Shown here: piece by piece, positions 1-41,945 of the stretch
How the letters are laid out: every line of letters begins with the position of its first letter
How positions within the stretch are numbered: the stretch's first letter is position 1
Assembly (NCBI GenBank): GCA_947503115.1
Contig: CANNCS010000024.1
Location: 1-41,945, forward strand
Direction of reading: 5' to 3'
Source of the DNA: an uncultured Marivita sp.
Lineage (GTDB): Bacteria > Pseudomonadota > Alphaproteobacteria > Rhodobacterales > Rhodobacteraceae
Length of the DNA stretch: 41,945 nt
Program-made: the position numbers and the translations under genes
Notes under the pieces: generated by a model
The model's database searches: none
What the model was told of the DNA's origin: nothing
Seen by the model: only the letters and a program-made list of their open reading frames with translations

Positions 1-1122
1 CCCTACCGGACGTCATCACGTCAATCGGAACCAGAGATTGGGCGAAAGTGGGTCAATGATCGCAGCCCTTGGTATAACGCCACAGTAAGCCTCGGCCCGA
101 CAGTGTCACAGCACTATACGCTTACTGACGAACACGATAATTCGACGTGCCCTATCTTCCCGGATAGTGCGTTTACGTCTCGTGCCGTGTCCCCGACCGA
201 AGCATTGCAGCGTCTTGCGCATTTCGACCCTTACACGCTTGACGTGAACACCACCGTCACACCTGACTCCTGGTGTCCGACAGGCACGTATGGTTCCGTA
301 ATTGCACACAGCTCTGATCGTGACGAATTGGTCGCCCATATCGGCACTTTGAGCGCGGGCGGGAACACCGCCATTGACCTTGGAATGAAGTGGGGGGTCG
401 CTCTACTTGATCCGTCCGCCCGTTCTGTTGTGACCGGCCTCATCGCCAGTGGCGACGTGGTGCCCGAAGCTGCAGGTCGACCAGCGGAATATGACGCGCC
501 TGATGCGCTCAAGATCGCAGTGGTCATGACCGACGGCATGAACACCACGCAGTTCAACCTCGCTCCCGAGTACGCAAGCGGTGCTTCGAACATCTGGATT
601 GATGATCGCGGCGACAACGATCCGACCAATGATCGTTTCTCTCACCGCGTGCGTGATGAGAGCGGCACAAACAACGACGTGTATTTCTGGTCTCGCTACG
701 AATACGGCAGCTGGAACGATCGCTATGACAGTGACCCCGACGGGGGCAACTCTGCACGCCGGATGGACAACTCGGAAGTCTTTGCGCGATGGGGCACCCG
801 TGCCTTTGGTCAGAAGTTCTTCCGCAAACCGTACTATGACGGCTGGGTGTCGTACAATCAGTACTACAATGCCTACTATGCCTACACACCGATTGTTTCG
901 GGTGACGAGGCCGATGACCGTCTGTCGACGATCTGTAGTTCCGCCCGTGACGCAGACATCACCGTCTTCGCCATCGGTTTCGAAGCCCCCGACGAAGGTC
1001 AGGCAGCCATGCGTGACTGCGCCTCGTCTCCGGCTCACTACTTCCCTGTCGAAGGTCTTGAAATCTCCGACGCGTTTCAGGCGATTGCCCGGACCATTAA
1101 CCAGCTGAGGTTGACACAATGA
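1..1122 (+). CDS. TadG-like pilus assembly protein with vWA domain (5' truncated by window)
   Basis: The frame is open to the first base of the window, so the start lies upstream; the GTG at 103 is an internal codon rather than a convincing start. The visible 373 residues hold the second half of a von Willebrand factor A-like domain: a Gly-Gly-Asn-Thr motif near 364-376 (second MIDAS-type motif) and a Met-Thr-Asp-Gly motif near 527-538 (third MIDAS-type motif), separated by a Tyr/Asp-rich insertion. The C-terminal part (Ile-Thr-Val-Phe-Ala-Ile-Gly-Phe-Glu) is typical of TadG. TadG proteins are membrane-anchored, mostly periplasmic partners of Tad/Flp pilus assembly. The stop overlaps the next start (ATGATG at 1119), and two TadE-type genes follow, which supports the assignment. 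The missing N-terminus should carry the TadE-like membrane anchor. Confidence 0.85.
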   Translation, partial: PYRTSSRQSEPEIGRKWVNDRSPWYNATVSLGPTVSQHYTLTDEHDNSTCPIFPDSAFTSRAVSPTEALQRLAHFDPYTLDVNTTVTPDSWCPTGTYGSVIAHSSDRDELVAHIGTLSAGGNTAIDLGMKWGVALLDPSARSVVTGLIASGDVVPEAAGRPAEYDAPDALKIAVVMTDGMNTTQFNLAPEYASGASNIWIDDRGDNDPTNDRFSHRVRDESGTNNDVYFWSRYEYGSWNDRYDSDPDGGNSARRMDNSEVFARWGTRAFGQKFFRKPYYDGWVSYNQYYNAYYAYTPIVSGDEADDRLSTICSSARDADITVFAIGFEAPDEGQAAMRDCASSPAHYFPVEGLEISDAFQAIARTINQLRLTQ

Positions 1123-1658
1123 TGCGGTTTACTCCCAAGAACATCCGCAGATTTCTGCGGGACGAAAGTGGCTCTGTCGTTACGATCCCCTTCGTCATCT
1201 GGCTGCCGGTCTTCCTTGGCGTAATCGTCGCCGGGATGGAAATCGGGGCTCTCTCTATCCGGCACACGCAACTTGAGCGTGGACTAGATATCGCGGTACG
1301 CGAAGTGCGCCTTGGTACTGGTGAAAACATTGATCATGAGACGCTCAAGACTTTGATCTGTGACAACACCACTCTGCTCACGGATTGCCAGGACATGCTT
1401 CGTCTTGAAATGATCCCAATGAGCATGCGGGAGTGGGACGAACCCGCACGCGATGCGGACTGCTACGACTCGGCAGAACCGGTGCGCCCATTGCGCCAGT
1501 TTGATCCGGGCCAGCCCAATGAACTGATGCTGCTGCGCGCCTGCTACAAATACAAGCCGATTACTCCGGTCGGTAGCGTAGGAGCAGCAATGCCCAAAGA
1601 CGCCGAAGGATTTGCAGCAATTGTGTCCTTCTCGGCCTTTGTACAGGAGCCTTACTAA
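1119..1658 (+). CDS. TadE-like pseudopilin / pilus assembly protein
   Basis: This 179-residue protein has a short basic N-terminus with the Asp-Glu-Ser-Gly-Ser motif at residues 15-19, then one hydrophobic segment at about 22-42, the standard TadE architecture (cytoplasmic stub, membrane helix, extracytoplasmic tail). The periplasmic part has several Cys residues that could form disulfides. Its first ATG (1119) overlaps the tadG stop; a second ATG at 1122 is equally possible. Its stop TAA shares a base with the next ATG (1658). The three genes are thus translationally coupled, as expected for TadE/TadF/TadG components that work in a complex. I cannot decide between TadE and TadF. Confidence 0.8.
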   Translation: MMRFTPKNIRRFLRDESGSVVTIPFVIWLPVFLGVIVAGMEIGALSIRHTQLERGLDIAVREVRLGTGENIDHETLKTLICDNTTLLTDCQDMLRLEMIPMSMREWDEPARDADCYDSAEPVRPLRQFDPGQPNELMLLRACYKYKPITPVGSVGAAMPKDAEGFAAIVSFSAFVQEPY

Positions 1659-2395
1659 TGACCGCTCGTATTCAGAAAAGCGTGTCGCGGTTCTTCCGCG
1701 ACACCAAGGGCGATGCTTCGCTTGAGGCAATCATCATCCTTCCCGCCATGCTCGTGATCTTTGCAATCTCTTGGTTGTATTTCGACGTGATGCGTCAGCA
1801 GGCTATTAACCAAAAAGCCAACTACACAATCGGCGACATCATCTCGCGTGAGACTGAAATTCTCGACGATGATTACATCGACAATGCGCGCAATCTGCTG
1901 TTCCATCTGGCACAGGCCCAAGGCGATGACGTCGACTTGCGGGTGTCTGTTGTCCAGTACAACAAGATTGGTGAAGGCGTGAGTTCGGGCAATGAGACAT
2001 ACGATCTTGTCTGGTCGACTGCACGTGGTGACTGGCCTGCATTGACCGACGGCGATATGACTACCTACCGTCCGGTGCTGCCGATCCTCGCAGTTGGAGA
2101 CCAAACTATCATCGTCGAAACACGCGACTGGTATCAGCCGTTGGTTCAGTTGGCGAATGACGGCTTCGACATTACGACCTATTCCTTCACGCGTCCCCGC
2201 TTTGCGTCTCAGGTGATCTTTGAAGGGGCCAATGACGGCTCTGGCAAGACTTGGCAGAACAATGGCTGGGGCAATGGTGACCAGGACGCTCCGGGCGGCT
2301 CGCTCTGCAACAACAATGCCGAAAACGCCACCGATTGCGCCTCGACCACGACCAAGCCGACTAACGGCAAAGGCAAGAAGAAGAAGAATACCTGA
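1658..2395 (+). CDS. TadE/TadF-like pilus assembly protein
   Basis: A 245-residue protein with a basic N-terminus, an acidic/Gly-Asp-Ala-Ser-Leu-Glu motif at residues 18-25 and a single hydrophobic helix at about 26-44, followed by a long periplasmic region. This is the TadE-like anchor of Tad pilus minor pseudopilins. The C-terminus is unusual: from about residue 190 it is low-complexity (Asn/Gly/Asp-rich with two Cys), ending in a run of four lysines. It is the last gene of the tad cluster in view and ends 3 bp before the stop of a convergent gene, so the operon ends here. Confidence 0.75.
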   Translation: MTARIQKSVSRFFRDTKGDASLEAIIILPAMLVIFAISWLYFDVMRQQAINQKANYTIGDIISRETEILDDDYIDNARNLLFHLAQAQGDDVDLRVSVVQYNKIGEGVSSGNETYDLVWSTARGDWPALTDGDMTTYRPVLPILAVGDQTIIVETRDWYQPLVQLANDGFDITTYSFTRPRFASQVIFEGANDGSGKTWQNNGWGNGDQDAPGGSLCNNNAENATDCASTTTKPTNGKGKKKKNT

Positions 2396-2398
2396 TGC

Positions 2399-2875
2399 CT
2401 ATGCCTGACGCCGGGCAACCATCACGGCGATAATATCAGCCATTGGGCGGGCCTGTGACCCTGGTGTCACCCCGCCCACGGCAACCCGGCGACCCAAACG
2501 CCACCACAAACCCGGCTGCCATGCCCGTGGCGCCGGGTTTTTCAATGTCAGCGTAAATCCATTTGATGGCTTCATCGCAAACGCACCCCGATTGACCGCC
2601 ACGATGTCGTCAACCTGCGCGAGGACGCGGCCATCACTGTCGGTCAATGACACTTCTGTTAAGAATAGCTTACGTGTCGTAGACACCTGCATTTTGTGCG
2701 CCATCCAGAGCGACACAAGACCCATCCCGATCAGAAACGCTTGCCAAAGAAAGTTGGCGGGCGGCTGTACAAAGGCCAAATACAGCACCAGACCGCCCAG
2801 CGTCAGAAGCATGCCGATACCGATAACACGACGGGGGCCGCGTGGGTCGACCTCGGCAAGAATCTCATCGTCCAT
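2399..2875 (-). CDS. conserved-type hypothetical membrane protein
   Basis: The start is placed at the ATG at 2875, which has a good Shine-Dalgarno (AGGAGAG) just upstream; a longer open frame to 2971 adds residues that look non-coding. The 158-residue product has two hydrophobic helices at about 18-36 and 42-60 separated by a short Pro-rich turn, then a roughly 95-residue soluble domain starting with a predicted beta-strand pattern. The arrangement (two helices then a small beta domain) recalls bacterial PH-like membrane proteins, but I do not recognise a named family. It lies convergent with the tad genes and downstream of the dehydrogenase gene (46 bp gap), so it may be cotranscribed with the latter. 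Confidence 0.65.
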   Translation of the reverse strand: MDDEILAEVDPRGPRRVIGIGMLLTLGGLVLYLAFVQPPANFLWQAFLIGMGLVSLWMAHKMQVSTTRKLFLTEVSLTDSDGRVLAQVDDIVAVNRGAFAMKPSNGFTLTLKNPAPRAWQPGLWWRLGRRVAVGGVTPGSQARPMADIIAVMVARRQA

Positions 2876-2921
2876 GGCGTCTCTCCTGTGATGCAAAGAC
2901 GCCGATAACGTATTCACATCA

Positions 2922-3872
2922 TCAAGGCGAGACCGCTCTGCTGATCTCCGAACCACGCTCCTCGGGTTCATCGTCGATCAATTCCGTCGGAAACCCCGGC
3001 GCGGTGATCGAAAGCCCGGTTGCTTGCTCCAGCCGCTCGATCAACCGATCCGATTGCGCCCGGTCGCCATATCGCGCCTGCCCGTCCTTAACGATGTTGA
3101 TCAACAGCGGCGACAGTTCCAATGGCACGTCTTTGGAATCAGCCAATGATTGGAAAAGGCCGATATCCTTCAGCACCAAATCCAGCGTGAAATCCACGTC
3201 ACGGTTGCCCGACAGGATCAACTGGCTTTCGGTTTCATGTACGAAGGATGTGCCAGACGACGCCTTGATCGCTTCGTAGGTGGTGCCAAGATCAATTCCA
3301 TGCGCCGCCATTGTGGTCATTGCCTCACACAGACTCGCAAGATGAATGGTGGCCAGATAGTTGGTCATCACCTTGAGTACGGACGCGCTGCCCACTTCGC
3401 CTGTGTGCAAAACGCGCCGCCCCATATAGGTCAGAATCGGCAGCACAGTTTCGAACGTCGCACGATCACAGCCCGCAAAGATCGAGATATTGCCCGTCGC
3501 GGCCCGATGACAGCCACCAGACACTGGCGTGTCAGCCGCTTGCCCACCTCTGTCCTGCACCGCTTTGGCCTGAACACGGATCGCCTCGGGATCGGTGGTG
3601 GACATTTCCAGCCAGATCTTACCGGGTCCGACCTCTGGCAAGAGCTGTTCCAACACCGCCTGCGACGCTGCCGGGCTGGGCAGGCTTGTGATCACCACGT
3701 CGCAATCGTGCATGATTTGCGCAGGGCTCACCCCCGCCTTCGCACCTTTAGACACCAGCAAATCGATTCGCGCGGAATCAAGGTCGAAGACAGTCAGGTC
3801 CACCCCATTACGCGCCAGCGTACCTGCCAGCTTGGCCCCGACAGCTCCCAGTCCCACAAATCCAACCTGCAT
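2922..3872 (-). CDS. NAD(P)-dependent oxidoreductase, 3-hydroxyisobutyrate dehydrogenase family
   Basis: The ATG at 3872 is preceded by AAGGAGAA and begins directly with the nucleotide-binding strand, so the longer frame to 3920 is rejected. The 316-residue product matches the beta-hydroxyacid dehydrogenase fold: Gly-Leu-Gly-Ala-Val-Gly Rossmann motif (residues 7-12), the substrate-binding Asp-Thr-Pro-Val-Ser-Gly-Gly motif (114-120), and the catalytic Lys167 with Asn171 in the conserved Gly-x-Ala-x-x-x-Lys-x-x-x-Asn helix. Members oxidise 3-hydroxyisobutyrate, tartronate semialdehyde (in reverse), 6-phosphogluconate-like and related hydroxyacids. The substrate cannot be read from sequence. 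A hydroxypyruvate-isomerase-like gene about 2.3 kb away makes tartronate semialdehyde reductase one option, but the genes are not in one operon. Confidence 0.85.
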   Translation of the reverse strand: MQVGFVGLGAVGAKLAGTLARNGVDLTVFDLDSARIDLLVSKGAKAGVSPAQIMHDCDVVITSLPSPAASQAVLEQLLPEVGPGKIWLEMSTTDPEAIRVQAKAVQDRGGQAADTPVSGGCHRAATGNISIFAGCDRATFETVLPILTYMGRRVLHTGEVGSASVLKVMTNYLATIHLASLCEAMTTMAAHGIDLGTTYEAIKASSGTSFVHETESQLILSGNRDVDFTLDLVLKDIGLFQSLADSKDVPLELSPLLINIVKDGQARYGDRAQSDRLIERLEQATGLSITAPGFPTELIDDEPEERGSEISRAVSP

Positions 3873-3970
3873 CGCCTTCTCCTTGTTTACCACTTGGCAA
3901 CAAGGTGCCGCCATCGGCACAGACCTGTCACGGCCAAAACCGACACTTGCTGACCTGCTCGTCGAAATTT

Positions 3971-5770
3971 CTACTCGGCCGCCATGCCGTCGGTGAATTG
4001 CAACCGCGCCAGTCGGGCGTACAGGCCGTCTTCGGACACCAGCGCATCATGCGCACCCGATGCGACGATGCGGCCTTGATCCATGACGATGATCCGATCC
4101 GCCTTTTTCACCGTCGCCAGACGGTGCGCAACGATGACGGTCGTGCGACCTTCGGACAAATCGTCGACCGCGTGCTGCACCGCCCGTTCGCTTTCGGCAT
4201 CCAAAGCACTGGTCGCCTCGTCCAGCAACAGCACGGGCGCGTCACGCAGGATGGCGCGGGCGATGGCGATCCGCTGCTTCTGCCCACCAGAAAGCATCAC
4301 GCCGCGTTCACCAAGATAGCTGTCATACCCGTCTGGTAGCGCCTCGATAAAGTCGTGCGCAGCAGCCGCCTTGGCTGCGTCTTCGATCTCGGCATCCGTG
4401 GCATCGGGGCGGCCAAAGCGAATGTTCTCGCGTGCAGACGCGGCAAAAATCACCGGGTCTTGCGGCACGAGCGCGATGTGCTTGCGGAACGCGTCCCGCG
4501 TCAGCGCGTCGACCCGCATACCATCAAGGCAAATGGCACCGGAATCCGGGTCGTAAAAGCGTTGGATCAACTGGATGATGGTCGTCTTGCCAGCACCGCT
4601 GGGACCAACCACAGCCACTGTTTCACCCGGAGCAATCCGCAGATTCACACCATCCAGCGCGGCTACACCGGGACGGCTGGGATAGGCAAAATGGACGTCC
4701 TCGAACGTGATCTCCCCCCGAACCGGCTGCGGCAAGGCAAGCGGCGTTTCAGGATCATTGACCGTGTCCTCAGCATGCAACAATTCGACAAGCCGCTCAG
4801 TCGCGCCAGCCGCGCGCTGCAATTCGCCAAAAATCTCAGAAAGCGCTGCAACAGAACCCGCGACCATCACTGCATAGATCACGAATTGTACCAACTCACC
4901 GGCGCTCATAGAGCCGTTCCGGACATCGGTCGCACCGATCCAAAGAACCCCGACGATCCCAGTGAAGACAAGAAAGATCACAATCGCCGTCATCTGGGCC
5001 CGCGTCCAGATCCGGCGACGCGCGGCATCAAAGCTCTTTTCCGTCACCTCGCCAAACGCACTTCGCGAAATGTCTTCGTGCGTGAATGCTTGCACCGTTT
5101 GGACCGACAACAACGCCTCCGAGGCATTGCCAGAAGACGCCGCGATCCAGTCCTGGTTCTCGCGGCTCAGCTTGCGCATCTTACGGCCCAGCACAAGGAT
5201 CGGCACCACCACCGCAGGCACGATCAACAGAACCATCCCAGTCAGCTTGGCCGATGTGAACAGCATCAGGATCATACCACCGAAAAACAGCAGCACATTG
5301 CGCAGAGCGATCGAGATGGACGATCCAAGTACGCTTAGGATCAACGTCGTGTCCGTGGTGATCCGGCTTAGAACTTCGCCGGTCATGACACGTTCGAAAA
5401 ACGACGGGCTAAGACCAATCACGCGTCCGAACACAGCTTTGCGGATATCGGCAACCACCCGTTCGCCTAACCGCGTCACCAACGCGTAGCGCAGCGCCGT
5501 TCCGATGGCGAGCAAACCCGCAATGCCCAGCGCCGCCGAGAAGTACAGATCAAGCAGCGCCCCGTCCGACGTGTTGAAATTGTCGACAACCCGTCGTACC
5601 GCCATCGGCAGGATCAAAGAAACACAGGCCGTCGCACTCAACGCGAACAGCGCCGCAAGCATCAACAGCCTGTAAGGCAGAATAAATGGCCAAAGGGCCG
5701 CCAGCGATCCAATCTTCTTGGATTTCTCGCGTTCTTCGTTCTTTGCCGGTATCGGTGTCGCGTCCGCCAT
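3971..5770 (-). CDS. ABC exporter, fused permease and ATPase (MsbA/BmrA-like)
   Basis: A 599-residue half-transporter. The N-terminal domain (about 25-330) has six predicted membrane helices typical of type IV (B-family) exporters. The nucleotide-binding domain follows with A-loop Tyr363, Walker A Gly-Pro-Ser-Gly-Ala-Gly-Lys-Thr (389-396), signature Leu-Ser-Gly-Gly-Gln (493-497), Walker B ending Leu-Asp-Glu (516-518) and switch His549. It should act as a homodimer in the inner membrane. Length and layout fit lipid/multidrug exporters, including the alphaproteobacterial family often annotated as MsbA-like, but the cargo is not inferable. It lies between tRNA-Gly and the dehydrogenase on the same strand, with about 100-140 bp gaps. 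Confidence 0.93.
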   Translation of the reverse strand: MADATPIPAKNEEREKSKKIGSLAALWPFILPYRLLMLAALFALSATACVSLILPMAVRRVVDNFNTSDGALLDLYFSAALGIAGLLAIGTALRYALVTRLGERVVADIRKAVFGRVIGLSPSFFERVMTGEVLSRITTDTTLILSVLGSSISIALRNVLLFFGGMILMLFTSAKLTGMVLLIVPAVVVPILVLGRKMRKLSRENQDWIAASSGNASEALLSVQTVQAFTHEDISRSAFGEVTEKSFDAARRRIWTRAQMTAIVIFLVFTGIVGVLWIGATDVRNGSMSAGELVQFVIYAVMVAGSVAALSEIFGELQRAAGATERLVELLHAEDTVNDPETPLALPQPVRGEITFEDVHFAYPSRPGVAALDGVNLRIAPGETVAVVGPSGAGKTTIIQLIQRFYDPDSGAICLDGMRVDALTRDAFRKHIALVPQDPVIFAASARENIRFGRPDATDAEIEDAAKAAAAHDFIEALPDGYDSYLGERGVMLSGGQKQRIAIARAILRDAPVLLLDEATSALDAESERAVQHAVDDLSEGRTTVIVAHRLATVKKADRIIVMDQGRIVASGAHDALVSEDGLYARLARLQFTDGMAAE

Positions 5771-5906
5771 CAGGTTCCCGTTTTTTGCTGCACTCGCTTA
5801 AACATTGGCCTGCCCGCAATGGTCAAGCCGAACGCGCCGCAAATGCCGATTTGCCGCGATAAAGTCCAATGGAGACTGAGGCGACAACAAAATTTTGGAA
5901 AGATTT

Positions 5907-5980
5907 TGGAGCGGGCGGCGGGAATCGAACCCGCGTCATTAGCTTGGAAGGCTAAGGTCTTACCACTACACAACGCCCGC
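5907..5980 (-). tRNA. tRNA-Gly (anticodon UCC)
   Basis: Read on the minus strand, a 74-nt cloverleaf with acceptor stem GCGGGCG/CGCCCGC, a D-arm containing TAGTGGTA, an anticodon stem TTAGC/GCTAA around the loop CTTCCAA (anticodon TCC), and a T-arm with GGTTCGATTCC. The CCA end is encoded (5907-5909). The short D-loop is normal for glycine tRNAs. Confidence 0.97.
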
Positions 5981-6162
5981 TCAACGACCCTCGACCTATG
6001 ATATGGTCAAAGCGGCGTCAAGTATCTCAGACCCACCAATGCCGGAATTTGCGACACAACGCGATACCAAACGCCCGATGGCAGTTCTTGATAGCCTTTC
6101 GCATCCAAGCACGGCATTTAAAGAAAGCGCCATGCTGAGGGGGCTTGAACAATGGGGCCGCG

Positions 6163-6945
6163 ATGAAGTTTTCTGCAAATCTCGGGTTTTTGTGGACAGA
6201 CCGCGCTCTGCCAGAAGCCATTCACGCGGCCAAGGCGGCTGGGTTCGACGCGGTCGAATGCCATTGGCCCTATGAAACGCCGCCGGACGCCACAAACGCC
6301 GCGCTACGCGAAACTGGCTTGCCCATGCTGGGGCTGAACACCGTTCGGGGAAATCTCGGCGAAAACGGCCTGACCGCACTACCCGGTCGCGAACCCGAAG
6401 CGCGCGCTGCCATTGATCAGGCCATAGCCTATGCGATCACCACACAGACCTCTGCGATTCACGTTCTGGCAGGTAAGGCTGCGGGCCCAGAGGCCAAAGC
6501 AACATTTCTAGATAATTTGCGCTATGCGCGCGCGACATGTCCCGACAACATCACTTTGTTGATTGAACCGCTGAACCGACACGACGCGCCTGCGTATTTC
6601 CTGCGAACGACCGATCAGGCGGCAGCGCTACTCGAAGAATTGGCGTTGCCCGGCGTCAAGATGATGTACGATTGCTACCACGTCGCGCGCACCGAGGGCG
6701 ATGTGGTAACCCGCCTCAAAGCGCTCCTTCCGCTAATCGGTCATATCCAGTTCGCGGCCGTTCCCAACCGTGGCATCCCCGACCAAGGCGAAGTGCACTA
6801 TCGTTACGTGTTCGAACAGATCGCATCACTGGGCTGGACCCGCCCACTTGGCGCGGAATACCGGCCCGGCGACGAAACAGACAAAAGCCTCGGCTGGCTA
6901 AACGCTGCAAAAAAGATCAGTCAAAACCAAAAACCCGGCCAATAG
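6163..6945 (+). CDS. hydroxypyruvate isomerase-like TIM-barrel isomerase
   Basis: The ATG at 6163 opens directly on the first barrel strand and gives 260 residues, the usual size of the Hyi family; a TTG at 6145 would add six residues. Family features are the Glu-Cys-His-Trp-Pro segment (32-36), Gly-Leu-Asn-Thr (57-60), Leu-Ile-Glu-Pro-Leu-Asn with metal/catalytic Glu135, Tyr-Asp-Cys-Tyr-His with Asp170, the Gly-His-Ile-Gln segment at 193-196, and Glu232 near the C-terminus. Hydroxypyruvate isomerase interconverts hydroxypyruvate and tartronate semialdehyde in glyoxylate metabolism, but relatives (OtnI, 2-oxo-tetronate isomerase) use other acids. It is monocistronic in view; its 3' end overlaps the convergent racemase-like gene by 29 bp. 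Confidence 0.83.
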   Translation: MKFSANLGFLWTDRALPEAIHAAKAAGFDAVECHWPYETPPDATNAALRETGLPMLGLNTVRGNLGENGLTALPGREPEARAAIDQAIAYAITTQTSAIHVLAGKAAGPEAKATFLDNLRYARATCPDNITLLIEPLNRHDAPAYFLRTTDQAAALLEELALPGVKMMYDCYHVARTEGDVVTRLKALLPLIGHIQFAAVPNRGIPDQGEVHYRYVFEQIASLGWTRPLGAEYRPGDETDKSLGWLNAAKKISQNQKPGQ

Positions 6946-7654
6946 CGGTACAGCGTCCGGAAAACCCGGCAAGCCGACCAAGATGCCATGCAAGAACCTG
7001 ATTGCTGGATAGCGCGGGAACACCCAGTTCGGCCTCGATCTCGTCGATCACCTCAAGCGCGCGCAGATTGGTGCAGGACATGAACACAGCGTCACACGTC
7101 CTATTTCGTCCAACATGAATCGCGGCGTCACGAATGGAACCGCGCGAGATCCGTACAACACGTTCCTCAAGTGGCTCATCGAAACTGCCAAAGGACGACA
7201 CCTCGATCCCGGCAGCGTCCAAGCCTTGAATCAAACGGTCGCTGACCGAAGCCACATAGGGGCTGACCAAGCCGATTTTCGTAATACCCCCAGCGTGGCA
7301 GGCAGCGATCAATGACGTCAACGGATCAGACACATGTGGTGTCGACACACCTGCCTTGATCAAACTCGCCACTCGTGCAGCACCAATGGCTGCACTGGCC
7401 GAGGTACAGCCATACCCAACCGCCGCCAGGTCTGCGCCGACAGGCAATAACCGGGCCGAAGCGGTAAGGCTGTCTTCCATCGCATGTAGGCTGTCCAGCG
7501 AAACAGTCGCGCTTGATGGCACACGAGACACCAACAGCTCCACATCCGAAGGCAAAAGCATGCGGAAATCCCGCTCGATGGTTTCGTCGCTTTGCAACGT
7601 CACCAACCCGATCTGCGTCGGACGATGCGTGTCCACGGTATAGGGCAGCGCCAT
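6917..7654 (-). CDS. Asp/Glu racemase superfamily protein (maleate isomerase / EutA-like)
   Basis: A 245-residue protein with the two-cysteine active-site plan of the Asp/Glu racemase superfamily: Cys83 in Tyr-Gly-Cys-Thr-Ser-Ala-Ser and Cys194 in Met-Ser-Cys-Thr-Asn-Leu-Arg. The Cys-Thr-Ser-Ala and Cys-Thr-Asn-Leu-Arg motifs are closest to the maleate cis-trans isomerase/arylmalonate decarboxylase branch, which also contains EutA of ectoine utilisation. The start codon shares one base with the stop of the upstream M24 gene (TGATG), so it is the third gene of a coupled operon. It probably isomerises, racemises or decarboxylates an acidic intermediate made by the two upstream enzymes. The substrate is unknown. 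Confidence 0.8.
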   Translation of the reverse strand: MALPYTVDTHRPTQIGLVTLQSDETIERDFRMLLPSDVELLVSRVPSSATVSLDSLHAMEDSLTASARLLPVGADLAAVGYGCTSASAAIGAARVASLIKAGVSTPHVSDPLTSLIAACHAGGITKIGLVSPYVASVSDRLIQGLDAAGIEVSSFGSFDEPLEERVVRISRGSIRDAAIHVGRNRTCDAVFMSCTNLRALEVIDEIEAELGVPALSSNQVLAWHLGRLAGFSGRCTAIGRVFGFD

Positions 7655-8814
7655 CAGATCACCCTCATTTCATGCGGTTGCGGCTGCGACAGGAATTCAG
7701 AGCCCGACTGGCGGATCACAATGTTTTCCTCATGCACAAGGATCTTCCCCTGCATCACGGTCACGGACGGCTCCAGCGTCAGTACCATTCCTGCCACCAG
7801 AACCGTATGATCCTGCGGGATGATCGAAGGCCATTCCGTCAATTGCATCCCCAACCCATGCCCAAGACGCCCGGCCTCCATCACGTCGCCACCGGGGTTC
7901 ACCACACGGTTCATGACATGAAACAGATCGGCAATCGTCACACCCGGCTTGGCGATCTCTACCGCCGCATGCGTTGCATCGATCAGGCGGGCATGGGATG
8001 CCGCGACATCTGGCAATGGGGAACCAACGCTATAATTCCGGTCGAAGTCGCAAAAGTACCCATCCCAGACCAGCCCCGTATCCAACATCAGAACATCACC
8101 TGACGCCAGCGGAATATCCACTGCCGGAGAGATCACGTCGGCATATCCCGACGCTTCAGCAGCGCCGGCCAGATACGGCACCCAATCCGCTCCGGCTTCA
8201 AGACACAGCATCTGAAACCTGCGGAACACATCCGACAACGCCATCCCGCGCGACACGTGGTCGGGCACACGGTCAAACGCGCGGGTCGCGATTTGGGCGG
8301 CATAGGCAATCTTAGAAATTTCCGCTTCAGATTTCACCATCCGCAGACGCCGCGTGATCGTTGCGTCCCCCACCAATCGGCGTGGAGCCAATGCCTCTTC
8401 CAACCGACGCAGATCAGCCAGCGGCATACGCACGTGACTTTCCATCTGGTCAGAGATCCCGATCCGACCGTCCACAGGAACAATTTCGGTCAAGGTGTCG
8501 ACCAGTAAGCCAATTCCGTCATCCGCATAGTCGGGCGAAGCCCAAGTGCGGATATCCGTGATCCAGCTTTGCCCCATCAAATGCGCCCCAATCGAGGGGA
8601 TTACGGCAATCGGATCGCCCGACGCAGGCACAATCACAAACCAGGGTCGCGTTGGGCTTTCCCAGAATCGCGTCAAAAACCCGGTGTAGTAGCGGATCTC
8701 TGGTTCGGTCGTCAGCAACACTGCTGCAAGACCCTGCTCGGCCATCAACGCCTGCGCGGCTCTCGTCCGCTGTTGGAATTCCGCAACTGGAAAGCCGCGC
8801 GGCGGGGGTGTCAT
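7654..8814 (-). CDS. M24 family metallopeptidase-like hydrolase (EutD/DoeA-like)
   Basis: The ATG at 8814 overlaps the upstream stop (ATGA), so a start 27 bp earlier is rejected. The 386-residue product has a creatinase-type N-terminal domain (1-160) and a pita-bread catalytic domain with all five metal ligands visible: Asp245 (Asp-Thr-Gly), Asp256 (Cys-Asp-Phe-Asp-Arg), His319 (Gly-His-Gly-Leu-Gly), Glu348 (Leu-Glu-Pro-Ser) and Glu362 (His-Glu-Glu-Asn). It therefore looks catalytically complete. The family covers Xaa-Pro peptidases, creatinase and ectoine hydrolase (DoeA/EutD). Lying between a PLP lyase and a racemase-like gene resembles eut operons, but the N-terminal domain motif around 42-60 (Tyr-Tyr-Thr-Gly ... 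Ser-Pro-Thr-Arg-Pro-Trp) does not look like canonical DoeA to me. It more likely hydrolyses a small cyclic or amide compound than peptides. Confidence 0.85.
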   Translation of the reverse strand: MTPPPRGFPVAEFQQRTRAAQALMAEQGLAAVLLTTEPEIRYYTGFLTRFWESPTRPWFVIVPASGDPIAVIPSIGAHLMGQSWITDIRTWASPDYADDGIGLLVDTLTEIVPVDGRIGISDQMESHVRMPLADLRRLEEALAPRRLVGDATITRRLRMVKSEAEISKIAYAAQIATRAFDRVPDHVSRGMALSDVFRRFQMLCLEAGADWVPYLAGAAEASGYADVISPAVDIPLASGDVLMLDTGLVWDGYFCDFDRNYSVGSPLPDVAASHARLIDATHAAVEIAKPGVTIADLFHVMNRVVNPGGDVMEAGRLGHGLGMQLTEWPSIIPQDHTVLVAGMVLTLEPSVTVMQGKILVHEENIVIRQSGSEFLSQPQPHEMRVI

Positions 8815-9854
8815 GACGCTTGCTCGCTGAGGATGACCCAAACGCGGGATTCTGGCGTCAGACCCAAATCGGAGCGGAACGCCCCTGCCGCCAACAGACC
8901 GGCAACACCTGCACCGCCAGACGGTGTGGTCGGATATCCTGCATCGGCACAGGCAGTGCTGCCTGCCGCCCCTTCTTCTTCAGAAATAATCATGAAGTCG
9001 TCCGCATCCCGCGCCAGCCCCTTAAGCGCGATCAGCGACGGCTCTTTACAATCAAGTCGCCCCATCGCGGACTCCGGTCCCTCGGTGACTTGTGCGGACC
9101 CAGCCTTAACGGATGCGTATAGAGCCGGGGCAGCTTCGGGTTCGACAACGACGATCCGAGGCGCATCGCCCCACGAAACCCGCGCATAGGCGGCGCAAGC
9201 TGTCGCCAAACCACCAACACCTGCTTGCAGGAAAATGTGCGTCGGCGGCGCTGGCATCTGGGCCACCGCCTCCTGCATCAGCACCAGATAGCCTTCCATC
9301 AAAGTGTACGGCCGGTCGAGATAGCCCGGCCACGAACTGTCTGACAGCAAGGCCCAATCGTTGTCCGTCGCAGCCTGTGCGGCGCCTGCCATCGCCTCTT
9401 CATAGATCGCCCCATGCCGGACAACATCCGCACCAAAGCTGCGCAGGCGGTCGGCAAAACCTTCGGGCACCGTGTCGGCAAGGTAAACGACGGCGCGCGC
9501 GCCAAACGCCTGCGCGCCCGCCGCAACAGACAAGCCGTGGTTGCCGGCACTTGCGGTAACATAGGTTCTACCCTTGGCGTTGCCGTCTTCGGCATCACGC
9601 GCAATCACATAGGCCGCACCCAACGCCTTGAAGCTTCCCAACCCCATGCGCGCGCGTTCGTCTTTGATATGCAGGTGCCCGACACCCGCCGCTTGCGCCA
9701 AGGCAGGCACATCGTGAAGCGGTGTTACACCGGCGGCAGGACACCGCGTCAGCAGGGTTGACGGGCGGTCCGCATCAACACTGGGAAATGGAATTTCTGC
9801 CAGTGTCGCAAGCACGGCATCTGCAAGGTCGGGGGTTTTGTGAAGCACGTTCAT
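8811..9854 (-). CDS. PLP-dependent lyase, diaminopropionate ammonia-lyase / threonine dehydratase-like (EutB-like)
   Basis: A 347-residue fold-type II PLP enzyme: Schiff-base Lys76 in Gly-Ser-Phe-Lys-Ala-Leu-Gly, phosphate/substrate loop Ser-Ala-Gly-Asn-His-Gly (102-107), and the Gly-rich Ala-Gly-Val-Gly-Gly phosphate cup (211-215). The Lys-Asp-Glu-Arg-x-Arg motif before the lysine and the length fit diaminopropionate ammonia-lyases and the EutB-type dehydratases rather than biosynthetic threonine deaminase; there is no ACT domain. The start is taken at ATG 9854, where the family alignment begins; GTG/ATG codons upstream to 9911 are possible, and no strong Shine-Dalgarno decides. It is first in the three-gene operon and divergent from the thiamine-diphosphate enzyme. 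Confidence 0.83.
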   Translation of the reverse strand: MNVLHKTPDLADAVLATLAEIPFPSVDADRPSTLLTRCPAAGVTPLHDVPALAQAAGVGHLHIKDERARMGLGSFKALGAAYVIARDAEDGNAKGRTYVTASAGNHGLSVAAGAQAFGARAVVYLADTVPEGFADRLRSFGADVVRHGAIYEEAMAGAAQAATDNDWALLSDSSWPGYLDRPYTLMEGYLVLMQEAVAQMPAPPTHIFLQAGVGGLATACAAYARVSWGDAPRIVVVEPEAAPALYASVKAGSAQVTEGPESAMGRLDCKEPSLIALKGLARDADDFMIISEEEGAAGSTACADAGYPTTPSGGAGVAGLLAAGAFRSDLGLTPESRVWVILSEQAS

Positions 9855-9863
9855 AGCCGCACT

Positions 9864-9890
9864 GTGACAGCACATCACCGCGTCTGTCAC
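9864..9890. promoter_or_regulatory. inverted repeat in divergent gap
   Basis: GTGACAG (9864-9870) and CTGTCAC (9884-9890) form a perfect 7-bp inverted repeat with a 13-bp spacer. It sits 10-36 bp upstream of the lyase start and about 100 bp upstream of the divergent thiamine-diphosphate gene, so it is a plausible operator for the minus-strand operon. No regulator gene lies next to it. Confidence 0.4.
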
Positions 9891-9989
9891 TCCAAGTCCG
9901 ACATCCCCCACACCTAGACCGACCTTCTGTTTGCTCTGCCATTCGAACCGCTTTAGCGTTTGGGAAAATCAAAAAAGGCATTGCCCAGA

Positions 9990-11642
9990 ATGACCCGTCC
10001 CAACACCACGATCCGCGCCGCCGATCACCTTGTCGATTTGCTTGTTGCCCAAGGCACAACAGCTGCGTTCGGGGTGCCCGGTGAAAGCTACCTGCCGGTA
10101 CTCGATGCATTCTACGGACGCGAGCGGGACATCCGCTTTGTCACCTGTCGGCAAGAGGGCGGTGCCGCGATGGCCGCTGATGCCTATGGTAAACTGACGG
10201 GTCGCCCCGGTATCTGCTTCGCGACACGCGGCCCCGGTGCCACCAATGCCAGCGCCGGGGTGCATGTGGCCTATCAGGATTCGACCCCGATGATCCTGTT
10301 CCTTGGTCAGGTCGCCCGCGACATGGTGGACCGCGAGGCGTTTCAGGAAATCGACTACCGTCGCATGTTTGGTCAGATGGCCAAGTGGGTGGCCCAGATC
10401 GACGACGCGTCGCGGCTTCAGGAATACATTTCCCGCGCTTTTAGGACAGCTATGTCGGGACGACCCGGACCAGTGGTGCTGGCCCTGCCCGAGGACATGC
10501 TTTACGACCAGATCACCAAGCCGACGACGCCCGCGCGGATCGATACTTCGCGCTTTTTACCATCTGGTAAAATCATGGAAAGCCTCAAATCCCGGATCGC
10601 CAAGGCCCAACGCCCGCTGGTCATGGCAGGTGGCGGTGGCTGGACCAAAACCGGGATCGAAGCCTTGCAACGTTTTGCCGAAACCCAAGGCCTGCCCGTC
10701 GCCGTGTCCCTGCGTTGCCAGGGGCTCATGGACAACCGTCATCCAAACTACATTGGCCACTACGGCGTCGGCACGCCACCCTACCTTAAGGAAATCATGG
10801 CTGAGACTGATTTGTTGATCGCCGTCGGCCCGCGTCTGGGCGAAATGACCACAGCAGGTTATTCGATCCTGACACCCCCAGTACCGGAACAATCGCTGGT
10901 GCATGTCTTCCCCGAACCCGAGGAAATCGGCCGGGTCTACGAGCCGGAAATCGCGTTGGTGGCGGATACAGAAAGTTTCTGTACAGCTGTCGCCGAATGG
11001 GAGCCCATCGCGGCTGACAGCTTTGCGAACCGTACAAAAGACCTGCACGACCAGTACGTTTCGTTCAGCAACCCCGCCTCGGTCGGGGATGACCCGCTCG
11101 CCCCCTATTTCGCGCATCTGGCCGAGATCCTGCCCAACGATGCAATCCTTTGCAACGGCGCGGGCAATTACGCAGGCTGGCTGCACCGTTTCTACAAATA
11201 CCGCGCACCGGGGTCGCAACTGGCCCCGACATCTGGCTCAATGGGCTATGGCCTACCGGCGGCCATTGGAGCCGCGATCTGTGAACCAGAACGCGAAATT
11301 TTCGCGATTGCGGGCGACGGGTGTTTCATGATGACCTGTCAGGAAATGGCCACCGCCGTACATCACGATCTGAACCTGACCGTGATCATTATCGACAATG
11401 CCCGCTACGGAACGATCCGCGCGCACCAGGAGCGGGAATATCCCAACCGGGTGTCTGGCACAGTGCTGACCAATCCCGATTTCAGTGACTTCGCACGGTC
11501 CTTCGGCGCCCATGCGACCAAGGCACCGGACTACGACAGCTTTGTCGCTGCCTTGGTCGACGCGCGGTCGCGTGAAGGGGTCAAGTTGATCGAGGTGAAG
11601 GCAGATCCAAACTTCCTGTCACCGGGAAAGCGTTTGTCTTGA
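9990..11642 (+). CDS. thiamine diphosphate-dependent enzyme, acetolactate synthase-like
   Basis: The ATG at 9990 begins the conserved domain (the frame extends to 9960 without a better start). The 550-residue protein has the three domains of the acetolactate synthase/benzoylformate decarboxylase superfamily. The N-terminal Pyr domain carries catalytic Glu56 (Arg-Gln-Glu-Gly-Gly) and the Thr-Arg-Gly-Pro-Gly-Ala-Thr-Asn segment (79-86). A central domain spans about 190-335. The C-terminal PP domain has the Gly-Asp-Gly motif (442-444) and Asn470 of the metal/diphosphate site. It lacks an obvious partner regulatory subunit gene, so it is unlikely to be the housekeeping biosynthetic AHAS. It is divergent from the lyase/hydrolase/racemase operon and could act on a 2-oxo acid from that pathway; this is inference. 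Confidence 0.85.
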   Translation: MTRPNTTIRAADHLVDLLVAQGTTAAFGVPGESYLPVLDAFYGRERDIRFVTCRQEGGAAMAADAYGKLTGRPGICFATRGPGATNASAGVHVAYQDSTPMILFLGQVARDMVDREAFQEIDYRRMFGQMAKWVAQIDDASRLQEYISRAFRTAMSGRPGPVVLALPEDMLYDQITKPTTPARIDTSRFLPSGKIMESLKSRIAKAQRPLVMAGGGGWTKTGIEALQRFAETQGLPVAVSLRCQGLMDNRHPNYIGHYGVGTPPYLKEIMAETDLLIAVGPRLGEMTTAGYSILTPPVPEQSLVHVFPEPEEIGRVYEPEIALVADTESFCTAVAEWEPIAADSFANRTKDLHDQYVSFSNPASVGDDPLAPYFAHLAEILPNDAILCNGAGNYAGWLHRFYKYRAPGSQLAPTSGSMGYGLPAAIGAAICEPEREIFAIAGDGCFMMTCQEMATAVHHDLNLTVIIIDNARYGTIRAHQEREYPNRVSGTVLTNPDFSDFARSFGAHATKAPDYDSFVAALVDARSREGVKLIEVKADPNFLSPGKRLS

Positions 11643-11648
11643 GCAAGC

Positions 11649-12860
11649 TCACAACAGGCCCGTTGCGAGCAGCAACAGGCTTGTCCCAACCCCCAACACT
11701 GGCACAGCCATTGGCACACGGAAATGCTGGTCAGCAGGTGCGTCGGCAAGCTTGATCCGGATCAGCGCAAGGTTCACCAGAACGAACACAAACAACACGA
11801 CCTGCGACGTGCGTTCTGCTAACGCATCAATGGGAAACGTGAGCGCCAAAAGCAGGATCGTCACACCAACGACCAAGGTTGCGACCACCGGGGTTTGGGT
11901 TTTCGACGAGACATAGGACAGGGGCTTTGGCAGATGACCCCGATCCGCAAGGCCGTAAAGCACGCGCGACGCCATGATCATCTGGATCAGCACGCCATTC
12001 ACCGTTGCAACGATTGCAACAAGACTGAACCCCTGTTGCAAAACACCCGGCGCATCCGCAAAGACCAGCAACAGCGGTGCAGCTGATTCAGACAACGGCG
12101 CAAGCGGGACAGCCATCAGAACCGCAGTTGTCGTTCCGATATAAAGCACGGTCGCCAGAACGAGCGTCCACAGGATCGCGCGGGGCATCGTGTGCAGGGG
12201 GTCTTTCACCTCTTCCGCGACATTGGCCATGTCTTCGAACCCAACAAAGGCAAAGAACGCGAGCAAAGACGCCGCACCGATCCCGACCCAGTGTGGGCCG
12301 GTCAAGGGCGGGATGATGTCGGTCAGCGTCACACCGGAGGGTTCGGAAAAGCCAAATCCCCAGAGCATCACCATGACAAGTCCAGACACCTCAATAACCG
12401 TGATGACAGCCGCCACAGTGACCGACTGGGTGATACCCCAAAGCGCGATCAGTCCCATGAGCGCCACAACCGCCACGGTCAAACCCCCAGTCGGTGCGCC
12501 GGTCATCCCATGCAAGTAAGAAGCTGCGCCAAGCGACACCGCCGCCGCAGACACCAAACCGGACAGCACCACGGCAAGCCCAACCACCGTCGCAAGGCTC
12601 GCAGACGAGAACCCTGCTTCGACATAAGCTGCCTCTCCGGCACTGACGGGATACCGCGTCGACAGTTCGGCGTAGGAAAAGGCCGTGAACGCCACGACCA
12701 GTGCGGCCACCACAAAGGCCACTGGCGCAAATGTTCCGGCCTCAGCTGCCGTTGCGCCGACCAGAACATAAATCCCCGCCCCCACGGTCACACCGAGGCC
12801 GTAAAGCGTCAGCAAGGGTACATTCAAAGCGCGGCGCAGTTTGTTGTCTTCGGTCGCCAT
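11649..12860 (-). CDS. APC family amino acid permease
   Basis: A 403-residue polytopic protein with about eleven to twelve hydrophobic segments. The N-terminal Gly-Val-Thr-Val-Gly-Ala-Gly-Ile-Tyr-Val motif (residues 23-32) is the unwound substrate-binding helix 1 of amino acid-polyamine-organocation transporters, and Gly-Phe-Glu-Asp (about 206-209) lies in helix 6. It ends shortly after the last helix, without the C-terminal extension seen in cationic amino acid transporters. Its stop is 6 bp from the stop of the convergent thiamine-diphosphate gene. It may import the substrate of the neighbouring catabolic genes, but this rests on position only. Confidence 0.87.
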   Translation of the reverse strand: MATEDNKLRRALNVPLLTLYGLGVTVGAGIYVLVGATAAEAGTFAPVAFVVAALVVAFTAFSYAELSTRYPVSAGEAAYVEAGFSSASLATVVGLAVVLSGLVSAAAVSLGAASYLHGMTGAPTGGLTVAVVALMGLIALWGITQSVTVAAVITVIEVSGLVMVMLWGFGFSEPSGVTLTDIIPPLTGPHWVGIGAASLLAFFAFVGFEDMANVAEEVKDPLHTMPRAILWTLVLATVLYIGTTTAVLMAVPLAPLSESAAPLLLVFADAPGVLQQGFSLVAIVATVNGVLIQMIMASRVLYGLADRGHLPKPLSYVSSKTQTPVVATLVVGVTILLLALTFPIDALAERTSQVVLFVFVLVNLALIRIKLADAPADQHFRVPMAVPVLGVGTSLLLLATGLL

Positions 12861-12974
12861 AGTCGAACCACCTATCTGACAGGAAAAGCGTTTTTGCCCG
12901 TCCCGTTCCGGTGTTCTAAGTCACAATTGACGTCCTGTAGATGACTTGGGTCAAAATGCGCCTTGGTTGTAGGT

Positions 12975-13601
12975 TTAAAGGGTGCTCTGGACCCATTTTG
13001 CAAATTCCGCAAAGATCTGATCCGACGCCACGCTGAAGGCGTCGATCACAGGCAGTGTTTCCGTCGTTGCAGCCATCACACTTGCGGACAACCTGCGGCT
13101 GGCGACGATACTCGCATCGCGTTCCCGCACGATCCGCACCAAAAGCGTAATCTGTACATTTGCGGTTTCCCCGTCGGAGGCCACATCCGCCTGAAAGTCG
13201 ATGACCTCGGTCACAAGGGCAAAATCGCCACTAACGCCCAAGGGTTTACGCCCCACATACCGCACTGCGCCTGTTGCTTCGATAGATCGCAGCATCAGCG
13301 TTTGGACCATCACGGGGGTGGTTTCGCTCCACCGGACATCGGGCAGGTATTGCGCCTGCAATGGATTGGGGCGGATCATGATCCGGTCAGTCGCCAACGC
13401 GCCGCTGGTAGTGGGCAATTCAATGATCACATCGCGCGCGATTGGCCGTCCAGACACCGCAGTTATGTCGCCTGGTGCGCGAAGTTCGAACACGTCCAGC
13501 GGTGTAGCCGCATCGCTCACTGCCGAGATCGCGGCACAGCCCGACAGCAGGGCCATCCCCATCAGAGCAACCACTTTGCGCATATGGGCCCACGTGATCA
13601 T
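12975..13601 (-). CDS. ABC transporter auxiliary lipoprotein (PqiC-like, ABC_trans_aux family)
   Basis: The start ATG (13601) overlaps the stop of the MCE gene (ATGA). A second in-frame ATG at 13583 (Met-Arg-Lys) would give a more compact signal peptide and is a real alternative. The precursor has a hydrophobic signal sequence and a lipobox Leu-Leu-Ser-Gly-Cys with lipidated Cys22. The mature region of about 185 residues matches the auxiliary lipoprotein family that accompanies MCE transporters (PqiC type), thought to sit at the outer membrane and dock the MCE protein. It is the fourth and last gene of the operon. No MlaC-type periplasmic carrier is seen, so this protein may replace it. Confidence 0.8.
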   Translation of the reverse strand: MITWAHMRKVVALMGMALLSGCAAISAVSDAATPLDVFELRAPGDITAVSGRPIARDVIIELPTTSGALATDRIMIRPNPLQAQYLPDVRWSETTPVMVQTLMLRSIEATGAVRYVGRKPLGVSGDFALVTEVIDFQADVASDGETANVQITLLVRIVRERDASIVASRRLSASVMAATTETLPVIDAFSVASDQIFAEFAKWVQSTL

Positions 13602-15337
13602 CGTCTGAACTCCGGTGTTTCTTGGTCAAGGAAGAACCGCGTTGGATCTCGTTGGATTTGATCTGTCAAACGGTCGAGATTTGCAATCAAGGCCCGGCTT
13701 TCCTGTGCGAGCCGTGAATAGAGCGGCAACGCGGTGGTCGTGAATTCGCGGATCGAGGGCGAAGCGGCACTGGTCAGGCTGCGCAGTTCGGCAAATGTTT
13801 CGGATGCCGCTTGGCTGGCGGCGCGCAGATCGGCGGACATACCGGGGATGTCTTCAGACACTTGCGCAATAGCGGAATCAAGGTTGCCCAACGAGCTCTC
13901 CAAACCTGAGATGATCCCATCCAGATCCTCGTTGAGGATCCGATCCGCGCCGGTGAAGGCCCGCTCAGCCGCGCCCAGTGCCCGGTCGCCCGTTTCCAGC
14001 GCGTCGTTGATCGCAGCCAGCGTCGTGTTCGCATTGGCAAAGGACACCTGCGCGTCTTCTAGCGTCACCCGGGCCGTTTCCAGCACAACCTTGGCGGACT
14101 GGCTAGAGGTCGTCAGGTTGCCACCCACTTCGGTGGCGACAGAGCGGAAAGTTTTGGCGGTCTGGCGAATGTCGGCGATGATCACAGGCAGATCTTCGTT
14201 GGCAATGGTCGCAACCGATGCGATGGCCCGGTCGGCTTCGGCCACCATTGTGCGGGTCTCGGACAGCAACGGCGCGCCTTCGTCGCGGATCAACGCGTCG
14301 AGCGTATCTGCGGTTTCCGTCACAGCTTCGGCAGTGCCATCGAGCCGGGAGATCAGCGCGTCGGTGGCTAGCAGGGTCGTTTGCGCTTCTTGCAGGCGCG
14401 CGGTTGCTGTTTCGCCGGTTGTGTTCAACGTCGCCATCAGCGCGCGGGCGTCAGTCGCAAGCGCGCTGAGTTCGCTTTGAAGCGCGGCTGTGGTGGCGCG
14501 CAAATCGGCGGTGGCTTGGGTTAGATCGGTGGCGATGTAGTTTTCGGTTCGCTCGATCGCCGATTTGGCGCTGGTTAGGGTGTCGTCACTGGTTGTCAGC
14601 ACACCTTTGCCCTGCTCGGACAATTCACCAATCGAGGTGAGAGTGGCATCGGCGGTTTGCAGCACGTCCGTGAGGTCACCAGTCAACGTGTTCAGCGTTT
14701 CGTTAAAGCGACTGATTTGCTCGGCAAAATCATTGACCGTCGTGGATATTCCAGAGACACCTTCGAGCGTTTCGGCAAAATCGGCCGAAGCGGATTCCAC
14801 ATTGGCAATGATGCTGTTGATACGGTCGCGGTTCTCGGTGCCCAAAAGATCGCCCACGTCCGACACCAATTGCAGCGACTCCTCCAACAACCGGGGCGCA
14901 TCCTCGGACAGGCTCTGCAACGTTGAGCGACCCGCGGTGATCTCTGGTACGGGCTGTTCGTCCGTCGGTTCCAACAACGGCGCTTCGGGCGATCCGGGGT
15001 CGATGCCGACAAAAGACACACCTGTCACGCCCTGCGCTTCGATGGTGGCGATACTGTCGGCGCGCACGGGTGTTTCGGCGTCAACCTCGACACGGACAAG
15101 GATGGTGCCGTCCTGATTGGGCGACAGGCGCACGTCTACCACCTGACCAACAGGCAAACCGCTAAAGCGCACGTCGGACGCGTTGCCAAGCCCGGACACC
15201 GACGAGAACCGAATGTCGTAATAGTCGAACTGGCGGTCCAGCTCGACCTGCGCAAACCAAAGGAAGAACCCAAGGATGCCCAGCAGCCCCGCGAGGGTGA
15301 ACGCGCCGATCAGGACAAAATTCGCCTTGGTTTCCAA
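13598..15337 (-). CDS. MlaD-type MCE protein with long C-terminal helical region
   Basis: The start is taken as TTG at 15337, two bases after the ATPase stop and preceded by AAAGGCGA; it gives an N-terminus (Met-Glu-Thr-Lys-Ala-Asn) usual in this family. The longer frame into the ATPase gene is rejected. The 579-residue product has one N-terminal membrane helix (about 7-28) and one MCE domain (about 38-115, ending Gly-Val-Ser-Phe-Val-Gly-Ile). The remaining ~430 residues are rich in Ala, Thr, Leu, Glu and Asp and have a heptad-like helical pattern. E. coli MlaD has about 180 residues, so this protein is long enough to reach well across the periplasm like PqiB or YebT tubes. It should be the substrate-binding hexamer of the phospholipid transporter. 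Confidence 0.87.
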   Translation of the reverse strand: METKANFVLIGAFTLAGLLGILGFFLWFAQVELDRQFDYYDIRFSSVSGLGNASDVRFSGLPVGQVVDVRLSPNQDGTILVRVEVDAETPVRADSIATIEAQGVTGVSFVGIDPGSPEAPLLEPTDEQPVPEITAGRSTLQSLSEDAPRLLEESLQLVSDVGDLLGTENRDRINSIIANVESASADFAETLEGVSGISTTVNDFAEQISRFNETLNTLTGDLTDVLQTADATLTSIGELSEQGKGVLTTSDDTLTSAKSAIERTENYIATDLTQATADLRATTAALQSELSALATDARALMATLNTTGETATARLQEAQTTLLATDALISRLDGTAEAVTETADTLDALIRDEGAPLLSETRTMVAEADRAIASVATIANEDLPVIIADIRQTAKTFRSVATEVGGNLTTSSQSAKVVLETARVTLEDAQVSFANANTTLAAINDALETGDRALGAAERAFTGADRILNEDLDGIISGLESSLGNLDSAIAQVSEDIPGMSADLRAASQAASETFAELRSLTSAASPSIREFTTTALPLYSRLAQESRALIANLDRLTDQIQRDPTRFFLDQETPEFRR

Positions 15338-15338
15338 T

Positions 15339-16121
15339 TCAATCGCCTTTCGTCTTGTCAGGCACGGCGGCGCGGGCGCGGGGGCCGTGGAAATACTCGT
15401 GCACCCACGGGTGATCCACCTCAAGCATATCCGCCATGCTGCCAGTCACCAGTACCTTTCGTTCCGCCAGCACCGCGATGCGGTCACAGGTCGCGTGCAG
15501 CGTGTCAAGATCGTGGGTCACAAGGAACACGGTCAGACCCAACGAATGGCTGAGGCCACGAATGAGCTGATCAAACGCTGCCGCACCAATGGGGTCCAGA
15601 CCTGCGGTCGGTTCGTCCAGAAAGACAATGTCAGGATCTAGCGCCAAGGCACGTGCCAACCCTGCCCGCTTGCGCATCCCGCCCGAAAGTTCGGACGGGT
15701 ATTTGTCACCGGCAAGGTATTGCAGACCCACCATTGAGATCTTGAGATCAGCCAAATCGCGTCGGATCAGCGGATCTAGTCCGGGAATCGCGCGCATCGG
15801 CACTTCGACGTTTTCACGCACAGTGAGCGACGAAAACAGCGCACCGTCCTGAAACATCACGCCCCAGCGACTTTCCAGCTTTTGCCGTGTGTCCTCGTCC
15901 GCGTTCAGAACATCGGTGCCCAGTACTTCCACTGATCCGGCAGCAGGTTTCTGCAATCCGGCTATGGTGCGCAGCAGAACGGATTTGCCTGTGCCAGAGC
16001 CGCCTACGACGCCAAGGATTTCACCGCGATAGACGTCGAGGTCCAGATCCTCGTGCACCACCTGCCGCCCAAACTGATTGCGGATGCCGCGCAGCTTTAT
16101 GACCACCTCGCGTTCGGTCAT
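15339..16121 (-). CDS. MlaF-type ABC transporter ATP-binding protein
   Basis: The ATG at 16121 overlaps the permease stop (ATGA). The 260-residue ATPase has Walker A Gly-Gly-Ser-Gly-Thr-Gly-Lys-Ser (40-47), Q-loop Gln91, signature Leu-Ser-Gly-Gly-Met (145-149), Walker B ending Phe-Leu-Asp-Glu (167-170) and switch His near 202. Signature Met-Arg-Lys-Arg after Ser-Gly-Gly is typical of the MlaF/Ttg2A group serving MCE systems. A C-terminal tail (His-Glu-Tyr-Phe-His-Gly-Pro) also matches MlaF, where it contacts the partner subunit. It powers the lipid transporter made by the flanking genes. Confidence 0.92.
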   Translation of the reverse strand: MTEREVVIKLRGIRNQFGRQVVHEDLDLDVYRGEILGVVGGSGTGKSVLLRTIAGLQKPAAGSVEVLGTDVLNADEDTRQKLESRWGVMFQDGALFSSLTVRENVEVPMRAIPGLDPLIRRDLADLKISMVGLQYLAGDKYPSELSGGMRKRAGLARALALDPDIVFLDEPTAGLDPIGAAAFDQLIRGLSHSLGLTVFLVTHDLDTLHATCDRIAVLAERKVLVTGSMADMLEVDHPWVHEYFHGPRARAAVPDKTKGD

Positions 16122-17245
16122 ATACCGATCCGCGCGAAGAAGATGGAGAAGACCGCGTCGGCGACAATCACGGCAAAGATCGCTGTGACCACCGCGTTTG
16201 ATGTCATTCGACCCAAGGATTCCGCGTTGCTCTGCACCTGCATCCCGGCATGGCAGCCGACAACACCGATGATCAGTGCAAAGATCGGCGCTTTGACAAG
16301 ACCGACAAAGACATGGCTGACCGCCGTCCCTTCGACCAGCCGCGTGGAGAACATCGCAGGCGAGATGCCAAGGTCGATCCACGCCATCAATGCACCCCCG
16401 AACAGCCCCGCAAGATTGGCGATCAATCCCAGGATGGGCAACATTATGAACAAAGCCAGAATGCGCGGCACAAAGAGGTTCATGCCGGGATCAAGCCCAA
16501 GCGTGCGCATCGCGTCGATTTCCTCGCGCATCTTCATTGAACCTATCGCCGCAGTGAAGGCCGACGCAGTGCGGCCTGCCACGATGATGGCCGTCAACAA
16601 GATGCCCAATTCCCGCAGAATGGAGATGGCGATCAGGTCGACGACAAACACTTCGGCCCCGAACTGGCGAAGCTGCGTGGAGCCCTGAAACGCCAAGACA
16701 ACCCCGATCAGGAAAGCCATCAACGCAACGATGGGCACCGCTTTAAGACCCACCTCTTCGCAGTGATGCACAAGAGAAGTCAGTTTGAATTCGCTGGGGT
16801 GGCGCAGTGCGCGTGCAAGACGATGTAGGAAAATGCCCAGATACGCAGTCAACGCGCGCAAGAACATCAGTCCCGAATAGACCCTCTGCCCAAACCGGTT
16901 GAGCCACGCCGCAAACGACCCATCATGCCGAGGCGGTGTTTCGGGATTTGGCAGGGCGCGTTCAACAGTCTGCAACAGGCTTGCCGCCTCTGTGCCAGCA
17001 CCTGCGATTTCAATGCCTTCCAGCCGTCCAGCGCGTCGCGTCAAAGTGACCAGCGCCCATGCGCCAGCCGTGTCGAGCCGGGTCACAGAAGACAGGTCGA
17101 GCCGTTGCACCGCACTTGCGTTCAACGCCTGCAACTGGTGACGAGCAGTCGTCACAGTCTGGATCGTCAACGCACCTGACAGGTGAACCGTGCCGGTGTC
17201 ATCGGCTGGTTGCAGACCAAACACCCCCGCGTCTGCGCCTGTCAT
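16118..17245 (-). CDS. MlaE-type permease with N-terminal STAS domain
   Basis: From ATG 17245 (375 residues). Residues about 15-100 form a STAS domain (Leu-Asp-Leu-Ser-Ser-Val ... Leu-Asp-Thr-Ala-Gly-Ala at 49-62), corresponding to MlaB. After a linker, residues about 115-375 form the MlaE permease with around five to six membrane helices and the conserved Glu-Leu-Gly/Ala-Gly-Arg/Met-Arg-Glu-Glu-Ile-Asp-Ala segments. The fusion places MlaB and MlaE functions in one chain. It is the first gene of the STAS-MlaE/MlaF/MCE/lipoprotein operon, likely moving phospholipids between inner and outer membranes; direction is not inferable from sequence. Confidence 0.9.
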   Translation of the reverse strand: MTGADAGVFGLQPADDTGTVHLSGALTIQTVTTARHQLQALNASAVQRLDLSSVTRLDTAGAWALVTLTRRAGRLEGIEIAGAGTEAASLLQTVERALPNPETPPRHDGSFAAWLNRFGQRVYSGLMFLRALTAYLGIFLHRLARALRHPSEFKLTSLVHHCEEVGLKAVPIVALMAFLIGVVLAFQGSTQLRQFGAEVFVVDLIAISILRELGILLTAIIVAGRTASAFTAAIGSMKMREEIDAMRTLGLDPGMNLFVPRILALFIMLPILGLIANLAGLFGGALMAWIDLGISPAMFSTRLVEGTAVSHVFVGLVKAPIFALIIGVVGCHAGMQVQSNAESLGRMTSNAVVTAIFAVIVADAVFSIFFARIGI

Positions 17246-17478
17246 AGCAGCGCCGTCGCAACGGGTTTGAGTGATCGTTTTGGAATGGTGCGTCCTGAGT
17301 CCATGCCCCCAAGCTATCCCGTCACACCAACGCGCGAAAGCGGTCATCCCCTGCGGCGAACAGCCTCTGGGTCACGAACCAAGACAGGAAAAACAGCACA
17401 ATTTTGCGCAACGCTGCACATGCAGAAAAACCGGGAATTTCCTTTCCCGTCAAATGCCGCACCTGCAAAATAGCTTTC

Positions 17479-17512
17479 ACGGTATACCGTGGTATTCCTT
17501 TAAGTACTTAAA
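17479..17512. promoter_or_regulatory. two perfect palindromes (candidate operators)
   Basis: ACGGTATACCGT (17479-17490, 12 bp) and TTTAAGTACTTAAA (17499-17512, 14 bp) are both perfectly self-complementary, with an 8-bp gap. GGTAT is repeated directly at 17481 and 17491. The GGTATACC core looks like GntR-family operators (FadR/VanR branch); this is analogy only. They lie just upstream of a candidate -35 for the hydratase/CoA-transferase operon. Confidence 0.5.
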
Positions 17513-17517
17513 ATCAT

Positions 17518-17546
17518 TTGATTTTTTTAAACCTCGCCGCTATTTC
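17518..17546 (+). promoter_or_regulatory. candidate sigma-70 promoter
   Basis: TTGATT (17518-17523), 17-bp spacer, TATTTC (17541-17546). The -35 is fair and the -10 weak, so activation from the palindromes just upstream would make sense. The start codon follows at 17576 with GGGAGGG as Shine-Dalgarno. Confidence 0.35.
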
Positions 17547-17575
17547 CAATTTTGTGCAGTGTCGGGAGGGACCAC

Positions 17576-18412
17576 ATGGACATGCTGAATCTGGATGCTT
17601 GGACTGGCCGCGTGGCCCACGACGCGGGCTGTGTCACACCCGAATTGGCCCGGCAACTTCATGCTACCGTCGGGTTCGGCAAAATGCCCAATCACGGTGA
17701 TGCCCTGCCCCCGCTCTGGCACTGGTGTGCGTTCCCCTTGGCAACACCAAATGACAAGCTTGGCCGCGACGGCCACCCCCGAGAATCCAACCTTTTGCCA
17801 CCCGTCCGTCTGGACCGACGCATGTGGGCGGGCGGGGCTCTCAAGTTTTATGGCCCGACCTTGCGCATTGGCGATCCACTCGAGCGGCGCTCGTCGATCC
17901 GGTCGGTGACCGAAAAAGAAGGCTCCTCAGGGCCGATGGTTTTCGTCACGGTCGATCATGCGATCTATGGCCCCTCGGGCCTTGCCATCGAAGAGCGTCA
18001 GGACATCGTCTATCTGGAAATTCCGGACACCTACGCACCGCCAAAGAAAAAGCCGCTGCCCACTGCCCCGGTCGAAGAAATCGACACCACCGAGACGCTG
18101 TTGTTTCGTTATTCTGCGGTCACGTTCAATGCGCACCGCATTCATTACGATCTTGCCTACACAAAAGACGTCGAGAAATATCCGGGCCTCGTGGTGCATG
18201 GCCCCCTTCAAGCCACGCTGCTGATGCGCGCGGCGATCCGCGAACGCGGCCGGACGCCCAAGTATTTCGATTTCCGGGGTGTGCATCCGATGTTTGCTGG
18301 CGCACCCTGCGAGATCGCAATGGAAGCCGAGGACGCTGTTCTCAGCCTATGGAGTGGGCAAGACGGTCATCAATGCATGCACGCCACAGCCATCTGGGCG
18401 GACGCACAATGA
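17576..18412 (+). CDS. FAS1-like/MaoC dehydratase family protein, mesaconyl-C4-CoA hydratase-like
   Basis: The ATG at 17576 follows GGGAGGG. The 278-residue protein has a double hot-dog layout: a degenerate N-terminal half (with Pro-Leu-Trp-His-Trp at 46-50 and Gly-Gly-Ala-Leu-Lys-Phe at 86-91) and a C-terminal half carrying the hydratase motif Phe-Asn-Ala-His-Arg-Ile-His-Tyr-Asp (184-192) and the Val-His-Gly-Pro-Leu-Gln-Ala segment (207-213). This matches the HTD2/mesaconyl-C4-CoA hydratase group. Mesaconyl-C4-CoA hydratase forms (S)-citramalyl-CoA in the 3-hydroxypropionate bi-cycle; relatives hydrate itaconyl-CoA. The stop overlaps the start of a CaiB/BaiF gene (ATGA), the usual partner. 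The precise substrate is not proven. Confidence 0.75.
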   Translation: MDMLNLDAWTGRVAHDAGCVTPELARQLHATVGFGKMPNHGDALPPLWHWCAFPLATPNDKLGRDGHPRESNLLPPVRLDRRMWAGGALKFYGPTLRIGDPLERRSSIRSVTEKEGSSGPMVFVTVDHAIYGPSGLAIEERQDIVYLEIPDTYAPPKKKPLPTAPVEEIDTTETLLFRYSAVTFNAHRIHYDLAYTKDVEKYPGLVVHGPLQATLLMRAAIRERGRTPKYFDFRGVHPMFAGAPCEIAMEAEDAVLSLWSGQDGHQCMHATAIWADAQ

Positions 18413-19647
18413 GCGTGCTCAAGGGGATGCGGGTCGTCGAAGGGTCGGCCTTTGTTGCGGTGCCGCTGGCAGGCATGACGCTGGCGCAGATGGGGGCCGA
18501 AGTAATCCGCTTTGACCGTCTGGGCGGCGGGCTGGATGCCGGGCGCTGGCCCTTGGCACCGAACGGCGAAAGCCTGTTCTGGGCGGGGATGAACAAGGGT
18601 AAAAAATCCATCGCTCTTGACATGAAATCCCCCGAAGGCCGCGAATTGATCACCCGGATCATCACCGCCCCCGGCGACGACGCGGGGCTTTTTCTAACCA
18701 ACCTGCGGGTACGTGGCTGGATGGATTACGAAACCCTCAGCCAGTATCGGCGCGACCTTATCATGGTGACGTTGACGGGCGATCGGCATGGGCGACCGCA
18801 GGTGGATTACACCGTGAACCCCGCATTGGGCATCCCGCACATGACTGGCCCTGCGGACAGCGAAGACCCTGTCGCCCATGCATTGCCTGCTTGGGATCTG
18901 ATTGCTGGCAACATGTGTGTATCAGCGCTTTTGGCCGCCGAACGCCACCGGTTGCGCGGTAAGGGCGGGCAAGAGGTCGAAATCGCGCTCAAGGATGTGG
19001 CGGCGGCCACGCTGGGCCATCTGGGCATGATCGGGGATGTGACCCTGAACACCGGGGATCGCGGTAAATCGGGTAACGCGCTTTACGGTGCTTATGGGCA
19101 AGACTTCGTCTGTGCTGATGGTCGTCGCGTGATGGTGATCGGACTGACCGACCGCCAGTGGCGCGGCATCTGCAAGGCGACAGGCACGGTCGATGCGATG
19201 ACGGCGCTTGAAGGGCGGCTTGGCGTGTCCTTGGCCGATGAAGGCAACCGTTGGCGCTTTCGCGAGGAGATCACGGCCATCCTCAAACCTTGGTTCGCCC
19301 AGCGTCGCGTGGCGGAATTCGAGGCGGCGTTCAACGCGGCCGGGCTCACATGGTCCGAGTTCCGCACCGTGCGCGAGGCGGTTGAGCGGGACGCCGATCT
19401 GGGTACCGAGAACCCGATGTTTTCCGAGCTCAGGCAGCCAGGGCTTGGCACATTCCGTGTTCCTGCCCACCCGGCGGTGTTCAGCGCCATGCAACGCAGC
19501 GCGGCCACTCCTGCACCGACATTGGGCCAGCACACCGAAGAGGTGCTGGCGGATGTCGCAGGCTGTTCGGGAACCGAGATCGCACAATTGTTTGACGCCG
19601 GGATCGTGCAATCTCCATCCTTCGCCAAACCGCGCAACGCGGCCTGA
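18409..19647 (+). CDS. CaiB/BaiF CoA-transferase family protein, 2-methylfumaryl-CoA isomerase-like
   Basis: The ATG at 18409 overlaps the hydratase stop. A longer open frame begins at 17824 but its extra part is antisense-quality sequence inside the hydratase gene. The 412-residue protein has the family III CoA-transferase pattern: Val-Val-Glu-Gly-Ser-Ala-Phe-Val-Ala near the N-terminus, Asn-Lys-Gly-Lys-Lys-Ser-Ile-Ala-Leu-Asp (62-71), and the probable catalytic Asp163 in Leu-Pro-Ala-Trp-Asp-Leu-Ile-Ala-Gly. That Pro-Ala-Trp-Asp motif fits my recollection of 2-methylfumaryl-CoA isomerases (mesaconyl-CoA C1:C4 transferases), which move CoA within one molecule. With the hydratase it would convert mesaconyl-C1-CoA to citramalyl-CoA. 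No citramalyl-CoA lyase is in view. Confidence 0.75.
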   Translation: MSVLKGMRVVEGSAFVAVPLAGMTLAQMGAEVIRFDRLGGGLDAGRWPLAPNGESLFWAGMNKGKKSIALDMKSPEGRELITRIITAPGDDAGLFLTNLRVRGWMDYETLSQYRRDLIMVTLTGDRHGRPQVDYTVNPALGIPHMTGPADSEDPVAHALPAWDLIAGNMCVSALLAAERHRLRGKGGQEVEIALKDVAAATLGHLGMIGDVTLNTGDRGKSGNALYGAYGQDFVCADGRRVMVIGLTDRQWRGICKATGTVDAMTALEGRLGVSLADEGNRWRFREEITAILKPWFAQRRVAEFEAAFNAAGLTWSEFRTVREAVERDADLGTENPMFSELRQPGLGTFRVPAHPAVFSAMQRSAATPAPTLGQHTEEVLADVAGCSGTEIAQLFDAGIVQSPSFAKPRNAA

Positions 19648-19655
19648 TCGGGCGG

Positions 19656-20432
19656 TTAGGTCACAGAGGCCGGGGTTTCCAGCATAGCGCGGCTTTGGTT
19701 TCTTGAGCCGACATCTTCGAAGAAATCCCTTAGGACGTGGTTAAAAATACCCGGCTTTTCCAGATGTGCCGCATGGGCACAGTTCGGGATCACCGCAAGG
19801 CTGGTGTCATCAATAGCCGTCCAAAGCTGTTCGGTCTGGCGCCACGGATAGGTGCGGTCGCGGTCGCCCCAGATCACCAGGGTTTGTGCTTTTATCGCAT
19901 CTAGGTTCGGCTCCCCGTTCCAGCCCTCCATCGCGTTCAGCCCTGCTTCAATGGCCTGCAGGCTGCTGCGCTCCGCAATGGCCGCACAGCCTTCAAAACC
20001 GGCGGCGGCCTCGCGGTCAAGAAACCATGTTGCGGCGATCCGGCGTGCCGTCTTGCGCGGACCGTCGGTCTGGGCGCGGCTTTTAGAAATGTGAATCGGT
20101 TCGAACCGTCCGGGCAGAACACCAGTCGCGCCCGTCCCGTAAAGCACAAGCCGCTCCACCCGATCCGGGGACAGCGTGACCATTTCCTGCGCGATCATAC
20201 CGCCCATGGAATGGCCCAAAAGATGAAACCGTTCAACGCCCTGCGCGCGCAGGTGATCCAGCACCCATGTCGCAAAGGCGGCGATCGTGTCTGGTGCCCG
20301 CAAATGGGCGTTCAGTCCAAAACCCGGCAGATCAACCGTCACCACATTAAGACACGAGGCAAGCGCCTTGGTCTGTTCAACCCATTGGCGGCTGCCGCCC
20401 ATGAACCCGTGCACCATGACCAAAGGCATCAT
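19656..20432 (-). CDS. alpha/beta hydrolase
   Basis: A 258-residue hydrolase with the oxyanion motif His-Gly-Phe (8-10), nucleophile Ser75 in Gly-His-Ser-Met-Gly-Gly, likely acid Asp190 (Trp-Gly-Asp-Arg-Asp) and His220 in Cys-Ala-His-Ala-Ala-His-Leu-Glu. The triad appears complete. There is no signal peptide, so it is cytoplasmic. Its ATGATG start overlaps the stop of the betaine-type permease, making it the fourth gene of that transporter operon. This suggests it hydrolyses something the transporter brings in, such as an ester of choline or carnitine; the substrate is inference only. The length fits small esterases and C-C hydrolases. Confidence 0.83.
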   Translation of the reverse strand: MMPLVMVHGFMGGSRQWVEQTKALASCLNVVTVDLPGFGLNAHLRAPDTIAAFATWVLDHLRAQGVERFHLLGHSMGGMIAQEMVTLSPDRVERLVLYGTGATGVLPGRFEPIHISKSRAQTDGPRKTARRIAATWFLDREAAAGFEGCAAIAERSSLQAIEAGLNAMEGWNGEPNLDAIKAQTLVIWGDRDRTYPWRQTEQLWTAIDDTSLAVIPNCAHAAHLEKPGIFNHVLRDFFEDVGSRNQSRAMLETPASVT

Positions 20433-21970
20433 TTGCGATTACCCTGTACGATGCGATCAAGGATCATGGCGCAGAATAGGATCGAGAACCCAGCAAGGAT
20501 TCCCTGCCCCACATTCGCATATTGAAGCGCCTCGAGCACATCCTCACCCAGCCCTTTGGCGCCGATCAGCGATGCGACCACAACCATTGCCAGCGACAGC
20601 ATGATCGTCTGATTGATCCCGGCGCGGATCGACGGGCTGGCCAGTGGCAGGTCGACTTTGGTCAGCAGATACCACTTGTTCGCACCAAAGCTGATCGCCG
20701 CTTCGCGGACGCTCTCGGGGACACCGCGCAGGCCCAGCACAGTGAGGCGCACAACGGGCGTACCACCAAAGATCATCGTGACGATCACCGCCGCAGGTTT
20801 GCCGACACCAAAGAAGGCGATGACCGGAACCATGAAGACAAAGGCTGGCATGGTCTGCATGAAGTCCATGATCGGTTGGATAAACGCATAGAACCGAGGG
20901 CGGCGCGCAGCGAACATACCCAAGGGGATGCCGATGATGATGGACAAAAGTGCTGCTGTCCCAAGAAGGGCAAGCGTGGTCATCGCCGCCTCCCAAAAGC
21001 CAAGCAGACCCATATAAGCCAAGAACGCACCGGAATAGATTGCGGTGCGCAATCCGGCGGTGAGCCATGTCAGAAGCACGATCAGACTGACGATCACGAT
21101 CCATGGCGTCTGGACAAGGATCACCTCAAGCGCGTCAAGCAGGGACCTGATGCCAAAGGTCAAGCCATCAAAGAACGCCTCAGAGTTGGTCACACACCAA
21201 GCGATGAAGTTCTCAACCAACGTGATCCCAGTCAGACGAATATCAGGGTCAGTTGGAAAAGTACTCAGCAACGAATAGCGCCCCGGAAAGCTGTAGTGCA
21301 CCATGGCAGTGGCCACGATAATCACCATGAAAAGCGCACTCAGAACGATGTGCTGCGGCGGCAGACCGGAACGGACATTGCGGTCCGACAGCCATTCAGA
21401 AAATCGGGCTTCAAGCGCCCAGTTGGCGACCGTGGCTTGAATGGCCTTTACCACAATCAACAAGACCACCCCGGTCAGAACGATGGTTGGTCCTTCGGCG
21501 GCCAACGCTTCGGCCTCGGCGCGGATACCGCCAATATTGGCCTCCAAGGAATCCACTGTGCGCTGAAACGCATCCACACGGTCGGACCCATTTTCAATCG
21601 CGGCGGCCAATTGCTGACGACGCAGTTCAAGCGTGCCTTCAATGGATGCGATCCGCGCCATTGCATCGGCGGCCAGATCCCCAAACAGTCCACGTGCGAT
21701 CTGCACGAAGGCAAGTGCTTCAAGGATCAGAAACGGCAACGCCCACGACCACAGCCCGCGCGCGCCAAACCAGATCGGACCAAACAGACCCGCCATAAGG
21801 TTAAACGTGGCGGTGAACCGGGACGACGCTCCGATCTTGTCGAAATTACGGATGTAGTAATCGGGACTTGTGCGCACAAAGGTGCGGATATTCTCGCGGC
21901 GCTCTTCTGCATAGGCCAGAGCGGCTTCGCTTTCAGTATCTTCAAGAGGATTGATGTCTTGTTTGTTCAT
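20429..21970 (-). CDS. ABC transporter permease, glycine betaine/proline (ProW/OpuAB) type, N-terminally extended
   Basis: A 513-residue permease. The C-terminal ~290 residues are a classic betaine-type permease, with the EAA loop Glu-Ala-Ala-x-x-x-Gly-Ala near 435-442. The N-terminal ~220 residues are extra: two membrane segments around 55-95, an amphipathic, Gln/Glu/Ala-rich helix (about 105-160), and another membrane segment about 165-185. A further membrane region precedes the core. The family is commonly about 280-350 residues. Starts and stops overlap those of its neighbours by 4 bp on both sides. It should form the channel for a quaternary ammonium compound taken up with the ATPase and binding protein encoded upstream. 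Confidence 0.87.
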   Translation of the reverse strand: MNKQDINPLEDTESEAALAYAEERRENIRTFVRTSPDYYIRNFDKIGASSRFTATFNLMAGLFGPIWFGARGLWSWALPFLILEALAFVQIARGLFGDLAADAMARIASIEGTLELRRQQLAAAIENGSDRVDAFQRTVDSLEANIGGIRAEAEALAAEGPTIVLTGVVLLIVVKAIQATVANWALEARFSEWLSDRNVRSGLPPQHIVLSALFMVIIVATAMVHYSFPGRYSLLSTFPTDPDIRLTGITLVENFIAWCVTNSEAFFDGLTFGIRSLLDALEVILVQTPWIVIVSLIVLLTWLTAGLRTAIYSGAFLAYMGLLGFWEAAMTTLALLGTAALLSIIIGIPLGMFAARRPRFYAFIQPIMDFMQTMPAFVFMVPVIAFFGVGKPAAVIVTMIFGGTPVVRLTVLGLRGVPESVREAAISFGANKWYLLTKVDLPLASPSIRAGINQTIMLSLAMVVVASLIGAKGLGEDVLEALQYANVGQGILAGFSILFCAMILDRIVQGNRK

Positions 21971-23022
21971 GACACTTCCGTTCCCTCGATCACAGTACGC
22001 AGCAGATCCTTGCGGGTGATGACACCAACATCCTGACCGCCGTCCTGCACGAGAACCGCGCTGTCGGTGTCGATGGCGAGATTGATCAGCGTACTCAGCG
22101 TTTCTTGCGCCCCGACCCGAGGCGCGTCGGCATCAATCGGACCGTGTGCTGCAACGTGGGCGTCGATTGGCTGCATCACCGCATGGGCATGGACCACCTT
22201 GAGCCGTGATATCCCGGCGACGAAATCGGCCACATAGTCGTCAGCTGGGTGCATGACGATCTCTTCTGCCGTTCCCATCTGCACCAGTTTGCCATCACGC
22301 ATGATCGCGATGCGATCTCCGATGCGGACGGCCTCATCCAAATCGTGGGTGATAAAGACCGTGGTTTTCTTGAGAATCTTACTCAGCCGAATGAATTCGT
22401 CCTGTAACTGGCGGCGGATCAGCGGATCCAGCGCCGAAAACGGCTCGTCCATCAAGAGTACGTCAGGATTCGCGGCCAATGCACGCGCCAAACCAACCCG
22501 CTGCTGCATGCCGCCGGACAGTTCGTGAGCGAACTTCGCCCCCCATGCGCCCAGTTCTACAATATCTAGAATGGCCGCAGCCTGACGCATGCGTTCGTTC
22601 TTGGCGACCTGCCTGATCTCCAAAGGCATCGCGACGTTGTCCAACACCGATCGGTGCGGCATCAGCGCGAAATTCTGAAACACCATACCGATCTTGCGGT
22701 TCCGGAAGGTCTGCAAGTCCTTCGGACCCAGTGCCATCACATCGGTGCCTTCGATTTCTATCTTCCCGGCCGTCGGCTCAAGCAGACGGTTGAAGTGACG
22801 CACAAGCGTGGATTTTCCACTGCCAGAGAGGCCCATGATGCAGAAGATCTCGCCGCGTTTGACCGACAGGCTCACATCCGCCACACCGACAACCGCATTA
22901 TGCTTCGCAAGCACTTCGGCCTTGGTCAGCCCTTCTTCTCGGATGGCCCGCAATGCCACCTCTGGGCGGGCTCCGAAAATCTTCCAGACATCGGAAATTT
23001 CTATGACGGTTTCGTCATCCAT
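21967..23022 (-). CDS. ABC transporter ATP-binding protein, glycine betaine/proline (ProV/OpuAA) type
   Basis: Start at ATG 23022 (351 residues) is preferred because the family begins close to the Val-Ile-Glu-Ile strand and a GAGG lies about 11 bp upstream; ATG 23040 would add six residues. Motifs: Walker A Gly-Leu-Ser-Gly-Ser-Gly-Lys-Ser (64-71), signature Leu-Ser-Gly-Gly-Met-Gln-Gln-Arg (168-175), Walker B Leu-Leu-Met-Asp-Glu-Pro (189-194). The helical segment before Walker A (about 25-45) is specific to quaternary-amine transport ATPases. The C-terminal region (about 260-351) resembles a reduced CBS-domain regulatory part. It powers the permease encoded next to it; the overlap is ATGA. Confidence 0.92.
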   Translation of the reverse strand: MDDETVIEISDVWKIFGARPEVALRAIREEGLTKAEVLAKHNAVVGVADVSLSVKRGEIFCIMGLSGSGKSTLVRHFNRLLEPTAGKIEIEGTDVMALGPKDLQTFRNRKIGMVFQNFALMPHRSVLDNVAMPLEIRQVAKNERMRQAAAILDIVELGAWGAKFAHELSGGMQQRVGLARALAANPDVLLMDEPFSALDPLIRRQLQDEFIRLSKILKKTTVFITHDLDEAVRIGDRIAIMRDGKLVQMGTAEEIVMHPADDYVADFVAGISRLKVVHAHAVMQPIDAHVAAHGPIDADAPRVGAQETLSTLINLAIDTDSAVLVQDGGQDVGVITRKDLLRTVIEGTEVS

Positions 23023-23057
23023 CAGGCCAGGCCTCGTCATCGAGATTTGGGAATACC

Positions 23058-23083
23058 GGCCACCGGAAAGAAACCCGGTGGCC
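23058..23083 (-). promoter_or_regulatory. intercistronic hairpin between binding-protein and ATPase genes
   Basis: GGCCACCGG (23058-23066) and CCGGTGGCC (23075-23083) make a perfect 9-bp GC-rich stem with an 8-nt loop, in the 80-bp gap after the substrate-binding-protein stop. There is no T-run, so it is not a full intrinsic terminator. Its position fits an mRNA-stabilising or attenuating hairpin that raises binding-protein output over the membrane subunits. Confidence 0.6.
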
Positions 23084-23102
23084 AATCGTCAGTGGTCGGG
23101 GA

Positions 23103-24068
23103 TTAAAGACCCAGCCACGAATCAACGCGTTCGGAATTCGCATCAACCCATTCGGCCGCCACTTCCGCCGGATCGCGGCCATTGGCGCTGATTTCGAAGG
23201 CAAGCGCGCTCACGTCCGAGGCTTCCAGACCGAAGTTCTGGAAGAACTCAGCGATGGCCGGGGACCGATCAACCAAAGAATTCGACCACGCGATCTGTAC
23301 ATCCTTCAACGCATCTTTCGACGCGACCATGGATTTTGTGTACCAATCAGGGTCATCCGAGGGCTGAACCATAACGTATTTTTCAGGATCGTATGTCGGC
23401 TCGGTCAACATCATCACGTCGAACATGTACCACACCGCATGCGGCTCATAGCAATAGAAGGCATAGCCTTCACCCTTAGCGATGCTGTCCTTGATACGCG
23501 CGGTCTTGACCGCTTCTTCGGCACGGATGGGTTCGATAAAGTCCAGCAGGCCGTAATCGCGTGTTTTGACCTCGTTCACGTTCGCCGATGCCCAGCCCGG
23601 AGCGCCGATCCACAGCTCACCCTTGCCGTTACCATCACTGTCCATCAACGCCGCCACATCGGGTCGGCCAAGATCGGCAATGTCGGTGATGTTGTTGGCT
23701 TCGCCAAACTGCTTGGATACGCAGAAGCCTTGGTTGCCCTGATAAGGGTTCGTCGACAACGTCACGGTGCCCGCGCCGTCAACGTATTGCTTGGTGAAGC
23801 TTTCTTGGTTCGGCAGCCAGACATCGGGGTGTACATCGATGTCACCTTTGCCTTGGTCCATAGCCTGAAAGATCGTGGCATTGTTGCCCGGCACATATTC
23901 CACTGCACCGCCGATGCGTGTTTCCACGACATGGCCCAGCACATGCGCAATCGCCTGCGCCCCGGTCCAGGACGGTACACCGATCTTGACCTCTTCCGAC
24001 GCAAAGGCCGGAACGGCCAGTGCGCTGACCACAGCGGCCAGCCCAAGGCTTTTGATATTCTTCATCAT
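23103..24068 (-). CDS. glycine betaine/quaternary amine ABC transporter substrate-binding protein (ProX/OpuAC type)
   Basis: ATG 24068 follows AGAGGAGA; the next codon is also ATG. The 321-residue precursor has a Sec signal peptide with probable cleavage Ala-Phe-Ala/Ser-Glu after residue 23. The mature protein matches the OpuAC domain: Pro-Ser-Trp-Thr-Gly-Ala (32-37), Asp-Ile-Asp-Val-His-Pro-Asp-Val-Trp-Leu-Pro (77-86), Gly-Ala-Pro-Gly-Trp (155-159) and Cys-Tyr-Glu-Pro-His (206-210). Several aromatic residues (Trp34, Trp84, Trp159, Tyr207) could build the aromatic cage that binds a trimethylammonium or dimethylsulfonium group. It is the first gene of the transporter operon, divergent from a LysR regulator. 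The ligand is not proven. Confidence 0.9.
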   Translation of the reverse strand: MMKNIKSLGLAAVVSALAVPAFASEEVKIGVPSWTGAQAIAHVLGHVVETRIGGAVEYVPGNNATIFQAMDQGKGDIDVHPDVWLPNQESFTKQYVDGAGTVTLSTNPYQGNQGFCVSKQFGEANNITDIADLGRPDVAALMDSDGNGKGELWIGAPGWASANVNEVKTRDYGLLDFIEPIRAEEAVKTARIKDSIAKGEGYAFYCYEPHAVWYMFDVMMLTEPTYDPEKYVMVQPSDDPDWYTKSMVASKDALKDVQIAWSNSLVDRSPAIAEFFQNFGLEASDVSALAFEISANGRDPAEVAAEWVDANSERVDSWLGL

Positions 24069-24338
24069 GGTCGTCTCCTCTGTTGATGGCTGGAAATTTT
24101 TTCCCAGCTCGACATATTTTTTCTTGCACGAACCCAACCGTTCGCGCGCTGGCCTTCACCCCTGCAGTGCCAATGTGCGACAAGATCACCGACGTCTTGG
24201 CACGAAAGACTCACGCCCACATCAAAGCGTAGGAACAGTTTTTCGGACCACTCCAATTCAAACATTTCATCAAACTATTCCGATTTTGCATAGAAATTGA
24301 TATAGTTACGAAAAGTTCATATTTTTCAGGTGTATAGC

Positions 24339-25223
24339 ATGGATCTTAATTGGTTGCGTGATTTTGAATGTCTTGCGCGCACTCAGAACTTCACGCGCGC
24401 TGCTGATGAAAGAAACATCACTCAGTCCGCATTCAGTCGAAGAATTAAGGCTTTGGAAAGCTGGGTTGGGTTGCCATTGGTGAATCGGGCCACCTATCCG
24501 GTGCAACTCACCGAAGCAGGCGCGCAATTCCTGCCCGTGGCGACAACCGCCATGTCTCACCTGTCCGAGGCGCGGCAAACGCTACGTGATGCGGATAGGG
24601 GCGAACACCGCTTTATCCGCTTTTCTGTCTTGCACACGATCTCGGTCAATTTCCTGGCAAATCGGATCGAGACCCTACAGCACAGCATGACCGACATTCG
24701 CACACGCGTGATTTCGGATTCGCTTAGCACATGTTGCGAATTGCTGGTCGAGGGTGCTGTGGACATCATGTTGTGCTACACCCACAGCGCCGTGTCCCTG
24801 ACCATCGACGAGGCTGCTTTTGCCCGTAAAGACCTGCTGACCGACCGCCTGATCCCGGTCGCGACCGCATGCGCTGCTCGGGATAATGGGTGGAACCTCG
24901 ACAACCGCACCGGCAAGGACATTCCCTACCTCGCGTATGAACGCACCAGCTTTCTAGGGATGGTGGTGGACCACGCCATCGGACGAAAACCATTTCGCGC
25001 CGAAACCATCTACGTCGATGGATTGGTCGAGGCGATCAAACGCCGCCTTATGGCGGGAAGCGGTTTCGCTTGGATGCCGGAGACCGCGATTCACAGTGAA
25101 TTGGCCGACGGGACATTGGTGCGGGCTGGCGGCGACGATTGGGTCGAACACCTGACCATCGCGGCCTACGCGAACCCATCCCAGTTCGACAAAACAACGC
25201 GCGATTTGTGGGAAGTTCTCTAG
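24339..25223 (+). CDS. LysR family transcriptional regulator
   Basis: ATG 24339 gives 294 residues and places the helix-turn-helix at about 1-60 (Asn-Trp-Leu-Arg-Asp-Phe ... Asn-Phe-Thr-Arg-Ala-Ala ... Ser-Ala-Phe-Ser-Arg-Arg-Ile-Lys-Ala-Leu-Glu); a GTG nine bases upstream is an alternative. The C-terminal part (about 90-290) is a LysR effector-binding domain. It is transcribed away from the betaine-type transporter across a 270-bp gap, the usual arrangement for a LysR protein controlling its neighbour, so it probably regulates uptake in response to the transported compound. The gap near its start is AT-rich; I could not assign a LysR box with confidence. Confidence 0.9.
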   Translation: MDLNWLRDFECLARTQNFTRAADERNITQSAFSRRIKALESWVGLPLVNRATYPVQLTEAGAQFLPVATTAMSHLSEARQTLRDADRGEHRFIRFSVLHTISVNFLANRIETLQHSMTDIRTRVISDSLSTCCELLVEGAVDIMLCYTHSAVSLTIDEAAFARKDLLTDRLIPVATACAARDNGWNLDNRTGKDIPYLAYERTSFLGMVVDHAIGRKPFRAETIYVDGLVEAIKRRLMAGSGFAWMPETAIHSELADGTLVRAGGDDWVEHLTIAAYANPSQFDKTTRDLWEVL

Positions 25224-25295
25224 CACGAAAGCCACCGCGTGACGGCTGGTTTCAATGCTAAGTCTGGCTCTGGGATAGGCGTTCAAGGGGGGAAG

Positions 25296-25372
25296 TGGCG
25301 GACCGAGGAGGATTCGAACCCCCGACCCCTTGATTCGTAGTCAAGTACTCTATCCAGCTGAGCTATCGGTCC
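25296..25372 (-). tRNA. tRNA-Arg (anticodon ACG)
   Basis: Read on the minus strand, a 77-nt cloverleaf: acceptor GGACCGA/TCGGTCC, D-arm with AGCTCAGCTGGATAGAG, anticodon stem CTTGA/TCAAG around loop CTACGAA (anticodon ACG, read as inosine-CG after deamination), T-arm with GGTTCGAATCC, and an encoded CCA (25296-25298). Confidence 0.97.
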
Positions 25373-25452
25373 GTGAGAGGGGGAAATAGACACAGTATCG
25401 GGGTGATGCAAGCGCAAATTCCAAGATTTTTTTGCGCCTTGCCAAGAGCCCT

Positions 25453-26835
25453 CTACGTCAACCCGCCCATCGGCAACCGGATGCGAAACGCAGTGCCGGA
25501 TTTGTCAGTTTTCACAAGCGTCAAAGTCCCGCCATGACCGCGCACTAGCTCTTCCGCAATGGCCAACCCCAATCCGGAGCCACCCTTGCGTGCACCGCCC
25601 TGAAAGGGTTGGAACAGGTATTCAACGGCTTTGGGCGGCAAACCGGGTCCAGTGTCCGTGACATCAACACACCACGCATCATCACAAACCTTGGCCGCGA
25701 CGTTGATCTCGCCCGACTGTCCAGTACCGATAATTGCCTGCCGCGCGTTGCGCACAAGGTTTGAAAGAACACGGTACATCTGTTCCGGATCAGCCCGCAC
25801 CATGAGATTACCGGGCACGTCTTCGCTCAGGCTCAGATCAAATTCGCCAATGGCAAGGCGTTCGCTATCAAGTACATCCGAAACAAGCTGCGCCAGATTG
25901 ATCAGCGTCAGCGTCGGCGCAGGCTCTTCCGCCCGTCCGAACGCCAGCGTGCTTTCGCAAAGGGAAACGGCACGGGTGATCGAATTCACCAACTTTGGCG
26001 CCATTCGTTTGACCGCCGGGTCTTCGCTCATTTCGATCCGGTCCGTGAAAAGCTGGGCCGAAGTCAGGATATTCCGCAGATCGTGGCTCACACGGGCCAC
26101 GGCACCGCCCAACTGCGCCAGTCTTTCTTTTTGCTTTAACGCCTGGGTCAGCTGCGTTTGCAGCGATTGCAGCGCTTTTTCTGCCTCAAGCAACTCTGTC
26201 ACACTGGCCGAAGGCTGAATGATCCGCCGCGCATCTTCGGGCGCTTTAGCATAGCTTTGCATATGGCCGACCACTCCTTTGATCGGCTTCACCAGCAGCA
26301 CCCGTACCGCAAGGAACAACAGACCCGCCGTAAACACCGAGATCACTGCCGAGAGCACCAGAATGCGCAAACCATAGTCGATCATCGCCATGCGCAATTC
26401 GGTGGTTTCCAGTGTGATTTCGATCAACAGACCACCATCGCGGAACGGGTTGCCAATCACGCGGATGGTTTCGTTCTCGGGATTGATCAACCGTGCCATC
26501 GCATCGCTGATCAACGACACCGCCGTGGCCTCACGCAAATCAAAGGTTCGGGACACTTCACTTGGCATAGGCGACGACAAAACCAATTGCCGCAGCTCGT
26601 CACGGCGCAGAACCACGTTGAACACACCGGCATTCAACAGCAGTTCCGCTTCGAGTTCTGTGTCGATGATGTCGTCCGCCAGCAGGGCCAGCGATGCGAT
26701 CTGCGCCCGTTCTAGCCGATTGAGCAGAAAATCCTCACGATACCGCGCGATGGAGGGCACGAAGATCAGCACCTCTGCCAACATAACGAAGACAGTCGTC
26801 AAAATGAGGAAACGGCCGGAAAGTGAATTCAACAT
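25453..26835 (-). CDS. sensor histidine kinase
   Basis: A 460-residue membrane kinase. There are two membrane helices (about 8-29 and 157-182) flanking a ~125-residue periplasmic sensor region, then a HAMP-like linker and a coiled segment. The H-box has phospho-acceptor His251 (Arg-Val-Ser-His-Asp-Leu-Arg-Asn). The ATPase domain has N-box Asn363 (Leu-Val-Arg-Asn-Ala), G1 Asp-Thr-Gly-Pro-Gly-Leu (394-399) and G2 Gly-Ser-Gly-Leu-Gly-Leu (419-424). All catalytic elements are present. It starts 24 bp after the FAD oxidoreductase stop on the same strand, so it probably belongs to that operon. No response regulator is encoded nearby, making it an orphan here. Confidence 0.92.
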   Translation of the reverse strand: MLNSLSGRFLILTTVFVMLAEVLIFVPSIARYREDFLLNRLERAQIASLALLADDIIDTELEAELLLNAGVFNVVLRRDELRQLVLSSPMPSEVSRTFDLREATAVSLISDAMARLINPENETIRVIGNPFRDGGLLIEITLETTELRMAMIDYGLRILVLSAVISVFTAGLLFLAVRVLLVKPIKGVVGHMQSYAKAPEDARRIIQPSASVTELLEAEKALQSLQTQLTQALKQKERLAQLGGAVARVSHDLRNILTSAQLFTDRIEMSEDPAVKRMAPKLVNSITRAVSLCESTLAFGRAEEPAPTLTLINLAQLVSDVLDSERLAIGEFDLSLSEDVPGNLMVRADPEQMYRVLSNLVRNARQAIIGTGQSGEINVAAKVCDDAWCVDVTDTGPGLPPKAVEYLFQPFQGGARKGGSGLGLAIAEELVRGHGGTLTLVKTDKSGTAFRIRLPMGGLT

Positions 26836-26859
26836 AGTCGCAATTCCAGCCGGCTCATG

Positions 26860-28278
26860 TCAGGGAAGCCACTTCTGAACAAATCCAACCACTTTCTTCA
26901 CAGCGCCACTTTCAAACAGTCGAGGCGAGAAATAAGCACCCGCGGCCCTTTTGTTAAGCTCTCCGATCGTAGGATACGGCGCGACCATGTTGGCAACCTG
27001 ACCCATTTTCATCTTGTTGGCGATCACAAGCGCCCAGAGATTGATCAATTCCCCCGCTTGTTCCCCGGCAATTGACGCACCAACGGGACGGCCCTTCACA
27101 ACCATAACCTTGATAAGCCCGCGCGTCTTGCGTTCAGCGATGGCCCGGTCATTGTGGCTGTAGTGAAAGCGCACAACCTCAAGTTTGGAACCATATTCTT
27201 CGCGCGCCTGCGCCTCGGTCAAACCGACCTGAGACAGTTCCGGCTGCGTATAGGTGGCCCAGGGAATGTGTCGTGTGGTTGCCTTGGCCGGCAGACCGAA
27301 CAGCATTGATCGGATGATCACGCCGGCATGGTAGCCTGCCACATGGGTGAATTGCAGCCCACCCGCCACATCGCCGATCGCATAGACCTTCTTGTTGGAA
27401 GTCCGCAGACTGTCATCCACGTCAATGCCCGTCCGAGTGGTCTTGATGCCCGCCTTTTCCAGATCGAGGCCATCTGTATTGGCGCGTCGTCCGACAGCGA
27501 CAAGAATATGCGATCCCTTGAAAACCCGACCGTCCTCGGTCTCGACTTCAATCGCGCCTTCTGTGCCGCGCACCTCTTTGGCGTTCGACCCTTCGGCAAT
27601 CTCAAGCCCCTCTTCACGCAGGCCATCCAGCACAATCTCGGCCATCTCGGGATCGTCCTTGCCAAGCGCTTTGGCGCCTTCGATGACGGTGACTTTGGAC
27701 CCCAGGCGCAAATGCGCTTGCGCCATTTCCATCCCGATTGGGCCGCCTCCGATCACCAACAGATGCTCAGGCTGTTCGCGCAGCTCCCAAAGCGACTCGT
27801 TGGTGATATAGGGCACCTTGTCCAATCCAGGGATCGGCGGCACGAAAGGCGACGATCCCGTTGCGATCACCACCCGACGTGCGGTGATGCGGTAAGGTCC
27901 AGCTTCGACTTCGGTCGGGGATACGAAGCGTCCGTATTCGCGGATCACCCGAACTCCCAGACCCTCAAACCGCTCCTGACTGTCCACTGGTTCGATCTGG
28001 CTGATCACATCCGCCACATGATCCTTGGCCGCGCCGTAGTCCACCTGCGGTGTGACATTAGAAATCCCGTAGCGGTCAGCATGGGTCATGGCATAGGCCG
28101 TCTTGGCCGACGCGATCAGCGCCTTCGAAGGAACACACCCATAGTTCAGGCAATCGCCCCCCATCTTGTGCGCTTCGAGAAGGACAACGCTGGCCCCCAT
28201 CTGCACCGCACCAGCCGCCACCGACAACCCACCAGAGCCTGCGCCGATGACAAGAACGTCTGTCTTGATCTTTTCCAT
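26860..28278 (-). CDS. FAD-dependent pyridine nucleotide-disulfide oxidoreductase (mercuric reductase/dihydrolipoamide dehydrogenase-like)
   Basis: A 472-residue class I flavoprotein disulfide reductase: FAD-binding Gly-Ala-Gly-Ser-Gly-Gly (12-17), redox-active pair Cys43/Cys48 in Gly-Gly-Asp-Cys-Leu-Asn-Tyr-Gly-Cys-Val-Pro-Ser-Lys, NAD(P)-binding Gly-Gly-Gly-Pro-Ile-Gly, and the second FAD motif Ala-Ile-Gly-Asp-Val-Ala. The C-terminal interface carries Pro-Tyr-Pro-Thr (434-437) with Glu440, where dihydrolipoamide dehydrogenase has His-Pro-Thr, so the catalytic His is replaced by Tyr. That and the absence of lipoyl-enzyme neighbours argue against a 2-oxoacid dehydrogenase E3. The gene starts 2 bp after the TVP38-family gene stop, a pairing I have seen repeatedly in proteobacteria and cyanobacteria. 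Confidence 0.88.
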   Translation of the reverse strand: MEKIKTDVLVIGAGSGGLSVAAGAVQMGASVVLLEAHKMGGDCLNYGCVPSKALIASAKTAYAMTHADRYGISNVTPQVDYGAAKDHVADVISQIEPVDSQERFEGLGVRVIREYGRFVSPTEVEAGPYRITARRVVIATGSSPFVPPIPGLDKVPYITNESLWELREQPEHLLVIGGGPIGMEMAQAHLRLGSKVTVIEGAKALGKDDPEMAEIVLDGLREEGLEIAEGSNAKEVRGTEGAIEVETEDGRVFKGSHILVAVGRRANTDGLDLEKAGIKTTRTGIDVDDSLRTSNKKVYAIGDVAGGLQFTHVAGYHAGVIIRSMLFGLPAKATTRHIPWATYTQPELSQVGLTEAQAREEYGSKLEVVRFHYSHNDRAIAERKTRGLIKVMVVKGRPVGASIAGEQAGELINLWALVIANKMKMGQVANMVAPYPTIGELNKRAAGAYFSPRLFESGAVKKVVGFVQKWLP

Positions 28279-28280
28279 GA

Positions 28281-29015
28281 TTACAGTCCCTTCTTGCCGC
28301 GCACGGCCTTTAGCAAAATCGGCAAGGCGGCCAAAGCACAGAGGCCGAGGATCGGCAGCAGGATATGCGGTTCAAAGATGATGCCCAGATTTGGCGTTTC
28401 ACCGCGTGCGAACACTTCACCCAGCCCGGCGCCAACCGACGTATAAACAACGCCCCCCGGAATGATCCCAAGGAAGGTCGACACAAAAAACCGGTAAAGC
28501 GGCACGCCGACCAATGCCGGAACAAGGTTGGCAACAAAGAACGGCACTGCCGGAACCAACCGGATCAGGAACAGCATCGACCATTGGTTCTCGTCGATCC
28601 CGTCTTTAATCTTGCGCACAACACCATCGCTGGCGTCCATTTTGGCCGACAGACGTTCGCCCAAACCGTAACGCGCCGCCAAAAAGATCACGGTTGCGCC
28701 CACTGTTGCGGCAAAGACGTTGAACAAGGCACCTGGAAACACACCAAACAGAAACCCACCCGTCAGCGTGGCGATAGTCGCCCCCGGCAGGGAAAAACCA
28801 ACGATCAGCACATACGCCAGGATGAACACACCGGCGGCCAGCAGGTAATTGGCATCTCGAAACGCCTCAAGCGCCTCGCGGTTGGCCGCAAGTGTCTCGA
28901 AACTCAGGTAATCACGCAACGTGAACGCACCAACCAGCGCCACTGCGCCAATTGCGATCAAGGGCGCATAGCGCTTCCATGCGGGGGAGTCTTGGGTGTC
29001 GGTCATATCAGTCAT
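28281..29015 (-). CDS. TVP38/TMEM64 (DedA/SNARE-associated) family membrane protein
   Basis: From ATG 29015 (244 residues; ATG 29006 is an alternative). It has about five to six hydrophobic segments and the VTT-domain signature: Gly-Phe-Ser-Leu-Pro-Gly-Ala (73-79), Gly-Gly-Phe-Leu-Phe-Gly (86-91) and later Arg-Leu-Val-Pro-Ala-Val-Pro-Phe with Gly-x-x-Pro-Gly. These reentrant-loop motifs are shared with DedA and TMEM41/VMP1 proteins, several of which are lipid scramblases or flippases. It is the first gene of the TVP38/FAD oxidoreductase/sensor-kinase operon. Function in this operon is not known. Confidence 0.87.
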   Translation of the reverse strand: MTDMTDTQDSPAWKRYAPLIAIGAVALVGAFTLRDYLSFETLAANREALEAFRDANYLLAAGVFILAYVLIVGFSLPGATIATLTGGFLFGVFPGALFNVFAATVGATVIFLAARYGLGERLSAKMDASDGVVRKIKDGIDENQWSMLFLIRLVPAVPFFVANLVPALVGVPLYRFFVSTFLGIIPGGVVYTSVGAGLGEVFARGETPNLGIIFEPHILLPILGLCALAALPILLKAVRGKKGL

Positions 29016-29277
29016 GTCATACAGGCCGGGAAAGGCCACCTCTTCAAGTGTTGCGTTTTGCCTGCCCAAAACATGACCCCTGCAGCAGCGCAGCAACACC
29101 CATCTCACGCCCGCTTGATCAACTGCTCCGCTTTACGTGAGAATTCGGGCGAGTTCCCACCAGATTGAAACAATCCCGGCCACCACTCCCGTGCTTTGTT
29201 GCAATCTGTGTCAGGCCCACACGCCGCCGTGTGCCAATGTTTCAAACCAGCACCACATTCATGTCGAGCTGTGTCTC

Positions 29278-29381
29278 TTCTCTGTTTTGATAACACCTCG
29301 GGGCAGTCGCCCATCGGGCGACGGGGGCAGCGCCCTCAAATTGCGTTCCGTCACGGAACGCACCCGATGCGTCCACGCATC
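29278..29381 (+). repeat. dispersed structured repeat, copy 1
   Basis: Blocks in order: TTCTCTGTTT, then CTCGGGG, a hairpin GTCGCCC-ATC-GGGCGAC (29306-29322), GGGGGCAGCGCCCT, a hairpin GCGTTCCG-TCA-CGGAACGC (29343-29361), GATGCGTCC (29366-29374), the last forming a further hairpin GATGCG-TCCA-CGCATC. The same ordered blocks recur at 33782-33866. Copy 1 has an extra inserted hairpin between CTCGGGG and GGGGCAGCGCCCT. Confidence 0.7.
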
Positions 29382-29425
29382 TTACCCCTGATTAAGAAAA
29401 ACCCTGAAAATCCCCGACACAGCGT

Positions 29426-29454
29426 TTGACAACCCAAAGTCACCTGCCTATAGC
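29426..29454 (+). promoter_or_regulatory. sigma-70 promoter of rpmH-rnpA-yidD
   Basis: Consensus -35 TTGACA (29426-29431), a 17-bp spacer, and -10 TATAGC (29449-29454). Transcription would start near 29461, leaving a leader of about 60 nt before the rpmH ATG. The near-consensus match suits a strongly expressed ribosomal protein gene. Confidence 0.75.
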
Positions 29455-29521
29455 ACGGGCTTCGAACACACCCGGTCGCCGAATCCGCGCGGCCCGGCCC
29501 GATTAAACGGAGTTGGACGCG

Positions 29522-29656
29522 ATGAAACGCACCTATCAGCCATCGAACCTCGTACGCAAGCGGCGCCACGGCTTCCGTTCGCGTATGGCGACCAAAGCTG
29601 GCCGCAAGATCCTGAACGCACGCCGCGCACGTGGCCGCAAGTCGCTGAGCGCATAA
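29522..29656 (+). CDS. rpmH: 50S ribosomal protein L34
   Basis: A 44-residue, Arg/Lys-rich protein starting Met-Lys-Arg-Thr-Tyr-Gln-Pro-Ser and containing [11 protein letters not shown], the universal L34 signature; length is exactly usual. It is a component of the large ribosomal subunit. It is followed 28 bp later by rnpA, the standard gene order, and preceded by a consensus-like promoter. Confidence 0.98.
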
Positions 29657-29681
29657 GCGCCCGCGACCCGTCTGGGATACT

Positions 29682-29748
29682 GACATGACACCGCCGGAGG
29701 CCTCCTTGAATACAAGGGGAAACACGCCTCCGGCGGTGTTGTCATGTC
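29682..29748 (+). repeat. long imperfect palindrome covering the rnpA 5' end
   Basis: GACATGAC plus ACCGCCGGAGGC (29682-29701) pairs with GCCTCCGGCGGT (29726-29737) and GTCATGTC (29741-29748), with a 3-nt bulge: 20 bp of stem. Inside, CTCCTTG (29702-29708) pairs with CAAGGGG (29713-29719) around a 4-nt loop, with one G-T pair. The candidate rnpA ATG (29685) lies in the outer stem. It has no T-run. The CCGCCGGAGGC core resembles palindromes I recall as common between genes in Rhodobacteraceae (recollection, not verified). Confidence 0.75.
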
Positions 29749-30089
29749 CACCTGTCGCCATTCTCCGCAACCGCGCCGACTTCCTGCGCGCGGCTCGTGC
29801 CCTGCGACGGGGTACGGATGGTATGTTGGTTCAGGCACGGCATCGCGATGATGGCGATCCGACGATTCGTGTCGGCTACACTTGCTCTAAGAAGATCGGA
29901 AACGCCGTCGCGCGCAACCGCGCCAAACGGCGCCTGCGCGCTGTCGTGGCCGAATCCCTCCTGCCCGGCGCGCAATCCGGTTGGGATTACGTCTTGGTCG
30001 GCCGTCCCGGTGTCACAATCGACCGCGATTTTCAGGCGCTGAAAGGCGATTTGACATACGCCTTGCGCAAGATCCACACCCAGACATGA
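29685..30089 (+). CDS. rnpA: ribonuclease P protein component
   Basis: The C-terminal ~105 residues are clearly RnpA: Arg-Ala-Asp-Phe-Leu-Arg-Ala (31-37), [13 protein letters not shown] (63-75) and the RNR box Arg-Asn-Arg-Ala-Lys-Arg-Arg-Leu-Arg (77-85). It binds RNase P RNA in tRNA 5' maturation. The start is uncertain: ATG 29685 gives 134 residues but its first 20 codons lie in a long palindrome, with no good Shine-Dalgarno. GTG 29736 or TTG 29739 would give about 117 residues, closer to the usual length. The stop overlaps yidD (ATGA). Confidence 0.93.
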
Positions 30090-30304
30090 CCCCCCTTGCC
30101 TGGACCCTTTCCCTGCCCGTCCGCGCCTATCGCCTGATCTTCAGCCCATGGGTTGGCCACAACTGCCGCTATCACCCCACCTGTTCTGCCTACACTCTTG
30201 AAGCGTTGCGCAAACATGGCGGGGTCAAAGGCGGCTGGCTTGCCGCGCGCCGCATCGCCCGTTGTCACCCATGGGGCGGTTCGGGTGTCGACAACGTGCC
30301 CTGA
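30086..30304 (+). CDS. yidD: membrane protein insertion efficiency factor YidD
   Basis: A 72-residue protein starting at the ATG that overlaps the rnpA stop. It has the YidD signature Tyr-Arg-Leu-Ile-Phe-Ser-Pro, [10 protein letters not shown] and the C-terminal Arg-Cys-His-Pro-Trp-Gly-Gly-Ser-Gly. YidD sits at the inner membrane and assists YidC/Sec insertion. The genome neighbour usually next in line, yidC, is absent here; a Hint-domain gene follows. Confidence 0.95.
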
Positions 30305-30355
30305 ATACCAATCAGATAAGCACTTAAGCCGCCGTCAATGATTTAGCCTGACACT

Positions 30356-30374
30356 GCGCTCTGAAAAGGAGCGC
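30356..30374 (+). promoter_or_regulatory. hairpin containing the Shine-Dalgarno of the Hint gene
   Basis: GCGCTC (30356-30361) and GAGCGC (30369-30374) form a 6-bp stem with loop TGAAAAG. The AGGAG ribosome-binding site (30367-30371) is partly in the stem, 8 bp before the TTG start at 30380. Such a hairpin could limit translation initiation. Confidence 0.4.
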
Positions 30375-30379
30375 TTGTC

Positions 30380-31489
30380 TTGGTTGTCATAAATGCCATC
30401 AGCAATGAATTCGCGATCTCGTCTGGCAGCAATGTCAATGTGACGACGGCATACAGTTTTTTCGATTACCCCCCGAACTCGACCAAGGATCTGGTGATCA
30501 CCTCAAACGATGGGGATCCTTCCCCTTACGAATTCGGCGTTGGCGACAGCTATGACCTAAGCTGGTCCGGCAATGGCGGTAATAGCACGCTGGAAGACGC
30601 AACCATCATCCGCAGTGATTATGTTGGTCCGGGTCAAGGCGCTGTTGTCTTCGAAGGCACAGAATCCGGGTCCGGCGAATTGGTCCAGCTTGTCTGGTCG
30701 CCTGGGTTCGATCTGGAAGGGTGGTATTGGTCCAATGGCGGCAGCCCGTCCAGCCCGAACGCGTTCTGGACTTCTGATCGGGACGCCTCTGCCACCTATC
30801 AAACGATCTGCTTTGCTGAAGACACCCGCGTTGACACACCGTCGGGGCCAAGACCGGTGCAAGCGTTGCGTATAGGTGATCCTGTCCAGACACTCGACAA
30901 TGGTGTGCAGCCGGTGCTGTGGACCCGCCGACACATTCAGGTGCTGGATCAGAGGTCTGAAAAATCGGCACCTATCCTGATCCACGCATCGGCACTCGGG
31001 GCGAATCGCCCTCTGAATGACCTGATCGTGTCGCCCCAGCATCGGATTCTCGTCGGGGGCCAAGGACAACTCTCGCCCTGCTTCGACAGCGAAGCCTTCG
31101 TTCCTGCCAAAGCCCTGACCGTCCTGCCAGGCATTCGCCAATTACTTGGGAAGCGCTCGGTGACGTGGGTGCATTTCGCCTGTGCACGGCATGAAATCAT
31201 CGTCGCGCATGGCTGCTTCTCGGAAACGCTACTCTTGGGCGGCATGGTCATGGTTGGACTCACTTTGCCCGAGCGCCTCAGCCTCCACCGCATGTTCCCC
31301 AAAACGCAAAACATCAGCCACGCGCTGAACGGCCCACCAGCCCGACCGTGCCTGACAGTCCGGCAAAGCCGGTATCACCTGATCAAACGAAAAACCCAGC
31401 GCCGTGCTTCAAACAAAACGCAGGGCCTCAAGAACGTTCAGATTTGCCCGCCCGTGGATGTACTCACACCCCAAGGCAATAGCGCATAA
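30380..31489 (+). CDS. Hint (Hedgehog/intein) domain-containing protein
   Basis: The TTG at 30380 is chosen because AGGAG lies 8 bp upstream and no ATG fits. The 369-residue product has a unique N-terminal ~140 residues (Ser/Asn/Gly/Asp-rich, predicted beta, no signal peptide). A Hint_2-type domain starts at Cys144 (Cys-Phe-Ala-Glu-Asp-Thr-Arg-Val) with [12 protein letters not shown] and, later, Ser-Pro-Gln-His-Arg-Ile-Leu-Val and an Ala-x-His motif. Such proteins are frequent in Rhodobacterales and often look like self-processing, exported surface proteins. The C-terminal ~70 residues are basic. The 3' end overlaps convergent argF by 26 bp. The function is unknown. Confidence 0.85.
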
Positions 31490-32390
31490 TCGCCTTCTGG
31501 GCATGCAGCCGGTTTTCGGCCTCGTCAAAGATCACTGATTGCGGGCCATCCATCACCTCGGACGTCACCTCTTCGCCGCGGTGCGCGGGCAAACAGTGCA
31601 TGAACAGCGCGTCGGGTTTGGCGTGGCGCATCAGATCGACATTGACCTGATAGGACCGCAGCATGTTATGCCGCCGCTCCTTGGCAGACTGCGCATCGTG
31701 CATCGACACCCAAGTGTCCGCCACCACAAGATCGGCCCCTTCCACCGCCTTGAACGGATCACGTTCAATGGCAACAGAGACCCCTGCATTCCGCGCAAGC
31801 CCCACGAACTCCATTTCGGGATCAAGTTGAACAGGCCCGGTGAAGGTGAAATCAAACCCGAACTGGGCGGCTGCATGCAGGAAGGACGCACAGACATTGT
31901 TGCCATCACCGCACCACACGACTTTCTTGCCCTTGATCGGCCCGCGATGTTCTTCATAGGTCATCACGTCCGCCATGATCTGGCAGGGATGCGTGCGGTC
32001 AGTCAGGCCGTTGATGACCGGAACACTGGCATATTCCGCCATTTCTTCCAGCACCGCCTCGTCGAACGTCCGAATCATGATCAGGTCGACATAACGGCTC
32101 ATCACCCGCGCGGTGTCTGCAATGGTTTCGCCATGACCCAACTGCATGTCCGACCCCGACAACACCATCGTCTGGCCACCCATCTGGCGCACGCCAACAT
32201 CAAACGACACCCGCGTCCGGGTCGAAGGCTTTTCAAAGATCAACGCAACCATTCGCCCCGCCAAAGGCTGATCATCGTCTGCCGCGCCCTTTGGGCGACC
32301 ATTCCGGCTTCCCTTCATGGCAATGGCCTGATCGATCACCGTCCGCAGATCACCCGCGTCGGTTTTGTGAATATCCAGAAAATGCTTCAT
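31464..32390 (-). CDS. argF: ornithine carbamoyltransferase
   Basis: A 308-residue enzyme with the carbamoyl-phosphate motif Ser-Thr-Arg-Thr-Arg (56-60), His-Pro-Cys-Gln (134-137), the ornithine-binding Asp-Thr-Trp-Val-Ser-Met segment (225-230) and His-Cys-Leu-Pro (265-268). It makes citrulline from ornithine and carbamoyl phosphate in arginine synthesis. It starts 9 bp after the argD stop, so the two form an operon. The Val-Ser-Met segment and length are those of the anabolic enzyme. Confidence 0.96.
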
Positions 32391-32399
32391 GTCCTGCCC

Positions 32400-33581
32400 T
32401 TAGTCTTTCGCCTCGAGAACCGCATCCGCAGCAAAATCAAGCCGGTTCACGGCCTCTGCAATCTCGTCCTCGCTGATATTGAGCGGCGGCAGCAAACGCA
32501 CCACATTGTCCGCAGCCGGAACCGTGATCACACCGCAGCCGTAGCCAGCCTTCACCATGTCGACAGGCGCGACCTTGCACTTGAGACCTAGCATCAAACC
32601 AACGCCGCGCACCCCTTCGAACACGTCCGGATGCGCCGCAACCAGCCCTTCCAGCTTCTGCCGCAAGAACCCGGCCCGCGCATTCACCGTTTCAAGAAAC
32701 TCCGGCGTGCTGACGATGTCCATCACTGCGCAGCCCACAGCACAGGCCAGCGGATTGCCGCCATAGGTCGACCCGTGCGTCCCCGCAACCATGCCCGACG
32801 CGGCCTCTTCAGTGGCCAGAACCGCGCCAAGCGGAAAGCCCCCGCCGATGCCCTTGGCCACCATCATGATATCCGGCGTCACGCCGGCCCATTCGTGCGC
32901 GAAAAGACGCCCGGTGCGGGACACACCGCACTGCACCTCGTCCAGGACCAGAAGGATGCCCTTCTCGTCACACAACGCGCGCAAACCCTTAAGGCACTGG
33001 TCGGGCAGCGGACGAATACCACCTTCGCCCTGCACCGGTTCGATCAGGATTGCACCAACCGTATCATCAATCGCAGCATGCAGCGCATCGTGATCGCCCC
33101 AACCCACATGCTTGAAGCCCGGCAACAACGGCGCAAACCCCTTCGTCATCTTTTCAGATCCGGCCGCCGCGATCCCCGCAGAGGACCGACCATGGAACGA
33201 CCCTTCAAAAGTCAGGATCGTGGTCTTCTCGGGATGGCCTTTCTCGTACCAGTACTTGCGCGCCATCTTGACTGCCAGTTCACAGGACTCGGTCCCAGAA
33301 TTTGTAAAGAAGACCGTATCGGCAAAGCTGTTTTCGACCAACTTGTCAGCAAGCGCCTGCTGCTGCGGGATCTCGTAAAGGTTCGATACATGCCACAGCT
33401 TCTGCGCCTGATCGGTCAACGCCTGCACAAGCGCGGGATGCGCATGGCCCAGCGCGTTCACCGCGATGCCCGCACCCAAATCAAGAAAGCGTCGCCCGTC
33501 CGCCTCGATCAACCAGGTGCCTTCGCCCTTCACGAAATGAAGCGGCGCACGGGAATAAGTCGGCAGGACAGAGGGGATCAT
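32400..33581 (-). CDS. argD: acetylornithine (succinyldiaminopimelate) aminotransferase
   Basis: ATG 33581 follows GAGG with proper spacing; the frame upstream to 33617 is not needed. The 393-residue class III aminotransferase has Asn-Ser-Gly-Thr-Glu (94-98, phosphate site), Ser-Phe-His-Gly-Arg (128-132), Asp214 in Leu-Asp-Glu-Val-Gln (PLP ring) and Schiff-base Lys243 in Val-Ala-Lys-Gly-Ile-Gly-Gly-Gly. It converts N-acetylglutamate semialdehyde to N-acetylornithine, and may serve lysine synthesis. Adjacency to argF (9 bp) fixes the arginine role. Confidence 0.95.
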   Translation of the reverse strand: MIPSVLPTYSRAPLHFVKGEGTWLIEADGRRFLDLGAGIAVNALGHAHPALVQALTDQAQKLWHVSNLYEIPQQQALADKLVENSFADTVFFTNSGTESCELAVKMARKYWYEKGHPEKTTILTFEGSFHGRSSAGIAAAGSEKMTKGFAPLLPGFKHVGWGDHDALHAAIDDTVGAILIEPVQGEGGIRPLPDQCLKGLRALCDEKGILLVLDEVQCGVSRTGRLFAHEWAGVTPDIMMVAKGIGGGFPLGAVLATEEAASGMVAGTHGSTYGGNPLACAVGCAVMDIVSTPEFLETVNARAGFLRQKLEGLVAAHPDVFEGVRGVGLMLGLKCKVAPVDMVKAGYGCGVITVPAADNVVRLLPPLNISEDEIAEAVNRLDFAADAVLEAKD

Positions 33582-33884
33582 GGGAAACCTCGTTTTAAGA
33601 AGCCCAAGCCGTGCCAAGCGGCGCGGGCCAAGTCAACGGAAAGGATGTGAATTCAGACAAAAGGTGACGGAACGCCCACAGTTCGGGGCGGTAAAGCAAG
33701 ATCAGCTGTCTCGTCGGATATCAGTCAGATTTGTCATGCTGAGGTCATCAGGCAAAACCGATTGCAAAACAAGCCCCATTTTTCTCTGTTTCAAAAATAC
33801 CTCGGGGTCTGGGGCAGCGCCCTAGCCAGATTTTTCAAAAATCTGCAACGCCCCAGCGATGCGTCCTTGCACAGCGCAGTCCAG
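33582..33884. other. intergenic region between truA and argD
   Basis: About 300 bp with no convincing gene. The half next to argD should hold its promoter (minus strand), which I could not place securely. The half next to truA contains copy 2 of the structured repeat. Confidence 0.6.
33782..33866 (+). repeat. dispersed structured repeat, copy 2
   Basis: TTCTCTGTTT (33782-33791), CTCGGGG (33801-33807), GGGGCAGCGCCCT (33811-33823), a hairpin CAGATTTT-TCA-AAAATCTG (33827-33845) and GATGCGTCC (33858-33866), in the same order and strand as the copy at 29278-29381. The hairpin stem sequence differs from copy 1, but stem length (8 bp) and the TCA loop are the same. On the opposite strand it lies just downstream of truA. 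Confidence 0.7.
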
Positions 33885-34655
33885 TCACCCGCAGAACGGA
33901 TCGTCAGGATAGCCCACGCCCATCAAATACAACCCGTGCGGCGGACAGACCGGACCACAGGCTGCGCGGTCCCGCGCCTCCAATGCCTGCTTCACATCCA
34001 CCGGCTCCCATGCGCCCGAACCGACCCGTTCAAGCGTGCCAACAAAACTGCGAACCTGATTGTGCAGAAACGACCGCGCGCGCAGGCGAAATTGGAACTC
34101 TGTGCCCCACTCGGTCTCGACACAAGTGATGTCCAAAGCATCCAACGTCTTCACCGGCGACGCCGCCTGACACATGGTCGACCGGAACGTGGTAAAGTCA
34201 TGCAAACCAATCAGATGTCGCGCTGCTGCCTGCATCGGTCCAAGCTCCAGATCGTGCTTCACCTGCCAGACCTGCCCCGCCTCCAGCGTCAAGGGTGCAC
34301 GGCGCGGCACCAAGCGGAATAGATATCTCCGCTCAAGCGCCGTGAACCGCGCATGCCAATCCTCTGCAACCTCGGCCGCATCAACAATCGCCACCGGCAA
34401 CGGCTTCAGATGGTGGTTCAACGCCTCTGACAAACGGAACGGTGACCAGTCCTTGGCCAGATCGCAATGGCAGACCTGCTCACGCGCATGAACACCCGCA
34501 TCGGTGCGCCCGGCTGCGGCAATCGTGTGCGCGCCCGGCTCCAACTTCGCCAGAGCAGCTTCGATCGCGCCCTGCACCGATGGCTGGTCCGCCTGCCGCT
34601 GCCACCCGGCAAACGGCGCACCATCATATTCGACTTTCAAGGCAAATCTGGGCAT
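33885..34655 (-). CDS. truA: tRNA pseudouridine(38-40) synthase
   Basis: A 256-residue TruA: [14 protein letters not shown] (7-20), catalytic Asp52 in [10 protein letters not shown], and Phe-Leu-His-Asn-Gln-Val-Arg near the C-terminus. It modifies uridines 38-40 in the anticodon arm of many tRNAs. It is divergent from the ycjX gene across a 66-bp gap; no coding neighbour is close downstream. Confidence 0.96.
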
Positions 34656-34721
34656 GTGCCCCGCTTATCCTGACGATTTGCGCCGAACAATCCCCCTTGC
34701 GCAACACTAGTAACCGGGGAC

Positions 34722-36182
34722 ATGCGTCTTTATCTCTGGGGCCAACGCAAAGAAAAGAGGCCGCCCTTGGTCATTTCCACCATCGCCGACACTCTGACCC
34801 GAGGTTTTGAGAACGTCTCCGACACCGTGTCCGGCACGTTCTTCGAACCGACAATCCGGCTTGGTGTGACTGGACTGGCCCGCTCGGGCAAGACGGTTTT
34901 CATTACCTCGTTGGTGGCAAACCTGATGGATCGCGGTCGGATGCCCGGGCTTCTGGCGCAAAGCGAAGGGCGCATCCTGTCGGCCTATCTCCAGCCACAA
35001 CCAGACGACACGCTACCGCGCTTCGATTACGAAACCCATCTGGGTGATTTGACAGCGCGCGACCCGCACTGGCCCGACAGCACCCGTACGATCAGCGAAT
35101 TGCGCCTGTCATTGAAAGTCCGCCCATCAGGTTTGCTGTCAGGGCTTCAAGGCCCGCGGACCATACATCTCGACATTGTGGATTATCCCGGTGAGTGGTT
35201 GCTTGATCTTGGCTTGCTCGACAAAAGCTACAGCCAATGGTCTGAAGAAACACTTAAACGCATCGACAACCGCGATCTGGCCCGCGACTACCTCATGTTG
35301 GCCCGCGCCGAGGACATGTCCGCGCCTCTGGAAGAACCTCGCGCACAAAAACTGGCGGCCAGCTTTACCGCCTACCTGACCGCGGCGCGACAATCCGGCT
35401 TCTCGGATTGCACACCCGGTCGTTTCTTGCTGCCCGGCGATCTTGCCGGCAGCCCGGTTCTGACTTTCGCCCCCCTGCCGCCCACGCCGAACCCACCCCG
35501 CAAATCGCTGGCGCGTGAGATGGAGCGGCGCTTCGAAGCGTATAAATCCCAAGTCGTCAAACCCTTCTTCCGCGATCACTTTGCCAAGATCGACCGTCAG
35601 GTCGTGCTGGTCGATGCCTTGGGCGCGATCCACGCGGGCCCACAGGCGGTCGAGGACATGCGGCACGCGATGTCAGACATTCTGAGCGCCTTCCGTCCCG
35701 GCCAAAACCAGTTCCTAGCACAGCTTTTGCTCGGCAAACGGGTCGAAAAGATCCTCTTTGCTGCCACCAAAGCCGACCACCTGCATCACACGCAACACGC
35801 CCGCCTGACCGCGATCATGGAGGCGCTGACCCGCGATGCCCGCGACCGCGCGCAGTTTGCAGGCGCCAAGACCAGTGCTGTGTCCATCGCGTCCCTGCGT
35901 GCCACCGTCGAGGAAATGCGCGCCCATAACGGCACCGACCTGCCCTGCGTTCGCGGCACGCTTCTCGAAAGTGGCAAACAAGCCGCCTTTTATCCCGGTG
36001 AACTGCCACAAGATCCGACCCACCTGCTTGGCCCCGCGCGCGACGGTGCCGCAAAATGGTTGGATCAGGAATATCAGGTCATGCGGTTTGCCCCCGCGCA
36101 ATTGAATCTCAAACCGGGCGACGGCCCGCCGCATATCCGGCTTGATCGCGCCGCGCAGTTCCTGATCGGAGACCGTCTGTGA
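34722..36182 (+). CDS. YcjX family P-loop GTPase-like protein
   Basis: A 486-residue protein with P-loop Gly-Leu-Ala-Arg-Ser-Gly-Lys-Thr (51-58) close to the N-terminus and later Leu-Asp-Ile-Val-Asp-Tyr-Pro-Gly-Glu-Trp (Walker B/switch region, about 149-158) and a Ala-Ala-Thr-Lys-Ala-Asp motif (nucleotide base recognition). These are the YcjX (DUF463) hallmarks. The start is uncertain: ATG 34722 is used, but TTG 34767 has a better Shine-Dalgarno (AAGAGG) and gives an N-terminus nearer the family's. In E. coli ycjX and ycjF lie together in the phage-shock regulon; here they are separated by a GNAT gene but still coupled. A role in envelope stress is inference. Confidence 0.9.
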   Translation: MRLYLWGQRKEKRPPLVISTIADTLTRGFENVSDTVSGTFFEPTIRLGVTGLARSGKTVFITSLVANLMDRGRMPGLLAQSEGRILSAYLQPQPDDTLPRFDYETHLGDLTARDPHWPDSTRTISELRLSLKVRPSGLLSGLQGPRTIHLDIVDYPGEWLLDLGLLDKSYSQWSEETLKRIDNRDLARDYLMLARAEDMSAPLEEPRAQKLAASFTAYLTAARQSGFSDCTPGRFLLPGDLAGSPVLTFAPLPPTPNPPRKSLAREMERRFEAYKSQVVKPFFRDHFAKIDRQVVLVDALGAIHAGPQAVEDMRHAMSDILSAFRPGQNQFLAQLLLGKRVEKILFAATKADHLHHTQHARLTAIMEALTRDARDRAQFAGAKTSAVSIASLRATVEEMRAHNGTDLPCVRGTLLESGKQAAFYPGELPQDPTHLLGPARDGAAKWLDQEYQVMRFAPAQLNLKPGDGPPHIRLDRAAQFLIGDRL

Positions 36183-36619
36183 CCGTGCTCCGCCCTGCAA
36201 CACCGCTTGATGTTGGCCGTGTCGGCGCAATTCTTTCCGCGTGGATCGACGAAACCCCGTGGATGCCCCGCATCCACACCCGAGCCGAGGATATCGGTTT
36301 TGCCGGCATGATGGTGGACCGTGGCTGGGTGACCGTTTCCGAAAACGAAACAATCACCGGTTTTCTGGCGCGCAATGGCGACGACATCCATGCACTTTAC
36401 ATCGCCCCCACCGCACGCGGGAAAGGTGTCGGGTCATGCCTTCTGATCGACGCGATGGATCAAGAGGACCAACTCACACTCTGGACCTTTCAGGCCAACA
36501 CCCGCGCGCAGGTGTTTTACGAACGTCACGGCTTTACCCCCGTCGAACACACCGACGGCGCAGGCAATGACGAAGGCCTGCCCGACATCCGGTATCACTG
36601 GCAAAGGACGGACACATGA
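36179..36619 (+). CDS. GNAT family N-acetyltransferase
   Basis: A 146-residue acetyltransferase starting at a GTG that overlaps the ycjX stop (GTGA) and ending in an ATGA overlap with ycjF. Acetyl-CoA motif A is clear: Leu-Tyr-Ile-Ala-Pro-Thr-Ala-Arg-Gly-Lys-Gly-Val-Gly (about 74-86), and motif B follows with Phe-Tyr-Glu-Arg-His-Gly-Phe (113-119). The substrate is unknown. Its location between ycjX and ycjF, coupled at both ends, suggests it works with them, for example by acetylating one of them or an envelope component. Confidence 0.88.
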   Translation: MTVLRPATPLDVGRVGAILSAWIDETPWMPRIHTRAEDIGFAGMMVDRGWVTVSENETITGFLARNGDDIHALYIAPTARGKGVGSCLLIDAMDQEDQLTLWTFQANTRAQVFYERHGFTPVEHTDGAGNDEGLPDIRYHWQRTDT

Positions 36620-37623
36620 CCAACACCAAAGGCCCTGTCCTGTTTGATCTGGACGACGCTGCACCGACCCAAACCCCGGCAGAAGCACCCCCGGTCCCCG
36701 ATCTTCTTGAACCTTCACCACAAGGTCAGGCCATGAGCACGGTCGCCGCTCTTGCAGCACGGCCCGTGTCACGGCTGGCCCGCTGGTTCTGGTCGCTGCT
36801 CTTTGCGCTGGTCACAACCGTGGCCTCTGTCGCGGCGTGGAATTTCGTGACCACTCTGGTCAGCCAGAACCTTTATCTCGGCTACGCCGTTGCAGCGCTC
36901 TTTGCGCTGTTCCTTCTGGTCGTTTTCCTGATCGTGATCAAAGAGCTTTCGGCATTTGAACGCTTGGGCCGCATCGACCGCATCCAACACGCCGCCGAAA
37001 CCGCGCTCGCCAGCGAGGACCTGACCGCCGCCCGCGGTGTGGTCAAAGATCTGAACGGGCTCTATGCGTCCCGCGACGACACCAAGTGGGGCCGCGACCG
37101 CCTCAAAGACCGCGAGGCCGACATGTTCGATGCCTCCGCTCTCATTGCACTGGCCGATCACGAACTCCTTGGCCCGCTCGATGCTGCCGCCCGGCGCGAG
37201 GTCGAAGCCGCCGCACGCCAAGTCGCCACCGTCACAGCCCTTGTGCCTCTGGCGCTGGCCGATGTGGTCGCAGCCCTTGGCTCCAATATCCGTATGATCC
37301 GCCGCATCGCCGAAATCTACGGCGGTCGCTCCGGCACGCTGGGCAGTTGGCGTCTGACCCGTGCCGTCCTGTCCCACCTTGTCGCCACTGGCGCTGTCGC
37401 AGTCGGTGACGACATGCTGGAACCGATCCTTGGTGGCTCCATCCTCGGCAAGCTTTCACGCCGCTTTGGCGAAGGGCTTGTGAACGGCGCGCTGACCGCC
37501 CGCGTCGGTGTTGCGGCGATCGAAGTTTGCCGCCCCCTGCCCTTTGCCCCAGGTAAGCGCCCCTCGGTTCGGTCGATCATCAAGACCGCGCTCTCTGGCC
37601 TTGTCAGCACCAAGAATCGCTGA
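36616..37623 (+). CDS. YcjF family membrane protein (DUF697/TIGR01620)
   Basis: A 335-residue protein with a Pro/Ala-rich acidic N-terminal tail (1-50), two membrane helices (about 57-80 and 86-109), and a C-terminal DUF697-like domain (about 180-335) with Leu-Val-Pro-Leu-Ala-Leu-Ala-Asp and Ile-Tyr-Gly-Gly-Arg-Ser-Gly motifs. This is the architecture of YcjF. It is the third gene of the coupled ycjX-GNAT-ycjF set. YcjX/YcjF function is poorly known; they are induced with phage-shock proteins in enterobacteria. Confidence 0.9.
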   Translation: MTNTKGPVLFDLDDAAPTQTPAEAPPVPDLLEPSPQGQAMSTVAALAARPVSRLARWFWSLLFALVTTVASVAAWNFVTTLVSQNLYLGYAVAALFALFLLVVFLIVIKELSAFERLGRIDRIQHAAETALASEDLTAARGVVKDLNGLYASRDDTKWGRDRLKDREADMFDASALIALADHELLGPLDAAARREVEAAARQVATVTALVPLALADVVAALGSNIRMIRRIAEIYGGRSGTLGSWRLTRAVLSHLVATGAVAVGDDMLEPILGGSILGKLSRRFGEGLVNGALTARVGVAAIEVCRPLPFAPGKRPSVRSIIKTALSGLVSTKNR

Positions 37624-37679
37624 ACCGTGTTTGATCCAGCGCATTGCAGGCCTCGCGCGGCTGGGTCATTCTGGATCAC

Positions 37680-38402
37680 ATGACCCAATTCCCCGGAGAC
37701 CACGGCCACAGCCAGGCCGAAATCGAAGCTCGGATCGACGCCCCGGCTGGGCGCGGCTACCTGCGCGACATCGTCTACGGCGCCATCGATGGATCGGTGA
37801 CCACCTTTGCCATCGTAGCCGGCGTTGCGGGTGCTGGTCTCAGCCCCTGGATTATCATCGCGCTTGGCATTGCAAACGTGCTGGCCGACGGGTTTTCAAT
37901 GGCTGCCGGCAACTACTCGGGCACCAAGGCCGAACTAGACGACGCCCGCCGTCTACGCGAGGTCGAGGAACGCCACATCCGCAAATACCCCGAAGGCGAA
38001 CGCAACGAACTGCGCGAGATTCTGCGCCGCAAGGGTCTGTCGGGCGATGCGCTTGATGGGGCGGTGGACCAAATCTCGCAGAACCGCGAACAATGGGTGC
38101 AACTGATGCTCGAAGGCGAATACGGATTGGCCTCGGTCGACCCGCATCCTTTCAAAGCCGCATGGGCCACGTTCACGGCCTTTCTAGCGGCGGGCATGAT
38201 CCCACTGTTACCCTTTCTCTTCGGCCTGAACGACGCCTTCCGCCTGTCAACCATCGCCACTCTGTTGACCTTCTTTGCCATCGGCGCTTTCAAATCGAAA
38301 TGGTCGTTGGCGCCGTGGTGGCGCTCGGGTTTGGAGACGCTGCTCATTGGGGGCACGGCAGCCGCCATAGCGTATTTTGTAGGAACCCTGTTCAACGTGT
38401 GA
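37680..38402 (+). CDS. VIT1/CCC1 family iron/manganese transporter
   Basis: From ATG 37680, 240 residues. Two hydrophobic segments lie at about 30-75 (Tyr-Gly-Ala-Ile-Asp-Gly-Ser-Val-Thr-Thr-Phe-Ala and Asn-Val-Leu-Ala-Asp-Gly-Phe-Ser-Met-Ala-Ala-Gly). A cytoplasmic Glu/Arg-rich helical domain (about 80-140) contains the Glu residues that form the metal-binding domain in VIT1. Three more membrane helices complete the protein. The family exports or sequesters Fe2+/Mn2+. It starts 57 bp after ycjF and may be cotranscribed. There is no visible metal-regulatory site. Confidence 0.88.
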   Translation: MTQFPGDHGHSQAEIEARIDAPAGRGYLRDIVYGAIDGSVTTFAIVAGVAGAGLSPWIIIALGIANVLADGFSMAAGNYSGTKAELDDARRLREVEERHIRKYPEGERNELREILRRKGLSGDALDGAVDQISQNREQWVQLMLEGEYGLASVDPHPFKAAWATFTAFLAAGMIPLLPFLFGLNDAFRLSTIATLLTFFAIGAFKSKWSLAPWWRSGLETLLIGGTAAAIAYFVGTLFNV

Positions 38403-38482
38403 ACTGTCTGGACGTCTGCCCCTGTCACTCCTATAACGCGCCGCATGACGCATCTCATCGCGATCATTATTCGAATTACATG

Positions 38483-38512
38483 CCCGGCGCTCTGAGCAAT
38501 CGAGCCGCCGGG
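38483..38512 (+). promoter_or_regulatory. GC-rich hairpin in the ileS leader
   Basis: CCCGGCG (38483-38489) pairs with CGCCGGG (38506-38512), 16-nt loop, about 70 bp before the ileS start. There is no T-run, and no T-box features (specifier loop, TGG-containing bulge) were seen. It could be the end of the upstream transcript or a leader structure. Confidence 0.35.
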
Positions 38513-38581
38513 ACAAGGCGTATGGACCACCGCGCCGATCCTCTCACACATTCCTGATCCGAACACCCGAGGACGCTCCAA

Positions 38582-41515
38582 ATGTGCGCCGATACACCTG
38601 AATACAAAGACACGCTGAACCTGCCCAAGACCGATTTCCCGATGCGTGCAGGCCTGCCAAAACGCGAACCCGAGTGGCTGAAAAAATGGGCCACGATGGG
38701 CATCTATGGCCGCCTGCGCGAGAAGGCTGCTCTCGCCCGGGAGGGCGAAAATGAAAACGCTCGCAAGCCGTTCACCCTGCATGACGGCCCGCCTTACGCC
38801 AACGGCCACCTGCACATCGGTCACGCGCTGAACAAGATCCTCAAGGACATGGTTGTCCGCTCCCAGCAGATGATGGGCCGCGACGCGCGCTATATCCCCG
38901 GTTGGGACTGCCACGGCCTGCCCATCGAATGGAAGATCGAGGAACAGTACCGCGCCAAGGGGCTCGACAAGGACGAGGTTGATGTCGTGGCCTTCCGTCA
39001 GGAATGCCGCAAGTTCGCCGAAGGCTGGATCGACATCCAGCGCGACGAATTCAAGCGCCTTGGCGTGACCGGAACTTGGGACAACCCGTACCTGACGATG
39101 AACTTCCGCGCAGAGCGGATCATCGCGGAAGAGTTCCAAAAGTTCCTGATGACAGGGACGTTGTATCAAGGGTCCAAGCCCGTGATGTGGTCGCCGGTGG
39201 AAAAGACCGCACTGGCCGAAGCCGAGATCGAATACCACGACCACAAATCCCACACGATCTGGGTGCCGTTTAAAGCGACCAACGGCGAAGGTGATCTGCA
39301 AGGCGTGAAGGTCGTGATCTGGACCACCACACCGTGGACCATCCCGTCAAACAAGGCGGTCGCCTACAACAACACCATTTCCTATGGCCTCTACGAAGTC
39401 ACCGGCCGCCCCGAGGAATGCTGGGCCCGAATCGGCGACCGCTACCTGCTGGCCGATGCGTTGGCCGAAGACGTGCTGGCCAAGGCGCGGCTTGAGCCGA
39501 CGATGTACCGCCGCCTGCGCGACGTGTCCGCTGATGAGCTGGACGCGCTGACGCTCGCGCACCCGCTTCACGGTGCCGACGGCGCGGATGGGTTCTGGGA
39601 TTACGACGTCCCGATGATCGACGGCGACCACGTCACCGACGACGCGGGCACGGGTTTTGTCCACACTGCGCCAAGCCACGGTCAGGAAGACTACGAAGCG
39701 TTTGTCGCCCGTGGTTGGATGGACCGGATGACCCACAACGTGGGCGAGGAATCTGAATTCCTGCCGCATGTGCCTTTCTTTGCCGGTCTCAAAGTGCTCG
39801 ACCACAAGGGCAAGGAAGGAAAAGCCAACACCGCCGTGATCGACAAGCTGGTCGAGGCGGGTGGCCTGTTGGCCCGTGGGCGCATGACCCACAGTTATCC
39901 GCATTCGTGGCGGTCCAAAGCTCCGGTGATCTACCGCAACACGCCGCAATGGTTCGCCGCCATCGACCGTGCAGTAGGCGACGGTCAAAATGACTACGGC
40001 ACCACGATCCGCGAACGGGCGCTGAACTCCATCGACCAGTTGGTCAAATGGACGCCTCAGACTGGCCGCAACCGCTTGTATTCGATGATCGAAGCCCGCC
40101 CTGACTGGGTGCTGTCCCGCCAGCGTGCGTGGGGGGTTCCGCTGACCTGTTTCGTCAAGAAAGGCGCGTTGCCAACCGACGACGACTTCCTTCTGAAGGA
40201 CGAAAAGGTCAATGCCCGCATCCTCGAGGCGTTCGAGGCCGAAGGCGCGGATGCGTGGTACAAGCCCGGCGCAAAAGAGCGATTCTTGGGCAACGACTAC
40301 AACCCGGCAGAGTGGGTTCAGGTGTTCGACATTCTGGATGTGTGGTTCGACTCCGGTTCCACCCATGCCTTCGTTCTGCGCGACCGCGAGGACGGATCCG
40401 AGGATGGCCTTGCCGATCTCTACCTCGAAGGCACCGACCAGCATCGCGGGTGGTTCCATTCGTCGATGCTTCAGTCCTGCGGCACGCGGGGCCGTGCGCC
40501 CTATCGCGGCGTGTTGACTCACGGGTTCACGCTCGACGAGAAGGGCAACAAGATGTCCAAATCGCTGGGCAACACCGTGGCCCCCGAGGACGTGACCAAG
40601 CAATACGGCGCAGACATCCTGCGCCTGTGGGTGGCACAGGCTGACTACACAGCAGACCTGCGCATCGGGCCGGAGATCCTCAAGGGTGTGGCCGACAGCT
40701 ACCGCCGTTTGCGCAACACCATGCGCTACATGCTGGGTGCTTTGAGCCATTTCGAAGAGACAGACCGCGTTGAGCCTGCGGACATGCCAGAGCTAGAGCG
40801 CTACGTGCTGCACCGTCTGGCGGAATTGGATGAGGTCGTTCGCAACGGCTATGACGCCTATGACTTCCAAGGTGTGTTCCAGCAGTTGTTCAACTTCTGC
40901 ACCGTGGAACTGTCGGCGTTCTACTTCGACATCCGCAAAGACGCTTTGTATTGCGACGGTGACACCCAGCGCCGCCGGGCCGCGCGGACGGTGATGGACA
41001 TTCTGTTCCATCGCTTGACGACATGGCTGGCGCCGGTGCTGGTGTTCACGATGGAAGATGTCTGGCTTGACCGTTTCCCGGGTGACGAGTCGTCCGTACA
41101 TTTGCAGGACATCCCGGAAACGCCCGCGTCGTGGAAAGACGAAGCGCTCGCTGCGAAATGGGCCAAGGTGCGCCGCGCCCGCCGCGCTGTGACAGCCGCG
41201 CTTGAAGTGCAGCGGACGGACAAGGTGATCGGTGCCTCGCTTGAAGCGGCGCCGGTGGTTCACATTGAGGACGCCGAAACGCTCGACGCGCTGAAGTCGG
41301 TGAATTTCGACGACATCTGCATCACATCGGGCATCGATCTCACAGGCGACCCGGCCCCGGCCGAGGCGTTCCGTTTGCCCGAAGTTGCAGGCGTTGGCGT
41401 GGTCTTTGAAAAGGCCGATGGTGACAAGTGTCAGCGGTGCTGGAAAATCCTGCCCGATGTCGGGACGCACCAGCATCCGGGCACCTGCCAGCGGTGCAAT
41501 GACGCCCTCGGATAA
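38582..41515 (+). CDS. ileS: isoleucyl-tRNA synthetase
   Basis: A 977-residue class Ia synthetase: HIGH-type motif His-Leu-His-Ile-Gly-His (76-81), editing-domain Trp-Thr-Thr-Thr-Pro-Trp-Thr region, Lys-Met-Ser-Lys-Ser (657-661), and a C-terminal zinc site with Cys950, Cys953, Cys969 and Cys972. These mark a bacterial-type IleRS. Length is slightly above the usual ~940. The start at 38582 follows GAGG. The last 17 bp overlap the start of the DUF3253 gene, with which it appears coupled. Confidence 0.98.
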   Translation: MCADTPEYKDTLNLPKTDFPMRAGLPKREPEWLKKWATMGIYGRLREKAALAREGENENARKPFTLHDGPPYANGHLHIGHALNKILKDMVVRSQQMMGRDARYIPGWDCHGLPIEWKIEEQYRAKGLDKDEVDVVAFRQECRKFAEGWIDIQRDEFKRLGVTGTWDNPYLTMNFRAERIIAEEFQKFLMTGTLYQGSKPVMWSPVEKTALAEAEIEYHDHKSHTIWVPFKATNGEGDLQGVKVVIWTTTPWTIPSNKAVAYNNTISYGLYEVTGRPEECWARIGDRYLLADALAEDVLAKARLEPTMYRRLRDVSADELDALTLAHPLHGADGADGFWDYDVPMIDGDHVTDDAGTGFVHTAPSHGQEDYEAFVARGWMDRMTHNVGEESEFLPHVPFFAGLKVLDHKGKEGKANTAVIDKLVEAGGLLARGRMTHSYPHSWRSKAPVIYRNTPQWFAAIDRAVGDGQNDYGTTIRERALNSIDQLVKWTPQTGRNRLYSMIEARPDWVLSRQRAWGVPLTCFVKKGALPTDDDFLLKDEKVNARILEAFEAEGADAWYKPGAKERFLGNDYNPAEWVQVFDILDVWFDSGSTHAFVLRDREDGSEDGLADLYLEGTDQHRGWFHSSMLQSCGTRGRAPYRGVLTHGFTLDEKGNKMSKSLGNTVAPEDVTKQYGADILRLWVAQADYTADLRIGPEILKGVADSYRRLRNTMRYMLGALSHFEETDRVEPADMPELERYVLHRLAELDEVVRNGYDAYDFQGVFQQLFNFCTVELSAFYFDIRKDALYCDGDTQRRRAARTVMDILFHRLTTWLAPVLVFTMEDVWLDRFPGDESSVHLQDIPETPASWKDEALAAKWAKVRRARRAVTAALEVQRTDKVIGASLEAAPVVHIEDAETLDALKSVNFDDICITSGIDLTGDPAPAEAFRLPEVAGVGVVFEKADGDKCQRCWKILPDVGTHQHPGTCQRCNDALG

Positions 41516-41735
41516 CGCCATCGCGGATGTCCTGCTTGACCTCGCGCATCAGCGCGGGGTCGGGAAAACCTTTTGCCCTTCCGAAGCTGCGCGGCGGCTG
41601 TCTGACGACTGGCGGCCCTTGATGCCCGAAGTGCGGCGGGTGGCGGCGACCCTTTCTTTGCGTGCGAGTCAGAAAGGCCAAACGGTCGATCCGGTCACAG
41701 CCAAAGGGCCGATCCGGTTTGGTCTGGACCTATGA
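41499..41735 (+). CDS. DUF3253 family protein
   Basis: A 78-residue protein starting inside the 3' end of ileS. The pattern Cys-Pro-Ser-Glu-Ala-Ala-Arg (about 25-31), Trp-Arg-Pro-Leu-Met-Pro-Glu-Val-Arg (36-44) and Gly-Pro-Ile-Arg-Phe near the end matches my memory of DUF3253, a small winged-helix-like domain. The function is unknown. The stop overlaps the next ATG (ATGA at 41732). The ORF upstream of 41499 is only the antisense-free extension through ileS and is not used. Confidence 0.75.
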   Translation: MTPSDNAIADVLLDLAHQRGVGKTFCPSEAARRLSDDWRPLMPEVRRVAATLSLRASQKGQTVDPVTAKGPIRFGLDL

Positions 41736-41887
41736 GCCGGTTTGAACAAGCTATTGAGTCTCCGCTTGGGCCGCTGACGCTGATCGCGGATACGGTGGGG
41801 ATCAGTGCGCTGGAATGGCGCGATGGACGGCGGGATGGGACACCTGTTCTGACGCAAGCTGCCGCACAGCTAGTGTTCCCCGCCTGA
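41732..41887 (+). pseudogene. truncated methylated-DNA-protein cysteine methyltransferase (ogt-like), 5' fragment
   Basis: The first ~46 codons (Met-Ser-Arg-Phe ... Ser-Pro-Leu-Gly-Pro-Leu-Thr-Leu-Ile-Ala-Asp ... Leu-Glu-Trp) read like the N-terminal domain of an Ogt-type O6-alkylguanine methyltransferase, ending near Thr-Gln-Ala-Ala-Ala-Gln-Leu. Intact proteins continue with a Tyr-Phe-x-Gly segment, a DNA-binding helix and the Pro-Cys-His-Arg acceptor. Here the frame instead reads a few unrelated codons and stops at 41887. The break is near 41870. If the element proposed there is an insertion sequence, the rest of the gene may lie beyond the window. Confidence 0.6.
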
Positions 41888-41945
41888 CATAGGATTCCCA
41901 ACGCTGCTGCGTCGTGGCATGATTGGCGGATGAGACGCTCCGACA
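41870..41945. mobile_element. possible left end of an insertion sequence disrupting the ogt-like gene
   Basis: The ogt-like homology stops at a CTAG (41869-41872 region), after which TGTTCCCCGCCTGACATAGG and further non-homologous sequence runs to the window edge. CTAG fits the YTAR target of IS5-family elements. An ATG at 41930 opens a frame Met-Arg-Arg-Ser-Asp that is still open at the last base, about 60 bp inside the putative end. That is where an IS5-type transposase would begin, and such proteins often start with similar residues. Only 75 bp are visible, so neither the family nor the second end can be shown. Confidence 0.4.

Follow-up and report, generated by a model that had tools for sequence, protein, structure and literature searches.

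The window, the whole stretch of 41,945 nucleotides of an uncultured Marivita sp. that was analysed, carries two copies of a dispersed repeat, each beside a hairpin. Judged from their sequences, the two hairpins appear to be unrelated and to come from different modules. The reading that we favour, at a probability of about 0.5, is a mosaic of independently gained and lost palindromic modules, comparable to a BIME, which would act mostly as RNA hairpins at the 3' ends of mRNAs. It builds on the repetition of the modules, the 3'-end location, the covariation of the stems and which modules are present or missing at orthologous sites. The modules would comprise a family-wide core (hairpin C, an optional hairpin D and tail E), a genus-specific AB repeat and local 3'-end hairpins.

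The core repeat, its location and its tail

Read in the minus-strand sense, the core consists of hairpin C (GGGGC-GCT-GCCCC), hairpin D and tail E (CCCCGAGGTATTTTTGAAACAGAGAAGA). Hairpin D is variable and optional (e.g. GTCGCCC..GGGCGAC), with AGA in its place otherwise. A model of C-D-E only, R1, was built from 21 of the 23 copies then known (alignment A1, with L035 and L013 omitted); the disputed stem was left out of R1 and can therefore be tested without bias. R1 gave at least 54 matches in the source genome at E<=1, of which at least 48 at E<0.02, and two in the window, both on the minus strand. The core of copy 1 (29276-29339, 73.5 bits) has hairpin C, hairpin D (GTCGCCCGATGGGCGAC) and tail E, and the core of copy 2 (33780-33826, 54.3 bits) has hairpin C (GGGCGCTGCCCC), AGA and tail E CCCCGAGGTATTTTTGAAACAGAGAAAA, without hairpin D. 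The E-values of R1 and of R2, the model of AB, are rough, and all copy counts are lower bounds, since only part of the candidates was scored per genome (150 of 1946 in the source genome with R1, 43 per genome in the order sample and 48 in the R2 search of the order). A pairing of the C loop (CTCTG) with the tail (CAGAG) was considered and dropped, because copies with the loop CGCTG retain CAGAG. In L369, L372, L379, L408 and L084 a longer hairpin, GGGGTCGTCCGTTGG...CCCAATGGACGACGCCCC, substitutes for hairpin C before tail E, as a further swappable module.

The core sits at the 3' ends of genes. With gene calls from a simple codon-usage script, 97 core copies could be scored (46 in the source genome and 51 in other genomes), of which 32 lay between convergent, 61 between co-directional and only 4 between divergent genes. 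Divergent pairs made up 6 of the 35 adjacent pairs of the window background (Fisher p 0.02 against the core copies, this background being small) and 6 of the 13 pairs with gaps of >=60 nt (p 0.0001). Between co-directional genes, sense copies outnumbered antisense copies (39 vs 22, p 0.04), an excess that comes from the source genome (22 to 9, p 0.03; other genomes 17 to 13, p 0.58). The remaining copies were 13 convergent and 2 divergent in the source genome, where 46 of 49 were scorable (2 were inside called ORFs, 1 was at the end of a contig), and 19 convergent and 2 divergent in the other genomes, where 9 of 60 copies lay within called ORFs, some of them perhaps wrong calls, and stand outside the 97. 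In 23 cases a gene of the opposite strand ended on the tail side, and in 16 of them its stop codon lay no more than 11 nt from tail E.

In the order sample, R1 matched 109 of the 121 genomes and 54 of the 58 genera, all of one family. In the class sample, the source genome aside, it matched 2 of 141, both weakly and both in other families; at least one genome of the same family, G017, was in that sample and gave no R1 match. A pattern search of named genomes returned at least 120 stretches, and among the 80 listed the titles of 79 point to what we take to be Rhodobacterales or Rhodobacteraceae and one to Alphaproteobacteria only.

Tail E looks like a lineage-specific recognition tag, as judged from its sequence in different genomes. 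After 16 of the 109 copies without a clean anchor had been dropped, the last 10 bases of the tail in the other genomes had an identity of 0.953 within genomes vs 0.735 between them, and the 3-base spacer an identity of 0.513 vs 0.429. The source genome is the exception, with three linked tail subfamilies and a within-genome tail identity of 0.731. In G094, G095, G037, G060 and the loci L154-L213, the tail was seen to be near-uniform per genome, with a hypervariable spacer of 2-3 bases after TATTT.

Searches of Rfam placed only two tRNAs in the window above the gathering threshold, and a relaxed search of six loci gave two sub-threshold matches (E 0.06 and 0.2). Literature queries with sequence strings, and with the family combined with repeat or RNA-motif terms, returned no paper that we recognised as describing the element. 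A plasmid search with a neighbouring full copy gave three records, two without an annotated feature under the match and the third unannotated.

The hairpins beside the two cores

The first-pass annotation had compared the hairpin CAGATTTT-TCA-AAAATCTG of copy 2 (33827-33845) with GCGTTCCG-TCA-CGGAACGC of copy 1 (29343-29361) and had read the near lack of shared letters, at a constant length, loop and position, as stem covariation. The letters of both hairpins were confirmed, as were the blocks that flank them, GGGGCAGCGCCC (33811-33822 and 29324-29335) and GATGCGTCC (33858-33866 and 29366-29374). GGGGCAGCGCCC is a real repeat, with 12 sites in the source genome vs 0 for the reversed control. 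The constant position did not hold, the gaps to the blocks in copy 1 and copy 2 being 7 vs 4 nt on one side and 4 vs 12 nt on the other. Nor does the GATGCGTCC block tie the two copies together: among the other 14 truA orthologues with a core, none reads GGACGCATC on the minus strand at this block, and 8 have GCGCATCGC. Moreover, R2 matches copy 1 only. The argument of one stem in different letters, and hence of covariation, fails, since the stems seem to come from two different modules. A demonstrable homology of the two stems was rejected on the R2 mismatch at copy 2 and the genome-specific GATGCGTCC, although the truA hairpins and AB may have a distant common origin.

Judging by its match to R2, the copy 1 stem is part of AB, a two-hairpin repeat in which GATGCG-nnnn-CGCATC (A) is followed by a TTTCCGTTGACGGAAA-like hairpin (B). 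The AB module of copy 1 lies at 29337..29389 on the minus strand (hairpin A GATGCGTGGACGCATC, hairpin B GCGTTCCGTGACGGAACGC; 28.6 bits, E 5e-6). Copy 2 had no R2 match at E<=1 in the search of the window, and with filters off scored 6.2 bits over 301 bases. All 17 genus genomes have the A palindrome, at 11-53 sites each, against 0-1 for a reversed control pattern. In two genomes 50 of the 56 A sites have a B-like 16-mer partner, at a spacing of 5 or 6 nt in 48; the six sites without such a partner, and L362, were excluded from the AB alignment (A2, 49 sequences). At least 30 R2 matches were found in the source genome at E<=0.001, of which 9 of 30 abut an R1 core or lie within 35 nt of one and 21 do not. 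These proportions rest on the R1 and R2 positions, used instead of a regular expression for an E-like tail near AB sites, whose count of 7 of 50 was an undercount by eye. In the order sample R2 matched 3 of 121 genomes, namely those that represent the window's genus in that sample.

Copy 2 lies between truA and argD. The truA ORF (33885..34655, minus strand; tRNA pseudouridine(38-40) synthase) matches NCBIfam TIGR00071 above the cut-off and has a homologue in 17 of 17 genus genomes; the hairpins come after its stop codon. The core was found here at 15 of the 18 loci searched, corresponding to 15 of the 17 genus genomes, and the stem, too, keeps its place in 15 of 17. This hairpin (CAGATTTTTGAAAAATCTG, 33827..33845, minus strand), which has no R2 match, shows compensatory changes in 15 genomes of the genus, the source genome included. 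The orthologous sequences point to a further hairpin at 33856..33877 on the minus strand (GCGCTGCGC-nnn-GCGCATCGC in most relatives), which is weakened in the source genome, where the GATGCGTCC block lies inside it. On sequence grounds, the copy 2 stem is best described as a truA 3'-end hairpin. In L098 an AB module (54.8 bits) stands at the truA site, and no core was found there; AB in the place where 15 genomes have the truA hairpin and the core suggests an exchange of modules at one site. In L097 the gene order at the truA locus differs.

Copy 1 is one of the rare copies between divergent genes, which speaks against the favoured reading, and lies upstream of rnpA on its other side. The neighbour opposite the rnpA side, which we take to be a TVP38-like gene, had no NCBIfam match. 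An R1 core was found at the copy 1 site in 11 of 17 genus loci, at low scores (22-44 bits) in L135, L136, L139, L141 and L142, and none was found in L137, L138, L144, L145, L149 and L150. AB stood beside it at 6 of 17 loci (R2, E<0.001), and in L147 and L148 the core is present and the adjoining AB absent. Among relatives the A stem of this site is replaced, with CAAGATGCG/CGCATCTTG vs CACGATGCG/CGCATCGTG vs CAGGATGCG/CGCATCCTG. The matched stretch of the TVP38-like protein contains one in-frame stop in L136, L138, L141, L144, L147 and L149, perhaps due to a start taken too far upstream.

Within each stem family, AB and the truA orthologues, the covariation is real in the aligned sequences. 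Over the 16 pairs of the 49 AB sequences, 96.0% of the cells were paired vs 82.5% after shuffling; eight pairs had changed on both sides, with 98 such cells vs 29.8 in the shuffled alignments. The covariation score was 0.336 vs 0.085 shuffled (reached in 0 of 500), and at most 0.081 with the partners slid. The B sites were picked with a 16-mer that is palindromic in its own right, so that the inner B pairs are partly selected; 84 of the 98 changes fall on pairs free of this choice, namely the outer B pairs (29-48, 30-47) and the A pairs (7-26, 8-25). In the truA stem of 15 genomes, where compensatory changes at two pairs were counted without a shuffled control, pair 2 reads A-T in 12 genomes and G-C in 3, and pair 4 is G-C in 9, T-A in 2, A-T in 1 and unpaired in 3. 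The other exceptions are a broken pair 1 (G-A) in one genome and a G-T at pair 0 in one. L088 and L094 are two of the three G-C rows at pair 2 and both have T-A at pair 4; the independent events are probably few, because these two look like close relatives. Hence the earlier claim of pairing kept over sequence stands within the AB family and among the truA orthologues and falls for copy 1 against copy 2.

The presence of a hairpin beside the core was also examined across the source genome. Upstream of C, a hairpin scoring >=7 was found in 24 of 48 copies (L083 was omitted from this count and from the wobble tally below); shuffles reached this score in 1.5%, and control stretches lying farther upstream in 2 of 144. 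The other 24 of the 48 lack a strong upstream hairpin, and copies without complementary stems are part of what the first-pass annotation had named as refuting its idea. A chance hairpin scoring >=8 occurred in 0.46% of base-shuffled 48-mers, so a stem this good is not chance. Gene ends that lack an E-like motif had an equally strong hairpin in 16 of 40 cases, those with the motif in 25 of 41. Hairpins are thus common at gene ends without the element, and proximity alone does not place a stem in the repeat.

RNA, DNA and the competing explanations

An RNA strand tolerates G-U pairs and not A-C pairs. In pairs 3-10 of AB stem B, which were picked after the table had been seen, G-U exceeded A-C (17 vs 5, p 0.017); with A pairs 1-2 added the counts were 18 vs 10 (p 0.18). 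Seven tRNAs used as a check gave 6 G-U and 0 A-C. Hairpin D contained hardly any wobble, with 142 Watson-Crick, 1 G-U, 0 A-C and 3 other pairs in 24 source-genome stems. The 55 stems of other genomes had 352 Watson-Crick, 0 G-U, 0 A-C and 2 other pairs, and lean to perfection because of the choice of rows (60 copies among the matches listed, with source-genome and many richest-genome rows omitted). Such near-perfection would be unusual for RNA, though the search favours perfect stems. In the A/B region, G-U vs A-C was 7 vs 4 in the source genome and 6 vs 7 in other genomes; the truA orthologues gave 1 vs 0 and the copy 1 orthologues 1 vs 3. Predicted folds of copy 1 were more stable than shuffles, with z of -2.83 on the minus and -4.66 on the plus strand, the stronger being opposite to the assumed sense strand. 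Those of copy 2 were not (z -0.58 minus, -0.98 plus). Taken together, the wobble counts and folds lend mild support to RNA for AB and give no decision for D.

As RNA hairpins, the modules would form the 3' untranslated end of the upstream gene's transcript, or of both transcripts where genes converge. The transcript would fold into a row of stable hairpins, which might block 3'-to-5' decay, aid the end of transcription, or both; the modules themselves would be mobile, and a trans factor may read tail E. In its stronger form, this would be a two-part 3'-end signal common to the family Rhodobacteraceae, with a structural hairpin pair and the tail E tag, read by a trans factor and co-changing by lineage. 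We regard that extension as quite improbable: the single tag per genome (0.953) vs the next genome (0.735), with spacer and stems drifting, speaks for it, and the three tag subfamilies side by side in the source genome (0.731) speak against it.

A conceivable, though rather unlikely, alternative is that the palindromes act in DNA, as cruciforms or single-stranded hairpins that gyrase, a transposase or a nucleoid protein would recognise, or are kept perfect by template-switch mutation, the 3' location reflecting tolerated insertion. The nearly wobble-free D stems and the lack of a general excess of G-U over A-C are in its favour, as is the lineage-uniform tail E with its free 3-nt spacer, which resembles a protein-recognised site. 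The 17 G-U vs 5 A-C of AB stem B argue for RNA instead. A transposase of the RAYT type is further disfavoured, since 4 of the 17 genus genomes carry Y1_Tnp and neither R1 nor R2 matched at E<=0.1 in the 10 loci that surround it. It is improbable that the copies are selfish or relic repeats without a present role, with stem differences that merely separate subfamilies. The patchy copy 1 site, with its core at 11 of 17 loci (several low-scoring) and AB at 6 of 17, and the 24 of 48 cores without a strong upstream hairpin would suit such decay. The 3'-end bias of the core, its retention beside truA in 15 of the 17 genomes of the genus and the compensatory changes in the stem adjoining it would not.

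That the hairpins as a whole are ordinary 3'-end structures of the adjacent genes, with no relation to the repeat, is a very improbable account. Equally strong hairpins at gene ends without an E-like motif, and the absence of an AB match at copy 2, fit this account; the many A palindromes per genome and their regular B-like partners, which make AB a real repeat, contradict it. It is likely to be right for the copy 2 hairpin and wrong for that of copy 1.

The mosaic that we favour is ordinary in kind, being REP/BIME-like, and apparently undescribed for Rhodobacteraceae within the searches made. It would supply the anatomy of an intergenic repeat that is common in a large and much-studied family of bacteria and has no Rfam match in the loci tested. 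If the element sets transcript ends, the reading of operons in these genomes would be affected. Moreover, AB is a compact case in which wobble asymmetry might separate RNA-level from DNA-level selection on a palindrome.

Relation to known elements

Like the REP and BIME elements of gamma-proteobacteria and others, the core and AB are short extragenic palindromes that occur in tens of copies, lie mostly downstream of genes and form mosaics; inverted pairs are another shared trait. Both are short, palindromic, extragenic and present in many copies, as REPs are, and modules combine independently as in BIMEs, with the core lacking AB in L147 and L148 and AB lacking the core in L098. Unlike REP/BIME, the present element has a tail E that is long, conserved and unpaired, along with a strongly conserved C and a length-variable D. 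By inspection of alignments A1 and A2, no invariant GTAG or unpaired CGTC tag was seen at the foot of a stem. A RAYT-driven REP was rejected as the sole account, no linked RAYT transposase having been found in the genus.

The CGTC-tagged REPs of alpha-proteobacteria are described in the main text of their report as single stems of 8-9 bp with a terminal unpaired CGTC (PMC3733652). As characterised there (PMC3733652), they are likewise palindromes without a dedicated transposase and mostly downstream of genes, whereas in the present element CGTC, where found, lies in the paired hairpin D. Nine family and order names sought in that main text gave 0 matches. HRC-8-4, another structured motif and one described as exclusive to Rhodobacterales, is described in the part of its report that concerns it as having a terminator U-run and lying mainly between ccoNOQP and ccoGHIS or next to hvrB (PMC8632094). 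In contrast to that description, the element studied here is scattered over tens of places and lacks such a U-run; copy 2 lies between truA and argD and copy 1 beside rnpA, not between cco operons.

Like Rho-independent terminators, the element places a GC-rich hairpin at the 3' ends of genes. No T-run directly follows hairpin C or D on the sense strand, so the element is no classic terminator, and a terminator was rejected as the sole account. A terminator scan gave 0 minus-strand matches in the element, and 9 matches in 5 kb vs 5.2 in shuffles; one terminator-like match lies on the plus strand at 33809-33825, followed by CCAGATTTTT. In a few copies, L059, L155 and L176 among them, the core stands just behind a terminator-like hairpin with a T-run. 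Inverted core pairs with their tails face to face, as in REP dimers, were seen in the source genome (G000) at C37:26687+/26780-, C11:53899+/54078- and C8:52321+/52505-.
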